This document shows positions 1 through 47,875 of a DNA stretch of 47,875 nucleotides, piece after piece. Source of the DNA: Gemmatimonadota bacterium (GTDB taxonomy: Bacteria > Gemmatimonadota > Gemmatimonadetes > Gemmatimonadales > Gemmatimonadaceae); contig VHBQ01000013.1 in the NCBI GenBank assembly GCA_016871855.1, positions 1 to 47,875 on the forward strand, written 5' to 3'. The translations under genes were made by a program, and so were the position numbers. The notes under the pieces are model-generated. The model searched no databases and had not been told where the DNA came from. It saw nothing but the letters and a program-made list of their open reading frames with translations. Positions within the stretch are counted from its first letter, which is position 1; every line of letters begins with the position of its first letter.

Positions 1-573
1 TGGCCCGCGCTCGCCGCGGCGCTCGCCGCGGCGCTGGCGCCCGGCGACGATGGAGCGCCCGCTGACGGAGCCTCCGCCGGTACCCTCGGCGCCTTCCTCG
101 CCCCGATCATCTCCGAGCATGTCCTCACCGCCGCCGCCGCGCTTGATCGCATCGAGCATCGCGACCAGGTGAAGGTGATTCATGGCGCGCGCATCGAGGT
201 CAAGCGGCTGCGCTACCTCGTCGAGGCGGTGGAGAACTCCACCGCCAACACGCGCGAGGCGCGCGCCCTGCGGCACCTGCGCGCGCTGCAGGACGCCCTC
301 GGCGAGTTGCACGACGCGCACGTCATCATGCAGCAGCTCGCCCCCTGGCTCGTGCCGCGTCGAGGGCGGCGGCGGCCGGCGGGTCGGCCGGCCCTGCGCG
401 ACCTGCGCGCCCTTCGCGCCGCGGTGCGGCGCCGCGAGCTTGCCGCATTCCGCCGCGCGATGGACCTGCTGGCCGCGCCGTCGACGCCCGCCGTGTGGCA
501 GGCGCTCGCGCGGCTGCCAGCGCGCCTTGCCAAGTCGCCCGTTCACCCACGCCGGAGGACCCGTGACGCCTGA
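1..573 (+). CDS. CHAD domain protein (5' truncated by window edge)
   Basis: The frame is open from base 1, so the true start lies upstream. The visible 190 residues hold an alpha-helical CHAD repeat: an H-x3-I-E-V-K-R-L-R-Y segment around base 180 followed by L-Q-D-A-L-G-E-L-H-D-A-H around base 290. In the family these conserved His, Lys, Arg and Asp residues form a basic surface that binds inorganic polyphosphate. The last 40 residues are Arg/Pro-rich and look unconserved. The stop overlaps the next gene by 11 bases, so the two are probably co-transcribed. Family assignment is good; a polyphosphate role is inferred from family knowledge. Confidence 0.8.
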   Translation, partial: WPALAAALAAALAPGDDGAPADGASAGTLGAFLAPIISEHVLTAAAALDRIEHRDQVKVIHGARIEVKRLRYLVEAVENSTANTREARALRHLRALQDALGELHDAHVIMQQLAPWLVPRRGRRRPAGRPALRDLRALRAAVRRRELAAFRRAMDLLAAPSTPAVWQALARLPARLAKSPVHPRRRTRDA

Positions 574-784
574 CGCCCGCTACGTGCCGCTGGCCAACTT
601 CCCGAACGCGCTCGAAGCCGACATCGCGCGCGAGCGGTTGGAGGCCGAGGGAATCCCCGTGCTGGTCAAGGGGCTCCATGTCGGTCTCTTCGGCGCGGGG
701 TTTCAAGGGCTCGCGATCGGCGGCGTCGAACTGCTCGTGCCGTCGCCGGAGCTTGAACGCGCACAGCACTTGCTCGAGCCGTAG
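563..784 (+). CDS. DUF2007-like putative signal transducing protein
   Basis: A 73-residue protein. I chose the GTG start at 563 because a GGAGGA ribosome binding site lies at 554-559, three bases before it. The reading frame stays open far upstream, but that part is a Pro/Ser/Arg-rich shadow of the CHAD gene. The sequence has the DUF2007 pattern: a hydrophobic strand (Y-V-P-L-A-N-F), a helix that contains E-A-D-I-A-R-E-R-L-E-A-E-G-I-P, then V-L-V-K and a final V-E-L-L-V strand followed by an A-x2-L-L helix. Such small proteins are often called putative prokaryotic signal transducers, but no function is proven. It overlaps the CHAD gene by 11 bases. Confidence 0.75.
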   Translation: MTPDARYVPLANFPNALEADIARERLEAEGIPVLVKGLHVGLFGAGFQGLAIGGVELLVPSPELERAQHLLEP

Positions 785-913
785 CCCACCCGCGCGATTG
801 GCGGTCATCGGCGGAGCGCGACGCCCGCTGACGCCGCGGGGTGCTGGCTGATTCCCGTCGGGCCTAGGTAACTTCCTGCTCAACGCCGGACTTCCAGCCT
901 CCCGGAGTTCATC

Positions 914-1795
914 ATGGTGCAGATCATCGAGGGCCCGTCCGGCGGGATCCCCCGCAAGCCGCGGGATCACGAGCTCGACGTGTACGGCATCACGGACATT
1001 GGGAAGGTGCGCACGGAGAATCAGGATCACTTCCTGATCGCCTCGCTGCACAAGCAGCTTGCCGTCCACCAGACCAGCATCCCGAGTGACGGCCTGAGTG
1101 CGGCCAGCACCGATCGTCTGGCGTTTCTGGCCATGGTGGCCGACGGGGTGGGCGGCTCCCTGGGCGGCGAGGAGGCCAGCCGGTTCGCCCTCGACGCCAT
1201 CACGGCCTACATCACCCGGTCGGTGCACTGCTACTATGCCGCCGACCCGAACGACGACGCGGAGTTCACGCACGTGCTGCAGGAGGGCGCCATGCGCGTG
1301 CACGCGAAGCTCACCGCGCACGGCGGTGCGGCCGACCGTGCCGGCATGGCGACGACACTCACGGCGTTCCTCGGCGTGTGGCCGCGCGCGTACATCCTCC
1401 AGGTCGGCGACAGCCGCTACTACTCGCTGCGCAACGGCGTGCTTCATCAGATCTCGCGCGACCAGACGGTCGCCGAGGATCTCATTTCGGCCGGCGCGAT
1501 CCGCCGCTCCGACCCCGGCCATGAGCGCTGGAAGCACGTGCTCTCCAGCGCAATCGGCGGCCCTGCCGCCTCGCCGGTGGTAACCGCCATCGAGAACGAC
1601 TGGCACCACGTGCACCTGTTGTGCAGCGACGGGCTCACCAAGCATGTGAGCGATGATCAGATCGCCGAGCGCCTGCGCACCATGACCTCGTCCGAGCAGG
1701 CGTGCCGCGCGCTGCTGCAGGACGCCCTCGATGGCGGGGGGAGCGACAACATCACCATCATCGTCGGCCGCGCGGCGCCGGCGCCGGACCGCTGA
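914..1795 (+). CDS. PP2C-family serine/threonine protein phosphatase
   Basis: A 293-residue protein with the PPM/PP2C metal-dependent phosphatase core. Visible motifs: T-D-I-G-K-V-R-T-E-N-Q-D near residue 40, V-A-D-G-V-G-G near residue 80 (metal-binding Asp and Gly), M-A-T-T-L-T, V-G-D-S-R-Y-Y, L-L-C-S-D-G-L-T and G-S-D-N-I-T near the C-terminus (last metal Asp). No membrane segment is seen, so it is cytoplasmic. A GGAG sits shortly before the ATG. It would dephosphorylate Ser/Thr residues set by Hanks-type kinases, two of which are encoded elsewhere in the window (25313 and 43530). The link to those kinases is inference. Confidence 0.93.
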   Translation: MVQIIEGPSGGIPRKPRDHELDVYGITDIGKVRTENQDHFLIASLHKQLAVHQTSIPSDGLSAASTDRLAFLAMVADGVGGSLGGEEASRFALDAITAYITRSVHCYYAADPNDDAEFTHVLQEGAMRVHAKLTAHGGAADRAGMATTLTAFLGVWPRAYILQVGDSRYYSLRNGVLHQISRDQTVAEDLISAGAIRRSDPGHERWKHVLSSAIGGPAASPVVTAIENDWHHVHLLCSDGLTKHVSDDQIAERLRTMTSSEQACRALLQDALDGGGSDNITIIVGRAAPAPDR

Positions 1796-1798
1796 CTT

Positions 1799-2248
1799 AT
1801 GGTCTCCTCCAACGCCCCGACCGTCGCACAGTATCTTGCGTCGCTCCCTCCCGATCGCCGCAAGGTCGTCGCCGCCGTGCGCGCCACGGTGCGCCGCGCC
1901 ATGCCGAAGGGCTACCGCGAAGCGATGGGCTACGGGATGATCACGTGGTCCGTGCCGATGGCGGTGCTGCCCGACACCTACAACGGCGAGCCGCTCTGCT
2001 ACGTGGCGCTCGCGGCGCAGAAGCAGTACTTCGCCCTGTACTTGATGGGGCCGTACGGCGACCCATCGCTTCTGGCCGAGTTGAAGAAGGGATACAGGTC
2101 GGCGGGCCTCAAGCTCGATATGGGGAAGTCGTGCCTGCGCTTCAAGGGACTTGAGGCCATCGCGCTCGACGTGGTCGCCGGAGTCATCGCGCGCGTGCCG
2201 GTCGCGACCTACGTGGCACGGTATCAGGCGACGCGGCGAAAGAAGTAA
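1799..2248 (+). CDS. DUF1801 domain protein
   Basis: A 149-residue protein starting three bases after the phosphatase stop, so probably in one transcript. It matches the DUF1801 (YdhG-like) pattern: an N-terminal segment with Y-L-A-S-L-P-x2-R-R, then A-M-P-x-G-Y-x-E-A-M-G-Y-G-M-I-T-W, a central Y-V-A-L-A-A-Q-K-Q-Y-F-A-L-Y strand pair, and G-K-S-C-L-R-F-K near the end. The fold is small alpha+beta and cytoplasmic. Some relatives have been proposed as iron chaperones, but function is not established. Confidence 0.88.
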   Translation: MVSSNAPTVAQYLASLPPDRRKVVAAVRATVRRAMPKGYREAMGYGMITWSVPMAVLPDTYNGEPLCYVALAAQKQYFALYLMGPYGDPSLLAELKKGYRSAGLKLDMGKSCLRFKGLEAIALDVVAGVIARVPVATYVARYQATRRKK

Positions 2249-2288
2249 CCCATCGCGCCGCGCCCCTGCTGGCCGCTATCTTCCGCGC

Positions 2289-3134
2289 ATGACTCCCGCC
2301 AACATCGTCGTCCAGCCCTTCGAACTGCACTTGGGCCCGCTGACCCTCACCGGGTTTGGGCTGGCGATGCTGCTCTCCTTCCTCGTCGCGCAATACATCG
2401 CGCAGGTGGAGTTGGAGCGCCGCGGGCACGATCCGGAGATCATGGGCGACGTGCTCGTCGCCGCAGTTGTTGGCGGCCTGCTGGGCGCGAAGATCTACTA
2501 CGCCATCCTGTTCCGCGATCCGCGTGCACTGCTGCACACGGCGGGCTTCGTCTTCTGGGGTGGGTTGATCGGCGGCATCCTGGCCTCCGCGCTTGTCATT
2601 CGGTGGCGCGGCCAAACGTTCACGCGCATCAGCGATGTGTCGGCTGCCGGTCTTGCCGCGGCGTATGCCATCGGCCGGTCAGGGTGCTGGGCCGTGGGCG
2701 ACGACTACGGCCGGCCGTGGGACTCGCGCTGGGCCGTCTCCTTCCCGAACGGCTATCCGCCGTCCACGGTGCAGAACCTCGTCGAGCAGTTCGGCGTGAA
2801 GGAACTCGTCGGTCGATCGCCCCTCGAGGTGGTGGCCGTGCACCCGACGCAGATCTATGAGATTGCCATGGGGATGCTGATGTTCGGCATCTTGTGGCGC
2901 CTGCGCGACCACAAGCACGCCGAGGGGTGGCTCTTCGGATTGTACTGCGTGCTGGCCGGCCTCGAGCGGTTCATCGTCGAGTTCTTCCGCGCCAAGGACG
3001 ACCGCTTCTTCGGGCCGTTGACGCTCGCGCAGACCATTGCGCTGCTCTTCGCCGTCGGCGGGCTGGTGTGGATGCAGATGCGCCGCGAGCCGGGGGCCGG
3101 CCGGCCCGGCATCTACGCGCGCTCCAAGGCCTAG
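2289..3134 (+). CDS. lgt: Prolipoprotein diacylglyceryl transferase (Lgt), variant motif
   Basis: A 281-residue polytopic inner-membrane protein that transfers diacylglycerol from phosphatidylglycerol to the lipobox Cys of prolipoproteins. The ATG at 2289 gives an N-terminus typical of Lgt (G-P-L-T-L-T-G-F-G-L-A followed by a membrane helix). Family hallmarks are G-A-K-I-Y-Y near residue 70, G-R-S-G-C near residue 137, H-P-T-Q-I-Y-E near residue 190 and E-R-F-I-V-E-F-F-R near residue 230. The Lgt signature G-R-x-G-N-F-x-N-x-E is here G-R-S-G-C-W-A-V-G-D-D, so the Asn and Glu positions differ from E. coli. The protein ends four bases before the convergent acpS stop. Confidence 0.9.
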   Translation: MTPANIVVQPFELHLGPLTLTGFGLAMLLSFLVAQYIAQVELERRGHDPEIMGDVLVAAVVGGLLGAKIYYAILFRDPRALLHTAGFVFWGGLIGGILASALVIRWRGQTFTRISDVSAAGLAAAYAIGRSGCWAVGDDYGRPWDSRWAVSFPNGYPPSTVQNLVEQFGVKELVGRSPLEVVAVHPTQIYEIAMGMLMFGILWRLRDHKHAEGWLFGLYCVLAGLERFIVEFFRAKDDRFFGPLTLAQTIALLFAVGGLVWMQMRREPGAGRPGIYARSKA

Positions 3135-3138
3135 GCCG

Positions 3139-3522
3139 CTACTCCGCCTCGAGGACGCAAACGGCACCGGCTGTCGTGTCGGTGTGCGTCAGCGTCAGCC
3201 AGTGCCGCGTGACCCGCAGCACATCGGCACGTTGCCGCGCGCGTCCGTGGAGTACGAGTTCCGGAGCGTGTCCAGGACGCGAGATCACCTCGATGTCCTT
3301 CCAGCCGATGAGCCGCGCGCTCTCGCTCCCGGCGAGCGCCTTGAATGCCGCTTCCTTGGCGGCCAGTCGCGCGGCAAGGTGCATCGCCGGCCGCGCCCGC
3401 GCGGTGGCGTAGGCGACCTCGCGGTCGAGGAAGAGCCGCGCCAGCACGCGGTCGCCCTTGCCGTGGAGCAGGCGCTCGACGCGCTCGATCTCCACGAGGT
3501 CGAATCCTACGCCAACGATCAT
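3139..3522 (-). CDS. acpS: Holo-[acyl-carrier-protein] synthase
   Basis: A 127-residue AcpS that moves 4'-phosphopantetheine from CoA to the Ser of acyl carrier protein. The start M-I-V-G-V-G-F-D-L-V-E-I is the classic AcpS N-terminus, with the Mg-binding Asp; R-L-A-A-K-E-A-A-F-K-A-L carries the second acidic ligand; the C-terminal L-T-L-T-H-T strand is also typical. The ATG overlaps the stop of the upstream peptidase gene in an ATGA arrangement, so it is the last gene of the six-gene minus-strand run and translationally coupled. The reading frame is open farther upstream, but that part is not AcpS-like. Confidence 0.95.
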   Translation of the reverse strand: MIVGVGFDLVEIERVERLLHGKGDRVLARLFLDREVAYATARARPAMHLAARLAAKEAAFKALAGSESARLIGWKDIEVISRPGHAPELVLHGRARQRADVLRVTRHWLTLTHTDTTAGAVCVLEAE

Positions 3523-6170
3523 GGCGCCTCCCGCGCGACGAAGAGTCTCAAGCGGGTGCGCGCCTCCCCGCTCTCGGCAAGAACCAGATAGGCGCCGTTC
3601 GGCAGCCCTGGCGTGAGCATCCAAGTAACGTCGTCGTGCCCCGCCGTTACGTCCGCCTTCCAGATGAGCCGCCCGCTCAGGTCGTAGACGCTCACCCGCC
3701 CCTCGCGGCCCGCGAAGGGCCATTCAAGAGTCACGCGGTCACCACGCACCGGATTCGCGGACGGACGCAGGCGCGGCGTGGTTCCGCCGCCGCCCGCGGC
3801 GCCCGGTACCCCATGCGCGAAGACGGCCACTTCGTCGACCCACCACGGCAGATTGCCCGTGAGGAACGACAGCATGAGCCGCTTGCCGCCGACGCCGCCG
3901 ATGCGCACGTCCTCGGGATACCACACCATCGCGCCGCCGGCGAGTCGCACGACGTTCGTCCAGGTGCGTCCGCTGTCCGTGGAAGCGCGCACAACGCCAA
4001 ACGGATTCTGAGAGAAGCCGTCGCCCGTGTAGCGCGTCCAGAATGTCAGGCTCACGGTGTCGGTGTAGGTCGGCACCGCGATGAGCGGCGCTCGCATCTC
4101 GGCGTTCCCGCCGCCGCGGTAGGCGGCGCGTCCCAGATACTTCTGCGTCGTGTCGGTGGCGAACCCAGTGAACGTCCACGCGCTGTCCCCCGACTCCGCG
4201 CCGGCGGCGGCGAGCCGTGTCCAGGTCACCCGCTCCGAACCAGCCGACAACACGATCGTCGGCGGACGCGCGGCGGAGCTTCCCTGCGCCACGAGACGGC
4301 GCGCGTACTTGCCGCCGGAGGACGAGTCGACGGTCGTCGTGACCGGCTGTCCCGCCGCCGTCAGCGACGCCCCGCTCATCACTCCCGACGGCCCCCGCAC
4401 GCGCAGCGGCGCCGTGCCGCTCTCGAGCACCCAGCGCTCCATCCGCAGGCCGGTGCTCGGGCTGCGGTACGCCGCGGGATTGCCCGCCATCTCAATGGCG
4501 TCGAGCGCGAACGGCAAGTTGTCGGTGAAGACCTGCTGCAGCAGCGCCTCGTCGTCGGGGAACTCGAATCCGTAGTACCCGCTCGGCCCCCAGCCGCTGG
4601 TCAGTTCGGGATTGATGCTGATGGCGCCGTAGCTGGCGCTCGCCCAATCCGTGTACTCGCCGTTGGTGGGATAGAGCATCCACGCCGTCGCCGGCGAGTA
4701 GAACGTGCGCGACGATCCCGGCAGTCGGTCGAGCGCCGCCGGCGCTACGCCCGTCCCACTTAGCACGCGGTAGGCATCCAGGTCCGCGGCGAGCACGCCG
4801 TAGCGAGACCCCGGCGGGAAGAGCAGCAGTCCGGCGAACGTATGGTACGAGATTGAAATGACCGGCGGGTGCAACGCGTGGAATGCTTGCAGCGCGCTCA
4901 CCTCCGGCTCGGAGGCCGGGCTCGGTCCGCGGTAGATGTCCGATGACGGCGTGGGTGACGACCCGGTGTTGTCGAGTCCCCAGTTGGCGCTGTGATTCCG
5001 GTTGAGATCCACGCCCACCACGCCATCCGTCATCGGACGGCGGTTCTTCCGCCACAGTCTATTGGTCGTGAAGGTGTACTCGTAACCGTCGGGGTTCACG
5101 ACGGGCACAATCCAGACGTCGCGCAGCGCGAGCAGGGTGTCCGTGCGCGCATCGGTGCCGGTGGCCAGCCGTCGGATTAGGCGCAGCGCCATCTCGGTGG
5201 CGGCCCACTCGCGCGCGTGGTGCGTGGCGACAAACAACACGTTCGCCCGCGCCGGGGAATCGCCGCGGGCCCCAATCTTCACGGCGAGGATCGGGCGCCC
5301 CTCGTGGCTGCGCCCCACCGTGTCGACGCTGACGCGCGAGTTCGCCGCGACCAGCGAGTCAATCCACACGCGGACACCGCGCCGCGGATCATCGAACGAC
5401 CGATAGACGGTGGGCGCGGCGGCCACGGCCGCCGCCTGCATCAGCCGCCGACGGTCAGTGCCAGGCGCGGCGAGCAGTTGCGCGTCCGCTCCAGTCGCTC
5501 GCAATCGCGCGAGTTCCTCGGGACCGGCCACGACCAGCACGGCAGCGCTCTCGACGGAGACGACGTCGAAGCCTTGGGCGACCAGCGCCGTCGGCGTCGT
5601 CCCCGTCACGCGATACGTCAGGTGCTGCTGCGCCACCAAGGCGCCGGGAGCCAGCGCGACGGCGAGCAGCACCGCGAGCCAACGCCGCAGCCCGCGTCCC
5701 TTCGCGCCCGTAGCCTCGCGACGCGCCACGATCGCCGTCCACCAGGCATCCGCGGCTAGAAAGAGCTTTCGCAGCGCCTCCACCCAGTCGGCCCACGCCG
5801 CACTCCGCTCCGACTCTGGCCCATCCAGCAGCACGCGCGCACGCTGCTCCACCGCATCGAGTGCCTCCCAAACCGCCGCTCCGTCGTCGGTGACCTGCGC
5901 GGCCAGCGCGCGGCGTTCCGGCGCCGAGCGCGGGTGCCGCGCCGTCGCCATTTGCTCCACCGCGTCGGTGAGCGCGCGCCGGAGCCGATCAGCCTGGAAC
6001 GCTGCCACCCGCCCCTCGACGGTCTGTACACGCGCCGCGCTCCGCCGGGCCTGCAGGAGCGGCGTGAAGAACCGGGCATGGTCCGGGTCGCGCAGCCAGC
6101 GCACAGCGCCCAGCGCACGCAGTGGGCGCGTCAGTTCGGGCAGGGTGTGCGTCGTCGGGCGCTCAGCCAT
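3519..6170 (-). CDS. Secreted M14 zinc carboxypeptidase with unusual N-terminal domain
   Basis: As one frame this is 883 residues. Residues 1-147 are an Arg/Ala-rich helical region I do not recognise. Residues 148-181 look like a complete signal peptide (basic stretch, L-A-V-L-L-A-V-A-L-A-P core, A-L-V-A-Q cleavage). Residues 240-560 are an M14 peptidase: Zn ligands in T-H-H-A-R-E-W (His318, Glu321) and S-Y-H-T (His443), substrate motifs N-P-D-G-Y-E-Y and V-D-L-N-R-N-H, and a probable catalytic Glu in I-N-P-E-L. Then come a jelly-roll-like domain (660-780) and a FlgD/Por-sorting-like C-terminal domain (about 797-883). A GTG at 5729 would give a normal secreted enzyme of 736 residues. The start at 6170 lies three bases after the HAD stop, which favours coupled translation of the long form. 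Confidence 0.85.
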   Translation of the reverse strand: MAERPTTHTLPELTRPLRALGAVRWLRDPDHARFFTPLLQARRSAARVQTVEGRVAAFQADRLRRALTDAVEQMATARHPRSAPERRALAAQVTDDGAAVWEALDAVEQRARVLLDGPESERSAAWADWVEALRKLFLAADAWWTAIVARREATGAKGRGLRRWLAVLLAVALAPGALVAQQHLTYRVTGTTPTALVAQGFDVVSVESAAVLVVAGPEELARLRATGADAQLLAAPGTDRRRLMQAAAVAAAPTVYRSFDDPRRGVRVWIDSLVAANSRVSVDTVGRSHEGRPILAVKIGARGDSPARANVLFVATHHAREWAATEMALRLIRRLATGTDARTDTLLALRDVWIVPVVNPDGYEYTFTTNRLWRKNRRPMTDGVVGVDLNRNHSANWGLDNTGSSPTPSSDIYRGPSPASEPEVSALQAFHALHPPVISISYHTFAGLLLFPPGSRYGVLAADLDAYRVLSGTGVAPAALDRLPGSSRTFYSPATAWMLYPTNGEYTDWASASYGAISINPELTSGWGPSGYYGFEFPDDEALLQQVFTDNLPFALDAIEMAGNPAAYRSPSTGLRMERWVLESGTAPLRVRGPSGVMSGASLTAAGQPVTTTVDSSSGGKYARRLVAQGSSAARPPTIVLSAGSERVTWTRLAAAGAESGDSAWTFTGFATDTTQKYLGRAAYRGGGNAEMRAPLIAVPTYTDTVSLTFWTRYTGDGFSQNPFGVVRASTDSGRTWTNVVRLAGGAMVWYPEDVRIGGVGGKRLMLSFLTGNLPWWVDEVAVFAHGVPGAAGGGGTTPRLRPSANPVRGDRVTLEWPFAGREGRVSVYDLSGRLIWKADVTAGHDDVTWMLTPGLPNGAYLVLAESGEARTRLRLFVAREAP

Positions 6171-6173
6171 CGG

Positions 6174-6869
6174 TCAGTTGTCGCAGATCGCGCGCAACGC
6201 GGTGTCGAGGTCGGTGAAGTCCTCGACGACGGCGTGTGGCTGGAACGCGGCCAGCGCCTCGGTGGTGAAGTGCCCGGTCGCGACGGCCACCGCGCGCGCG
6301 CCAATGCCGCGCCCGCACTCCACGTCGGCTGGCGTGTCGCCGATGATGACGATCGCATCGCCGGCCACGTCGCGGCCCAGCATAGCGGCCGCGCGCTGCT
6401 GCGCGATGGCCGGCAGCGCCGGCCGGTGTTCGTGGTCGGAACCAAACGCGCCCACACGGAACCGCGCCGGATCGAGTCCGGCCGCGCGCAGCTTCAGCGA
6501 GGCTCCCGGCGCCACGTTCCCGGTGAGGAGGCCCAGCACCACCTCGTCGCGCGCCTCGAGGGCGTCGAGCAGCGCGGGAATCCCCAGGTGCATGCGCACG
6601 CCGTGTTCGCCCGAACTCACCGTGTGTTCCAGGCGCTGCAGGTAGTCGGCGAGCAGCACATCCATCTTCGCGTCGATCTCAGCGTCGCCGAAACCGGCCA
6701 TGCGCATGGACTCGCGCACGATCTGCCGGTCCGTCTTGCCATCGTAGCGGTAGTGCGTGGGGCCGATGGTGCCGAAGTGCACCATGAGCGCCCCTTCCAT
6801 AGAACGGCGCCCCAGGCCGCCGCTCGCCAGCAGCGTGCCGTCGATGTCGAAAAGCACGACGCGGGTCAT
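6174..6869 (-). CDS. HAD-superfamily hydrolase (phosphoglycolate phosphatase-like)
   Basis: A 231-residue HAD phosphatase with all four motifs: V-V-L-F-D-I-D-G-T-L-L at the N-terminus (nucleophile and acid/base Asp), L-L-T-G-N near residue 115, a Lys at motif III (S-L-K-L), and I-I-G-D-T-P-A-D-V near residue 177. The helical cap between residues 20 and 90 is of the phosphoglycolate/beta-phosphoglucomutase type. The substrate cannot be read from sequence. The ATG at 6869 overlaps the stop of the EamA gene (ATGA) and was preferred over much longer upstream open frame because the first motif must sit near the N-terminus. Confidence 0.93.
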   Translation of the reverse strand: MTRVVLFDIDGTLLASGGLGRRSMEGALMVHFGTIGPTHYRYDGKTDRQIVRESMRMAGFGDAEIDAKMDVLLADYLQRLEHTVSSGEHGVRMHLGIPALLDALEARDEVVLGLLTGNVAPGASLKLRAAGLDPARFRVGAFGSDHEHRPALPAIAQQRAAAMLGRDVAGDAIVIIGDTPADVECGRGIGARAVAVATGHFTTEALAAFQPHAVVEDFTDLDTALRAICDN

Positions 6870-7762
6870 GAGCGGGTGAGCAGGAGGCCCGTCAGCACGG
6901 CCGCCGCGCCGAGGCCCTGCGCAAACGTGGGCACCTCGCCCAACGCCGCCCACGCAAAGAGCACCGCGATGATCGGCTGCAGGTTGCTGAACATGGAGGT
7001 GCGGGTCGGGCCAAGCAGCCTTATGCCGCGATACCAGATGAGGTAGGCGATGACCAGGGCGAACAGCGCGCCGTAGAGGATTGCCCCCCACGCCGGCGCC
7101 GGGAGCGCGACCCAATCGGTGCGCAGGATCGACGGCGTCGAGACGACCGCCAGCGGCAGGGCGCCGCCGATGAGCGTGAGCGCCGATACTTGCACACCGT
7201 CCACGTCGTGCGTGTAGGGCTTGAGCAGCACGGTGTATGTCGCCCAGCTGGCCGACGAGGCAAGGATGAGGAGGTCGCCGAACAGCGACGCGTCGCCGGG
7301 ACGCGTCACCGCCGTGCCGCTCATCACCGCACCGATGCCGACGATGGAGAGGGCGATGCCGGCGTACGCGCGCGCCCGCAGGCGCTCGACACCGCGCAAC
7401 CGTCCCAGCACCGCGATCAGAACCGGCGTCCCCGCCATCACGAGTGAAGCGTTGCCGGCGCGCGTGTGCGCCATGCCCTCCACGAACAGCACCTGATAGA
7501 CGCCGTGCCCGAGCACGCCCAGCGCCAGCAGGCCCCACAGCTGGCGCCGCGGCGGCAGCGGCAGCCGCATCAGCCGCGCGATCAGCAGGAGTGTCACCCC
7601 GGCCAGCACCACGCGCACCGCGTTGAACGCGAGCGGCTCCATGTACCGCAGGCCGAACTTGACCACCGAGAAGTTCACGCCCCAGATGGCCGCCATCAGG
7701 AGCAACAGAAGGTCGGTCACCCAAAGCCGATGCGGCGCGGCGGACGCGGACGGCGTGCTCAT
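6866..7762 (-). CDS. EamA/DMT-family transporter
   Basis: A 298-residue inner-membrane protein with ten predicted helices in two EamA repeats. The first repeat begins L-L-L-L-M-A-A-I-W-G-V-N-F, the conserved aromatic-Gly entry of EamA proteins, and the second begins near A-S-S-A-S-W-A-T-Y-T. The motif A-G-x-P-V-L-I-A-V-L in repeat 1 is also typical. Members export amino acids, metabolites or drugs; no substrate can be assigned. It starts nine bases after the ctaG stop and overlaps the HAD gene by four bases. Confidence 0.92.
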   Translation of the reverse strand: MSTPSASAAPHRLWVTDLLLLLMAAIWGVNFSVVKFGLRYMEPLAFNAVRVVLAGVTLLLIARLMRLPLPPRRQLWGLLALGVLGHGVYQVLFVEGMAHTRAGNASLVMAGTPVLIAVLGRLRGVERLRARAYAGIALSIVGIGAVMSGTAVTRPGDASLFGDLLILASSASWATYTVLLKPYTHDVDGVQVSALTLIGGALPLAVVSTPSILRTDWVALPAPAWGAILYGALFALVIAYLIWYRGIRLLGPTRTSMFSNLQPIIAVLFAWAALGEVPTFAQGLGAAAVLTGLLLTRS

Positions 7763-7771
7763 CGCCGGGCC

Positions 7772-8590
7772 CTAGTCCCGCGGCGGCGCGGGCGGCGGCG
7801 GATCGCCCGACACCCCGCCGCTCCAGCGGAAGAACATCACCGAGATGATGCCGAAGATTACTGCCGCGCCGGCGAGTTCCATCACGCCGCCGGCGAGGTG
7901 CTGGTCCTCGATCGGCGACCACGCGGGCCACGGCGGCGCGAGTTCGTAGATGCCGTACATCGGGAAGTCGCGCACGAGCATCACCATCGCGATGCCCGTG
8001 TGGACGAGCGTCGAGAGGAACAGGTACAGCATCTTCACCGGCTCACTGAACCACGCACGCCGCGGGGCGTCCACCAGGATGGGCCACCACAGCAGGAGCC
8101 CGCCCACGAACCACGCCGCGTCCACGACGAACGCGCCCAGCTGGGTGGGCATCAGGCGATCCACCACCGCCGGCACGTGCGTCGACACGGCGGCGATGTT
8201 GAAGAGCACCGCGGCGATGATCGGCTGCGTGACGCGCGTGATCACGCGGCGCCCCGCCCCGCCGCGCGCGTGCCACGCGGAGAGCGCGCGACGCGTGGCG
8301 AGCAGCAGCAGCGGCGGCGCGACGAGCGCCAGCACCACGAACTGCACGGCGTGCGCGCTGGCCAGATAGCCGGCGGCGAGCGGACCGATCGGCCAGTCCA
8401 GCACCTGCCACGTGAGGATGATGCCGGCCCAGCCGCCCCACACCGCTCGCCGCGACTCGCCAAGCGATCGCGCTCGGCGGGCCAGCGCGTGATAGGCCAC
8501 GGCGAGCACCGCCACGCTCAGCCAAACGCCGGGGTAGTACTGCGGCGCCCACGTCCACGGCTCACCCGAAGCCGAACACCACCACTGCAT
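7772..8590 (-). CDS. ctaG: Cytochrome c oxidase assembly factor CtaG (Caa3 type)
   Basis: A 272-residue membrane protein with about seven hydrophobic segments. It matches the Caa3_CtaG family: S-A-H-A-V-Q-F-V-V-L-A-L-V-A-P-P-L-L-L-L near residue 95, S-T-H-V-P near residue 155, and the C-terminal D-Q-H-L-A-G-G-V-M-E-L signature followed by a last helix with F-R-W. The family is needed for assembly of the copper centre of caa3-type cytochrome c oxidase. It starts two bases after the stop of the SCO1 gene, another copper-delivery factor, which strongly supports the role. Its stop is nine bases before the EamA start. Confidence 0.92.
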   Translation of the reverse strand: MQWWCSASGEPWTWAPQYYPGVWLSVAVLAVAYHALARRARSLGESRRAVWGGWAGIILTWQVLDWPIGPLAAGYLASAHAVQFVVLALVAPPLLLLATRRALSAWHARGGAGRRVITRVTQPIIAAVLFNIAAVSTHVPAVVDRLMPTQLGAFVVDAAWFVGGLLLWWPILVDAPRRAWFSEPVKMLYLFLSTLVHTGIAMVMLVRDFPMYGIYELAPPWPAWSPIEDQHLAGGVMELAGAAVIFGIISVMFFRWSGGVSGDPPPPAPPRD

Positions 8591-8592
8591 TT

Positions 8593-9201
8593 TTACCGCG
8601 CCCCCGACGGCCGCACCTGCAGCAGGCGCGGGATGTCGTCGGCCCAGTCCAACTGGCGCGTGCCGAACGGATAGAGCACGCGCGCGGAGTCGTCCGGCGT
8701 GAAGACGAGCACGGCGGCGGAGTGCGCGACTTCATACGATCCGTCCGCGTTCGGCGTGCCGAGGATCGCGGGAGGCATCCCGATGCCGGCCATGATCCGG
8801 TTCACGTCATCGGCATCGCCGCGCAAGCCGACGAATGACGCGTCGAACTGATCGAGCCACCGCCGCAGATGCGGCAGGGAGTCGCGCGCCGGGTCGAGCG
8901 TGACGAAGACGAAGCGCGTCTTTCGCTGGTCCTCAAACGGGAGCTTCCGCAGCACTGCGGCGACGTTGGCGACATGCACCGGGCAGATGTCGGGACAGTG
9001 CGTGTAGCCAAAGAACAGGAAGGTGAGCAGCCCCTGCGTCTCGCGGGCAAAAGCGTACGGGGCGCCGCGTGTGTCCGTCAGCGTGAAGTCCGGGCGCGCC
9101 AAGGCAGGCTCCACCGCCACGCCATGCCGTGGGGCGGGTGGCGAGCAAGCAGCCATCAGGCAGGCGGCCGCCAGCGCGATCGGGAGCTTCTGTGGGGGCA
9201 T
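8593..9201 (-). CDS. SCO1/SenC-family copper chaperone lipoprotein
   Basis: A 202-residue protein from the ATG at 9201. The N-terminus M-P-P-Q-K-L-P-I-A-L-A-A-A-C-L-M-A-A-C is a lipoprotein signal with a lipobox Cys at residue 19. The thioredoxin-like SCO fold follows, with F-F-G-Y-T-H-C-P-D-I-C-P (Cu-binding C-x3-C), F-V-T-L-D-P-A-R-D near residue 105 and the copper His in Y-E-V-A-H-S-A near residue 163. It delivers copper to the CuA site of cytochrome oxidase subunit II. Longer upstream frame (to a GTG at 9318) runs through a repeat and is not SCO-like. First gene of the minus-strand run ending with acpS. Confidence 0.94.
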   Translation of the reverse strand: MPPQKLPIALAAACLMAACSPPAPRHGVAVEPALARPDFTLTDTRGAPYAFARETQGLLTFLFFGYTHCPDICPVHVANVAAVLRKLPFEDQRKTRFVFVTLDPARDSLPHLRRWLDQFDASFVGLRGDADDVNRIMAGIGMPPAILGTPNADGSYEVAHSAAVLVFTPDDSARVLYPFGTRQLDWADDIPRLLQVRPSGAR

Positions 9202-9290
9202 CGCGAGAAAGCTAATCGAGCGGGCGCGCCATGCACGATCCGTGTGCCGCCGCTGGGGTCTACGGCACGGAGCGTCCCACGGCCTTGCCG

Positions 9291-9393
9291 CGGATCGCGC
9301 GGAGCAGCGCGGATGCACGCGGATCCATCCTCAAAGTGACACCGCTTCACGCATGATCCGCGACAATCCGCGCCCATCCGCGTGATCCGCGTC
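9291..9393. repeat. Inverted CGCGGAT/ATCCGCG phrase repeat
   Basis: Left half (9291-9326) has several spaced CGGAT phrases on the + strand; right half (9354-9393) has four ATCCGCG phrases, the reverse complement, with a 27-base spacer. It lies between the divergent SCO1 and DUF6941-like genes. The same phrase family is at 38369-38543. It could form a long imperfect cruciform or RNA hairpin. Confidence 0.8.
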
Positions 9394-9467
9394 CAAGCAG
9401 ATGCGGTTCTGTGTTACATCAAACCTGCCCGCTCGCCGCCTGTGCGGTCGTGGGATAGCTTTCCCAT

Positions 9468-9896
9468 ATGTATTGCTCCTTCGCCCTATTCGCCGACGCC
9501 GCCAACCTCTCACAGGAAGGCAAACTCAACGTGCTTGGCGTCTTTGACGCCCTGCACGTGGCCTCCGTCCCGGCCGTGCATCCGCGTGCGACGCTCGTGG
9601 TCCGGCTGAAGGCCAGCCCCGATGACGCCGGCACGCACGCGCTGTCGCTGGCTTGGGTCTCGCCCAGCGGCAACGAGATATGGTCCTCGAGCGGCGAGGT
9701 TGAGGTGCACACGCCGCCGCCGGGCGCCATCGAAGTGGACATCCCCGTCATCGCCGCCATTGACCTGCCCATCGCCGAAGGCGGCGTGCACGTGATGCGC
9801 GTCGAACTCGACAGCGAAGTCGAGGCGGAGGTCAGTCTGCACGTGCACGTCGGCACGGCGGTCGCGCCGCTCGCCGCAGGCGGGCTCGTCTCCTAG
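9468..9896 (+). CDS. Conserved hypothetical protein, DUF6941-like
   Basis: A 142-residue protein with the N-terminal pattern C-S-F-A-L-F-A-D-A-A-N-L-S-Q-E-G-K-L-N-V-L-G-V-F-D, which I associate with DUF6941, followed by beta strands (A-T-L-V-V-R-L-K-A-S, S-L-A-W-V-S-P-S-G, and a C-terminal G-V-H-V-M-R-V-E-L-D). This looks like an immunoglobulin-like or C2-like beta sandwich. There is no signal peptide or membrane helix. Function is unknown. It stands alone on the + strand, and its last four bases overlap the convergent peptidase stop. Confidence 0.75.
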   Translation: MYCSFALFADAANLSQEGKLNVLGVFDALHVASVPAVHPRATLVVRLKASPDDAGTHALSLAWVSPSGNEIWSSSGEVEVHTPPPGAIEVDIPVIAAIDLPIAEGGVHVMRVELDSEVEAEVSLHVHVGTAVAPLAAGGLVS

Positions 9897-10855
9897 CCGG
9901 CGAGCCCCGGCACGCCGTCGCGTCCCACCGCGGCGCGCACGCCACGCTCGATCGCGTCCTCAAGCGCCGCCACGGCCAGGCGCTCCGCGCGCAACGCATC
10001 CGCCGGAGCGCCCGACAGCGGACAGAGCGCGAAAATCACGTCGCCGTCCACGAGTGAGCCGGCGGGGCGAACGCGCCGGTGCAGCGCCGCCCCCGCCGCC
10101 TGCGCCACGCCCTTCAGCGCCACCTTGTCGAGCACGCCGTCCACGGCGACAACAGCAATGGTGGTGTGGTGCGCGTTGTCAAAGACGCTGGCGAGGCCAC
10201 GCGCGGAGAGCTCGCGATCGGCGTTGACAAACGCGCCGTCGCGGCGCGCGCCCGCGATGATGCGCCCTTCGGCATCGCACACGTCGCCAAACGCGTTGAC
10301 GGCGGCGAGCGCGAACGCGGACTGCCCGTTCACCTCGGTGATCGCGGTCCCTACACCGCCCTTCATGCACGCTCCGGGGCCGAGCGCCTTGCCGACCGTC
10401 AGCCCCGTTCCGGCGCCGACGCTCCCTTCTGCCACGTCGCGAGCGACGGCCGCCTCGCAGGCGTCATAGCCCATCTGCGCGGTCGGACGCACGTCGAAAC
10501 GTCCGAGCGGCGACAGGTCAAAGAGCACGGCTGCCGGCACGATGGGCACGACGCCGTCTCCCGCCGGAAAGCCGCGCCCTCGCTCCTCCATCCATCGCAT
10601 CACGCCGTCGGCGGCCGCCAATCCATACGCGGAGCCGCCGGCGATGACGACCGCGTCCACGCGGTCCACGAGGTGTCCCGGCTCGAGCAGCGCCAGTTCC
10701 CGCGTTCCCGTGGCGCGCCCGAACACCGCGCACGCCCCGCGCAGCGGCCCGTCGAGTCCGCGCACGATGGTGCAGCCCGTGGCGCCCGCCGCGTCGGTGG
10801 CATGCCCCACCGCCAGACCGAAGCGGCGCAGGTCCACGCGCACGCCGGCGCTCAC
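9893..10855 (-). CDS. P1-family peptidase (DmpA/NylC-like self-cleaving Ntn hydrolase)
   Basis: A 320-residue protein of the P1/S58-like family. Visible blocks: V-G-H-A-T-D near the N-terminus, V-V-I-A-G-G-S-A-Y-G-L-A-A-A-D-G-V near residue 75, G-A-G-T-G-L-T-V-G-K near residue 150, K-G-G-V-G-T-A near residue 170, and H-T-T-I-A-V-V-A-V-D near residue 232. In relatives the chain is cut before the Thr of the last block (usually N-T-T-I), so here cleavage before one of its two Thr residues is expected; the usual Asn is His. Substrates are typically N-terminal amino-acid amides or cyclic amides. The start overlaps the four-CxxC gene by ATGA. Confidence 0.88.
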   Translation of the reverse strand: MSAGVRVDLRRFGLAVGHATDAAGATGCTIVRGLDGPLRGACAVFGRATGTRELALLEPGHLVDRVDAVVIAGGSAYGLAAADGVMRWMEERGRGFPAGDGVVPIVPAAVLFDLSPLGRFDVRPTAQMGYDACEAAVARDVAEGSVGAGTGLTVGKALGPGACMKGGVGTAITEVNGQSAFALAAVNAFGDVCDAEGRIIAGARRDGAFVNADRELSARGLASVFDNAHHTTIAVVAVDGVLDKVALKGVAQAAGAALHRRVRPAGSLVDGDVIFALCPLSGAPADALRAERLAVAALEDAIERGVRAAVGRDGVPGLAG

Positions 10856-11040
10856 CGGTTGGTCGGTGCCGGGTCGCCCTCACGGGGCGGGCCCTTCGCC
10901 GCGCACGTCCGGCACCGCACCACGCCCTTCATCTCGCACATATTGCAAATGAAGGTGCCGCACTCTTGGCAGGGATACCCCTCCGAGGCGCGCTCCTCCC
11001 TGCCGCAGGCGCGGCAGACCATCGCGTCACGCTCACTCAT
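10852..11040 (-). CDS. Four-CxxC zinc-ribbon mini-protein
   Basis: A 62-residue protein with eight Cys in four C-x2-C knuckles at residues 9/12, 24/27, 32/35 and 43/46, then a polar Pro-rich tail. This spacing would bind two zinc ions as paired ribbons or a small treble-clef/B-box-like fold. I do not recognise a named family. It sits between the response regulator (13 bases upstream) and the P1 peptidase (ATGA overlap), so it belongs to the same transcript. A role as a small DNA-, RNA- or protein-binding adaptor is a guess. Confidence 0.8.
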   Translation of the reverse strand: MSERDAMVCRACGREERASEGYPCQECGTFICNMCEMKGVVRCRTCAAKGPPREGDPAPTNR

Positions 11041-11053
11041 CGTGTGCCTCCGG

Positions 11054-12406
11054 TCAGGCCCGGCCGCGTGGGCGGTCGGCCAGGTCGTATTCCTTGATCT
11101 TCTTGATCAGCGTCGCGCGCGCGATCCCCAGCTCCTTGGCCGCGTGGGTGCGGTTGTGCTGGTGCGCCTTCAGCGTGCGATCAATGTGCGCCCTCTCCAC
11201 GTCCGCGAGCGTGCGTGGCGTGTGATGCGCCACGTCGGCGCCGCTCGCCGTCGTCACTTCGCGGGCCAGGTGGCGCGCCTCGATGCGGCCCGCGCCGCGG
11301 GCAAGCAGCATCGACCGCTCGAGGATGTTGCGCAACTCGCGGATGTTCCCGGGCCATCCATACCTTAGCACGGCCTCGAGGGCGTCCTCGGCCAGCGCGG
11401 TGGGCGCCTCAGCGATTGTCGACGCGAGTTCGCCGAACAGCTGGCCGATGAGCTCGAGCAGGTCCTCGCGTGAGCGCTCGCGCAGCGGCAGCAGCCGCAC
11501 CGGCATCACGGAGAGCCGGTAATAGAGGTCCTCGCGGAAGCGCCCCCCGCTGACTTCCTCGCCGAGGTCGCGGCTGGTGGCAGCGATCACCCGGACATCG
11601 GGGACGATCTCCACGGTGCCGCCGTGTCGCCGGAAGCCCCGTCCCTCCAGCGCGCGCAGCAGCTTGGGCTGCAGTTGCGGCGCGAGGTCGCCGATTTCAT
11701 CGAGGAAGAGCGTCCCGCCATCGGCAATCTCGAACAACCCGCGGCGCGCCGGCTTCCCGCCCGCCCCCTCTTCACCAAACAGCTCGAGGTCGAGCGACTC
11801 CGATGTGAGCGTGGCGCAATTGACTTCGACGAACGGTCCCGCGGCCCGCGGGCTCTGCTGGTGGATCAGCTCGGCGACGCGCCCCTTGCCGGAGCCCCGC
11901 TCACCCGTGATCAGCCCCGTCGTCCGTTCGCTCTGGGCCAGCACGCTCACCTGGCGCGCGAGCTCGCGCATCGCGGCCGATGAGCCGACGAGTACGCGCG
12001 ACCCGGCGACCCGCTTCTCAAGCAGGTAGCGGTTCATCCGGCGCAGGTGCGACTTCTCCAGCGCGCGGTCGGCCGCGGCCGAAAGGTGGCTCAGATCCAC
12101 CGGCTTCGTGAGGAAGTTCTCCGCCCCCTTCTTCAGCGCGTCTACCGCCATCGGAACGTCCCCGTAGGCGGTCACCATGATCACCACCGGGTCGTCCTCC
12201 CGGATCTTGGCGAGCACGTCGAATCCCGGAATGTCCGGCAGGCGAACGTCAAGCAGGACTAGGTCGGGGCGCAGGCGCCAATAGGCCTCGACGCCGTCGA
12301 GGCCGGTGTAGGCCTCGCTCACGACATGCTGCCCGTCGTGGCGGAAAAACATGGCGAAGGCGGACGCAATTGCGACTTCGTCGTCAATGATCAGGATGCT
12401 GGCCAT
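11054..12406 (-). CDS. NtrC-type response regulator lacking a canonical GAFTGA loop
   Basis: A 450-residue protein. Receiver domain 1-120 with acidic pair Asp8/Asp9 and phospho-acceptor Asp53 in L-L-D-V-R-L-P-D. AAA+ domain about 139-375 with Walker A G-E-R-G-S-G-K-G, Walker B G-G-T-L-F-L-D-E-I-G-D-L and sensor-II-like G-W-P-G-N-I-R-E-L. A Fis-type helix-turn-helix (A-A-K-E-L-G-I-A-R-A-T-L-I-K-K-I) ends the protein. Where sigma-54 activators read E-L-F-G-H-x3-G-A-F-T-G-A, this one has E-L-F-G-E-E-G-A-G-G-K-P-A-R-R-G, so the sigma-54 contact loop is not recognisable. It starts three bases after the kinase stop and is surely its partner. Confidence 0.93.
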   Translation of the reverse strand: MASILIIDDEVAIASAFAMFFRHDGQHVVSEAYTGLDGVEAYWRLRPDLVLLDVRLPDIPGFDVLAKIREDDPVVIMVTAYGDVPMAVDALKKGAENFLTKPVDLSHLSAAADRALEKSHLRRMNRYLLEKRVAGSRVLVGSSAAMRELARQVSVLAQSERTTGLITGERGSGKGRVAELIHQQSPRAAGPFVEVNCATLTSESLDLELFGEEGAGGKPARRGLFEIADGGTLFLDEIGDLAPQLQPKLLRALEGRGFRRHGGTVEIVPDVRVIAATSRDLGEEVSGGRFREDLYYRLSVMPVRLLPLRERSREDLLELIGQLFGELASTIAEAPTALAEDALEAVLRYGWPGNIRELRNILERSMLLARGAGRIEARHLAREVTTASGADVAHHTPRTLADVERAHIDRTLKAHQHNRTHAAKELGIARATLIKKIKEYDLADRPRGRA

Positions 12407-12409
12407 CGG

Positions 12410-15400
12410 TCAGGTGGCAGGGGTAATCGGAAGTTCCACTTCAAAGGTCGCGCCGCGCCCCGGTTCGGAGCGGGCCCGGAGGACGCCGCGGTGTTCGCGC
12501 ACAATGCCGTCGGAGATGGAGAGGCCGAGGCCTGTGCCCGCCCCCCGCGGCTTGGTCGTAAAGAAGGGATTGAAAATGTGCGGTAGCGCCTCGGGGGCGA
12601 TGCCCGCCCCGGAGTCGCTGATCGACACGATGAACGACTCGCCGCGCACCTCGCTCGACACCGAGATGCGCCGCTCGCTCGGCTGGTGCGCCACGGCCTG
12701 CTCCGCATTCGACAGCAGGTTGATGAAGACCTGCTGCAGTTGGAACGGGTCCGCCACGATGAGCGGCGGGTCCGCCATCAGCGAGACCGACAGCTTGATG
12801 TCCTGCATCCGCAGCGCGTAGCGCCGCAGGTCGATGGTGTCACGCAGCGCCTGGTTGATGTCGCTGGGGATGCGTTCGGGCTGCCCCTGCCGACCGAACG
12901 CGAGCAGCTTGCCGACAATGCGCGACGCGCGCTTGGCCTCGCGCGTGATCGTCTCCAGCGCTCGCGCTGCGTCCTCGCCGCCCACCCCGCGCTCGAGCAC
13001 CTGCGCGTACGCCAGGATGCTCGTGAGCGGCGAGTTCACCTCATGGGCCACGCCGCCCACCAGTTCGCCCATCGCCACCAGACGATCCTGCCGGATCGCT
13101 TGGTCGAGGAGCAGACGCTCGTCGGTCACGTCGCGCGCGATGGCGATCACGCCCGTCACGCGCCCTCCCTCGATGATGGGGGCCCCCACCAGGGTGGCGA
13201 AGCCGCGCACGCCGCCGGGGCGCGTGAAGCGGATGGTCGAGCGCGAACGCTCCCCCTGCAGCGCCTGCGCGAAGGCCTGCCACATCGCCGGCGCTTCCGA
13301 CTCGTCGAGCAGCTCCGCAAACGGACGGCCAAGAAGCTCGTCGCGCGAGCGGCCGAACACCGTTTCGATGGCGCGGTTCACCGCGGTGAGGTTGCCCTCC
13401 TCGTCGATGCAGACGATGGCGTCCTCCGCGGCTTCGACCAGCCGCGTGTACCGCGCCTCCGCGGTCTGCAGCGCGACCGCCTGCGCCCGCTCCTCGGTGA
13501 CGTCGCGCGCAACGCCGAGCAAGCCCACCACCACGCCCGCCCGCCGCAGCGGCGCGACCGAGGCCGAGAGCAGGCGAGCGGCGCCGTCGGGACGGGTGAA
13601 CGTGAGTTCGACGCGCCCCGGCGTTCCGGCAACGGCCGCCGTGAAGACCTCCATCGCGACCGTCGTCTCCGAAGGCTCGAGGAAGGATGCGAATGACCGA
13701 CCCACGATATCCGACCGGCCGATGCCGGACAGCTGTTCCGCGCCCGCATTGACCGAGGTCAGGATGCCGCCGAGGTCCAGCGTCACGATCGCGTCCGTGG
13801 CCGTCTCCACCAGGTCCCGATACCGCGCGTTGGCGGCCAGCATCTCGTCGCGGGCCCGGATCTCCTCCGTCACGTCGCGCAGGGAGATGAGCAGATGGCT
13901 CACCCGCTCTGCATCGGACATCGGCGCCATTCGCACGGACACATGATGGCGCGTCCCCTCAGCGGGGAGGATCGTCCCGTCGATGCGTGCCTCCTCGCCT
14001 CGTCGCGTTCGGCTGATCGCCTCGGCCCACACCGTCGCCTCGCCAGCGGGAACCAGCGCGCCAAGGCGCGCCTCCTCCAGCGCCGCATCGCCGCCAAACA
14101 GGCGCTGCGCCGCTGGATTGGCAAACTCGATGACGCCCTCCGCGGACGTGATCAGGATCGCGTCCGAGGTGTTGTCCACCACAAGGCGATGGCGGTCGGC
14201 CAGCGCGCTGAAGGCCGTCTCATCACTCACCGAGACCACGGCGCCGCCGCTTCCCGGATGCGGCGCCGCGAGGACCTCGAGCACCCGTCCGTTCCACGCC
14301 GAGCGCAGGCGCTCGCGCGACGTCTGGCCTTCGAGGATGGCCTGGCCGACGGCGGTCGCCTCGGAGAGCACTCGGGGCTCGTGCAGGATCGCGTCGTAGA
14401 AATCGCGCCCGCGCGCTCCGTCGTCTGTCGGCAAGCCGGCGATTTCGAGAAACTGGGCATTGTATCGCACGACGCGCGCCTCGGCGTCCAGCACGACAAT
14501 GCCGTCGCCGATCGCCTCAAACGCCGCGCTGATCTCCCGCTGCGCTTCGGCCGCCTCGTCGTAGAGCCGGGCGTTGACGATGGCCACCGCCACCTGCGAC
14601 GCGAACTGCTGCAGCATGCGGGCGTCTTCGTCGTCGAACGGACGCTGGCGGTTCACAATGCTGAGCACGCCGACCACCTCTCCGCCCGCTAGCATCGGAG
14701 CCACGACACTGCGCTGGATCGACGCGAGCCGCCGCGTTGGCTCAAAGCAATCGGACTCCAACGCCGCGTCGTTTACGATGATCGCGCGGGCCTCGCGCGT
14801 CGCCCGCCCCGAGACAGAGGCGTTGATCGGCAGGAACATCCCCTGCAGCGAGCGCGCCACCCCCTCGGCCGAGATGATCTGCAGATAGTCGTCGCGCCGC
14901 AGCGCGATGTCCGCCCCCTCTACGCCGAACAGCGCGATGGCGTGGCGCAACGCGAGCCGGAGCACCTCCGGCAGCCGGGTGGCCGATCCGAGCGCCTGCG
15001 CCAGCGACGCCAGGGCGCCGCTCTGCCGCCGATCGCGTTCGCTCTGCTCGTAGAGCGCGGCGTTGAAGAGCGCCGTGGCGGCGTGCGTGGCGAGCGTCTG
15101 CGCCGCGTCGAAGTCACCATCGCTGAACGCGGAGGCCACAGGGCAGTACGCTCCGATCAGTCCCACCAGGCGGAACCCCTGCATGACCGGCACGGCGATG
15201 ACCGCCATTTGCTGATCGCCGGCCACGGTCTGGCGAACCGCGCGACCGGTGCGAACCACCTCGCCGAAGGCAGCGCTCACCTGCGTCGCGGAGTCCAGCG
15301 GGGCCTGGCCATCCGGGGTGACATGCACACGCACGTCCGCAGCGTCGGTGGCGGACGCCGGTGGACGCGCGACTACCACGCCGTCTGCTGGCACCACCCT

Positions 15401-15649
15401 CAACAGCTGAAGCGCAACATCGAGCTCCAGCGCGTCACGATCCAGCGAACGCAAGAGCGACGATGCCGCCTCGTGCAGGTGCTGCACGCGCAGCAGCCGC
15501 CGCTCGGCGGTGGCCACCTGCATGGCGCGCTGCTGTAGAACCGCCTCGATCACCGCCCCCTGATCGCGCGGCATCTCGCGCAGCACAAGCCGCACCTGAT
15601 CGTCGAGCGTTTGTGGGTCCGGATGGCCGGTAGGCGTTGAGTTTGCCAC
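12410..15649 (-). CDS. Cytoplasmic GAF/PAS hybrid-input sensor histidine kinase
   Basis: From the GTG at 15649 the protein has 1079 residues. Rough order: GAF-like 60-190, GAF 205-370, four PAS domains (375-490, 490-620, 620-740, 745-865; each later one ends in a D-V-T-E/D-E PAC motif), HisKA about 870-935 with phospho-His in G-V-A-H-E-V-N-S-P-L, and HATPase 975-1079 with N-L-L-S-N-A-E, D-S-G-A-G-I and G-T-G-L-G-L-S-I. No membrane helix is seen, so it senses cytoplasmic ligands or redox state. The frame is open to 15760, but those 37 codons cover an inverted repeat and look non-coding. It forms a two-component pair with the regulator three bases downstream. Confidence 0.92.
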   Translation of the reverse strand: MANSTPTGHPDPQTLDDQVRLVLREMPRDQGAVIEAVLQQRAMQVATAERRLLRVQHLHEAASSLLRSLDRDALELDVALQLLRVVPADGVVVARPPASATDAADVRVHVTPDGQAPLDSATQVSAAFGEVVRTGRAVRQTVAGDQQMAVIAVPVMQGFRLVGLIGAYCPVASAFSDGDFDAAQTLATHAATALFNAALYEQSERDRRQSGALASLAQALGSATRLPEVLRLALRHAIALFGVEGADIALRRDDYLQIISAEGVARSLQGMFLPINASVSGRATREARAIIVNDAALESDCFEPTRRLASIQRSVVAPMLAGGEVVGVLSIVNRQRPFDDEDARMLQQFASQVAVAIVNARLYDEAAEAQREISAAFEAIGDGIVVLDAEARVVRYNAQFLEIAGLPTDDGARGRDFYDAILHEPRVLSEATAVGQAILEGQTSRERLRSAWNGRVLEVLAAPHPGSGGAVVSVSDETAFSALADRHRLVVDNTSDAILITSAEGVIEFANPAAQRLFGGDAALEEARLGALVPAGEATVWAEAISRTRRGEEARIDGTILPAEGTRHHVSVRMAPMSDAERVSHLLISLRDVTEEIRARDEMLAANARYRDLVETATDAIVTLDLGGILTSVNAGAEQLSGIGRSDIVGRSFASFLEPSETTVAMEVFTAAVAGTPGRVELTFTRPDGAARLLSASVAPLRRAGVVVGLLGVARDVTEERAQAVALQTAEARYTRLVEAAEDAIVCIDEEGNLTAVNRAIETVFGRSRDELLGRPFAELLDESEAPAMWQAFAQALQGERSRSTIRFTRPGGVRGFATLVGAPIIEGGRVTGVIAIARDVTDERLLLDQAIRQDRLVAMGELVGGVAHEVNSPLTSILAYAQVLERGVGGEDAARALETITREAKRASRIVGKLLAFGRQGQPERIPSDINQALRDTIDLRRYALRMQDIKLSVSLMADPPLIVADPFQLQQVFINLLSNAEQAVAHQPSERRISVSSEVRGESFIVSISDSGAGIAPEALPHIFNPFFTTKPRGAGTGLGLSISDGIVREHRGVLRARSEPGRGATFEVELPITPAT

Positions 15650-15690
15650 GGTGTCTTCTGGACGGTGACGCGAGAACTGACAGCCAGAAT

Positions 15691-15715
15691 TTGCTGTCCA
15701 TAATCCATACAGCAA
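15691..15715. promoter_or_regulatory. Inverted repeat upstream of the sensor kinase
   Basis: TTGCTGT (15691-15697) and ACAGCAA (15709-15715) form perfect 7-bp arms around an 11-base AT-rich spacer, about 42 bases before the GTG of the kinase gene. This could be an operator, perhaps for the regulator encoded downstream. No promoter hexamers are convincing. Confidence 0.4.
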
Positions 15716-15800
15716 TTCGCTGGTCTGCGACAGGGGGTTCGAGGCACCCCGGGACGCCAAGGCCCTGCGGGGGGCGGCCGCGCGGCGGCGGCCGACTTGG

Positions 15801-16715
15801 CTACACCAGCCGTGCGCCGGTTGGCATCAATAGATGCAGCGCCTGCGGCTCGACGCGCAGGGCCAGCGGCGTGGGTTCGATCAGGTCACCATCAGCCTGC
15901 GCCAGCACTCCCGCCTGATCGGTCTGGAGGGAGATCTCACGCCCTTGGGCGAAGGTCCATCGTGCATCGGCGTGTCGACGTCGAAGCAGGATCTCGGCCA
16001 CCGAAAAGGTCAACGCGTCCAGCAGGTTCCGCGCGTCGACGATGACGAGATCCAGCAGTCCATCGGTCAGCGAGGCGCCCGGCGCCACTTCCAGGAGTCC
16101 ATCGAAGAGCCGTCCGAGGTTGAGGACCATCGCGACGGAGGCGGTGCGCTCAATGACTCGACCATCGACGACGGCTCGGAGCGGAAAGCGCACGGGCGAC
16201 AGCGCGGCAGATGTGGCGCTGACGACGTACGATGCCGGGCCCAGCGCTCGCTTAAGGCCTCCGCGGGCGCCCGCGATCATCGCGGCATCGAGACCAAGCC
16301 CGGCGCCGATCCCCACGCGGCGTCGGTTGTTCAGCACCGCAGCGTCGATCCGCCGCCCCGTCGCGCCGTGGAGCGCGGCCGCGGCCCGCGCCGGCGACAG
16401 CGGAATCGAGAGCGCGCGAGCCAACTGGTTGCCGGTGCCCGCGGGGAGAATGCCGATCGGCAGGTCCGCGCCGACGTCGGCGAGCCCCGTTGCCGCCTCC
16501 ATTACTGTGCCGTCGCCGCCGAGCACGAGGAGTCGGTCGTGCGCGACGGCGAGTTCGCGAGCGGCGCGGGATCCGTCGCCGGGGCATCGCGTGTGCTCCA
16601 CGGTCGGTGATGTGCCGACCTCGCTGAACGCGCGCAACACGGCCGCCTCGGACCGCGCTCCGGCGCGGGAGGCGGGATTTACGATGAGCGCGGTCCGCTG
16701 GTTCAGAACTGCCAC
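15801..16715 (-). CDS. Diacylglycerol/lipid kinase family protein
   Basis: A 304-residue protein from the GTG at 16715, chosen because the family begins with a strand like T-A-L-I-V-N-P-A-S-R within the first dozen residues; the frame upstream is Arg/His-rich shadow of tamB. It has the DAGK catalytic motif L-V-L-G-G-D-G-T-V-M-E-A near residue 75, I-L-P-A-G-T-G-N-Q-L-A-R near residue 103, G-L-G-L-D-A near residue 150 and a C-terminal beta domain with A-D-G-D-L. It phosphorylates a lipid such as diacylglycerol or a sphingoid/isoprenoid lipid; which one is unknown. It overlaps the tamB stop by 13 bases and is the last gene of that unit. Confidence 0.9.
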   Translation of the reverse strand: MAVLNQRTALIVNPASRAGARSEAAVLRAFSEVGTSPTVEHTRCPGDGSRAARELAVAHDRLLVLGGDGTVMEAATGLADVGADLPIGILPAGTGNQLARALSIPLSPARAAAALHGATGRRIDAAVLNNRRRVGIGAGLGLDAAMIAGARGGLKRALGPASYVVSATSAALSPVRFPLRAVVDGRVIERTASVAMVLNLGRLFDGLLEVAPGASLTDGLLDLVIVDARNLLDALTFSVAEILLRRRHADARWTFAQGREISLQTDQAGVLAQADGDLIEPTPLALRVEPQALHLLMPTGARLV

Positions 16716-19700
16716 GCGCGGAAGAGGTCGAACCCGAACTGGCGCGGCGTGGGGGCGAATCCCCGGACCACCGCGTCGCGTGTGCACAACGCGGCGCTGG
16801 TGGATGGGTCGAGACCGGCCGACGCGGACACACCGTAGTTGAAGCGGTAGTCCACCTTGAGCCCCATCGCCTCGGTGAGCGTCAGCGGGTCGAACGAGCC
16901 GCCCTGCCCCAGCAGCTGCCCGATGCTGCACAGCCCGGCGTCGAGTCGCACGAAGGCGCGGTCGGTGAGCTGCTTGGCGCAGTTGAAGCGCGACCCACTG
17001 AGGATGCTGCTGCCGACGTCGCGTAACCCGCCGGTGTACTGGTCGAGCCCGGCGGTGGTGAACTGCGCGTCGGTGCACAGCCCCGTCGGGATCTTGCTGC
17101 CGATCACGGAGCCGAATGACGAGAGCACCAGACGGTACGCGGTGGACGACACGCCGCCGCTGCGTCCCACGATCTCGTTGCTCGGCGCGCCGGTGATCAG
17201 GTAGCTCAGGATGTCGCTGTCCGAGACGCGCGCCGAGTCGGGCGTGGAGAACGTCGCGCGCGGCGAGCCGAGCGTGCCGCCGATGTTGACGCGCACGCGC
17301 ACGTCCTGACGCGCCGTGTTCTGCGAGAACGTCCGCACGGTGTGCAGGGCGCGAATGTCCATCTCGGCGAGGTTGGGATCCGGGTCGCCGCGGAATCGCA
17401 CTTCGCCGCCCTCGACCTCGAACGTGCGCTGCACCGGCCCCGCGTTGAGCCGATACGAGCCGCGCAGCGTCTGCAACGCACCGGTGAGCGCCAGTTGGTA
17501 GCGTCCCGCGTCGCGCCCGCGCTGCACCGGCGCGGCGGTGATGCGCACGTCGCCGCCGAGCGAGATGTTCGCCTCGGACGAGCGCAGGGTCACATCGCGC
17601 CCCATGCGCACGGGGACGTCGCGCACGGTGAGGTTCTCGATCACCCGCGACGGCGCGCGCGGCAGGATGCCGTGGTCGGCCAGCGCCGAGGTGTCGATCA
17701 GCTCCAGATCGTCGAGCGAGATGAGGTTCTTCGTGAAGATGTCGGGGATGTAGATCGTCCCGCGGTCGACGGTCATGGCGCCGGTGAGAGTGGACGCCGT
17801 CTTCGCGCCGGCGATCCGGAGTTCGCCGGTCAGTTCGAGGTCCGCAACGCGCGGCTTGCGAATGGCGGTGAAGCCCTGCGTGGCGAGGCGCAGGTCGAAG
17901 CGCGGGTCCTTGAAGTCGCGGAGCCCCATCCAGCCCGACAGCGTGGCGCGGCCTTCGCGTTCGCCACGGCTGGTGGCCGTCACACGGCGCACGGCGACCG
18001 AGTCGCCGAGGAAGCCGATGTCAGCCTCCACGTCGCGCCACGCCGTGCCGAGCCCCGGCAGTTCAAAGCCACCGCCCTGCACGCGGAGCGCGCCGGTGGC
18101 CGACGGCGCGCGCAGGGAGCCGCCGATGGTGACGTCGAGCGAGAGCGCACCCTGTGCGCGGGCCACTTCGTGCGTCAGCGTCTCCAGCGCGGCGAGTCCC
18201 GCGGAGTCGGAACGAATGCGCGCCCGCAGCGGCGCCTCATCGAGGACACGCCGCGACACCGCGCGCAGGGACAGGTCCACCGGGAGCGCCGCGTCGATGC
18301 TGAGCGCCGTGGCGCCCCCGCGCAGCGTGCGCAGCGACGACTCGAGCACCCGAGCGGCGTATCGTCCGGTCAGCGACATCCGTTCGATGTCCGCGCCGGC
18401 GAGCAGCGCGTCCCGCAGGTCGGCCGCCAGGAGCATCTGCGGGGCGTCTCTCGTTCCCGCCACCTCGGCGCTGAGCGAGAGGCGCCCGCGCAACTCCGTC
18501 GCTGACTGCAGCAGCTCGCCCGCGTCGGCGAGCGGAACGTCGGCGGCGTCGAGGCGGGCGGCGAGATCCGCACGGTCGGGGAAGCGTCCGCGCACGGCCA
18601 CGCGCCCTGCGGCACGACCCACCATCACGAGGGAGTCCACGCTCCATGTCGCCGCGGCGCGCCGCACCAGCGCCGGTGCGAGCAGCGCCCAGTCGTTCCC
18701 CGACGTCGAGACGCGCAGTCGCTCGAGGCGCACGTCGGTGGTGTCTCGCATCCAGGTGGCGTTCGCGCGGGCCACGGCTACCGGGCCGTTGGCGAAGTCC
18801 ATACGCACGTCAGACACTGCGCGCCCGCCCGACGGCAGCTGCACGTCGGCCGTGACGGCGTCGAGTCGCACGCCGCTCACCGTGAGGCCGTCCAGGCGGG
18901 CGCGCACGGTGCCGCGCAGCGAGTCGGTGGGAAGGGCGAGCCGGGCCTCCGCATCGACCTCCCGGATCGTCGTGCGCCCGACGTGCACGTCGCGTCCGCG
19001 CACGGCCGCGTTCACGCGCAGCGCGGGCCACGCGCCACCGACGGCGCCGTCCACGCGCAGCAGCCCATCAAGCGCCGACGTGTCGCGCGTCTCAGCGACG
19101 CGCGCGGCGACGGCGGTGTCCGCGTCGGCGGTCAGCCGCGCCAGCGCGCGCCGGAAGCCGCCGAGCGAGTCAAGCGAGAGCCGAAACGCCACCGAGTCGC
19201 CGGCGCGCCCGGCGGCGAGTGCCAGTCGGCCGCGCGCCTGCGCGGTGAAGGCCGCGCTCTCCACACGCAGTGAGTCCACGGCGAGCGTGCCGCCGAGGAA
19301 GCGCACTTGGACATCGCCGCCGTACACGCGCACGCTGTCCACCAGCGACCGCTCCAGTCGCACCGTCGCGGCGCCGCGCAGGTCGGCGAGCGAGTCGCCG
19401 ACGAGATCCGATGACCAATGCAGCGCCATCGCCGTCTGCGGCACGTCCGATCGCCCCAGGAATCGCTGCAGGTCGAGCCCTGCCGCCCCGCCGCGCGCGG
19501 TGGCGCGATAGCCCGGGTACGTGATGTCGAAGAGACCATCCACCTCCAGGCGCCCCGCGTCGCCGACGAGGTCAGTCACGACGTTCAGCTGCTCCGTCGT
19601 CCCCTTCACGCGCAGCGGCCCGCTGTACTCGCCGCGCGCCGGCAGGCGCGGATACGAGCGCGCCACGGCCGTCAGCGAGAGCGGCAGCGCGGCCATCGCG

Positions 19701-21259
19701 ACGTCGTAGTGCATGAACTCCTCGCCCCATGTCACGCGCCCCGCCCCGGTGAAGCGCGAGACGGGCGCGTCACCGTCGCGGTGCGTGATGTCCGCGTCGC
19801 TGAAGCGGACGTCGAGCCACGAAGAGTCGAGCACCGCGCGCCCGGCGATGATGCCGTTGAGGCGCACAAAGGCGGTGTCCAGCGCCTGCAGCGTGCGGAG
19901 GTCGAGTTCGGCGAGTTCGACCGTCACGCCGCGGAAGGCGGTGAATTCCGGGAAGAGGATGTCCAGCTCGCCGCGCATCGTGCCGCGCGCCGTCGCCCCG
20001 GGCACGTTGAAGTCGGCAAAGGTGAACCGACCGTCGTCGAGCATCCACCGGTTCACCGGCCCGCCGCGCGCGCGCACCGTCCCGGTGATCGCGCCGCGCC
20101 ACGGCAGCGGCAGGGGCTCGCCGCTGAAGCGCTCGATGAGGCGGAAGTCGATGGGCGTCGCCTCGAGCGCCACGTCCTTGACGACGAGCACCGGTCCACC
20201 GACGCCGAAGGTCATCCGCCCGCGCAGGCGCGAGTCCATGCTGCGCACGTCGATGTTCGTCAGCGCGTAGTCCATGACGCGCAGGTCGCGCGCATTCCGG
20301 ATGCGGAGGTCCATGCGCCCGCCGCCCGTCTCCGGCAGCCCGTCCCACACCCAGGCGACATCGCGCATCGAGACCGTGTCGCCGCGCACCCGCACGTCAT
20401 AGCGCGTGGGCAGGCCGCTGCCCCAGACCACCTTGCCCGTCGCGCTGCCGCTCGAGCCGGCGAGGTCGAACCGCGGCACGTCGATCCAGAGCGAATCGCC
20501 ACGCCGCCAAAAGGTGCCGCGCGCGTTGCGGATGCTGAACGGCGGGTAGCGTTCCACCATGTCGAGGCGCGCGATCTCCAGGTGGTGGCCGCTCGTGTCC
20601 GGGTCCGCCAGGTGCGCGTGGGCGAGCTGCATGGCGATGCCGCTCCACTTCCACTCCTTCTCGAACTCGTTCGGGCCAATGCGGCGCACGCCGCCCGCCG
20701 TGTCGGCGAGGGCGACGGTGATCGCGCTGTCGCGCCGCGCGCCACGCAGCGAATCGGTCGGCGACCAAGGCCAGGCGACGCGCACCTCGCCGTCGCGGAT
20801 GCGCACGTTCTCCAGCGAGATGCGGCTCCCAAACCCGCGGCGCGGCCCCGTGCTCGGCGCGCCCCTGGGGAAGATGGAACGGTAGTTCCACTCGTCGTTG
20901 CGCCGTTGCAGCCGCACCACCGGGCGCTGCACGTCGAGCGAGCGCAGGAAGATCACGCCGTCGGCGATGTCGCGCGGGTCGTACGTCACGCGCAGCGGCC
21001 CGGTGGCGACGAAGAGCGAGTCGTTCGGCTCGCGAATCTCCAGCGAGTCGATGGTCAGCCCGGTGAGGAAGCTCCCGCCGATCGCCCCGATGTGAATCTT
21101 GCCGTGCGTTGCGCCAGCGAGCAGCCGCTCCGCCTGCGCGCGAATCCACTCACGCCCCGCCGCGGAGCGCGTGAGGCCGGCCAATGCCGCGAACACCGCC
21201 GATCCCATCAGCAGGATCGCGATCGCGCTGGCGACGGCGACGTAGCGGCGGCGAATCAT
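16703..21259 (-). CDS. tamB: TamB-like translocation and assembly module / AsmA-type lipid transfer protein
   Basis: A 1518-residue protein with one N-terminal membrane anchor (A-I-A-I-L-L-M-G-S-A-V-F-A-A-L-A after M-I-R-R-R-Y) and a very long repetitive beta region with many L-D-x-L/V-R-V-x-S and D-S-L-R-G-x-V phrases, as in the beta-helical groove of AsmA/TamB proteins. The C-terminal 350 residues match the TamB domain: V-R-M-G-R-D-V-T-L-R-S, G-x-R-G-S-Y, and S-D-S-D-I-L-S-Y-L-I-T-G-A. It spans the periplasm and helps build the outer membrane or carry phospholipids. The BamA/TamA-like gene ends one base upstream, giving the usual tamA-tamB order. Confidence 0.93.
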   Translation of the reverse strand: MIRRRYVAVASAIAILLMGSAVFAALAGLTRSAAGREWIRAQAERLLAGATHGKIHIGAIGGSFLTGLTIDSLEIREPNDSLFVATGPLRVTYDPRDIADGVIFLRSLDVQRPVVRLQRRNDEWNYRSIFPRGAPSTGPRRGFGSRISLENVRIRDGEVRVAWPWSPTDSLRGARRDSAITVALADTAGGVRRIGPNEFEKEWKWSGIAMQLAHAHLADPDTSGHHLEIARLDMVERYPPFSIRNARGTFWRRGDSLWIDVPRFDLAGSSGSATGKVVWGSGLPTRYDVRVRGDTVSMRDVAWVWDGLPETGGGRMDLRIRNARDLRVMDYALTNIDVRSMDSRLRGRMTFGVGGPVLVVKDVALEATPIDFRLIERFSGEPLPLPWRGAITGTVRARGGPVNRWMLDDGRFTFADFNVPGATARGTMRGELDILFPEFTAFRGVTVELAELDLRTLQALDTAFVRLNGIIAGRAVLDSSWLDVRFSDADITHRDGDAPVSRFTGAGRVTWGEEFMHYDVAMAALPLSLTAVARSYPRLPARGEYSGPLRVKGTTEQLNVVTDLVGDAGRLEVDGLFDITYPGYRATARGGAAGLDLQRFLGRSDVPQTAMALHWSSDLVGDSLADLRGAATVRLERSLVDSVRVYGGDVQVRFLGGTLAVDSLRVESAAFTAQARGRLALAAGRAGDSVAFRLSLDSLGGFRRALARLTADADTAVAARVAETRDTSALDGLLRVDGAVGGAWPALRVNAAVRGRDVHVGRTTIREVDAEARLALPTDSLRGTVRARLDGLTVSGVRLDAVTADVQLPSGGRAVSDVRMDFANGPVAVARANATWMRDTTDVRLERLRVSTSGNDWALLAPALVRRAAATWSVDSLVMVGRAAGRVAVRGRFPDRADLAARLDAADVPLADAGELLQSATELRGRLSLSAEVAGTRDAPQMLLAADLRDALLAGADIERMSLTGRYAARVLESSLRTLRGGATALSIDAALPVDLSLRAVSRRVLDEAPLRARIRSDSAGLAALETLTHEVARAQGALSLDVTIGGSLRAPSATGALRVQGGGFELPGLGTAWRDVEADIGFLGDSVAVRRVTATSRGEREGRATLSGWMGLRDFKDPRFDLRLATQGFTAIRKPRVADLELTGELRIAGAKTASTLTGAMTVDRGTIYIPDIFTKNLISLDDLELIDTSALADHGILPRAPSRVIENLTVRDVPVRMGRDVTLRSSEANISLGGDVRITAAPVQRGRDAGRYQLALTGALQTLRGSYRLNAGPVQRTFEVEGGEVRFRGDPDPNLAEMDIRALHTVRTFSQNTARQDVRVRVNIGGTLGSPRATFSTPDSARVSDSDILSYLITGAPSNEIVGRSGGVSSTAYRLVLSSFGSVIGSKIPTGLCTDAQFTTAGLDQYTGGLRDVGSSILSGSRFNCAKQLTDRAFVRLDAGLCSIGQLLGQGGSFDPLTLTEAMGLKVDYRFNYGVSASAGLDPSTSAALCTRDAVVRGFAPTPRQFGFDLFRAWQF

Positions 21260-21260
21260 C

Positions 21261-23495
21261 CTAGAACGCCTGCCCGATGGAGAACTGGAAAGCGAGCCGC
21301 TTGAGCACGCTCGTTTCGCGCGGCGGCGCGAACGAGGCTGGACAGGTCCCGCTCTCCTGCAGCATCACGCCGGCCGACGGCGGCGCGCCGAGCGCCGACG
21401 TTGAGACGACGCGCAGCGTGTTGCCGGGACTCACGCAGTACAGCTGGCCGCCCGCGGCGATGGGGGCGTCGAAGTACGCCGCGCCATCGGCGCGCTGATA
21501 CGGATTGTACCCGATGTCCACGCGAATCAACCCGACGAGCGTGCGCACCCGCGCGCCGACACCCGGCGTCCACTGCACCGATCCGATGTTCAGCGGCTGT
21601 GCGGTCCCGCGATTCCACACGCGCCCCGCGTCGGCGAAGAAGGCGAGCTGCAGGATGTCGGCCAGCACCGGGCTGCGCACGCGCGCCTCGAGGTTCGCCA
21701 CGAGCATCGCGTTGCCACCGGTGGGAATGGTGCGCAGGCTCACCGCGTTGGGGTCGGCGCGCAGGTAGACCACCTGCGACGTGTCGGCCGGGTTGCCGCC
21801 GATCGTGCCGTCGGCGCGGACCGTGTCGTACGCCGACACGTTGTAGACCACGGGCCCCAGTTCGTTCTGCCGGAAGCCGCGCACCGTCGTTGCACCGCCC
21901 GCGTAGAGCCGCTCTTGCACCGGCACGTACGCACCCGGCCCGAGCACGGCGCCCCAGCGCAGGCGGGCCGCCAGCACCACATCGGTGCCCAAGGTCACGT
22001 ACGCGGCGCCATCAAGCGTCAAGCGCGTGAACTGCAGGCGCGCGTCGGAGCCGACCTCGCGCGACGCGTGTCGCGCCTCGCCGCGCAGCACCGTGCCGCG
22101 CCCCGGCGACGTGGGGTTGTCTGTGTTCTCCCGCGTGAACGACGCGCCCAGCACCGCCAGCCGCTGGCGACGGAGCAGCACCTCTTGGTCGCCGCTGTCA
22201 CAGGCGTTGAACACCGCGCAGAGAAAGGCGGGGGAACTCTCGGTCTCGCCGTACTCGAGCGTGTAGGACGCCGACTGCGACAGGCGTCCGCTGCCGCGGC
22301 CGAGCGAGAGCGCCGCGCCGATTGGCGTCGTGCGCAGGTAGGCGTTGTACTCGGAGCGGCGCTCGGAGAAGACCGTCAGCGACGGCTGCACCGCGGCGCG
22401 CGCCGACGTCGGCGGCGTGATCGTCACGCTCGTCGAGTAGTTGAGGTCGCCGCCGAAGACGTCCGCGCGGGCTTCGTTGGTGCAGAGCGATTCGAGTCCA
22501 TCGAGCGGCCGGCCCACGCCGATGCGCGAGAGGCGCGCGCGAAGGTCCACCCGCGTCGCGCGACGCCCGACGTTCAGGTGCGTGTAGTCGGCGTAGGCGC
22601 GGAAGCAGTCCAGCGTCCCCCACCCGCCGCCCACGCGCGCATGCTGCATCCGCGCTTCGGCGACGCTCACCGCGACGCGCACCGTGGTGTCGGAGCGCGC
22701 CGTGCCCGTGTCGGGCTCCACGCTCACTTGCGCGAAGAGCTGCCCGGCGTAGAGCGCGCGCTTTGCCCGCTCGAGATCCTGCTGCCGGTACCAGCTGCCA
22801 CTCGACAGGCCAGCGAGCCGACGCACGGTCGCGGTGTCCACCAGCGCGGCGGCCCCGACGGGTCGCACCTGCACCTGCACCACGCCGATGCGCGCGCGCG
22901 TTCCGGGGTGAGCCGTGAACGTCACCGACGCCGCACGACGGTCCGCGTCGGTCTCGTAGTTGACCAGCACCTCGGCGTCGGGATAGCCCCGGTTGCGCAG
23001 GCGGCGCGTGAGCGTGTCGCGCGTCGCCGCGAGCGCGCCGCGATCGAACGGCGCGCCAAGACGCAGCGGCAGGTCACGCGCCACCTCATCGCGTCCGACG
23101 GCGTCCTCGAGCCCCTTCACCTCAAGCGTGCGCACGCGCGTCGGGTAGTCCTCGGTGATCACGAAGCGGACCGCCACCTGCGATGGCGACAGCCGCGTCA
23201 CCATCGTGTCCACCGACACGCCCAGATATCCGTGGTTGCGGTAGAACACCACGAGGCGAATCACATCGCGCGGGAACTCGACGGGATCGAGGCAGTAGCG
23301 CGTGCCGAGGAGCTTGGTCCAGCGCCGCGCCCAGGTGGACGGCGTCGTGGCGATGCCATTGGCGAGCACCGACGACGGGAAGGCGGCGTTGCCGGTGAAC
23401 TCCAGCCGCAGCACCTCAGTGTCACCCCGATCGCAGACGATGTCCTGCGCACGCAGGGCGGCCGGGAACAGGAGGGCGAGGAGGAGGCGGCGCAC
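21261..23495 (-). CDS. BamA/TamA-family outer membrane protein
   Basis: A 744-residue protein from a GTG at 23495, chosen because it gives a clean signal peptide (V-R-R-L-L-L-A-L-L-F-P-A-A-L-R-A-Q). Residues 20-330 hold POTRA-like repeats (V-L-R-L-E-F-T-G-N-A-A-F, V-R-T-L-E-V-K-G-L). The C-terminal half is a 16-strand surface-antigen barrel with the lid-lock motif T-T-V-R-G-F-R near residue 575 and final strands with L-A-F-F-A-D-A-G-R-V-W. Next to tamB it most likely acts as TamA. Upstream codons to 23660 run through an AATCG-type repeat and were excluded. A TTGACA is present about 40 bases before the start but no good -10 is seen. Confidence 0.92.
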   Translation of the reverse strand: MRRLLLALLFPAALRAQDIVCDRGDTEVLRLEFTGNAAFPSSVLANGIATTPSTWARRWTKLLGTRYCLDPVEFPRDVIRLVVFYRNHGYLGVSVDTMVTRLSPSQVAVRFVITEDYPTRVRTLEVKGLEDAVGRDEVARDLPLRLGAPFDRGALAATRDTLTRRLRNRGYPDAEVLVNYETDADRRAASVTFTAHPGTRARIGVVQVQVRPVGAAALVDTATVRRLAGLSSGSWYRQQDLERAKRALYAGQLFAQVSVEPDTGTARSDTTVRVAVSVAEARMQHARVGGGWGTLDCFRAYADYTHLNVGRRATRVDLRARLSRIGVGRPLDGLESLCTNEARADVFGGDLNYSTSVTITPPTSARAAVQPSLTVFSERRSEYNAYLRTTPIGAALSLGRGSGRLSQSASYTLEYGETESSPAFLCAVFNACDSGDQEVLLRRQRLAVLGASFTRENTDNPTSPGRGTVLRGEARHASREVGSDARLQFTRLTLDGAAYVTLGTDVVLAARLRWGAVLGPGAYVPVQERLYAGGATTVRGFRQNELGPVVYNVSAYDTVRADGTIGGNPADTSQVVYLRADPNAVSLRTIPTGGNAMLVANLEARVRSPVLADILQLAFFADAGRVWNRGTAQPLNIGSVQWTPGVGARVRTLVGLIRVDIGYNPYQRADGAAYFDAPIAAGGQLYCVSPGNTLRVVSTSALGAPPSAGVMLQESGTCPASFAPPRETSVLKRLAFQFSIGQAF

Positions 23496-23536
23496 CGGAG
23501 AAATTTCTGTCGCTGCTCTAATAGTTGTCAACAACC

Positions 23537-24169
23537 GAATTAGGATTCGGACCGAGGATTGCGATTCAGGACTACGACCTCGGAACGGGATTGGCGATGG
23601 ATTGGTGGGGGCGGCGTGGGTTTGGTGACGCGACCCGGAGTTGTCGCCGTCATGCTCCACCCATGACGCTTCCTCCTCTCGACTTCGCTGCCTACGAAGC
23701 CAGACCGCCGCGCGCGCTCGATGGCGACCCGCTCTGGCGCACGCGGATGTATCGCATGGCGTCGTACCTCGGAACGCGTTGCCGCGACGACGCCGCGCGC
23801 CTTGGCGCTCGGGTGTCCTTGGACGTCACGCATCAGTTCGTCCGGGCCATCGGCTCGATTGGCGCCAATATCGCCGAGGGGTACTCCCGTGGCGCTCGAC
23901 ACGACCGCGCTCGTTTCTACACGTACGCGCTGGGATCGGTCCGCGAAGCGCTCGTCTGGATCGACGCCCTCGGTGGGACCCCGTGGCCGCCGCGCGATGA
24001 ATACGTGGACTTGCTCGTGCAGATCCGCCGGCAACTGCTGACGGCGATCAAGGCACTCCGCCCGGCGGAGGGCGACACGAAACTGGGGGTGCGTCGCCGC
24101 ACCCCCAATCGCTAATCGCATTCCTCAATCGCCGTCCTGAATCGCAATCCTCGATCCAAATCCTCAATC
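23537..24169. repeat. Long inverted repeat bracketing the four-helix-bundle gene (AATCG/CGATT family)
   Basis: 23537-23572 is repeated in reverse complement at 24134-24169: 36 bp with five mismatches, including 20 perfect bases, CGAGGATTGCGATTCAGGAC (23553-23572). The bracketed interior holds only the gene at 23663. Further AATCG phrases fill 24107-24170. The right arm covers the stop codon of the ferredoxin reductase gene. A related copy is at 41984-42009. Confidence 0.85.
23663..24115 (+). CDS. S23/Avd-like four-helix-bundle protein
   Basis: A 150-residue, wholly helical protein. The segment F-V-R-A-I-G-S-I-G-A-N-I-A-E-G-Y-S-R-G near residue 65 is the signature of the family first found in 23S rRNA intervening sequences and related to the Avd accessory protein of diversity-generating retroelements. 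An E-A-L-V-W-I-D helix follows, then a last helix (Y-V-D-L-L-V-Q-I-R-R-Q-L). Relatives form basic pentameric barrels that bind nucleic acid. The last residues (G-V-R-R-R-T-P-N-R) are encoded by a GGGGGTGCG/CGCACCCCC hairpin at the edge of the repeat. No reverse transcriptase is near. It is isolated between minus-strand genes. Confidence 0.88.
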   Translation: MTLPPLDFAAYEARPPRALDGDPLWRTRMYRMASYLGTRCRDDAARLGARVSLDVTHQFVRAIGSIGANIAEGYSRGARHDRARFYTYALGSVREALVWIDALGGTPWPPRDEYVDLLVQIRRQLLTAIKALRPAEGDTKLGVRRRTPNR

Positions 24170-25180
24170 GTCCTTCTGCCCAAAGACCGCCAAGTTCGAG
24201 GAATGCCCCGGATTGATCTTCTTCTCCGGATAGATCCAGTGGTACCCCTGGTTCACCGCCACCGTCGCGTCGGCGAAGCCCGTGGCGATGAGCTTCAGCT
24301 TGCCAGGATACGTCACGATGTCGCCGGCCGCGTAGATGCCGGGGCGCCCGGTCTCCATCTGTGAGTTGACGACGATCTCGTCCTTCTCGAGCGTCAGGCC
24401 CCACTGCGCCAGCGCGCCGAGGTCGCTCACGAATCCGAGCATCGGCAGCACCACATCACAACGCACGCGGGTGGTGGCCTTGGTCTTCACTCCGCGCAGC
24501 TCGAGTTCATGAATGCGGCCGTCCACCGCGTGGATCTCATGCAATTCATGGAACGTGAACAGCGCTGTCTTCCCCGCGGCGACATCCGCCTGCACCATCT
24601 CCACCGTCGCGTGGTGCGCGCGGAACCGGTCGGTGCGGTGCACCAGCGTCACGCTCGCCGCGCGCCCCTGCAGCTGGTGCGCCCAATCAAACGCGGTGTC
24701 GCCGCCGCCGATGATCACCACGTGCTTCCCCGTGAGTCCGGCGGGGTTGAGCACGCGGTCGTCAATCCCGTTGCCGTACCACGGCGCGGCGCAGGCCTGC
24801 GGCAGCCGACGCGGCGAGAAGGCGCCGATGCCCGCCGCGATCACGATGGCCCGACTCGGAAACTCATCAGTCGCCGTTCGCAGCACAAAGTGCCCGTCCT
24901 CTTCCGCGAGTCCACTCACCACCTGGCCGAGATGAATGGGGTGACCGAAGCGCGCCGCCTGTCGCTCGAGCGCGTGGACGAGGTCCTTCGCGAGCACCTC
25001 GGGGAAGCCGGCGACGTCGAAGATCAGCTTCTCGGGATACAGCGCCGCCAGCTGGCCCCCCGGCTGGTCAAGCGCATCCACGATTTGCGCCGACGCGCCG
25101 CGCATGCCAGCGTAGAAGAGCGCAAAGAGCCCCGTGGGCCCCGCGCCGATGATCGTGAAGTCCCGTAGTTCGTGACGCAT
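24164..25180 (-). CDS. Ferredoxin--NADP reductase (thioredoxin-reductase-like, type 2)
   Basis: A 338-residue flavoprotein. The FAD-binding motif F-T-I-I-G-A-G-P-T-G-L is at residue 8, Q-P-G-G-Q-L-A-A-L-Y-P-E-K at residue 40, the NADPH site V-V-I-I-G-G-G-D-T-A-F-D-W at residue 155, and the second FAD motif G-I-Y-A-A-G-D-I-V-T-Y-P-G-K near residue 285. There is no C-x2-C redox pair, which separates it from thioredoxin reductase and fits the YumC/type-2 FNR group. It moves electrons between NADPH and ferredoxin or flavodoxin. The stop lies in the right arm of the repeat that brackets the neighbouring gene, and the final K-D-D residues are partly encoded by it. Confidence 0.92.
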   Translation of the reverse strand: MRHELRDFTIIGAGPTGLFALFYAGMRGASAQIVDALDQPGGQLAALYPEKLIFDVAGFPEVLAKDLVHALERQAARFGHPIHLGQVVSGLAEEDGHFVLRTATDEFPSRAIVIAAGIGAFSPRRLPQACAAPWYGNGIDDRVLNPAGLTGKHVVIIGGGDTAFDWAHQLQGRAASVTLVHRTDRFRAHHATVEMVQADVAAGKTALFTFHELHEIHAVDGRIHELELRGVKTKATTRVRCDVVLPMLGFVSDLGALAQWGLTLEKDEIVVNSQMETGRPGIYAAGDIVTYPGKLKLIATGFADATVAVNQGYHWIYPEKKINPGHSSNLAVFGQKDD

Positions 25181-25227
25181 CCGTGAAAGCTCGCAACCGC
25201 CCGACGCCGAAACAACCCGCGCTGCTC

Positions 25228-25302
25228 GCTCCCGTCCCCCCGCTCCCGTCCCCCCACTCGTCCCTCCGCTCTACGCCTCCGCACCCGCCCTCGTCCCTCC
25301 GC
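25228..25302. repeat. C-rich tandem phrase repeat upstream of the Ser/Thr kinase
   Basis: GCTCCCGTCCCCCC occurs twice head to tail (25228-25255), then CTCGTCCCTCCGC at 25257-25269 and again at 25290-25302. It fills most of the gap between the divergent ferredoxin reductase and kinase genes, where their promoters would be expected. Confidence 0.75.
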
Positions 25303-25312
25303 ACTCAAGCAT

Positions 25313-26356
25313 ATGGACAACGAAGGTCGCCTCATCGAGTACGCCGGCCAGTTCCGCCTCGTTCGCAAGGTCGCCCGCGGCGGCATGGCCACCGTCTACG
25401 AGGCGGAGCAGATCGGACCGGCCGGGTTCACCAAGCAGATCGCACTGAAGATCATCCACGACCGCTACGCCGAACAGCCGGAATGGCTGCAGCTGTTCAT
25501 CGACGAGGCCAAGCTCTCCGCCAACCTCGTGCACGGCAACATCGTGCAGATCTACCAGCTCGGGCAGCTGGGGGGCGAGTACTTCATCGCCATGGAGTAC
25601 ATCAAGGGCGTCACACTGCGCGCGCTCATCGACCGGCACCGCCAGCTGGGGCAGCCGATGAGCCCGGCCCTCGCGGCCTACATCGCCAGCCGTCTCTGCC
25701 GCGCCCTCGACTTCGCCCACAACTTCGTCGACCGCACCGGGCGGCGCCTGGAGATCGTGCACCGCGACGTCTCGCCCGGCAATGTGCTCCTCACCTGGGA
25801 TGGCCACGTCAAGCTCGGCGACTTCGGCATCGCCAAGGCGAAGACGATGATCGACCCGGCGGCCCGTCGCCCGCTGATGATGGGCAAGAAGCACTACATG
25901 AGCCCTGAGCAGATCCTCGGCGGCCAGGTGGATTGGCGCAGCGACATCTTCGCGATGGGCATTGTGCTGTTCGAGCTGCTCGCGCTGAAGCCGCTGTTCA
26001 CCGAGACCGAAACAGAGGCGGCGATCGACGAGGTGGTCGTTGCACCGGTCCCCGACGTCACCCGGTTCATCCCCGACTTGAGTCCGTCGCTGGCCTCGCT
26101 GATGCGCGCCGCGCTCGACAAGGTGCGCGAGGACCGACCCACCGCCTCGGATTTCGGCCGCGTGCTCGATCAGTACTGCTTCCGCTACCGCGAGCCGGGG
26201 TCGCCCGAACGCCTGCAGGCGCACCTCGCCGACCTCTTCCCCGACTCGTACCGCCTGCCCACGGAGCCGGCGGCGGGCACGCTCGGCACGGGAACGGCCA
26301 CGCCGTCCAACCGTGGACAACTGTCCTTCATCCGCCGGCTGCTCGGCCTCGACTGA
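25313..26356 (+). CDS. Cytoplasmic serine/threonine protein kinase
   Basis: A 347-residue Hanks-type kinase. Kinase domain about 10-290: Gly-rich loop V-A-R-G-G-M-A-T-V-Y-E-A, catalytic Lys in I-A-L-K-I-I-H, catalytic loop H-R-D-V-S-P-G-N-V-L-L (the variant with S-P-G-N common in delta-proteobacterial and related kinases), D-F-G-I-A-K, and an activation segment ending M-S-P-E-Q. The C-terminal 60 residues are low complexity without membrane helix, unlike the kinase at 43530. No clear ribosome binding site is seen; the ATG follows a C-rich tandem repeat. Confidence 0.93.
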   Translation: MDNEGRLIEYAGQFRLVRKVARGGMATVYEAEQIGPAGFTKQIALKIIHDRYAEQPEWLQLFIDEAKLSANLVHGNIVQIYQLGQLGGEYFIAMEYIKGVTLRALIDRHRQLGQPMSPALAAYIASRLCRALDFAHNFVDRTGRRLEIVHRDVSPGNVLLTWDGHVKLGDFGIAKAKTMIDPAARRPLMMGKKHYMSPEQILGGQVDWRSDIFAMGIVLFELLALKPLFTETETEAAIDEVVVAPVPDVTRFIPDLSPSLASLMRAALDKVREDRPTASDFGRVLDQYCFRYREPGSPERLQAHLADLFPDSYRLPTEPAAGTLGTGTATPSNRGQLSFIRRLLGLD

Positions 26357-26423
26357 CGCACACCCCACGCGCGCCCGCCACGCGCGCGCCGCGCACCGTC
26401 CCCCATCGGCTATCTTTCCCGCC

Positions 26424-26975
26424 ATGACCCTCAAGATCTACACGCGCACCGGTGATGAAGGCGACACGGGCCTCTTCGGCGGCGGACGCGTCAGCAAGGA
26501 CCACCCGCGCGTTGAGGCGTACGGCGACATCGACGAACTCAACGCGATCATCGGTGTGGCCCGCTCGGCGGAGATGATGCCGCGCATCGATGAAGTGCTG
26601 GCCCCCATTCAGCGCGATCTCTTCGCCATCGGCGCGCTGCTCGCCACGCCCAACCTCGACAAGATGCGCGAACAGCTCGACAAGGCGCGCATCTCCGACG
26701 AGCGCATCGCGCAGATGGAGCGGTCCATCGATGACGGCGAATCCGAGCTGGAGCCGCTCAAGGCCTTCATCCTCCCCGGCGGCACGCCGAAGTCGGCGGC
26801 GCTGCACGTCGCGCGCACGGTCTGCCGCCGTGCCGAGCGCGCCGTCGTGCGCCTGCAGCGCGACGTCGAAGTGCCGCAGGTCGTGATTGTCTACCTCAAC
26901 CGGCTCTCCGACCTGCTCTTCGTGCTAGCGCGCGTGGCCAATCGTCGCGCCGGCGCGGGAGAGGTCATGTGGTAG
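26424..26975 (+). CDS. PduO-type cob(I)alamin adenosyltransferase
   Basis: A 183-residue protein that adenosylates cob(I)alamin with ATP to make coenzyme B12. The N-terminal M-T-L-K-I-Y-T-R-T-G-D-E-G-D-T-G-L-F-G-G is the ATP-binding signature; Y-G-D-I-D-E-L-N-A near residue 37 and V-C-R-R-A-E-R-A-V-V near residue 135 are the other conserved blocks. I used the ATG at 26424 because the signature starts there; the frame is open upstream through the kinase tail. It overlaps aroB by seven bases. Confidence 0.95.
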   Translation: MTLKIYTRTGDEGDTGLFGGGRVSKDHPRVEAYGDIDELNAIIGVARSAEMMPRIDEVLAPIQRDLFAIGALLATPNLDKMREQLDKARISDERIAQMERSIDDGESELEPLKAFILPGGTPKSAALHVARTVCRRAERAVVRLQRDVEVPQVVIVYLNRLSDLLFVLARVANRRAGAGEVMW

Positions 26976-28057
26976 ACGAATTCCAACTGCACGGCGCGCG
27001 TATCGCAGTGGAGGCGGGTGCGCTCGCCGACGCGGCGCGCGCCGCCGCGATGATCACCGAGCGCGCCCCCAGCCACCGCCCGATCGTCATCGCCGACGCC
27101 AACGTCGCCCCGCGATACGCTGCGCCGCTCGCCGCGGCGCTTGGCGCCGACCTGCTCTCGTTCCCACCCGGGGAGGGGAGCAAGGTGCGCGCGCAGTGGG
27201 CGGCGCTCACCGACGAGCTGCTCGCCCGCCAGCTCGGGCGCGACACGGTAGTCGTCGCCGTGGGTGGCGGCGTCTGCGGCGATCTCGCGGGCTTTGTCGC
27301 CGCCACGTACCTGCGCGGCGTCCCGGTCGTGCAGGTGCCAACATCGCTTGTCGCGATGATCGACGCCGCGATCGGCGGCAAGACCGGCGTGGACACGCGC
27401 CACGGGAAGAACCTCGTGGGCGCGTTCCACCAGCCGGCGCTCGTGCTGATTGATCCGCTCGCCCTGCAGACCCTCCCCGCCGAGCACCGCCGCGCGGGAA
27501 TGGCCGAGGCAATCAAGCACGGCGTCATCGCCGACGAACCGTATTTCCATTGGATCGCCGCGCACGGGGCGGCTCTGCTCTCCCCTGACATCTCCGCGGA
27601 GTTCGCGCACCGACTGGTGCTCGGCAGCCTCGGCGTGAAGGTCGACGTCGTGGCCGGGGATGAGCGCGAGAGCGGCCGGCGCCGCATCCTCAACTTCGGC
27701 CATACCATCGGCCACGCGGTCGAACACCTGAGCGGATACCGCCTCCTGCACGGCGACGCCGTCGCCATCGGCATGGTGGTCGAGGCGCGACTCGGCGAGT
27801 TGGCGGGGCTGACGCTCCCGGGGCTTGCCGACGAAGTGTCGGCGCTCTGCGTGGCGCTCGGACTGCCGGTGCGCGTGCCGCCGGAGTTCAGTGACGACGC
27901 GATCGTCGCGCTCACGCGCGGCGACAAGAAGGCGCAGGGACAGGGCGCGCGCTACGCGCTCCCCGCACGCCTGGGCGAGATGATCCCGGGCGACGGCTCG
28001 TTCGCCATCGCGATTGACGAGGCGCGTGTGCGCGCCGCGATCGCCGCCTGCCGATAG
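26969..28057 (+). CDS. aroB: 3-dehydroquinate synthase
   Basis: A 362-residue enzyme of the shikimate pathway that turns DAHP into 3-dehydroquinate using NAD and a metal. Visible signatures: G-G-G-V-C-G-D-L-A-G-F-V-A-A-T-Y near residue 95, P-T-S-L-V-A-M-I-D-A-A-I-G-G-K-T-G-V-D near residue 127, K-N-L-V-G-A-F-H-Q-P, and the metal-site block L-N-F-G-H-T-I-G-H-A-V-E near residue 240 with a downstream L-H-G-D-A-V. The GTG start at 26969 lies inside the end of the adenosyltransferase gene, giving a seven-base overlap and likely coupling. Confidence 0.96.
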   Translation: MVDEFQLHGARIAVEAGALADAARAAAMITERAPSHRPIVIADANVAPRYAAPLAAALGADLLSFPPGEGSKVRAQWAALTDELLARQLGRDTVVVAVGGGVCGDLAGFVAATYLRGVPVVQVPTSLVAMIDAAIGGKTGVDTRHGKNLVGAFHQPALVLIDPLALQTLPAEHRRAGMAEAIKHGVIADEPYFHWIAAHGAALLSPDISAEFAHRLVLGSLGVKVDVVAGDERESGRRRILNFGHTIGHAVEHLSGYRLLHGDAVAIGMVVEARLGELAGLTLPGLADEVSALCVALGLPVRVPPEFSDDAIVALTRGDKKAQGQGARYALPARLGEMIPGDGSFAIAIDEARVRAAIAACR

Positions 28058-28320
28058 CGAAGAAATTCGGCCAAATTCTGGTCAGTGCTGTGCCTGAGTA
28101 CGGCGCTCAACTTGCTCCGCATCACATTTCAATTAACCCGCCTAAACTGTTTATTTTCAACAGCTTATGGTGTTGAAATGGAGGGATTAAGCGCGCGGCA
28201 CGAAATTTGGGTGTTGCGCATCACTTGTACCCAATTCTATGCTGGCGTTCCCTGCAAGCTGATTCGACGGGCGCTGCGGTCCCCGCCCGTTCCACGCCCA
28301 ATGCCGTAACGGGGTGCGTA
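28058..28320 (+). promoter_or_regulatory. AT-rich leader of the sigma factor gene
   Basis: These 263 bases are strikingly AT-rich, roughly half A+T, compared with the rest of the window. They contain no convincing gene. A perfect inverted repeat is at 28155-28178 and a looser TTGGGT/ACCCAA pair at 28207-28212 and 28229-28234. The promoter of the sigma factor gene should lie here, but I cannot pick hexamers with confidence. Confidence 0.5.
28155..28178. promoter_or_regulatory. Operator-like palindrome TTTCAACA-N8-TGTTGAAA
   Basis: Eight-base perfect arms at 28155-28162 and 28171-28178 flank GCTTATGG, about 140 bases before the sigma factor ATG. The symmetry and the AT-rich context suggest a dimeric regulator site. 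No regulator is identified. Confidence 0.5.
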
Positions 28321-29214
28321 ATGCAGCAGACGGAACAGAAGGCCAAGGGTTTTTTCCGTTCGTCTCCATCGACCGCGTTCGACCAGTACCTGCAGGACAT
28401 TCAGAAGCTCCCCCTGATTTCCGATGCCGCCGAAGAGCGGCGACTGGCGCGCTTGGCGCAGAAAGGGGACGAGGCCGCCGCTGAGCGGCTGGTGACGGCG
28501 AACCTCCGGTTCGTCATCTCGTACGTCAAGAAGTATCAAGGCCACGGCCTCGACCTGTCCGAACTCGTCGCCATCGGCAACGAGGGACTCCTCAAGGCGG
28601 TGCGGAAGTTCGATCCCGATCAAGGCGTCAAGTTCATCTCGTACGCCGTGTGGTGGGTTCGTCAGGCGGTGCTCAAGGCGCTTGCCGAGCAGACGCGCTC
28701 CGTGCGCATCCCGCTCAACCAGAACTCGCAGCTCATTCGCCTCTCGCGCGCCGAGACGGTCCTGGCGCAGGTGTTGCGCCGCGACCCCACGGACCACGAG
28801 ATCGGCCGCCTCCTCGAGGAAACCCCCGAGCAGGTGCGCGCCTCCAAGCAGATGTCCGCCACCGAGCTCTCGCTGGACGCGCCGGTGGACCGCAGTGATC
28901 GCGAAGCCTGCACGCTGGGCGAGCGCTTCTCCGGCGCGGACGGCGCCGAGATCGAGGAAGTGACCGACGTGAAGCTGATGCGCGAAACCATCCGCCGCGT
29001 CTTCGCCGGCTACCTCACCCCGCGCGAGCGCAAGATCCTCAACCTCTACTACGGCCTCGATGAAGGGGCCGAGGCGATGACGCTGGAGAAGATTGGCGCG
29101 CTGATGGGCGTGACCCGTGAGCGCATCCGGCAGATTCGCGAGCGCGCATTCGAAAAGCTGCGCGCCTCGCCCGAGGGCCGTTCGCTGTCCGGCTTCTGGG
29201 CCAACGTGAGCTGA
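28321..29214 (+). CDS. RpoD/SigA-family RNA polymerase sigma factor (short, Bacteroidota-like)
   Basis: A 297-residue sigma-70 factor from the ATG at 28321. It has region 1.2 (D-Q-Y-L-Q-D-I-Q-K-L-P-L-I), region 2 with N-L-R-F-V-I-S-Y-V-K-K-Y and K-F-I-S-Y-A-V-W-W-V-R-Q-A-V-L-K-A-L-A-E-Q, region 3, and region 4.2 with M-G-V-T-R-E-R-I-R-Q-I-R-E-R-A-F-E-K-L. It lacks region 1.1, and its size matches the primary sigma of Bacteroidota (about 290 residues) rather than E. coli RpoD. It could be the housekeeping sigma or a close group-2 paralogue. An AT-rich leader precedes it and a strong terminator follows. Confidence 0.93.
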   Translation: MQQTEQKAKGFFRSSPSTAFDQYLQDIQKLPLISDAAEERRLARLAQKGDEAAAERLVTANLRFVISYVKKYQGHGLDLSELVAIGNEGLLKAVRKFDPDQGVKFISYAVWWVRQAVLKALAEQTRSVRIPLNQNSQLIRLSRAETVLAQVLRRDPTDHEIGRLLEETPEQVRASKQMSATELSLDAPVDRSDREACTLGERFSGADGAEIEEVTDVKLMRETIRRVFAGYLTPRERKILNLYYGLDEGAEAMTLEKIGALMGVTRERIRQIRERAFEKLRASPEGRSLSGFWANVS

Positions 29215-29247
29215 CCGCGCCGCGCCTTCCCGGTAGAGGCCGCGGCC

Positions 29248-29289
29248 CCACGCGCCCGGATCCTAGCGGATTCGGGCGCGTGGCTTTTT
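29248..29289 (+). terminator. Rho-independent terminator of the sigma factor gene
   Basis: A 16-bp stem (29248-29263 with 29268-29283, one G-U pair) closes a TAGC loop, starting CCACGCGCCCG and ending CGGGCGCGTGG, followed directly by CTTTTTG. It begins 34 bases after the stop. Confidence 0.9.
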
Positions 29290-29295
29290 GCGCGC

Positions 29296-29329
29296 CATCC
29301 ACCGTCCACCGTCGTCCGTCCACCGTCAC
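29296..29329. repeat. CCACCGTC phrase repeat, left copy of a pair flanking glcD
   Basis: A 34-base block of CCACCGTC phrases. Its reverse complement occurs at 30751-30784 with three mismatches in 34. It lies between the terminator and the glcD start. Confidence 0.85.
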
Positions 29330-29361
29330 TTTCCCTAAGACTGGACTGTAGATTAGAGACC

Positions 29362-30816
29362 GTGTCCCTCGCCGCTTCCCTCCGCTCGATCGTCGGCGAC
29401 ACGCACGTCCTCGACCGGCCCGCAGAGCTGCTCGTCTATGAGTCCGACGGCTTGCCGGGGTATCATCGCCTGCCGTCGCTCGCCGTCTTCCCCGCCAACG
29501 CCGACGAGGCGCTTGAGGTGGTGCGCGAACTCGCGCGCGCCGGCGCTCCATTCGTCGCCCGCGGTGCGGGCACGGGGCTGAGCGGCGGCGCGCTCGCCGA
29601 CGGCGTCGTCCTGCTCGGACTGAATCGGCTCAAGCGCATCATCGCCATCGACCCCGTGCGCCGCGTCGCGCGCGTGGAGCCGGGCGTCGTCAATGTCACG
29701 CTCACCAAGGCCGCGGCCGCGCACGGGCTGCACTACGCCCCTGACCCGTCGTCGCAGACTGCCTGCACGCTCGGCGGCAACCTCGCCGAGAACGCGGGCG
29801 GTCCGCACTGTCTGAAGTACGGGGTGACCCTCAACCACGTCGTCGCCGCGCGCGTGGCGCTTCCCGACGGCACGGTCGTGGAGCTCGATGCGGACCACGG
29901 CGGCTATGACCTGATCGGCGCCTTTGTCGGCAGTGAGGGATGCTTCGGCGTCGCGCTCGAGCTGACGGTGAAGCTGACGCCCAATCCGGAGCGCATCGTC
30001 ACCCTGCTCGCCGACTTCTCGAGCGTCGATGACGCCGCGCAGACCGTCTCGTCGATCATCGCCGCCGGCATTCTCCCCGCCGCGCTGGAGATGATGGACC
30101 AGGCCACCGTCGGGGCGGTCGAAGCGAGCATCTACGCGGCCGGATATCCCACCGACGCGGCCGCCGTGCTCCTCGTGGAAGTGGATGGCGCGGCCGCCGG
30201 CCTCGACGAAGATGTGCAGGGCGTCGAGCGCATCTGCCGCGCGCATGGCGCGCGCGACGTGCGCATTGCCACCGAGCCGGCCGCCCGCGCGAAGCTCTGG
30301 CAGGGACGCAAGAAGGCCTTTGGCGCGATGGGGCGCATCGCGCCGCACCTGGTGGTGCAGGACGCGGTCGTGCCGCGCACCAAGCTCCCCGCCCTGCTGG
30401 CGCAGATCGCCGAGATCGGCGCGGCAAACGGCGTCCGCGTCTGCAACGTCTTCCACGCCGGCGACGGCAACCTGCACCCCAACATTCCGTACAACGCCAA
30501 CGACGGTGACGAGGCGGCGCGCGTGCACGTGGCGATGAGGGCCATCATGCAGGCGTGCATCGATGCGGGCGGCACCATCACGGGCGAGCACGGCGTGGGG
30601 CTGGACAAGCTGCCGTATATGGATGCGCTCTTCACTCCCGACACGCTCGATGGGATGTGCCGGCTGCGCGACGTGTTCGATCCGGAGCGGCGGGCGAATC
30701 CGGGGAAAGTCGTGCCGATTCGGTATTGCAGGGAGCGGAGGCCGACGCGAGTGACGGTGGACGGTGGACGGCGGACGGTGGATGCAGGCGACGCGCGGCG
30801 CGGGAGTGCCTCATGA
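29362..30816 (+). CDS. glcD: Glycolate oxidase FAD-linked subunit GlcD
   Basis: A 484-residue FAD-binding oxidoreductase with a GTG start at 29362. FAD-binding PP-loop R-G-A-G-T-G-L-S-G-G-A near residue 70, G-G-N-L-A-E-N-A-G-G-P-H-C near residue 138 and the C-terminal T-G-E-H-G-V-G-L-D-K-L near residue 410 are the vanillyl-alcohol-oxidase/GlcD hallmarks. It oxidises glycolate to glyoxylate with GlcE and GlcF. Homologues end near G-K-V-V-P; here about 25 further residues, rich in Arg/Asp/Gly, are encoded partly by the CCACCGTC repeat (30751-30784). The stop overlaps glcE as ATGA. Confidence 0.94.
   Translation: MSLAASLRSIVGDTHVLDRPAELLVYESDGLPGYHRLPSLAVFPANADEALEVVRELARAGAPFVARGAGTGLSGGALADGVVLLGLNRLKRIIAIDPVRRVARVEPGVVNVTLTKAAAAHGLHYAPDPSSQTACTLGGNLAENAGGPHCLKYGVTLNHVVAARVALPDGTVVELDADHGGYDLIGAFVGSEGCFGVALELTVKLTPNPERIVTLLADFSSVDDAAQTVSSIIAAGILPAALEMMDQATVGAVEASIYAAGYPTDAAAVLLVEVDGAAAGLDEDVQGVERICRAHGARDVRIATEPAARAKLWQGRKKAFGAMGRIAPHLVVQDAVVPRTKLPALLAQIAEIGAANGVRVCNVFHAGDGNLHPNIPYNANDGDEAARVHVAMRAIMQACIDAGGTITGEHGVGLDKLPYMDALFTPDTLDGMCRLRDVFDPERRANPGKVVPIRYCRERRPTRVTVDGGRRTVDAGDARRGSAS
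30751..30784. repeat. CCACCGTC phrase repeat, right copy, inside the glcD 3' end
   Basis: The reverse complement of 29296-29329 with 31 of 34 matches. It lies within the coding sequence and encodes the T-V-D-G-G-R-R-T-V-D stretch of the GlcD tail. Confidence 0.85.
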
Positions 30817-31709
30817 CGCTGCGCCCTTCGTCGGGCGCCGAGCTCGCGTCGGTGATCACCGACGCCGCCGAGTCGCGGCACGCGCTCCGGCTCATGGGGC
30901 GCGGCACCTGGCTTGATGGCGGCGCGCCGGTGCGCGCCGACGCAACGCCGCTGCACCTCGACGCCTTCGACGGCATCATCGAGTACGAACCCGGCGACCT
31001 GACCATCACCGTCGGCGCGGCAACGACGATCGCCGAACTCGACGCCGCGACCGCGAAGCACAACCAGTGGTGCCCGTTGGCGCCCTGGGGCGGCGACGAC
31101 GGCTCGGTGGGCGCGACGATTGCCACCGCCACCGATGGACCGCTCGCGCACGCGCTGGGCCTGCCGCGCGATCTCGTGCTCGGACTCGAGTGCGTGGACG
31201 GCACGGGCAAGGTACTGCGTCCGGGCGGCAAGGTCGTGAAGAACGTCGCCGGCTTCGATCTCGTGCGGCTGATGACCGGCGCATGGGGATCGCTGGGCGC
31301 GATCACGCGCGTCAGCCTCCGCTTGCGCGCACGCCCGGCCGTGGACGAGACGTGGCGGGTCGCGGTGAACGGCGAGCGTGCGCGCGACGCGCAGGATGCG
31401 CTGCGCCGGAGTCTCACGCCGCCGCTTGCCTGCGAGGTCGCGCCGGCAGGACGACTGGGGCCGCAGGCGCAGGAGTCCCTGCTCGTGCGGCTGGCCGGAA
31501 ACGCCGCGTACGTCGCCGCGGCGCGCGCGGCGATCGCCGCTATCGGTGAGGCCGACCCCGCTGACGCCACGCTTTGGCTCGCGTTGCGCCGCGCCGCGCC
31601 GCATCGGGCGCCGCGAGTGCCCGTGTCGCCCGCCGTGCAGGCGCTCAACGACGGCGTGAAGCGCGCCTTCGATCCGTCGGGCGTGCTCAATCCGGGGATC
31701 ATGGGATGA
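30813..31709 (+). CDS. glcE: Glycolate oxidase FAD-binding subunit GlcE
   Basis: A 298-residue protein with one FAD_binding_4 domain: L-R-L-M-G-R-G-T-W near residue 28, I-E-Y-E-P-G-D-L-T-I-T-V-G-A near residue 55, D-G-S-V-G-A-T-I-A-T near residue 95, and G-K-V-V-K-N-V-A-G-F-D-L near residue 141, which is diagnostic of GlcE. The tail has F-D-P-S-G-V-L-N-P-G-I as in GlcD/GlcE proteins. The ATG overlaps the glcD stop, and its own stop overlaps the glcF start (ATGA both times), so the three subunits are translationally coupled. Confidence 0.94.
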   Translation: MTLRPSSGAELASVITDAAESRHALRLMGRGTWLDGGAPVRADATPLHLDAFDGIIEYEPGDLTITVGAATTIAELDAATAKHNQWCPLAPWGGDDGSVGATIATATDGPLAHALGLPRDLVLGLECVDGTGKVLRPGGKVVKNVAGFDLVRLMTGAWGSLGAITRVSLRLRARPAVDETWRVAVNGERARDAQDALRRSLTPPLACEVAPAGRLGPQAQESLLVRLAGNAAYVAAARAAIAAIGEADPADATLWLALRRAAPHRAPRVPVSPAVQALNDGVKRAFDPSGVLNPGIMG

Positions 31710-32983
31710 GCATGCTCGCCGCCCCGGTCACTGTCGCCGATCCCTCGTCGCCGCTCGCCCACGCGCGCGCCGGACTCGACGCGTGTGTGCACTGCGGCTT
31801 CTGCCTGCAGGCCTGCCCCACGTACCTCGCGCTCGAAGACGAGAACGACTCGCCGCGCGGCCGGCTGGTGCTGATGCGCGCCGCGCTTGAGGGACGCGTC
31901 ACGCTCGACGACCCCGACGTCGCCACGCATCTGAGCCGCTGCCTTGGCTGCCGCGGCTGCGAATCGGCCTGCCCCAGCGGCGTGCCCTACGGTCACCTGC
32001 TCGAGGCGGCGCGCGAGCAGCTCGCGGAGAAGCGTCCGTTGCCGCTGATTGCGCGCGCCATCTTGTGGGTGTTCGAGCGCCCCGCGCCCCTGCGACTGGC
32101 GCTTTGGTTCGCGCGCCTCGCGCGCGACACGGGCATCGCCGCCGAACTCGCGCGCCTGCCGGGTGCGCTCGGCTTCCCGTTTGCGATGCTCGCCTCAACG
32201 GCTCGCGAGCCGGCTGCGGCGTGGACGCCGCGCACGCCGCCGACGCGCGGCACAGTCGCGACGCTGACCGGCTGCGTCATGGAGGGGCTCTTCACCAACG
32301 TGAACCGCGCGACGGAGCGCGTGCTTGCCGAGAATGGCTATGCGCTGTGCGACGCGCCGGGACAGCAGTGCTGCGGCGCCCTGCACGTGCACGCCGGCGA
32401 CGCCGCCGCCGCGCGACGCCTCGCGAAGATCAACATTGCCGCGTTCGAGGCCAGCGGCGCGGCGTTCATCACGACCAACTCTGCGGGCTGCGGCGCGATG
32501 CTGAAGGAGTACGGCGGACTGCTCGCCGATGACGCGGCGTGGCGCGACCGGGCGCGCGCGTTCAGCGCAAAGGTCCGCGACGCCAGCGAACTGCTCGCCG
32601 CGGCGGGACCAATCCCCGGTGCCTCCGTGCCGCGGCGCATCACGTACGATGCGCCCTGCCATCTGGAGCATGCGCAGAAGCTGGGCGCGCCGCCGCTGCA
32701 GGTGCTCGCCGCCATTCCCGGACTCGAGCATACGCCGCTGGATGACCGCGAGCAGTGCTGCGGCAGCGCGGGCATCTTCAACCTCATCGAACCCGACGTC
32801 TCGGAGCGGGTCCTCGCGGCCAAGATGCGCTGCATCGCGGCGACGGGCACTCCAATGGTTGCGACCGGCAATCCCGGCTGCCTGATGCAGATTGGCGCCG
32901 GGCTCGTGCGTGAGGGACGCGGCGGCGTCGCGCGGCATCCCATTGAGTTGCTCGACGAGAGCTACGCGCGGAGGGATCGGTAG
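31706..32983 (+). CDS. glcF: Glycolate oxidase iron-sulfur subunit GlcF
   Basis: A 425-residue iron-sulfur protein. Two 4Fe-4S motifs, C-V-H-C-G-F-C-L-Q-A-C-P near residue 28 and C-L-G-C-R-G-C-E-S-A-C-P near residue 78, are followed by two Cys-rich CCG domains with Q-Q-C-C-G-A-L near residue 220 and E-Q-C-C-G-S-A near residue 350. It passes electrons from the flavin subunits to the membrane quinone pool. The ATG at 31706 overlaps the glcE stop; the next gene starts directly after the stop. Confidence 0.95.
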   Translation: MSMLAAPVTVADPSSPLAHARAGLDACVHCGFCLQACPTYLALEDENDSPRGRLVLMRAALEGRVTLDDPDVATHLSRCLGCRGCESACPSGVPYGHLLEAAREQLAEKRPLPLIARAILWVFERPAPLRLALWFARLARDTGIAAELARLPGALGFPFAMLASTAREPAAAWTPRTPPTRGTVATLTGCVMEGLFTNVNRATERVLAENGYALCDAPGQQCCGALHVHAGDAAAARRLAKINIAAFEASGAAFITTNSAGCGAMLKEYGGLLADDAAWRDRARAFSAKVRDASELLAAAGPIPGASVPRRITYDAPCHLEHAQKLGAPPLQVLAAIPGLEHTPLDDREQCCGSAGIFNLIEPDVSERVLAAKMRCIAATGTPMVATGNPGCLMQIGAGLVREGRGGVARHPIELLDESYARRDR

Positions 32984-33661
32984 ATGCGCGTCGTCTGCAT
33001 GGAGTTCGAGGGAGTGCTCGCCGACACCACGCCGCATCGGGTGGCGTCGCTGCGCGAGGCGCTGCTTGCCGATGGGCTGGCGCTCGACGACGAGACTTGG
33101 ATGGAGCACTGCCACGGCCTTCCGGTCGAGGCGGCCGTGCAGGCCGCGCGCATCGCGTTGCACGCGCCGGACGATCCCGTGGCCGTTGAGCTGGCGCGAT
33201 TGCGCGCGGAGAAGTCGTTCACGGAGCGAATCAGCCGCGGCCTGCTTATGCAGCCGGGCGGCCTCGCCATGGTGCAGGCCCTTCGCACGCAGGCGCGCCT
33301 CGCCCTGGTCACCCGCGCCGCGCGCCGCGACGTGGACTTCGTCCTCACGCTCGCAGGCATCGCCGACGCCTTCACCTGCCTGGTGACCGCCGACGACAAG
33401 GTCGAAGGCAAGCCGTCGCCTGCGCCGTACGTGCTCGCACTCGAGAAGCTCGCGCGCAGCGCGCCGGTCACCGCCGGCGACGCCGTCACGTTCGAGGATG
33501 CTCGCCCGGGCGTTCGGGCGGCGCGAGCTGCCGGACTGCGGGTCATCGCGATCGGCCCCCTCCCGCCGCACCACGCGATGGAAGCCGACGCCTACTATCC
33601 CACGTTGGCCGGTCTCTCCTTCGACGCGATGCGATCGCTCGCGCGCGGAGGGCGCGCATGA
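32984..33661 (+). CDS. HAD-like protein with Glu in place of both motif I aspartates
   Basis: A 225-residue protein with the HAD fold: V-V-C-M-E-F-E-G-V-L-A-D-T at the N-terminus, L-A-L-V-T-R-A-A near residue 108, K-V-E-G-K-P-S-P near residue 137 (motif III Lys) and V-T-F-E-D-A-R-P-G-V near residue 170 (motif IV). Motif I normally reads D-x-D-G; both Asp are Glu here, which should impair phospho-enzyme formation, though activity cannot be ruled out. Its place directly after glcDEF suggests descent from a phosphoglycolate phosphatase that would supply glycolate. It overlaps ygfZ by four bases. Confidence 0.88.
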   Translation: MRVVCMEFEGVLADTTPHRVASLREALLADGLALDDETWMEHCHGLPVEAAVQAARIALHAPDDPVAVELARLRAEKSFTERISRGLLMQPGGLAMVQALRTQARLALVTRAARRDVDFVLTLAGIADAFTCLVTADDKVEGKPSPAPYVLALEKLARSAPVTAGDAVTFEDARPGVRAARAAGLRVIAIGPLPPHHAMEADAYYPTLAGLSFDAMRSLARGGRA

Positions 33662-34662
33662 CGGGACTTGTCGCCACGCCAACGCCGGCCGACTACGCGC
33701 AGCTGCGCGAGGACGCGGGGCTGGTGGACCGTACGGCCCGACGGCGCTTCGTCTTCGATGGCGCGCAGGCCGGCGCGACCCTCACCGGACTGCTTACCAA
33801 CGACGTGCTCGCCCTGCAGCCAGGACACGGGCAGTACGCGGCGGCGCTGACGCCCAAGGGAAAGGTGCTCGCCGATCTGCGCGTCTTCCGTCGCGTGGGC
33901 GGCGACTATCTGGTCGACGTCGCGGCGCCGGCGGCGCCGGGACTGGCGGCGATGCTGCGCAAGTACGTCAACCCACGGATCGCGCGCTACGCCGATGTCA
34001 GCGACGCGCTGGCGTGCCTCGGCGTCGCGGGGCCCCACGCGCGCCAGGTCGTGGCGCACGCCCTCGCCTGCTCACCGGCGACCTTCGATCTTCTGCCGCC
34101 CTACGCGAGCGCCGAGGTGCCGTTCGGCGACGGCGCCGTGATGGTCGCGCGCGCCGATGACTACGGCGTGGACGGTTTCGACTGCTTCGTGGATGCCGCG
34201 CGTTCGGATATCGTGCGCGACGCGCTCGTGCGCTCCGGAGCCGCGCCGGCGTCAGAGCCCGCGCTCGAGGTGGTGCGCATCGAAGCGGGGCGCCCCGCGT
34301 GGGGAGCCGACATGAACGACGAGACGCTCACGCAGGAGGCGCTGCTCGACACGCTCGAGGCGATCTCGCACACCAAGGGGTGCTACACCGGACAGGAGGT
34401 CGTCGCGCGCCTGCATTTCCGCGGCCACGTGAACAAGCTGCTGCGCGGCCTCCGGCTCGACGCGATGCCCGGCGATGGAGCGCGTGTCGTGACTGGCGAC
34501 GCGGACGTGGGCGACGTGCGCTCGCGCGCGGTGTCGCCGCGCCTTGGCGCCATCGCGCTCGGCATGATCCGGCGCGAGGTGGAGCCCGGCGCCAGCGTCG
34601 AAGTGCGCTGGGAAGGCGGCGCCACGCGCGCCGTCGTCACGGCCCTGCCCTTCCCGGCATGA
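33658..34662 (+). CDS. ygfZ: Folate-binding YgfZ/GcvT-like protein
   Basis: A 334-residue protein of the GcvT/YgfZ fold. The diagnostic K-G-C-Y-T-G-Q-E-V-V-A-R motif is near residue 240, and the N-terminus has L-T-N-D-V-L-A-L-x-P-G-x-G-Q-Y-A-A-x-L-T-P-K-G. YgfZ binds tetrahydrofolate and supports assembly or repair of certain iron-sulfur enzymes. That fits a position just behind glcF, which encodes a two-cluster protein. The ATG overlaps the HAD-like gene stop and its own stop overlaps the epimerase start. Confidence 0.94.
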   Translation: MTGLVATPTPADYAQLREDAGLVDRTARRRFVFDGAQAGATLTGLLTNDVLALQPGHGQYAAALTPKGKVLADLRVFRRVGGDYLVDVAAPAAPGLAAMLRKYVNPRIARYADVSDALACLGVAGPHARQVVAHALACSPATFDLLPPYASAEVPFGDGAVMVARADDYGVDGFDCFVDAARSDIVRDALVRSGAAPASEPALEVVRIEAGRPAWGADMNDETLTQEALLDTLEAISHTKGCYTGQEVVARLHFRGHVNKLLRGLRLDAMPGDGARVVTGDADVGDVRSRAVSPRLGAIALGMIRREVEPGASVEVRWEGGATRAVVTALPFPA

Positions 34663-35663
34663 CGACGGCGCTGATCACCGGCGCGACCGGGCTGGTTGGA
34701 TCGCATCTCGCCACGCAGCTCCTGCGCGAGGGCTGGACCGTGCGCGCACTGGTGCGCGACCGCGCGCGCGCTGGCTGGCTGTCGGCGCAGGGTGTGACGC
34801 TGCACGACGGCGACACACTGGATGCCGACGCGTTCCGACGCGCCGCCGAAGGCGCACAGTTCGTCTTCCACTGCGCCGCCGCGATCACACCGCGCGGCGG
34901 ATGGGAGGCGTTTCGCGCGCCGAACATCGACGGCACGCGCAACGCCATCGAGGCCGCGTCAGACGTCGGCGCGCGCTTGCTGCACCTCAGCTCGGTGGCC
35001 GTCTATGGTCCGGACGGACGCTACGCCTTTATGCACGACGGCGGCCTGCAGGAGCTGCAGCCGCTGCGCCCCATTCCCGAGGCCGCCTGGTACGCCCGGT
35101 CGAAGCGCGAGTCGGAGCAACTCGTGATGCGCGCGCACGAGGAGGGGCGCATCTGGGCCACGGCCGTTCGCCCGTGCGTCATCTACGGGCCGCGCGACCG
35201 GCAGTTCATTCCACGCGTGGCCGCCGTGCTGGGCCTCCCCCTCGTTCCGCGCATCGGCGCCGGACGCGCGGTGCTCTCGATCGTGCACGCGCGAAGCGTG
35301 GCCGAGGTGGCCGTGCGCGCCGTCACCAGGGAGATCGCCGGTGGGCGTGCTTACAACGTGACCAACGATCCGCCGATCACCGTCAACGAGTTCTACGAGG
35401 CCGCGCAGGAGGGGCTTGGGCGCCGCGCGCGCTGGGTGCCCATTCCCGGCGGCGTACTGCAACGCGTGATGGGCGCGCTCGGCGCGGCCATGCGGACCCT
35501 TGGCGTTCCGGGCTCGTCGCTGCTCAATGCGCGGTCGCTGGACTTTCTGCTCGCCGACAACCCCTTCTCAAGCGAGCGCGCGCGCCGTGAGCTCGGGTGG
35601 GTCAGCACGGTCGACCCGCGTGGCGCGGTGGCCGAGGCGTTTCGATCGCTCACGAACGTTTGA
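34659..35663 (+). CDS. NAD-dependent epimerase/dehydratase (extended SDR)
   Basis: A 334-residue extended SDR enzyme. T-G-A-T-G-L-V-G near the N-terminus binds NAD(P); the catalytic site shows L-S-S-V-A-V-Y-G near residue 108 and Y-A-R-S-K (Tyr-x3-Lys) near residue 144. A C-terminal S-L-L-N-A-R-S-L-D-F-L region and S-S-E-R-A-R-R-E-L-G-W resemble 3-beta-hydroxysteroid dehydrogenase-like or dihydroflavonol reductase-like proteins. Substrate unknown. It is the last gene of the six-gene run that begins with glcD. Confidence 0.92.
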   Translation: MTTALITGATGLVGSHLATQLLREGWTVRALVRDRARAGWLSAQGVTLHDGDTLDADAFRRAAEGAQFVFHCAAAITPRGGWEAFRAPNIDGTRNAIEAASDVGARLLHLSSVAVYGPDGRYAFMHDGGLQELQPLRPIPEAAWYARSKRESEQLVMRAHEEGRIWATAVRPCVIYGPRDRQFIPRVAAVLGLPLVPRIGAGRAVLSIVHARSVAEVAVRAVTREIAGGRAYNVTNDPPITVNEFYEAAQEGLGRRARWVPIPGGVLQRVMGALGAAMRTLGVPGSSLLNARSLDFLLADNPFSSERARRELGWVSTVDPRGAVAEAFRSLTNV

Positions 35664-35681
35664 GGCACATCGGTAGGCCGC

Positions 35682-35715
35682 AAAAGAATGCGGGCGCGAC
35701 TTGCGTCGCGCCCGC
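35682..35715 (-). terminator. Terminator hairpin between epimerase and lipoprotein genes
   Basis: A perfect 10-bp stem GCGGGCGCGA/TCGCGCCCGC (35690-35699 and 35706-35715). Read on the minus strand it is followed by CATTCTTTTG, as for a terminator of the lipoprotein gene. It may also stop transcripts from the convergent epimerase gene. Confidence 0.7.
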
Positions 35716-35737
35716 GTTCATTGCGAAACGACCGAGC

Positions 35738-35899
35738 TTACTTCTTGGTCGTGTCAGCGGCCGGAGCAGCAGCAGCAGCCGAGTCAGCGGCCGGAGCAGC
35801 GGCCGCCGAGTCAGCGGCGGGAGCCGCAGCCGGAGCCTCTTCCTTCTTGGCGCAGGCGGCGAGCACGAGCACAGCGGCGACGAGGGCAATGCGCTTCAT
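35738..35899 (-). CDS. Small Ala/Pro-rich lipoprotein
   Basis: A 53-residue protein. M-K-R-I-A-L-V-A-A-V-L-V-L-A-A-C is a lipoprotein signal with lipobox Cys at residue 16. The mature part is K-K-E-E followed by Ala/Pro repeats of the form A-A-P-A-A-D-S-A-A, ending T-T-K-K. A GGAG sits about ten bases before the ATG at 35899. A candidate promoter lies at 35978-36005, and a terminator follows. Such short lipoproteins can be abundant envelope spacers; the function here is unknown. Confidence 0.8.
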   Translation of the reverse strand: MKRIALVAAVLVLAACAKKEEAPAAAPAADSAAAAPAADSAAAAAPAADTTKK

Positions 35900-36283
35900 T
35901 TGAGCAGTTCTCCAAGGGAGGGACACGTAAGGCACAGCGCGAGACTGCGCCGTGTTACGCAGTGCTCGAACGCGCTGAAATTACAGAGTCAGGACGCGCC
36001 GTCAAGGCGCAAGGCGTGTGCTACATCTGGGGGGGCACACGCCGGCGCTCGCCGTTTCGCCGAACTCCGCCTCCGGTGCACCTCGATGCGCGGTCCCGTC
36101 ACGTTCCGGTGCGCACTGGAGTCAAGCGTTTATGATACACCCTAACCGTCTATTTCGCAAGCGGTTGCGCGTTTGGGGCCCCAGATTGCCTCACGGGGCC
36201 TCCGCCGTCCGTCTATCTTCTGGGTGGTCCCCACTGCCCCGTTTGGCCCCCGATCGGCCCCCCTTCGCCCCTCCGGATCTCTC
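35900..36283. other. Divergent intergenic region, lipoprotein / molybdoenzyme
   Basis: These 384 bases hold no convincing gene. They contain the candidate lipoprotein promoter on the minus strand, a short AT-rich stretch at 36121-36165 with TATGAT at 36131-36136 that could serve the + strand gene, and a C-rich run from 36220 to 36280 just before the molybdoenzyme GTG. I see no repeat phrase of the kinds found in other gaps. Confidence 0.6.
35978..36005 (-). promoter_or_regulatory. Candidate sigma-70-type promoter of the lipoprotein gene
   Basis: On the minus strand TTGACG (36005-36000) and TAATTT (35983-35978) are separated by 16 bases. This gives a leader of about 70 bases before the lipoprotein ATG. 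Confidence 0.4.
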
Positions 36284-38362
36284 GTGACCGAATCCGTCAC
36301 CCAGACCGTGCGCGGCGCCTGCCCGCACGACTGCCCGGACGCCTGCGCGCTCATCACGACCGTTCAGGACGGCCGGGCCGTACGGGTGCAAGGCGACCCG
36401 GACCACCCCATAACGGCGGGGTTTCTCTGCGCGAAGGTGAATCGCTACCTCGAGCGCACGTACCATCCCGAACGGCTGCTGCACCCGCTGAAGCGCGTGG
36501 GACGCAAGGGGCGCGGCGAGTTCGTGCGCGTGAGCTGGGATGAGGCGCTCACGGACATCGGTGCGCGCCTGAGCGACATCGCGGCTGGACCAGACGGCGC
36601 GCAGGCCATCCTGCCGTACTCGTACGCCGGCACGATGGGGATGCTCCAGGGGCAGTCGATGGACCGGCGGTTCTTCCACGCGCTGGGCGCGTCGAAGCTC
36701 GATCGCACCATCTGCAGCACCGCAGGCGCGTGGGGAATGCGCATGACCGTGGGCGCCAACGTCGCCGCCGACATTGAGGGCGTCCCATCGAGCGACCTCG
36801 TGATCATCTGGGGAAGCAACACGCTCACGTCAAATCCGCACCTCTGGCCCTTCGTGCGGCAGGCGCGCGAGCGCGGTGCGCGCGTCGTCTGCATCGACCC
36901 CCTTCGCACGCGCACGGCGGAGCAGTGCGACGAGTGGCTGCCGATTCGCCCGGGCACCGACGCGGCGCTCGCGCTCGGGATGATGCACGTGCTCTTCGCC
37001 GAGGGGCTGCAGGACGACGACTATCTCGAGCGTTATACGCTCGGCGCCGACCAACTGCGCGAGCGGGCGCGCGAGTATCCGCCCGAGCGCGTGGCCGCGA
37101 TCACGGGGCTGCCCGCGGAGCGCATCATCGCGCTGGCACGGGAGTATGGCCGGGCGAAGGCCGCCTTCTTGCGCATCAACTACGGCCTGCAGCGACACGG
37201 CGGCGGCGCGATGGCCGTGCGCACCATTGCCTGCCTCCCGGCGATCACCGGCCATTGGCGACGCCCAGGCGGGGGCGTGCAGTTGTCGACGAGCGCGAAC
37301 TTCAAGTTCAACACCGCCGCGCTCGAGCGCCCCGAGCTCTCGCCCGCGGTGCGCACGATCAACATGATCCGACTCGGCGACGCGTTGACGCGCGTCGACG
37401 CCGGCGTGGGCAGGCCGCCGGTGCGGGCGCTCGTCGTATACAACTCGAACCCGGCCGCCGTGGCGCCCGATCGCAACGCGGTGCTCACCGGACTGCGTCG
37501 TGAGGATCTGTTCACCGTCGTGCTGGAGCACTTTCATACCGACACGGTGGACTATGCCGACTACGTGCTGCCGGCCACCACGCAGCTCGAGCACTGGGAC
37601 GTGCACTTCGCGTACGGGCACCACTACGCGACGCTGAACCGCCCGGCGATCGCCCCGCTCGGCGAGTGCAAGCCGAACACGCAGATCTTCCGCGAGCTCG
37701 CCGCGCGCTGTGGGCTGACGGCACCGTGCTTCACCGACGACGACGAGGCGCTGCTGCGCCAGGCGCTTGACACGAGCGATCCGAAGATGGCGACCGTCAC
37801 GTACGACGCGCTGATGGAGCGCGGGTGGGTGCGGTTGAACGTCCCCACGCCGTATGTGCCGTACGCCGAGGGTGGATTCCTCACGCCAACCGGCAAGTGT
37901 GAGTTCTACTCCGAACGAATGGCGGCGATGGGGCTCGACCCGCTCCCCGCCTTCACGCCGCCGCACGAGTTCCCGGAGCAGGTGCCCGAGTTGGCGGCGC
38001 GCTTCCCGCTGACGCTTGTTTCCTCGCCGCGCCACCAGTTCCTGAACTCGACGTTCGTGAACATCGCGTCCCTGCGGCGCGACGCCGAGCCGGAGGTGAC
38101 GCTGCACCCGGACGACGCCGGCCCACGCGGCATCACCGAGGGCGTGCCCGTGACCGTGTTCAATGATCGCGGCGCCTTTTCGGCGGTGGCGCGGGTCGCT
38201 GACGGCGTGCGCCCGGGCGTCGCGTGGGCGCCGAGCATCTGGTGGGGGAAGTTCAGCATCGACGGGCACAACGCCAACGAGACCACGTCCCAGCGCCTCA
38301 CCGACATGGGGGCGGGGCCGGTCTTCTACGACAACCTCGTGGAGATCGCGCCGGCGGAGTAA
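36284..38362 (+). CDS. Molybdopterin-dependent oxidoreductase with N-terminal 4Fe-4S site
   Basis: A 692-residue protein from the GTG at 36284, placed just before the iron-sulfur motif. C-P-H-D-C-P-D-A-C and a fourth Cys in G-F-L-C-A-K bind a 4Fe-4S cluster. Molybdopterin-binding blocks follow: A-I-L-P-Y-S-Y-A-G-T-M-G, I-C-S-T-A-G-A-W-G (possible Mo/W ligand Cys), V-I-I-W-G-S-N, V-Y-N-S-N-P-A-A, and a C-terminal molydop-binding domain with S-S-P-R-H-Q-F-L-N-S-T. There is no Tat signal, so it is cytoplasmic. It resembles anaerobic-dehydrogenase/acetylene-hydratase-like members common in aerobes; substrate unknown. It is a single-gene unit. Confidence 0.92.
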   Translation: MTESVTQTVRGACPHDCPDACALITTVQDGRAVRVQGDPDHPITAGFLCAKVNRYLERTYHPERLLHPLKRVGRKGRGEFVRVSWDEALTDIGARLSDIAAGPDGAQAILPYSYAGTMGMLQGQSMDRRFFHALGASKLDRTICSTAGAWGMRMTVGANVAADIEGVPSSDLVIIWGSNTLTSNPHLWPFVRQARERGARVVCIDPLRTRTAEQCDEWLPIRPGTDAALALGMMHVLFAEGLQDDDYLERYTLGADQLRERAREYPPERVAAITGLPAERIIALAREYGRAKAAFLRINYGLQRHGGGAMAVRTIACLPAITGHWRRPGGGVQLSTSANFKFNTAALERPELSPAVRTINMIRLGDALTRVDAGVGRPPVRALVVYNSNPAAVAPDRNAVLTGLRREDLFTVVLEHFHTDTVDYADYVLPATTQLEHWDVHFAYGHHYATLNRPAIAPLGECKPNTQIFRELAARCGLTAPCFTDDDEALLRQALDTSDPKMATVTYDALMERGWVRLNVPTPYVPYAEGGFLTPTGKCEFYSERMAAMGLDPLPAFTPPHEFPEQVPELAARFPLTLVSSPRHQFLNSTFVNIASLRRDAEPEVTLHPDDAGPRGITEGVPVTVFNDRGAFSAVARVADGVRPGVAWAPSIWWGKFSIDGHNANETTSQRLTDMGAGPVFYDNLVEIAPAE

Positions 38363-38368
38363 TCCACG

Positions 38369-38543
38369 AGCATCCGCCCGATCCGCGAGATCCGCGTGAA
38401 CGCAGTGGCAGGTCGCTGCCGGGCAAGTTCTCCTGCGAACCGCGGATGACGCGGAGGTCGCGGATGGACGCGGATCGGGCTTGAAGGGAAACACCCCCCA
38501 AAGACCTCCGCGTCCATCCGCCCAATCCGCGTGATCCGCGTCA
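38369..38543. repeat. CGCGGAT/ATCCGCG phrase repeats upstream of the GxxExxY gene
   Basis: Three blocks of the same phrase: forward ATCCGC units (38372-38397), inverted CGCGGAT units (38441-38478), and forward units again (38505-38543). The second and third blocks are near reverse complements of each other. The region starts seven bases after the molybdoenzyme stop. The same family is at 9291-9393. Confidence 0.85.
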
Positions 38544-38643
38544 GAGCCGTTGTAGCTCCGCGCCGCGCGGCGGCCGCGTAAGCGACGCTTGTGCGAGCGC
38601 CCGGTGTGCACGAAAACGCCGAGCCCTGCAATCAAATGGTGAC

Positions 38644-39117
38644 GTGGTCCTGGAGCCGCACCGGATCTTGATTGGCACGCCACGCTCGCCGAGATCACGC
38701 TTGCCCGAACACACGCTCCTACATGCAGAGACAACGCGGAAGGTCGTCGGCGCCTTCTACTACGTCTATAACGCACTCGGTTTCGGCTTCCCAGAACCCG
38801 TCTACCAGCGCGCGCTCACGCGCGTGCTCTCACGCACGATGCGAAGGGTTGATCGCGAGCGCCCGGCAACCGTTCTCTTCGAAGGCGTGGATGTGGGGTC
38901 GTTCCGCCTCGACCTCGTGGTTGACGATTGCGTCGTCGTCGAGATCAAGGCGGTCGACCGGTTCCACTCCGCACACGACGCTCAGCTTCTCAGCTACCTC
39001 CGCGCGTCCGGTCTCGAAGTGGGACTCCTTCTCAACTTCGGCCCCCGTGCTGAGTATCGCCGTCTGGTGCTCTCACGCCGGCCCGACACCTACGCGGCGC
39101 CGCGCAGTTCCGGATAG
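38644..39117 (+). CDS. GxxExxY family protein (PD-(D/E)XK-like)
   Basis: Up to 157 residues. The family motif G-F-P-E-P-V-Y follows L-L-H-A-E-T-T-R-K-V-V-G-A-F-Y-Y-V-Y-N. A nuclease-like core is visible: R-L-D-L-V-V-D-D near residue 90 and V-V-V-E-I-K-A-V near residue 100 (the D and E-x-K of PD-(D/E)XK folds), then a Q-L-L-S-Y-L helix and V-G-L-L-L-N-F-G. Homologues begin a few residues before L-L-H-x-E, so a TTG at 38701 is as likely as the GTG at 38644. Function is unproven. It sits beside a phrase-repeat block and overlaps the convergent MFS gene by 28 bases. Confidence 0.88.
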   Translation: MVLEPHRILIGTPRSPRSRLPEHTLLHAETTRKVVGAFYYVYNALGFGFPEPVYQRALTRVLSRTMRRVDRERPATVLFEGVDVGSFRLDLVVDDCVVVEIKAVDRFHSAHDAQLLSYLRASGLEVGLLLNFGPRAEYRRLVLSRRPDTYAAPRSSG

Positions 39118-40313
39118 CGCCGCAGTGCCCAGGCCGCGTAGATGCCCATGACCACGGCCATTCCGCCGATGGCCATCGGCGTCCCCCAGTGGCGGGCGAT
39201 CCACCCGCTGATGAATGAGCCGATCGGGTTGGTGCCGATGTAGACGGCCACGTAGATGGAGATCACGCGGCCGCGCAGCGCGTCGGGCGTCGCCGACTGA
39301 AGGAGCGCGTTCACCACCGCGCTGTTGACCACCATACAGGCGCCCACGGCAAAGAGCACCGCGCCGGTGAGCAGTTCCGTGCGCGAGAGCGCGACGGCGA
39401 GGAGCAGCACGGGGAAGGCCAGCGACGTGACGACGAGCGCGCGGTGCCGGCGCAGGCGCGGTCCGACCGCGGCGATGCTCAGCGCGCCGATCATCGCCCC
39501 CACGCCCACGCACGTCATCAGCACGCCGTATCCGCCGGCGTCGAGGCCGAGCACGTCGCGCGCGAGCACGGGAAGCAGCGTGAGCACCGGGATGCTCAGC
39601 AGCGAGTAGACGGCGACCACCTGCATCAAGACGGCGGTGAGCCGGTGCGTGCGGACATAGGTGAACGCCTCGCCCAATGCGTGCAGCGCGCGCGCCGGCG
39701 CGGCGGCGGCCGCGTGCGGCAGACGGATCATCGACAGGCTGATGAGCACCGCGAGGTACGACAGCGCGTTGAGGCCGAAGCACCAGGCGATGCCGTAGCG
39801 CGCGATCACAATGGCGGCGAGCGACGGGCCCACGATGCGCGCGAAGTTGAAGCCGCTCGAGTTGAGCGCGATCGCGTCCATCACGTGCTCCTTCCCCACC
39901 AGCTCAATGAACAGCGCCTGCCGCGCCGGAATCTCGAACGCGGCGATGGCGCCGCCGAGCAGCGCGATGGCGATCAGCCAGCCGATGGTGATGTGCCCCG
40001 ACCAGACGAACCACCACAGCAACGCGGCCTCCGCCGCGAGCAGCGCCTGGGCGATGCCGACCACGCGCAGACGCCGCACCCGGTCGGCAACGATGCCGCC
40101 AGGGAGGGAGAGCAGAAGAATCGGGACGGTGCCGGCGGCCGCCACGACGCCGACGAGGAACGCGTCGTTGGAGAGCTGCAGTGCGAGCCACCCCTGCGCC
40201 ACCTGCTGCATCCACGTGCCGACAAGCGACGTCGTCTGCCCGGCGAAGAAGAGCCGGAAGTTCGGCGAGTGAGCGAGCACCCGGAACGGATTCAGTGACG
40301 TGCGCACGGACAT
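39090..40313 (-). CDS. MFS transporter (EntS/MFS_3-like exporter)
   Basis: A 407-residue membrane protein with about 12 helices. The N-terminus F-R-L-F-F-A-G-Q-T-T-S-L-V-G-T-W-M-Q is typical of the MFS_3/enterobactin-exporter-like group, and the loop 2-3 motif G-G-I-V-A-D-R-V-R-R is the MFS signature. A late D-A-L-R-G-R-V segment is also typical. Substrate unknown. I used the ATG at 40313; upstream codons are not MFS-like. It is divergent from the transporter gene at 40397, with an 83-base shared promoter region. Confidence 0.93.
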   Translation of the reverse strand: MSVRTSLNPFRVLAHSPNFRLFFAGQTTSLVGTWMQQVAQGWLALQLSNDAFLVGVVAAAGTVPILLLSLPGGIVADRVRRLRVVGIAQALLAAEAALLWWFVWSGHITIGWLIAIALLGGAIAAFEIPARQALFIELVGKEHVMDAIALNSSGFNFARIVGPSLAAIVIARYGIAWCFGLNALSYLAVLISLSMIRLPHAAAAAPARALHALGEAFTYVRTHRLTAVLMQVVAVYSLLSIPVLTLLPVLARDVLGLDAGGYGVLMTCVGVGAMIGALSIAAVGPRLRRHRALVVTSLAFPVLLLAVALSRTELLTGAVLFAVGACMVVNSAVVNALLQSATPDALRGRVISIYVAVYIGTNPIGSFISGWIARHWGTPMAIGGMAVVMGIYAAWALRRYPELRGAA

Positions 40314-40396
40314 CGGCGAAAGATCGCGAAGGCCCCCGGTGAATGACAGAGCGGTCGCCTTGACCCTCGGCTTGCGGCGTCCGTACACTTCCTCCT

Positions 40397-41053
40397 ATGC
40401 TGTCCGCCTTCTCCGCCGCCACGCTCGGCTTTCTGCTCGGGCTGCGCCACGCCACCGATGCCGACCACGTGGTGGCGGTCACCGCGATCGTCGCGCGCGA
40501 GCGCACGCTGCGGCGTGCGGCCTGGATCGGCGCGCTCTGGGGCGTCGGGCATTCGCTCACGGTGTTTGTCGTCGGCGGCGTCCTCATCGCGTTCCGGCTC
40601 GTCATCCCACCGCGGCTCGGCCTCGTCCTCGAGTTTGGCGTGGCGTTGATGCTCATCGCGCTCGGGTTCAGCAACCTGCGCGGCGGCACCGCGCCGGAGG
40701 CACACGGCCACACGCACGAGTTCGATCACCGGCGACCGCTGCTGATCGGCACCGTGCACGGGCTGGCCGGCTCGGCGGCGGTCGCCATCCTCGTGCTGGC
40801 GGCGATTCCGCAGACGCTCTGGGCATTCGCCTATCTCGCCGTCTTCGGCGTCGGCACGATCGCCGGGATGATGCTGGTGACCCTGATGCTCGCGGCGCCC
40901 GCCGTGTACGCCAGTGAACGCGTCGCGCGCCTGCACGTGGGCATTCGCCTCGCGGCGGGCGCGATCAGTCTCGGCTTCGGACTGCTGCTGGCGCGCGAGC
41001 TGATCGTGCACGGCGGCCTGCTGTCGGCCTCGCCGACCTGGGCACCGAAGTAG
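40397..41053 (+). CDS. UreH/NiCoT-like metal transporter
   Basis: A 218-residue membrane protein with about six helices. G-L-R-H-A-T-D-A-D-H-V-V-A-V-T in the first helix is the H-x4-D-H metal-site signature of nickel/cobalt transporters and UreH proteins. A His-rich loop (A-H-G-H-T-H-E-F-D-H) follows helix 3, then G-T-V-H-G-L-A-G-S-A-A. It probably moves Ni or a similar divalent metal; no urease or hydrogenase gene is in the window to support a specific partner. Confidence 0.88.
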   Translation: MLSAFSAATLGFLLGLRHATDADHVVAVTAIVARERTLRRAAWIGALWGVGHSLTVFVVGGVLIAFRLVIPPRLGLVLEFGVALMLIALGFSNLRGGTAPEAHGHTHEFDHRRPLLIGTVHGLAGSAAVAILVLAAIPQTLWAFAYLAVFGVGTIAGMMLVTLMLAAPAVYASERVARLHVGIRLAAGAISLGFGLLLARELIVHGGLLSASPTWAPK

Positions 41054-41182
41054 CCTTCAGCTCACGGCTTCGGCTCGCGCCGGCCCAGACGTTGAACAGA
41101 CGCAGGCCGACTGCGACCGATATCGAGGCGAGGATCTCGACGAGGAGAAGTTCGGTGATGCTCTGGGGCCACGGGACGCGAC

Positions 41183-41225
41183 GAGGTGCAGGGGAACGGG
41201 CACAGTGAGGTGCAGGGGCACGGGC
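41183..41225. repeat. Two-copy 19-bp direct repeat
   Basis: GAGGTGCAGGGGAACGGGC at 41183-41201 recurs at 41207-41225 with one change (A to C at position 13), period 24. It lies in the 235-base gap before the mutY-like gene. I see nothing else certain in that gap. Confidence 0.75.
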
Positions 41226-41288
41226 TCCAGCGCAAGGTGACACGCGCGGGCAGGACGGACGGTCGCGCGGTGCTTAGTTTCCTCGTCC

Positions 41289-42011
41289 ATGGCTGCCGCT
41301 CGCGCGCGACGTCGCCGCCCCTCCACCCCGTCCGCCGCCGAGGCGCGCGAGTTCTCGCAGCGGTTGCGGGCGTGGTTCCGCCGCCACGCGCGCGCGCTGC
41401 CGTGGCGCGAGACGCGCGACGCGTACCACGTCCTCGTCTCGGAGTTGATGCTCCAGCAGACGCAGGTCTCGCGCGTGCTCGACTTCTACGCCCGCTTCCT
41501 CGAGCGCTTCCCGACGCTCGACACCGTCGCGGCGGCGCGCGAGCGGGAGGTGCTGGCCGCTTGGCGTGGGCTCGGGTATTACGCGCGGGCGCGCAACCTG
41601 CACAAGCTGGCCCGCCGCGTGGTGCGCGAAGAGGCGCACGTGTACGGTGGCGCGCTTCCCGCCGAGCCGGCGGCGCTGCGCGCGCTTCCGGGCATCGGCG
41701 CGTACACCGCCGGGGCGGTGGCCAACTTCGCCTACGAGCGGCGAGCGGCGCTGGTGGACACCAATGTGGCCCGCGTGTTGCAGCGCGTCTTCGCGCCGCG
41801 CCTGCGCCCCAAGCGCGCGCGCGACCTGACGCGCCTGTGGGCGATCGCCGAGGCAGTGCTGCCGCGCACCGGGCGCGCGGCGTGGACGCACAATCAGGCG
41901 CTGATGGAGCTGGGGGCGCTGGTGTGCACGGCGAGGGTGAAGCAGTGCCCGCGGTGCCCGGTGCGGACGATGTGTAGGTCGACTGAGGACTTGGACCGAG
42001 GACTGCGATAG
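41289..42011 (+). CDS. mutY: MutY-like A/G-specific adenine glycosylase, short form
   Basis: A 240-residue HhH-GPD DNA glycosylase that removes adenine opposite 8-oxoguanine. Catalytic Glu in S-E-L-M-L-Q-Q-T-Q-V near residue 52, helix-hairpin-helix L-P-G-I-G-A-Y-T-A-G-A near residue 136, catalytic Asp in V-D-T-N-V-A-R near residue 158, and the 4Fe-4S site C-x6-C-x2-C-x5-C near residues 213-229. The NUDIX-like C-terminal domain that recognises 8-oxoG in full-length MutY (about 350 residues) is missing: the protein stops 11 residues after the last Cys, and those residues are encoded by an AATCG-family repeat copy. Confidence 0.9.
   Translation: MAAARARRRRPSTPSAAEAREFSQRLRAWFRRHARALPWRETRDAYHVLVSELMLQQTQVSRVLDFYARFLERFPTLDTVAAAREREVLAAWRGLGYYARARNLHKLARRVVREEAHVYGGALPAEPAALRALPGIGAYTAGAVANFAYERRAALVDTNVARVLQRVFAPRLRPKRARDLTRLWAIAEAVLPRTGRAAWTHNQALMELGALVCTARVKQCPRCPVRTMCRSTEDLDRGLR
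41984..42009. repeat. AATCG/CGATT-family repeat at the mutY 3' end
   Basis: This 26-base unit matches the inverted-repeat arms around the four-helix-bundle gene with only 3-4 C/T-type or single changes, sharing GGACCGAGGA-TGCGAT. It encodes the last residues of MutY. More CGATT phrases follow to about 42045. Confidence 0.8.
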
Positions 42012-42066
42012 CGGATCGCGACTGATGATCCGGACCGGCGATTGTGCGCGCCGGTCAGGCAGTGCC

Positions 42067-43530
42067 TTAGGTCGCCAATCGTCGCAGCTCGCGCGCGTAC
42101 CGGCGCGCCGCCCGGGCAAAGAGCCAGCCGCCGAATGCGGACCCCCAGAGCCGTTGCGCCGTGGACTGCGCAAGCGTGACGCGCACGGGCCGCGATGCCC
42201 AGAGGGCCAGCGAGATGCCCGACACGACGGTGATGGCCAAGAGCAGCAGTACCCCGACGGCAGGGATCTCGGTCGTGCCGTCGAGCCGCCTCGCCAGCAG
42301 CTTGGGGATCAGCGGCATCTGCGCCCCTGCCACCGCGCCCCCGAACATCGCGAACCGTTTCCGGCGCTGGATGCGCCGCCGCTCCACCGGATCGGCGAGC
42401 AGCTGCTCACGCGCCCGGGCGGTCTCGTCGCGCATCGCGCCAATGGCCGACCGCACGTCATCCACCGTGAAGCCCTGCCGCACCGTGAATCGCACGCGGT
42501 CCAGCGTTTGCAGCAGCACGGTGACCCCCATCGTCACGAACAAGACAAACAGCACTGATCCGAACAGCGTCGACGCGCGCCCGGAGAACTGCACGAAGAT
42601 CGCGAAGATCACCACGAGCATGAGAATCGTCTGCAGGGACTGCGCGGTCTGCTGGTGGAAAAGCCGCAGCAGCGGCGCCACCTCACGGGAGCGCAGTTGC
42701 AGCATGCCGATCGCGTCGGCCATCGCCTCGCCCGTCGGGAACCGCTCGCCCGGCTCCTTCTGCAGCGCGTGCGCGATCACCTCGCCCAGTCCGGGCGGGA
42801 ACTCCGGACGCAGGGTGCTGACCGGCGGCGCCGGCGTCGTCAGGTGCATCACGAGCAGCTTGTGGGCGCTCTCTGCCTGGAAGGGGGGCTGTCCCGTCGC
42901 CGCGAAGAAGCCGACGCAGCCCAGCGAGTAGAGATCGGAACGCCCATCCACCGCCTCGGCGGCCGCCTGTTCCGGACTCATGTAGTGCGGCGTGCCGATG
43001 GAATGCCCCACCTCGGTGAGCGCCGAAGCGCGCTCCTGGCGCGCGATGCCGAAGTCCATGATCAGCGCGCGTCCGGTCCCGCGCTCGATCATGAGGTTGT
43101 CGGGTTTGACGTCGCGGTGGACGATGCCGCGCGCATGGGCGTACCCCAACGCCCACGCCGTGTCCTGCAGCAGCTTGGCGCAGTCCTGGGCGTCGTACGG
43201 CCCGGAGCGCGCGATGCGCTCCGTCAACGTCTCGCCGTCCACGTACTGCATGACGATGGCGAGCAGGTCCCCGTGCGCCTCGACGGCATGCACGTGGACG
43301 ATGTTCGGGTGCGACAGCGACGCGGCGAGTTGCGCCTCACGGATGAACCGCTCGCGCAGCACGGGCTGCACAGCGAACTCCGGTGGCAGCACCTTGATGG
43401 CGACCGGCCGATGCAGGGCGAGATCCTCGGCGAGATACACGGCGCCCATGCCGCCGCGGCCGAGCTCGCGCTGCACGGCGTAGCGGCCGGCGAGCGCGCC
43501 CTGCAGTCGCTCGAGAATGGCGTCGGTCAT
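42067..43530 (-). CDS. Membrane-anchored serine/threonine protein kinase
   Basis: A 487-residue Hanks-type kinase. Domain 15-275: L-G-R-G-G-M-G-A-V-Y-L-A, A-I-K-V-L, catalytic loop H-R-D-V-K-P-D-N-L-M-I, D-F-G-I-A-R, G-T-P-H-Y-M-S-P-E-Q and D-L-Y-S-L-G. After it come hydrophobic segments near residues 300-320, 325-345 and 415-440, separated by a basic cytoplasmic stretch (R-R-R-I-Q-R-R-K-R), so the kinase is tethered to the inner membrane by its C-terminal part. No periplasmic sensor domain is obvious. It lies 206 bases after gltA on the same strand. Confidence 0.93.
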   Translation of the reverse strand: MTDAILERLQGALAGRYAVQRELGRGGMGAVYLAEDLALHRPVAIKVLPPEFAVQPVLRERFIREAQLAASLSHPNIVHVHAVEAHGDLLAIVMQYVDGETLTERIARSGPYDAQDCAKLLQDTAWALGYAHARGIVHRDVKPDNLMIERGTGRALIMDFGIARQERASALTEVGHSIGTPHYMSPEQAAAEAVDGRSDLYSLGCVGFFAATGQPPFQAESAHKLLVMHLTTPAPPVSTLRPEFPPGLGEVIAHALQKEPGERFPTGEAMADAIGMLQLRSREVAPLLRLFHQQTAQSLQTILMLVVIFAIFVQFSGRASTLFGSVLFVLFVTMGVTVLLQTLDRVRFTVRQGFTVDDVRSAIGAMRDETARAREQLLADPVERRRIQRRKRFAMFGGAVAGAQMPLIPKLLARRLDGTTEIPAVGVLLLLAITVVSGISLALWASRPVRVTLAQSTAQRLWGSAFGGWLFARAARRYARELRRLAT

Positions 43531-43635
43531 GGGAGTGTCGCGCGAAGGGGGAGAGGCAGAAGTTCTCGCCAGTCGCCGCGAAGCGGAAGGGCGTCCGCCG
43601 CCGGCCAGTCACACCCGCCCGCGCCTGCCGGAGTG

Positions 43636-43730
43636 CGATTGGGGGGCGCCGGTCCAGCGGCGCCCCCCAATCGTCTATCGAAATCCGGAATCGATTTCCG
43701 GGATCGAACTCCGGATTCCTCGTCCGCGAT
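43636..43730. repeat. Large hairpin plus AATCG/ATCCGG phrases between gltA and the kinase gene
   Basis: A perfect 15-bp stem CGATTGGGGGGCGCC/GGCGCCCCCCAATCG (43636-43650 and 43659-43673) is followed by iterated ATCG and ATCCGG phrases, including AATCCGGA (43683-43690) and TCCGGATT (43711-43718). The arrangement C5-AATCG-N-TATCG/TAATCG matches the block at 24100-24120 after the four-helix gene. It could end gltA transcription, but no U-tract follows. Confidence 0.8.
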
Positions 43731-43736
43731 CGTGCG

Positions 43737-45080
43737 CTACTTCTTGATCTTGTGCGCGTAGTCGAGCGCCGACTTGTACGGCCGGTCGCCGTATCCGGTG
43801 TAGATCTGCCGCGGACGGGCGATCTTCTGCTCCTTGTCCGCCAGCATCTCCTCCCACTGGGCCATCCAGCCGGCCGTGCGCGCGATGGCGAACAGCACGG
43901 TGAAGTAATCCGTCGGGAAGTGCAGGGCCCGATAGATGAGGCCCGTGTAGAAATCCACGTTCGGGTACAGCTTGCGCTTGATGAAGTACTCGTCGCTGAG
44001 CGCGATCCGCTCGAGCTCGACGGCGATCTCCATGTCCTTGCTCATGCCGGTGATCTTGAGCACCTGGTCGCACAGCGACTTCACGATCTTGGCGCGCGGG
44101 TCGTAGCTCTTGTAGACGCGGTGGCCAAAGCCCATCAGGCGCGACTCGCCCTTGCCGCTCTTCACGGCGTCGATGAACGCGGGGATGTGGCTCGGGTGAC
44201 CGATCTCCTCGAGCATGCGCAGCACCGCCTCATTCGCGCCGCCGTGGAGCGGGCCGTAGAGGGCGTTGATGCCGGCGGAGACGGCCGAGTACGGGTCGAC
44301 GTGCGACGACCCGACCGCGCGCACGGCGCTGGTCGAGCAGTTCTGCTCGTGGTCGGCATGCAGGATGAAGAGCACGTCGATGGCGCGCGCGAAGACGGGG
44401 TTCGCCTCGTACTTCGGTTCCGACATGCGCGCGATCATCGAGAGGAAGTTCTCGGTGTACGGCAGCGAGTTGTCAGGGTAGACGAGCGGCAGCCCCTTCA
44501 CGTGGCGGTAGGCGAACGCCGCAATCGTCGGCATCTTCGCCAGCAGGCGCACGAAGGCGATGTTGCGCTCCACCGGGTCATGGATCGCCTTCGCCGTCGG
44601 ATAGAACGACGAGAGCGCCGAGACACCGGCGGCGAGCATCGACATAGGATGCGCGTCGTAGCGGAACCCCTGCAGGAACTGCTTGATGTTCTCATGCACG
44701 TACGTGTGGTACGTGATGTCCTCCACCCACTTGTCGTACTCGGCTTGCGTCGGCAGCTCGCCGTGACGCAGCAGCCAAGCGACCTCGAGGAACGACGCCT
44801 TCTCGGCGAGCTGCTCGATCGGGTAGCCGCGATAGCGCAGGATGCCCTTGTCGCCATCGATGAAGGTGATCGCCGACCGGCACGACGCGGTGTTCATGAA
44901 CGCCGGATCGTAGCCCATGATGCCAAAGTCGTCGGGCTTGACCTTGATCTGCTTCAGGTCGGCGGTGCGAATGGTCTCATCCGTGATCGGGGCGTAGTAC
45001 ACCTTTCCGGTGCGCGAGTCCTTGATCTCGAGATGGTCTCCAGCGGGCGGCCCCTTGGCCGCATCGGTCGTACCAGACAT
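43737..45080 (-). CDS. gltA: Citrate synthase
   Basis: A 447-residue type II (hexameric, Gram-negative-type) citrate synthase, first enzyme of the TCA cycle. Visible: F-I-D-G-D-K-G-I-L-R-Y-R-G-Y-P-I near residue 73, catalytic His in L-H-A-D-H-E-Q-N-C-S-T, catalytic His in G-P-L-H-G-G-A-N-E-A, M-G-F-G-H-R-V-Y-K, and the catalytic Asp in N-V-D-F-Y-T-G-L-I. It is a single-gene unit with a candidate promoter at 45211-45239. Confidence 0.96.
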   Translation of the reverse strand: MSGTTDAAKGPPAGDHLEIKDSRTGKVYYAPITDETIRTADLKQIKVKPDDFGIMGYDPAFMNTASCRSAITFIDGDKGILRYRGYPIEQLAEKASFLEVAWLLRHGELPTQAEYDKWVEDITYHTYVHENIKQFLQGFRYDAHPMSMLAAGVSALSSFYPTAKAIHDPVERNIAFVRLLAKMPTIAAFAYRHVKGLPLVYPDNSLPYTENFLSMIARMSEPKYEANPVFARAIDVLFILHADHEQNCSTSAVRAVGSSHVDPYSAVSAGINALYGPLHGGANEAVLRMLEEIGHPSHIPAFIDAVKSGKGESRLMGFGHRVYKSYDPRAKIVKSLCDQVLKITGMSKDMEIAVELERIALSDEYFIKRKLYPNVDFYTGLIYRALHFPTDYFTVLFAIARTAGWMAQWEEMLADKEQKIARPRQIYTGYGDRPYKSALDYAHKIKK

Positions 45081-45210
45081 GGTCGTCTACCAGAACCCGA
45101 GTGGGAGTCCGCGTCGCACCGCCTGGCGCAGGCGCGTCCTCAGTCAGAGATGTGGGGATGCCGTGCGGCCTCCCCGGCGAACACCAGCCGACGCGCGCTG
45201 ACCGCGCGTG

Positions 45211-45239
45211 ATACAACAAGCTACTGCATTGTCGCACAA
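45211..45239 (-). promoter_or_regulatory. Candidate gltA promoter
   Basis: On the minus strand TTGTGC (45239-45234) and TTGTAT (45216-45211) are 17 bases apart, about 130 bases before the gltA ATG. The -35 lies inside the palindrome at 45226-45242. Confidence 0.35.
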
Positions 45240-45242
45240 TGC
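45226..45242. promoter_or_regulatory. Operator-like palindrome GCATTGT-CGC-ACAATGC
   Basis: Perfect 7-bp arms with a 3-base centre, between gltA (-) and the TSUP gene (+). It overlaps the proposed gltA -35 and could control either or both genes. Confidence 0.5.
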
Positions 45243-45315
45243 CGTATGATGAACGGCGCGCACACGCAAAACGTTACGAGAATTGGCGGCGTTTCGTAGG
45301 CGCGACTTACCTGAC

Positions 45316-46119
45316 ATGCCCATCCTCAATCCGGCTGACATCCCGCCCCTCGATCTGCTGAGGCTCACCCTCGTCGCCCTCGCTGCGGCGGGGGGCGGTG
45401 TGGTCAACGCGATCGCCGGCGGCGGGACGCTCCTGACCTTCCCGGCGCTGATTGGGCTCGGCGTGCCCCCGTTGATCGCGAACGCCACGAGCACCGTGGC
45501 CCTCTGGCCGGGGACGCTGACCAGTTTCTGGGGCTACCGGGACGCCCTGAGCGGGGCGCGCGCCTGGACGGTCCGCTGGGCGCTCCCCAGCCTGCTGGGC
45601 GGGATCACCGGCGCCGTCCTCCTTCTCTGGACACCGGAGCGGAAATTCGCTGACAGCGTGCCGTGGCTCATCTGGGGCGCGACCTTGCTGTTCATGATGC
45701 AGGCGCCGCTGATGCGCTGGGTTATGGGGCACGCCGCCGCGATTCCCGACGGCGCGGAACTGCCGCCACCGCGCACCGGATTCCTTGTGTACCAGTTCCT
45801 CGTCGCGATCTACGGCGGCTACTTCGGCGCCGGCGCGGGCATCCTGATGCTCGCGGCCCTGGGGATGATGGGGCTCACGAACATCCACACGATGAACGGC
45901 CTCAAGAACTGGGGCGGGCTGAACATCAACATTGTCGCCGTGCTGATCTTCGCGGTGAGCGGCATCGTGAGCTGGCCGATCGCGCTCACGATGGCCATCG
46001 GCGCGGCGGTGGGGGGGATGCTCGGCGCGCGGATGGCCCAGCGCGTGGGACAGCACTGGGTGCGCCGCGCGATCATCGCCATCGGGGTGCTCGCGGGGGC
46101 GTGGACGCTGTACCAGTAG
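45316..46119 (+). CDS. TSUP (TauE/SafE) family sulfite/organic anion exporter
   Basis: A 267-residue membrane protein with about eight helices in two repeats. First repeat: N-A-I-A-G-G-G-T-L-L-T-F-P-A-L near residue 32, then N-A-T-S-T-V-A-L-W-P-G. Second repeat: Y-G-G-Y-F-G-A-G-A-G-I-L-M-L near residue 168. Both are TauE/SafE signatures. Family members export sulfite, sulfonates or similar anions; the substrate here is not known. I chose the ATG at 45316 because the membrane part starts soon after it. Confidence 0.93.
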   Translation: MPILNPADIPPLDLLRLTLVALAAAGGGVVNAIAGGGTLLTFPALIGLGVPPLIANATSTVALWPGTLTSFWGYRDALSGARAWTVRWALPSLLGGITGAVLLLWTPERKFADSVPWLIWGATLLFMMQAPLMRWVMGHAAAIPDGAELPPPRTGFLVYQFLVAIYGGYFGAGAGILMLAALGMMGLTNIHTMNGLKNWGGLNINIVAVLIFAVSGIVSWPIALTMAIGAAVGGMLGARMAQRVGQHWVRRAIIAIGVLAGAWTLYQ

Positions 46120-46120
46120 A

Positions 46121-46215
46121 GAGAGACAACAGAGAGACAACAGAAAAACAACAGAGAGACAACAGAAGACGGCGGCCGTCACTGTTGTCTCTCTGTTGTC
46201 TCTCTGTTGTCTCTC
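46121..46215. repeat. Inverted arrays of an 11-bp unit (GAGAGACAACA)
   Basis: Four 11-bp units on the left (46121-46131, 46132-46142, 46143-46153 degenerate GAAAAACAACA, 46154-46164) face three reverse-complement units TGTTGTCTCTC on the right (46183-46193, 46194-46204, 46205-46215). The centre has GACGG/CCGTC. Together they form a very long stem between two convergent genes and fill the gap exactly. Confidence 0.92.
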
Positions 46216-46220
46216 CGCCG

Positions 46221-47875
46221 TTACGGCTTCGTCCGCTTCCCCCACGTCGGCGGCGGCGGCTCCTTCAGCGCCCGCTGCACCGGCTTGGCCGCCAGCAGGC
46301 GCAGCGCCTCCTGCACCGCGCGCTCGAGCTGCGGGTCGCGCCCGGCCGCGATGTCCTTGGGCCAGTTCTCCACGTCAATGTCGGGAGCGGTGCCAACGTT
46401 CTCCGAGTCCCACTGGTTGTCGCGGCGGAAGAAGCCGCCGCGCGGCGCGATCATCGAGCCACCGTCAATGAACCCAGGCGTGTCGGCGGTGTGCACCAGG
46501 CCGCCCCACGTGCGCTTGCCGACCAGCGGGCCAATCTTGCGGTGCTTGAACATCCACGGCATCAGGTCGCCGCCCGAGCCGGCCTGCTCGTTGATGATCA
46601 TCACCTTCGGCCCCCAGATCCCCGCCGCCGGGCTGGTGAACGGCACGCGGTCGCCGGCCACGTTGTTGAAGTAGCCGTCGAAGTCGCGCTGGAGCACGTC
46701 GATGATATAGTCGGCCGCGGAGCCGCCGCCGTTGAAGCGCTCGTCGATGATGGCGCCCTGGCGATCCTGCTGCGCGAAGTAGTAGCGGTTGAAGCTCGTG
46801 TAGCCTGGCTGGCCCGTATTCGGCAGGTGCACGTACGCCAGCTTCCCGCTCGACAGCGAGTCCACCACCCGGCGGTTGTGCTCCACCCACGCGCGCGAGC
46901 GCAGCCCCTGATCGCTGCCCACGGGGATCACCGTCACCTTCCGCGCCCCCTCCGCCACGGGCTTGTCGTTGAGCAGCAGGACGGTCTGCCGATTGGCCGT
47001 GCCGTCGAGCAGGCGGTGGAGGTTGTCGGGCGCGCGCAATTCCTCGCCGTTGACGGCGATGAGGTAGTCGCCAACGCGCGCGTCAAGCCCCGGCACCGCG
47101 AGCGGGGCGCGAAGCTCCGTGTTCCAGCTCTCGTTGTCGTAGATGCGCGTGATCCTGTAGCGCCCCTGGTCAACCACGAAGTCGGCGCCCAGCTGGCCAC
47201 CGGTCGGCGTCGGCACCGCGGGCATATCGCCACCACGCACGTAGGAATGGCCAATGGCGATCTCCGCCCCCATCTGGTCGAGCAGGTAATTCAAGTCGGC
47301 GCGGTGGTTCACGAACGGGAGCATCACGCCGTACATCGTGCGCATCTTCGGCCAGTCCGCGCCGTGCATGTTCGGCACGTACAGGTAGTCGCGCTGATTG
47401 CGCCACCCTTCATTGAAGATCTGTTGGAACTCCTGCTTCGGGTCGATCCACGCGCGAAGTGACGCGTTGAGCCGCCCCGCCCCTGTCTGCGGCGGCGCGC
47501 CAGTGGCATCCACGATGAAGAGCGACGGCCCCGCCGGTGCTGCGCCGGCCCCCGGCGGACCGCCAAATCCGCCGCCCGTGCGGTACAGCAGCTTGCGTCC
47601 ATCGTGGGAGACATCAAATCCGGCGATGCCGGTCACGAACACCGTCGCCCGCCGGTCACGCAGTTGGTAGCGGTGCAGCGTGTTGCCGCCGCCGCCCGAG
47701 CCCGTTCCCGTTGCGGGCACGGCTTCGCTGAGAAAGACCGTGCCGGCGGCTCCCGCCTCAAGCTTGATGTACGGACGGTTTGCGACTCCCGGCACGCTGA
47801 CGATGCGTGATGACAGTCCGTCGAAGTCAATCGTGACGGAGGCGGCGGGGCGTGCGGCCGCACCGCCGGCCGGCG
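46221..47875 (-). CDS. Tricorn-type serine protease, C-terminal part (5' end outside window)
   Basis: 551 codons are visible and the frame is open to the window edge, so the start and N-terminal propeller lie beyond it. The visible order fits tricorn/S41 proteins: the end of a beta-propeller (I-D-F-D-G-L-S-S-R-I-V-S-V-P, F-D-V-S-H-D-G-R-K-L-L-Y), a helical C1 region, a PDZ domain (D-A-R-V-G-D-Y-L-I-A-V-N-G), then the peptidase core. Likely catalytic residues are His in I-G-H-S-Y-V, nucleophile Ser in Q-A-G-S-G-G-D, and Glu in S-E-N-V-G-T-A-P-D. Tricorn degrades oligopeptides; bacterial forms may be periplasmic. A 11-bp repeat array follows the stop. Confidence 0.92.
   Translation of the reverse strand, partial: PAGGAAARPAASVTIDFDGLSSRIVSVPGVANRPYIKLEAGAAGTVFLSEAVPATGTGSGGGGNTLHRYQLRDRRATVFVTGIAGFDVSHDGRKLLYRTGGGFGGPPGAGAAPAGPSLFIVDATGAPPQTGAGRLNASLRAWIDPKQEFQQIFNEGWRNQRDYLYVPNMHGADWPKMRTMYGVMLPFVNHRADLNYLLDQMGAEIAIGHSYVRGGDMPAVPTPTGGQLGADFVVDQGRYRITRIYDNESWNTELRAPLAVPGLDARVGDYLIAVNGEELRAPDNLHRLLDGTANRQTVLLLNDKPVAEGARKVTVIPVGSDQGLRSRAWVEHNRRVVDSLSSGKLAYVHLPNTGQPGYTSFNRYYFAQQDRQGAIIDERFNGGGSAADYIIDVLQRDFDGYFNNVAGDRVPFTSPAAGIWGPKVMIINEQAGSGGDLMPWMFKHRKIGPLVGKRTWGGLVHTADTPGFIDGGSMIAPRGGFFRRDNQWDSENVGTAPDIDVENWPKDIAAGRDPQLERAVQEALRLLAAKPVQRALKEPPPPTWGKRTKP

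Follow-up and report, generated by a model that had tools for sequence, protein, structure and literature searches.

Three kinds of described system stand closest to the locus examined here, namely REP/REPIN repeats with RAYT genes, 23S rRNA intervening sequences that hold an S23 ORF, and Avd of diversity-generating retroelements, together with heptanucleotide arrays as a class of simple repeats. A repeat family tied to a partner gene is a defining feature of REP/RAYT systems, and the RAYT genes are kept at low copy number and inherited vertically. Short tandem repeats with a 7-nt unit are abundant in bacterial genomes and their origin is not agreed; the cyanobacterial STRR occur in hairpins of structural RNAs. 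Passages of PMC3733652 describe a RAYT (TnpA-REP) gene flanked by repeats of a dispersed, palindromic and mostly gene-less family, and report that transposase genes and the REP or TIR families show no obvious correlation. For S23/IVP proteins, whose function is given as not known in the relevant part of PMC4990558, the same part describes a Coxiella IVS in which the S23 ORF lies in 23S rRNA within a terminal stem of 28 bp that RNase III cuts, and mentions a reported homopentamer of X. campestris S23p. According to an excerpt of PMC3936711, IVP genes were also noted in cas loci. For the TAACTGA arrays of Beggiatoaceae, a section of PMC4679880 considers an unknown repeat-binding protein as a mobile element; the terms '23S' and 'four helix' are absent from that paper. 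Among the open-access matches listed, no title or abstract start connected tandem-repeat hairpins with S23 or 'four helix bundle protein'.

The window, that is, the whole stretch of 47,875 nucleotides analysed, is contig C13 of a 2.99-Mb draft genome (85.6% complete) of a Gemmatimonadota bacterium. It holds a single S23 gene between two inverted arms, as well as several arrays that enclose no gene:

21261..23495, minus strand: BamA/Omp85-like gene (PF01103, PF07244), the left neighbour, syntenic across the genus.
23536..23598, plus strand: left arm, G-rich on the coding strand, made of degenerate 13-nt units and pairing with 24108-24170.
23663..24115, plus strand: S23 (23S rRNA-intervening-sequence protein) gene, predicted four-helix bundle, 150 aa.
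24085..24106, plus strand: G+C-rich hairpin across the S23 3' end, on the gene side of the right arm, recognised by eye and paired in the fold.
24108..24170, plus strand: right arm, a tandem array with a 13-nt unit, overlapping the end of the reductase gene.
24164..25180, minus strand: ferredoxin/thioredoxin-reductase-like gene (PF07992), the right neighbour, syntenic across the genus.
25224..25305, plus strand: gene-less array in the reductase-kinase intergenic region, from array calls with the right end set by eye.
29298..29327, plus strand: gene-less 7-nt array TCCACCG, by eye of the unit family of the arms of S23 locus L002.
30751..30784, plus strand: gene-less 7-nt array GACGGTG, by eye of the L002 arm family, with polarity opposite to the array at 29298..29327.
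43677..43715, plus strand: gene-less array whose 13-nt unit resembles, by eye, the arms of the window S23 gene.
46118..46221, plus strand: hairpin without a gene, formed by two 11-nt arrays (AGAGAGACAAC) in inverted orientation, the unit of the S23 site A arms in sibling species.

The 36-bp inverted repeat that the initial annotation placed around the gene is real, with 4 mismatches in 36 positions rather than the five counted there, and its assignment of the protein to the S23 family was correct. Specifically, the protein matched PF05635 at 46.2 bits (cut-off, 33.8), and this was the sole Pfam match, at E 0.001, of the single gene between the arms. The predicted structure was a four-helix bundle like XCC0516 and BT_0352; single-sequence structure prediction of the protein was poor (63.1). 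No transposase was found between the arms, and an HUH tyrosine transposase was likewise absent, the only gene there being the PF05635 gene, modelled as a four-helix bundle. The terminal inverted repeats form a stem around the ORF, and the transcript folded with its arms paired (z -6.25). The hairpin at 24085..24106 is a possible terminator, and a similar one was seen by eye between S23 and the right arm at locus L001. The window sequence gave no Rfam match at gathering score, and the flanks are the BamA-like and reductase genes, not 23S rRNA. The locus resembles the rRNA intervening sequences of Leptospira and Coxiella in that the same protein family lies inside an inverted-repeat stem. It differs in having tandem arrays as arms, of which many relatives without a gene exist.

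S23 genes generally lie between inverted tandem arrays, usually of period 7, whose units are locus-specific and whose G-rich arm comes first. Six PF05635 genes were present in the source genome, five of them bracketed by inverted repeats. The arm unit differed by locus (10-11 nt at L001, 7 nt at L002, longer and purine-rich at L003, 13 nt at the window locus and 24 nt at L005), and the six genes had different flanks with no arms in common. The locus without bracketing arms, L006 (1159-1340), is accompanied by a CACGGAGACACGGAGGG hairpin on a single side. In Gemmatimonadaceae, S23 genes were found in 95 of 118 genomes, in up to 14 copies. Among 36 family loci, comprising the six own loci and the best locus of each of 30 other genomes, 30 had an arm score above 17.5, the maximum of 144 mismatched pairings, and the other six had no arms above this control maximum. 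When loci below 3100 bases were dropped, and with gene boundaries only approximate at a few truncated loci, scores above 17.5 were obtained for 23/27 and 24/31 S23 loci, for 0/26 loci of a PIN control and for 0/16 of a reductase-like control. None of the 31 loci of the genus S23 set exceeded the 95th percentile of the mismatched control, which is useless for this set because orthologous flanks pair with each other.

The same arrangement was found across phyla, where at least 586 confirmed S23 relatives were identified in named bacterial and archaeal genomes and 80, from many phyla, were kept. With both flanks available (n = 75), 43 loci exceeded the 99th percentile of mismatched pairings and only 4 exceeded their maximum, because the loci share one repeat style, which raises the scores of mismatched pairs. 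Autocorrelation of the flanks peaked at lags 7, 14 and 21 only, and at lag 7 it was 0.63/0.61 (n 78/77) beside the S23 genes versus 0.42/0.43 (n 72/70) 1.2 kb away. The arm 5' of the gene was G-rich on the coding strand in all 58 cross-phylum loci with an arm score of at least 15 and, within the family, in 28 of 31 loci (exceptions, L021, L036 and L040). Unlike the rRNA intervening sequences, none of the 80 cross-phylum loci had an Rfam rRNA match within up to 2.5 kb on each side, a weak negative, as metagenome bins often come without rRNA; no link to rRNA genes was seen. One S23 relative (L123) is in a record that carries the label Methanophagales archaeon, so perhaps the family extends to archaea, unless this bin is mixed.

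Among 43 plasmid records, S23 surroundings were inspected in six. Two cyanobacterial plasmid copies had low arm scores (11.0 and 11.5). In another phylum, a Calothrix plasmid carries S23 with inverted TAGGGTG-type arms (70774-70805 and 71250-71282) and, at 48243-48281, a TAGGGTG-type array without S23; four further lag-7 arrays with other units occurred in the 150 kb read, a single example without a contrasting case. On two plasmids of Calothrix brevissima NIES-22 (L372 and L373), S23, with heptamer arms that are the same on both, stands beside a phage-integrase-family gene. In a Riemerella plasmid record (L377), an iron-sulfur assembly accessory gene is followed by S23 (arm score, 20), and in a second record (L376) an S23 match comes before sufB.

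Inverted repeats also often bracketed PDDEXK_3 (GxxExxY, PF13366) genes (L160-L189, e.g. L182, L184 and L176), with 13 of 28 scoring over 17.5. Their arms mostly follow another grammar, CACRGAGG-like, with a period of about 9-10 by eye and no lag-7 peak, and these genes and arrays are possibly a second gene-plus-array system. The window itself contains a GxxExxY-type gene (38644-39117, plus strand; PF13366 match at 38728-39063) with a CGCGGAT-repeat hairpin upstream and no clear bracketing pair (score, 12).

Copies of the arm sequence of the window locus occur elsewhere in the genome. With up to 2 mismatches, a pattern derived from the arms matched the own genome at 13 places (reversed control, 0), and none of them was located at any of the six S23 genes. 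By eye, about eight matches were arrays of the window arm unit (L007, L008, L009, L011, L012, L013, L016 and L019), four were 7-nt GATGGCG-type arrays (L014, L015, L017 and L018), and one (L010) was coding in appearance. The 13-nt tandem-repeat family of the window arms had 80 overlapping pattern matches in this genome. A 400-kb sample of the genome, in which two stretches overlap and S23-bearing contigs were included deliberately, contained 68 arrays, half of them (34) with an inverted partner and 34 without. The loops of gene-less hairpins were mostly 2-86 nt. Long loops belonged to the S23 sites A and B, to one further case of 149 nt, and to a pair separated by 766 nt that also possesses a nearer partner. 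By eye, the main unit families of the sample were the arm units of sites A (10-11 nt), B (7 nt) and D (13 nt), site D being the window locus. At a coding fraction of 0.89, 30 of the 37 array clusters lay outside called genes; the seven inside were counted with a codon-bias-scored ORF caller, which replaced a poor first caller (26/37). Moreover, gene-less arrays turn over between siblings. Among three array sites with orthologues, one was present in 0/8 orthologues and the other two were one site common to two species. The window array at 25224..25305 was not seen at the same place in 10 siblings when the intergenic sequences were compared by eye.

For S23 itself, no movement was seen. The BamA-S23-reductase order was retained in 10 of 11 genus genomes, and a recent insertion of the window locus is ruled out by this synteny. 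Sites A, B, D and F were each common to several or all genus genomes, with site A in 7 and site B in every one of the 11, in one case through a match to a single flank. Only genome G120 has no S23 at the window site (L060), and the absence looks like a loss because a degenerate, worn-looking left arm remains (by eye); a clean empty site between the BamA-like and reductase genes, as sought at first, was not what this genome offered. The initial annotation had proposed that the locus is a minimal moving unit, to be abandoned if the gene proved conserved in place and the arms also occurred without it, and both were found. The initial interpretation is thus partly supported, and in place of a simple mobile unit we see S23 genes coupled to families of hairpin arrays that are dispersed in the genome. 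The bracketing arms and the idea that gene and arms belong together, as first supposed, stand.

Sequence comparison indicates that the two arms of one S23 site change together between species. The site B unit varies by species (for example GGTAGAC, GGTAGAG, GGCAGAT and GGGAGAC), and as a rule both arms of one species carry related variants (by eye). The left arm of each species was paired with its own right arm and with the right arms of other species at the same site. Own-arm pairing scored 27.4 versus 17.2 with sibling-species arms at site D, 31.3 versus 17.7 at site B (0/20000 permutations for both) and 35.1 versus 23.7 at site A (p 0.009). At L229, arm pairing was lost (8.0).

Three array families were found to follow their S23, in counts of overlapping pattern matches on both strands of the 11 genus genomes, four of which are 78-87% complete and one of which, G120, carries two of the three matches. 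An 11-mer pattern had 51-233 matches in all 7 genomes with a site A S23, whose arms are AGAGARACAAC or related 10-11-nt units, and 1, 1, 0 and 0 in the other four; its reversed control was not zero (0-85 matches), in positive genomes only. A 13-mer had 25-146 matches in the 10 genomes with the window's S23 and 0 in G120 without it, with a reversed control of 0 in all genomes. An 8-mer of the G120 S23 arms had 116 matches in G120 and 0 in the other 10. The scarcity of the 13-mer in G120 and the confinement of the 8-mer to it were predicted before counting. At site A, the intergenic region of three species is short and contains neither a gene nor, by eye, arms, and in G120 an S23 with 8-nt arms adjoins the same right-hand gene, similar at its start. 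At this site of G120 (L241 and L371), further genes lie between LptG and S23, unlike in the siblings; from their sequence, we take them to be MlaE/MlaD-like.

At site A, S23 and array family correspond, but the exact unit does not always agree. In G112, with site A arms of GCAGAGARAAA, 5 of the 50 listed matches carry the arm variant and the rest are AGAGARACAAC-like, and in the own genome the site A arms have a 10-nt unit and gene-less arrays of both 10 nt and 11 nt occur. The history of site A speaks for more than one gain or loss, of which the well-supported branches alone force only one. In none (0%) of 200 bootstrap trees did the three species with an empty site A form a single group, and G119 (51 11-mer matches) grouped with G062 (1 match) with support of 88/92, in a tree from about 4.6 kb of concatenated pieces; the reductase-gene tree alone was unresolved.

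Lag-7 arrays were surveyed in chosen, non-random stretches, the own sample being partly picked for S23 contigs. The 12 genomes lacking S23 (788 kb) yielded 0 such arrays and the 21 genomes bearing it (about 1.6 Mb) yielded 86. The own genome accounted for 47 of the 86, two of these being S23 arms, and 39 remained in about 1.2 Mb of S23-bearing sequence without it. Within genus g19, the 128 kb lacking S23 had 0 lag-7 arrays and the 235 kb bearing it had 11. At least one lag-7 array occurred in 14 of the 21 S23-bearing genomes; the 7 with none in the sampled sequence, including G004 (8 S23 genes, 120 kb sampled), may use units of other periods. Arrays of period 9-10 were observed, 1-4 each, in stretches of some S23-lacking genomes (G045, G114, G065, G076 and G073), and they are therefore not tied to S23.

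From comparison of the loci with respect to bracketing, period, polarity, concerted arm change and co-occurrence of three families with their S23, we favour, with moderate confidence, a partnership of the REP/RAYT kind, in which the S23 protein would recognise the hairpins of its family and act with a host enzyme to preserve and propagate them. The window S23 would be the dedicated partner of the dispersed 13-nt hairpin family, sitting inside one of its members, and its paralogues would each have a hairpin family of their own. The helical bundle, of the S23/Avd type, would recognise the G-rich-first hairpin as RNA or single-stranded DNA. The host enzyme would be a polymerase, a nuclease or, in trans, a reverse transcriptase, and together with S23 it would keep the two arms alike and seed gene-less copies into intergenic DNA. 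Binding, the partner enzyme and a role of S23 in causing the spread of arrays, rather than only in preserving them, are what we infer from the sequences; as to causing or preserving, the present data would fit either. Our confidence is lowered because the dispersed units of G112 mostly differ from its own arm variant.

The likeness to REP/RAYT systems is that the S23 gene is framed by a repeat of a dispersed family with gene-less copies and that the array family is tied to a partner gene in three cases, a closer tie between gene and family than the passages of PMC3733652 report for RAYTs. In contrast, S23 is a four-helix bundle instead of an HUH tyrosine nuclease, and the repeats are tandem arrays of 7- to 13-nt units in which the unit drifts and both arms stay alike.

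The main rival to this partnership is that S23 is an RNA-binding regulator, the dispersed hairpins being its binding sites at gene ends, held by selection on many transcripts, and its own arms an autoregulatory site. Units and protein would then co-evolve like a regulator and its operators, and sites would decay once the regulator was lost, so the same match of family and partner is predicted; the position of most array clusters outside called genes and the paired arms of the folded window transcript agree with this as well. Less expected of a regulon, albeit not excluding it, are the differences in arrays between siblings at the few comparable orthologous intergenic sites and the number of sites, up to hundreds of overlapping matches per genome. 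We hold a regulator with many hairpin sites to be a genuine possibility, though not a likely one.

It is improbable that S23 elements insert into the loops of pre-existing hairpins, as in 23S rRNA, while an unrelated enzyme spreads the hairpin families. A precedent is the Coxiella IVS, placed in helix 45 with a terminal inverted-repeat stem in the portion of PMC4990558 that treats it, and gene-less hairpins with short loops are common in the own sample; however, lag-7 arrays were absent from the sampled S23-lacking sequence, and each of the three tested families comes and goes with a particular S23. More improbable still is a minimal mobile unit, in which one gene with terminal inverted repeats is moved whole in trans. 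The arms do bracket a single gene, and three species do have site A intergenic regions with neither gene nor arms (by eye), but sites A, B, D and F are shared within the genus, and the six own S23 genes, with their different flanks, lack common arms, yet gene-less arrays of one unit are many. In the multi-copy comparison with a DNA transposon bearing terminal inverted repeats, the different flanks of the six genes are set beside the three species with neither gene nor arms at site A. That ordinary polymerase slippage makes the 7-nt arrays, with S23 nearby by chance or through a common site preference, is scarcely credible: heptanucleotide repeats are the commonest long simple-repeat class in most genomes studied, as cited in a passage of PMC4679880, but related units stand inverted on both sides with constant polarity, no lag-7 arrays occurred in the sampled S23-lacking genomes, and the families match their partners.

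The partnership of S23 and hairpin families could be taken further. The TAACTGA arrays of Beggiatoaceae and the cyanobacterial STRR resemble the arrays described here in being intergenic 7-nt arrays. S23 might be a widespread repeat-writing system that copies a short unit, or synthesises it from a template, into G-rich-first arrays, perhaps, like Avd in retroelements, by way of a reverse transcriptase in trans. The 7-nt repeats, including the cyanobacterial STRR, would then be its gene-less products, the rRNA intervening sequences with S23 would be an offshoot, and PDDEXK_3 maybe a second system. We regard this wider proposal as doubtful.

The match between S23 genes and hairpin-array families joins two open questions, namely the function of S23/IVP proteins, which occur in many phyla, and the origin of 7-nt repeats, and it makes both testable by simple binding and deletion experiments.
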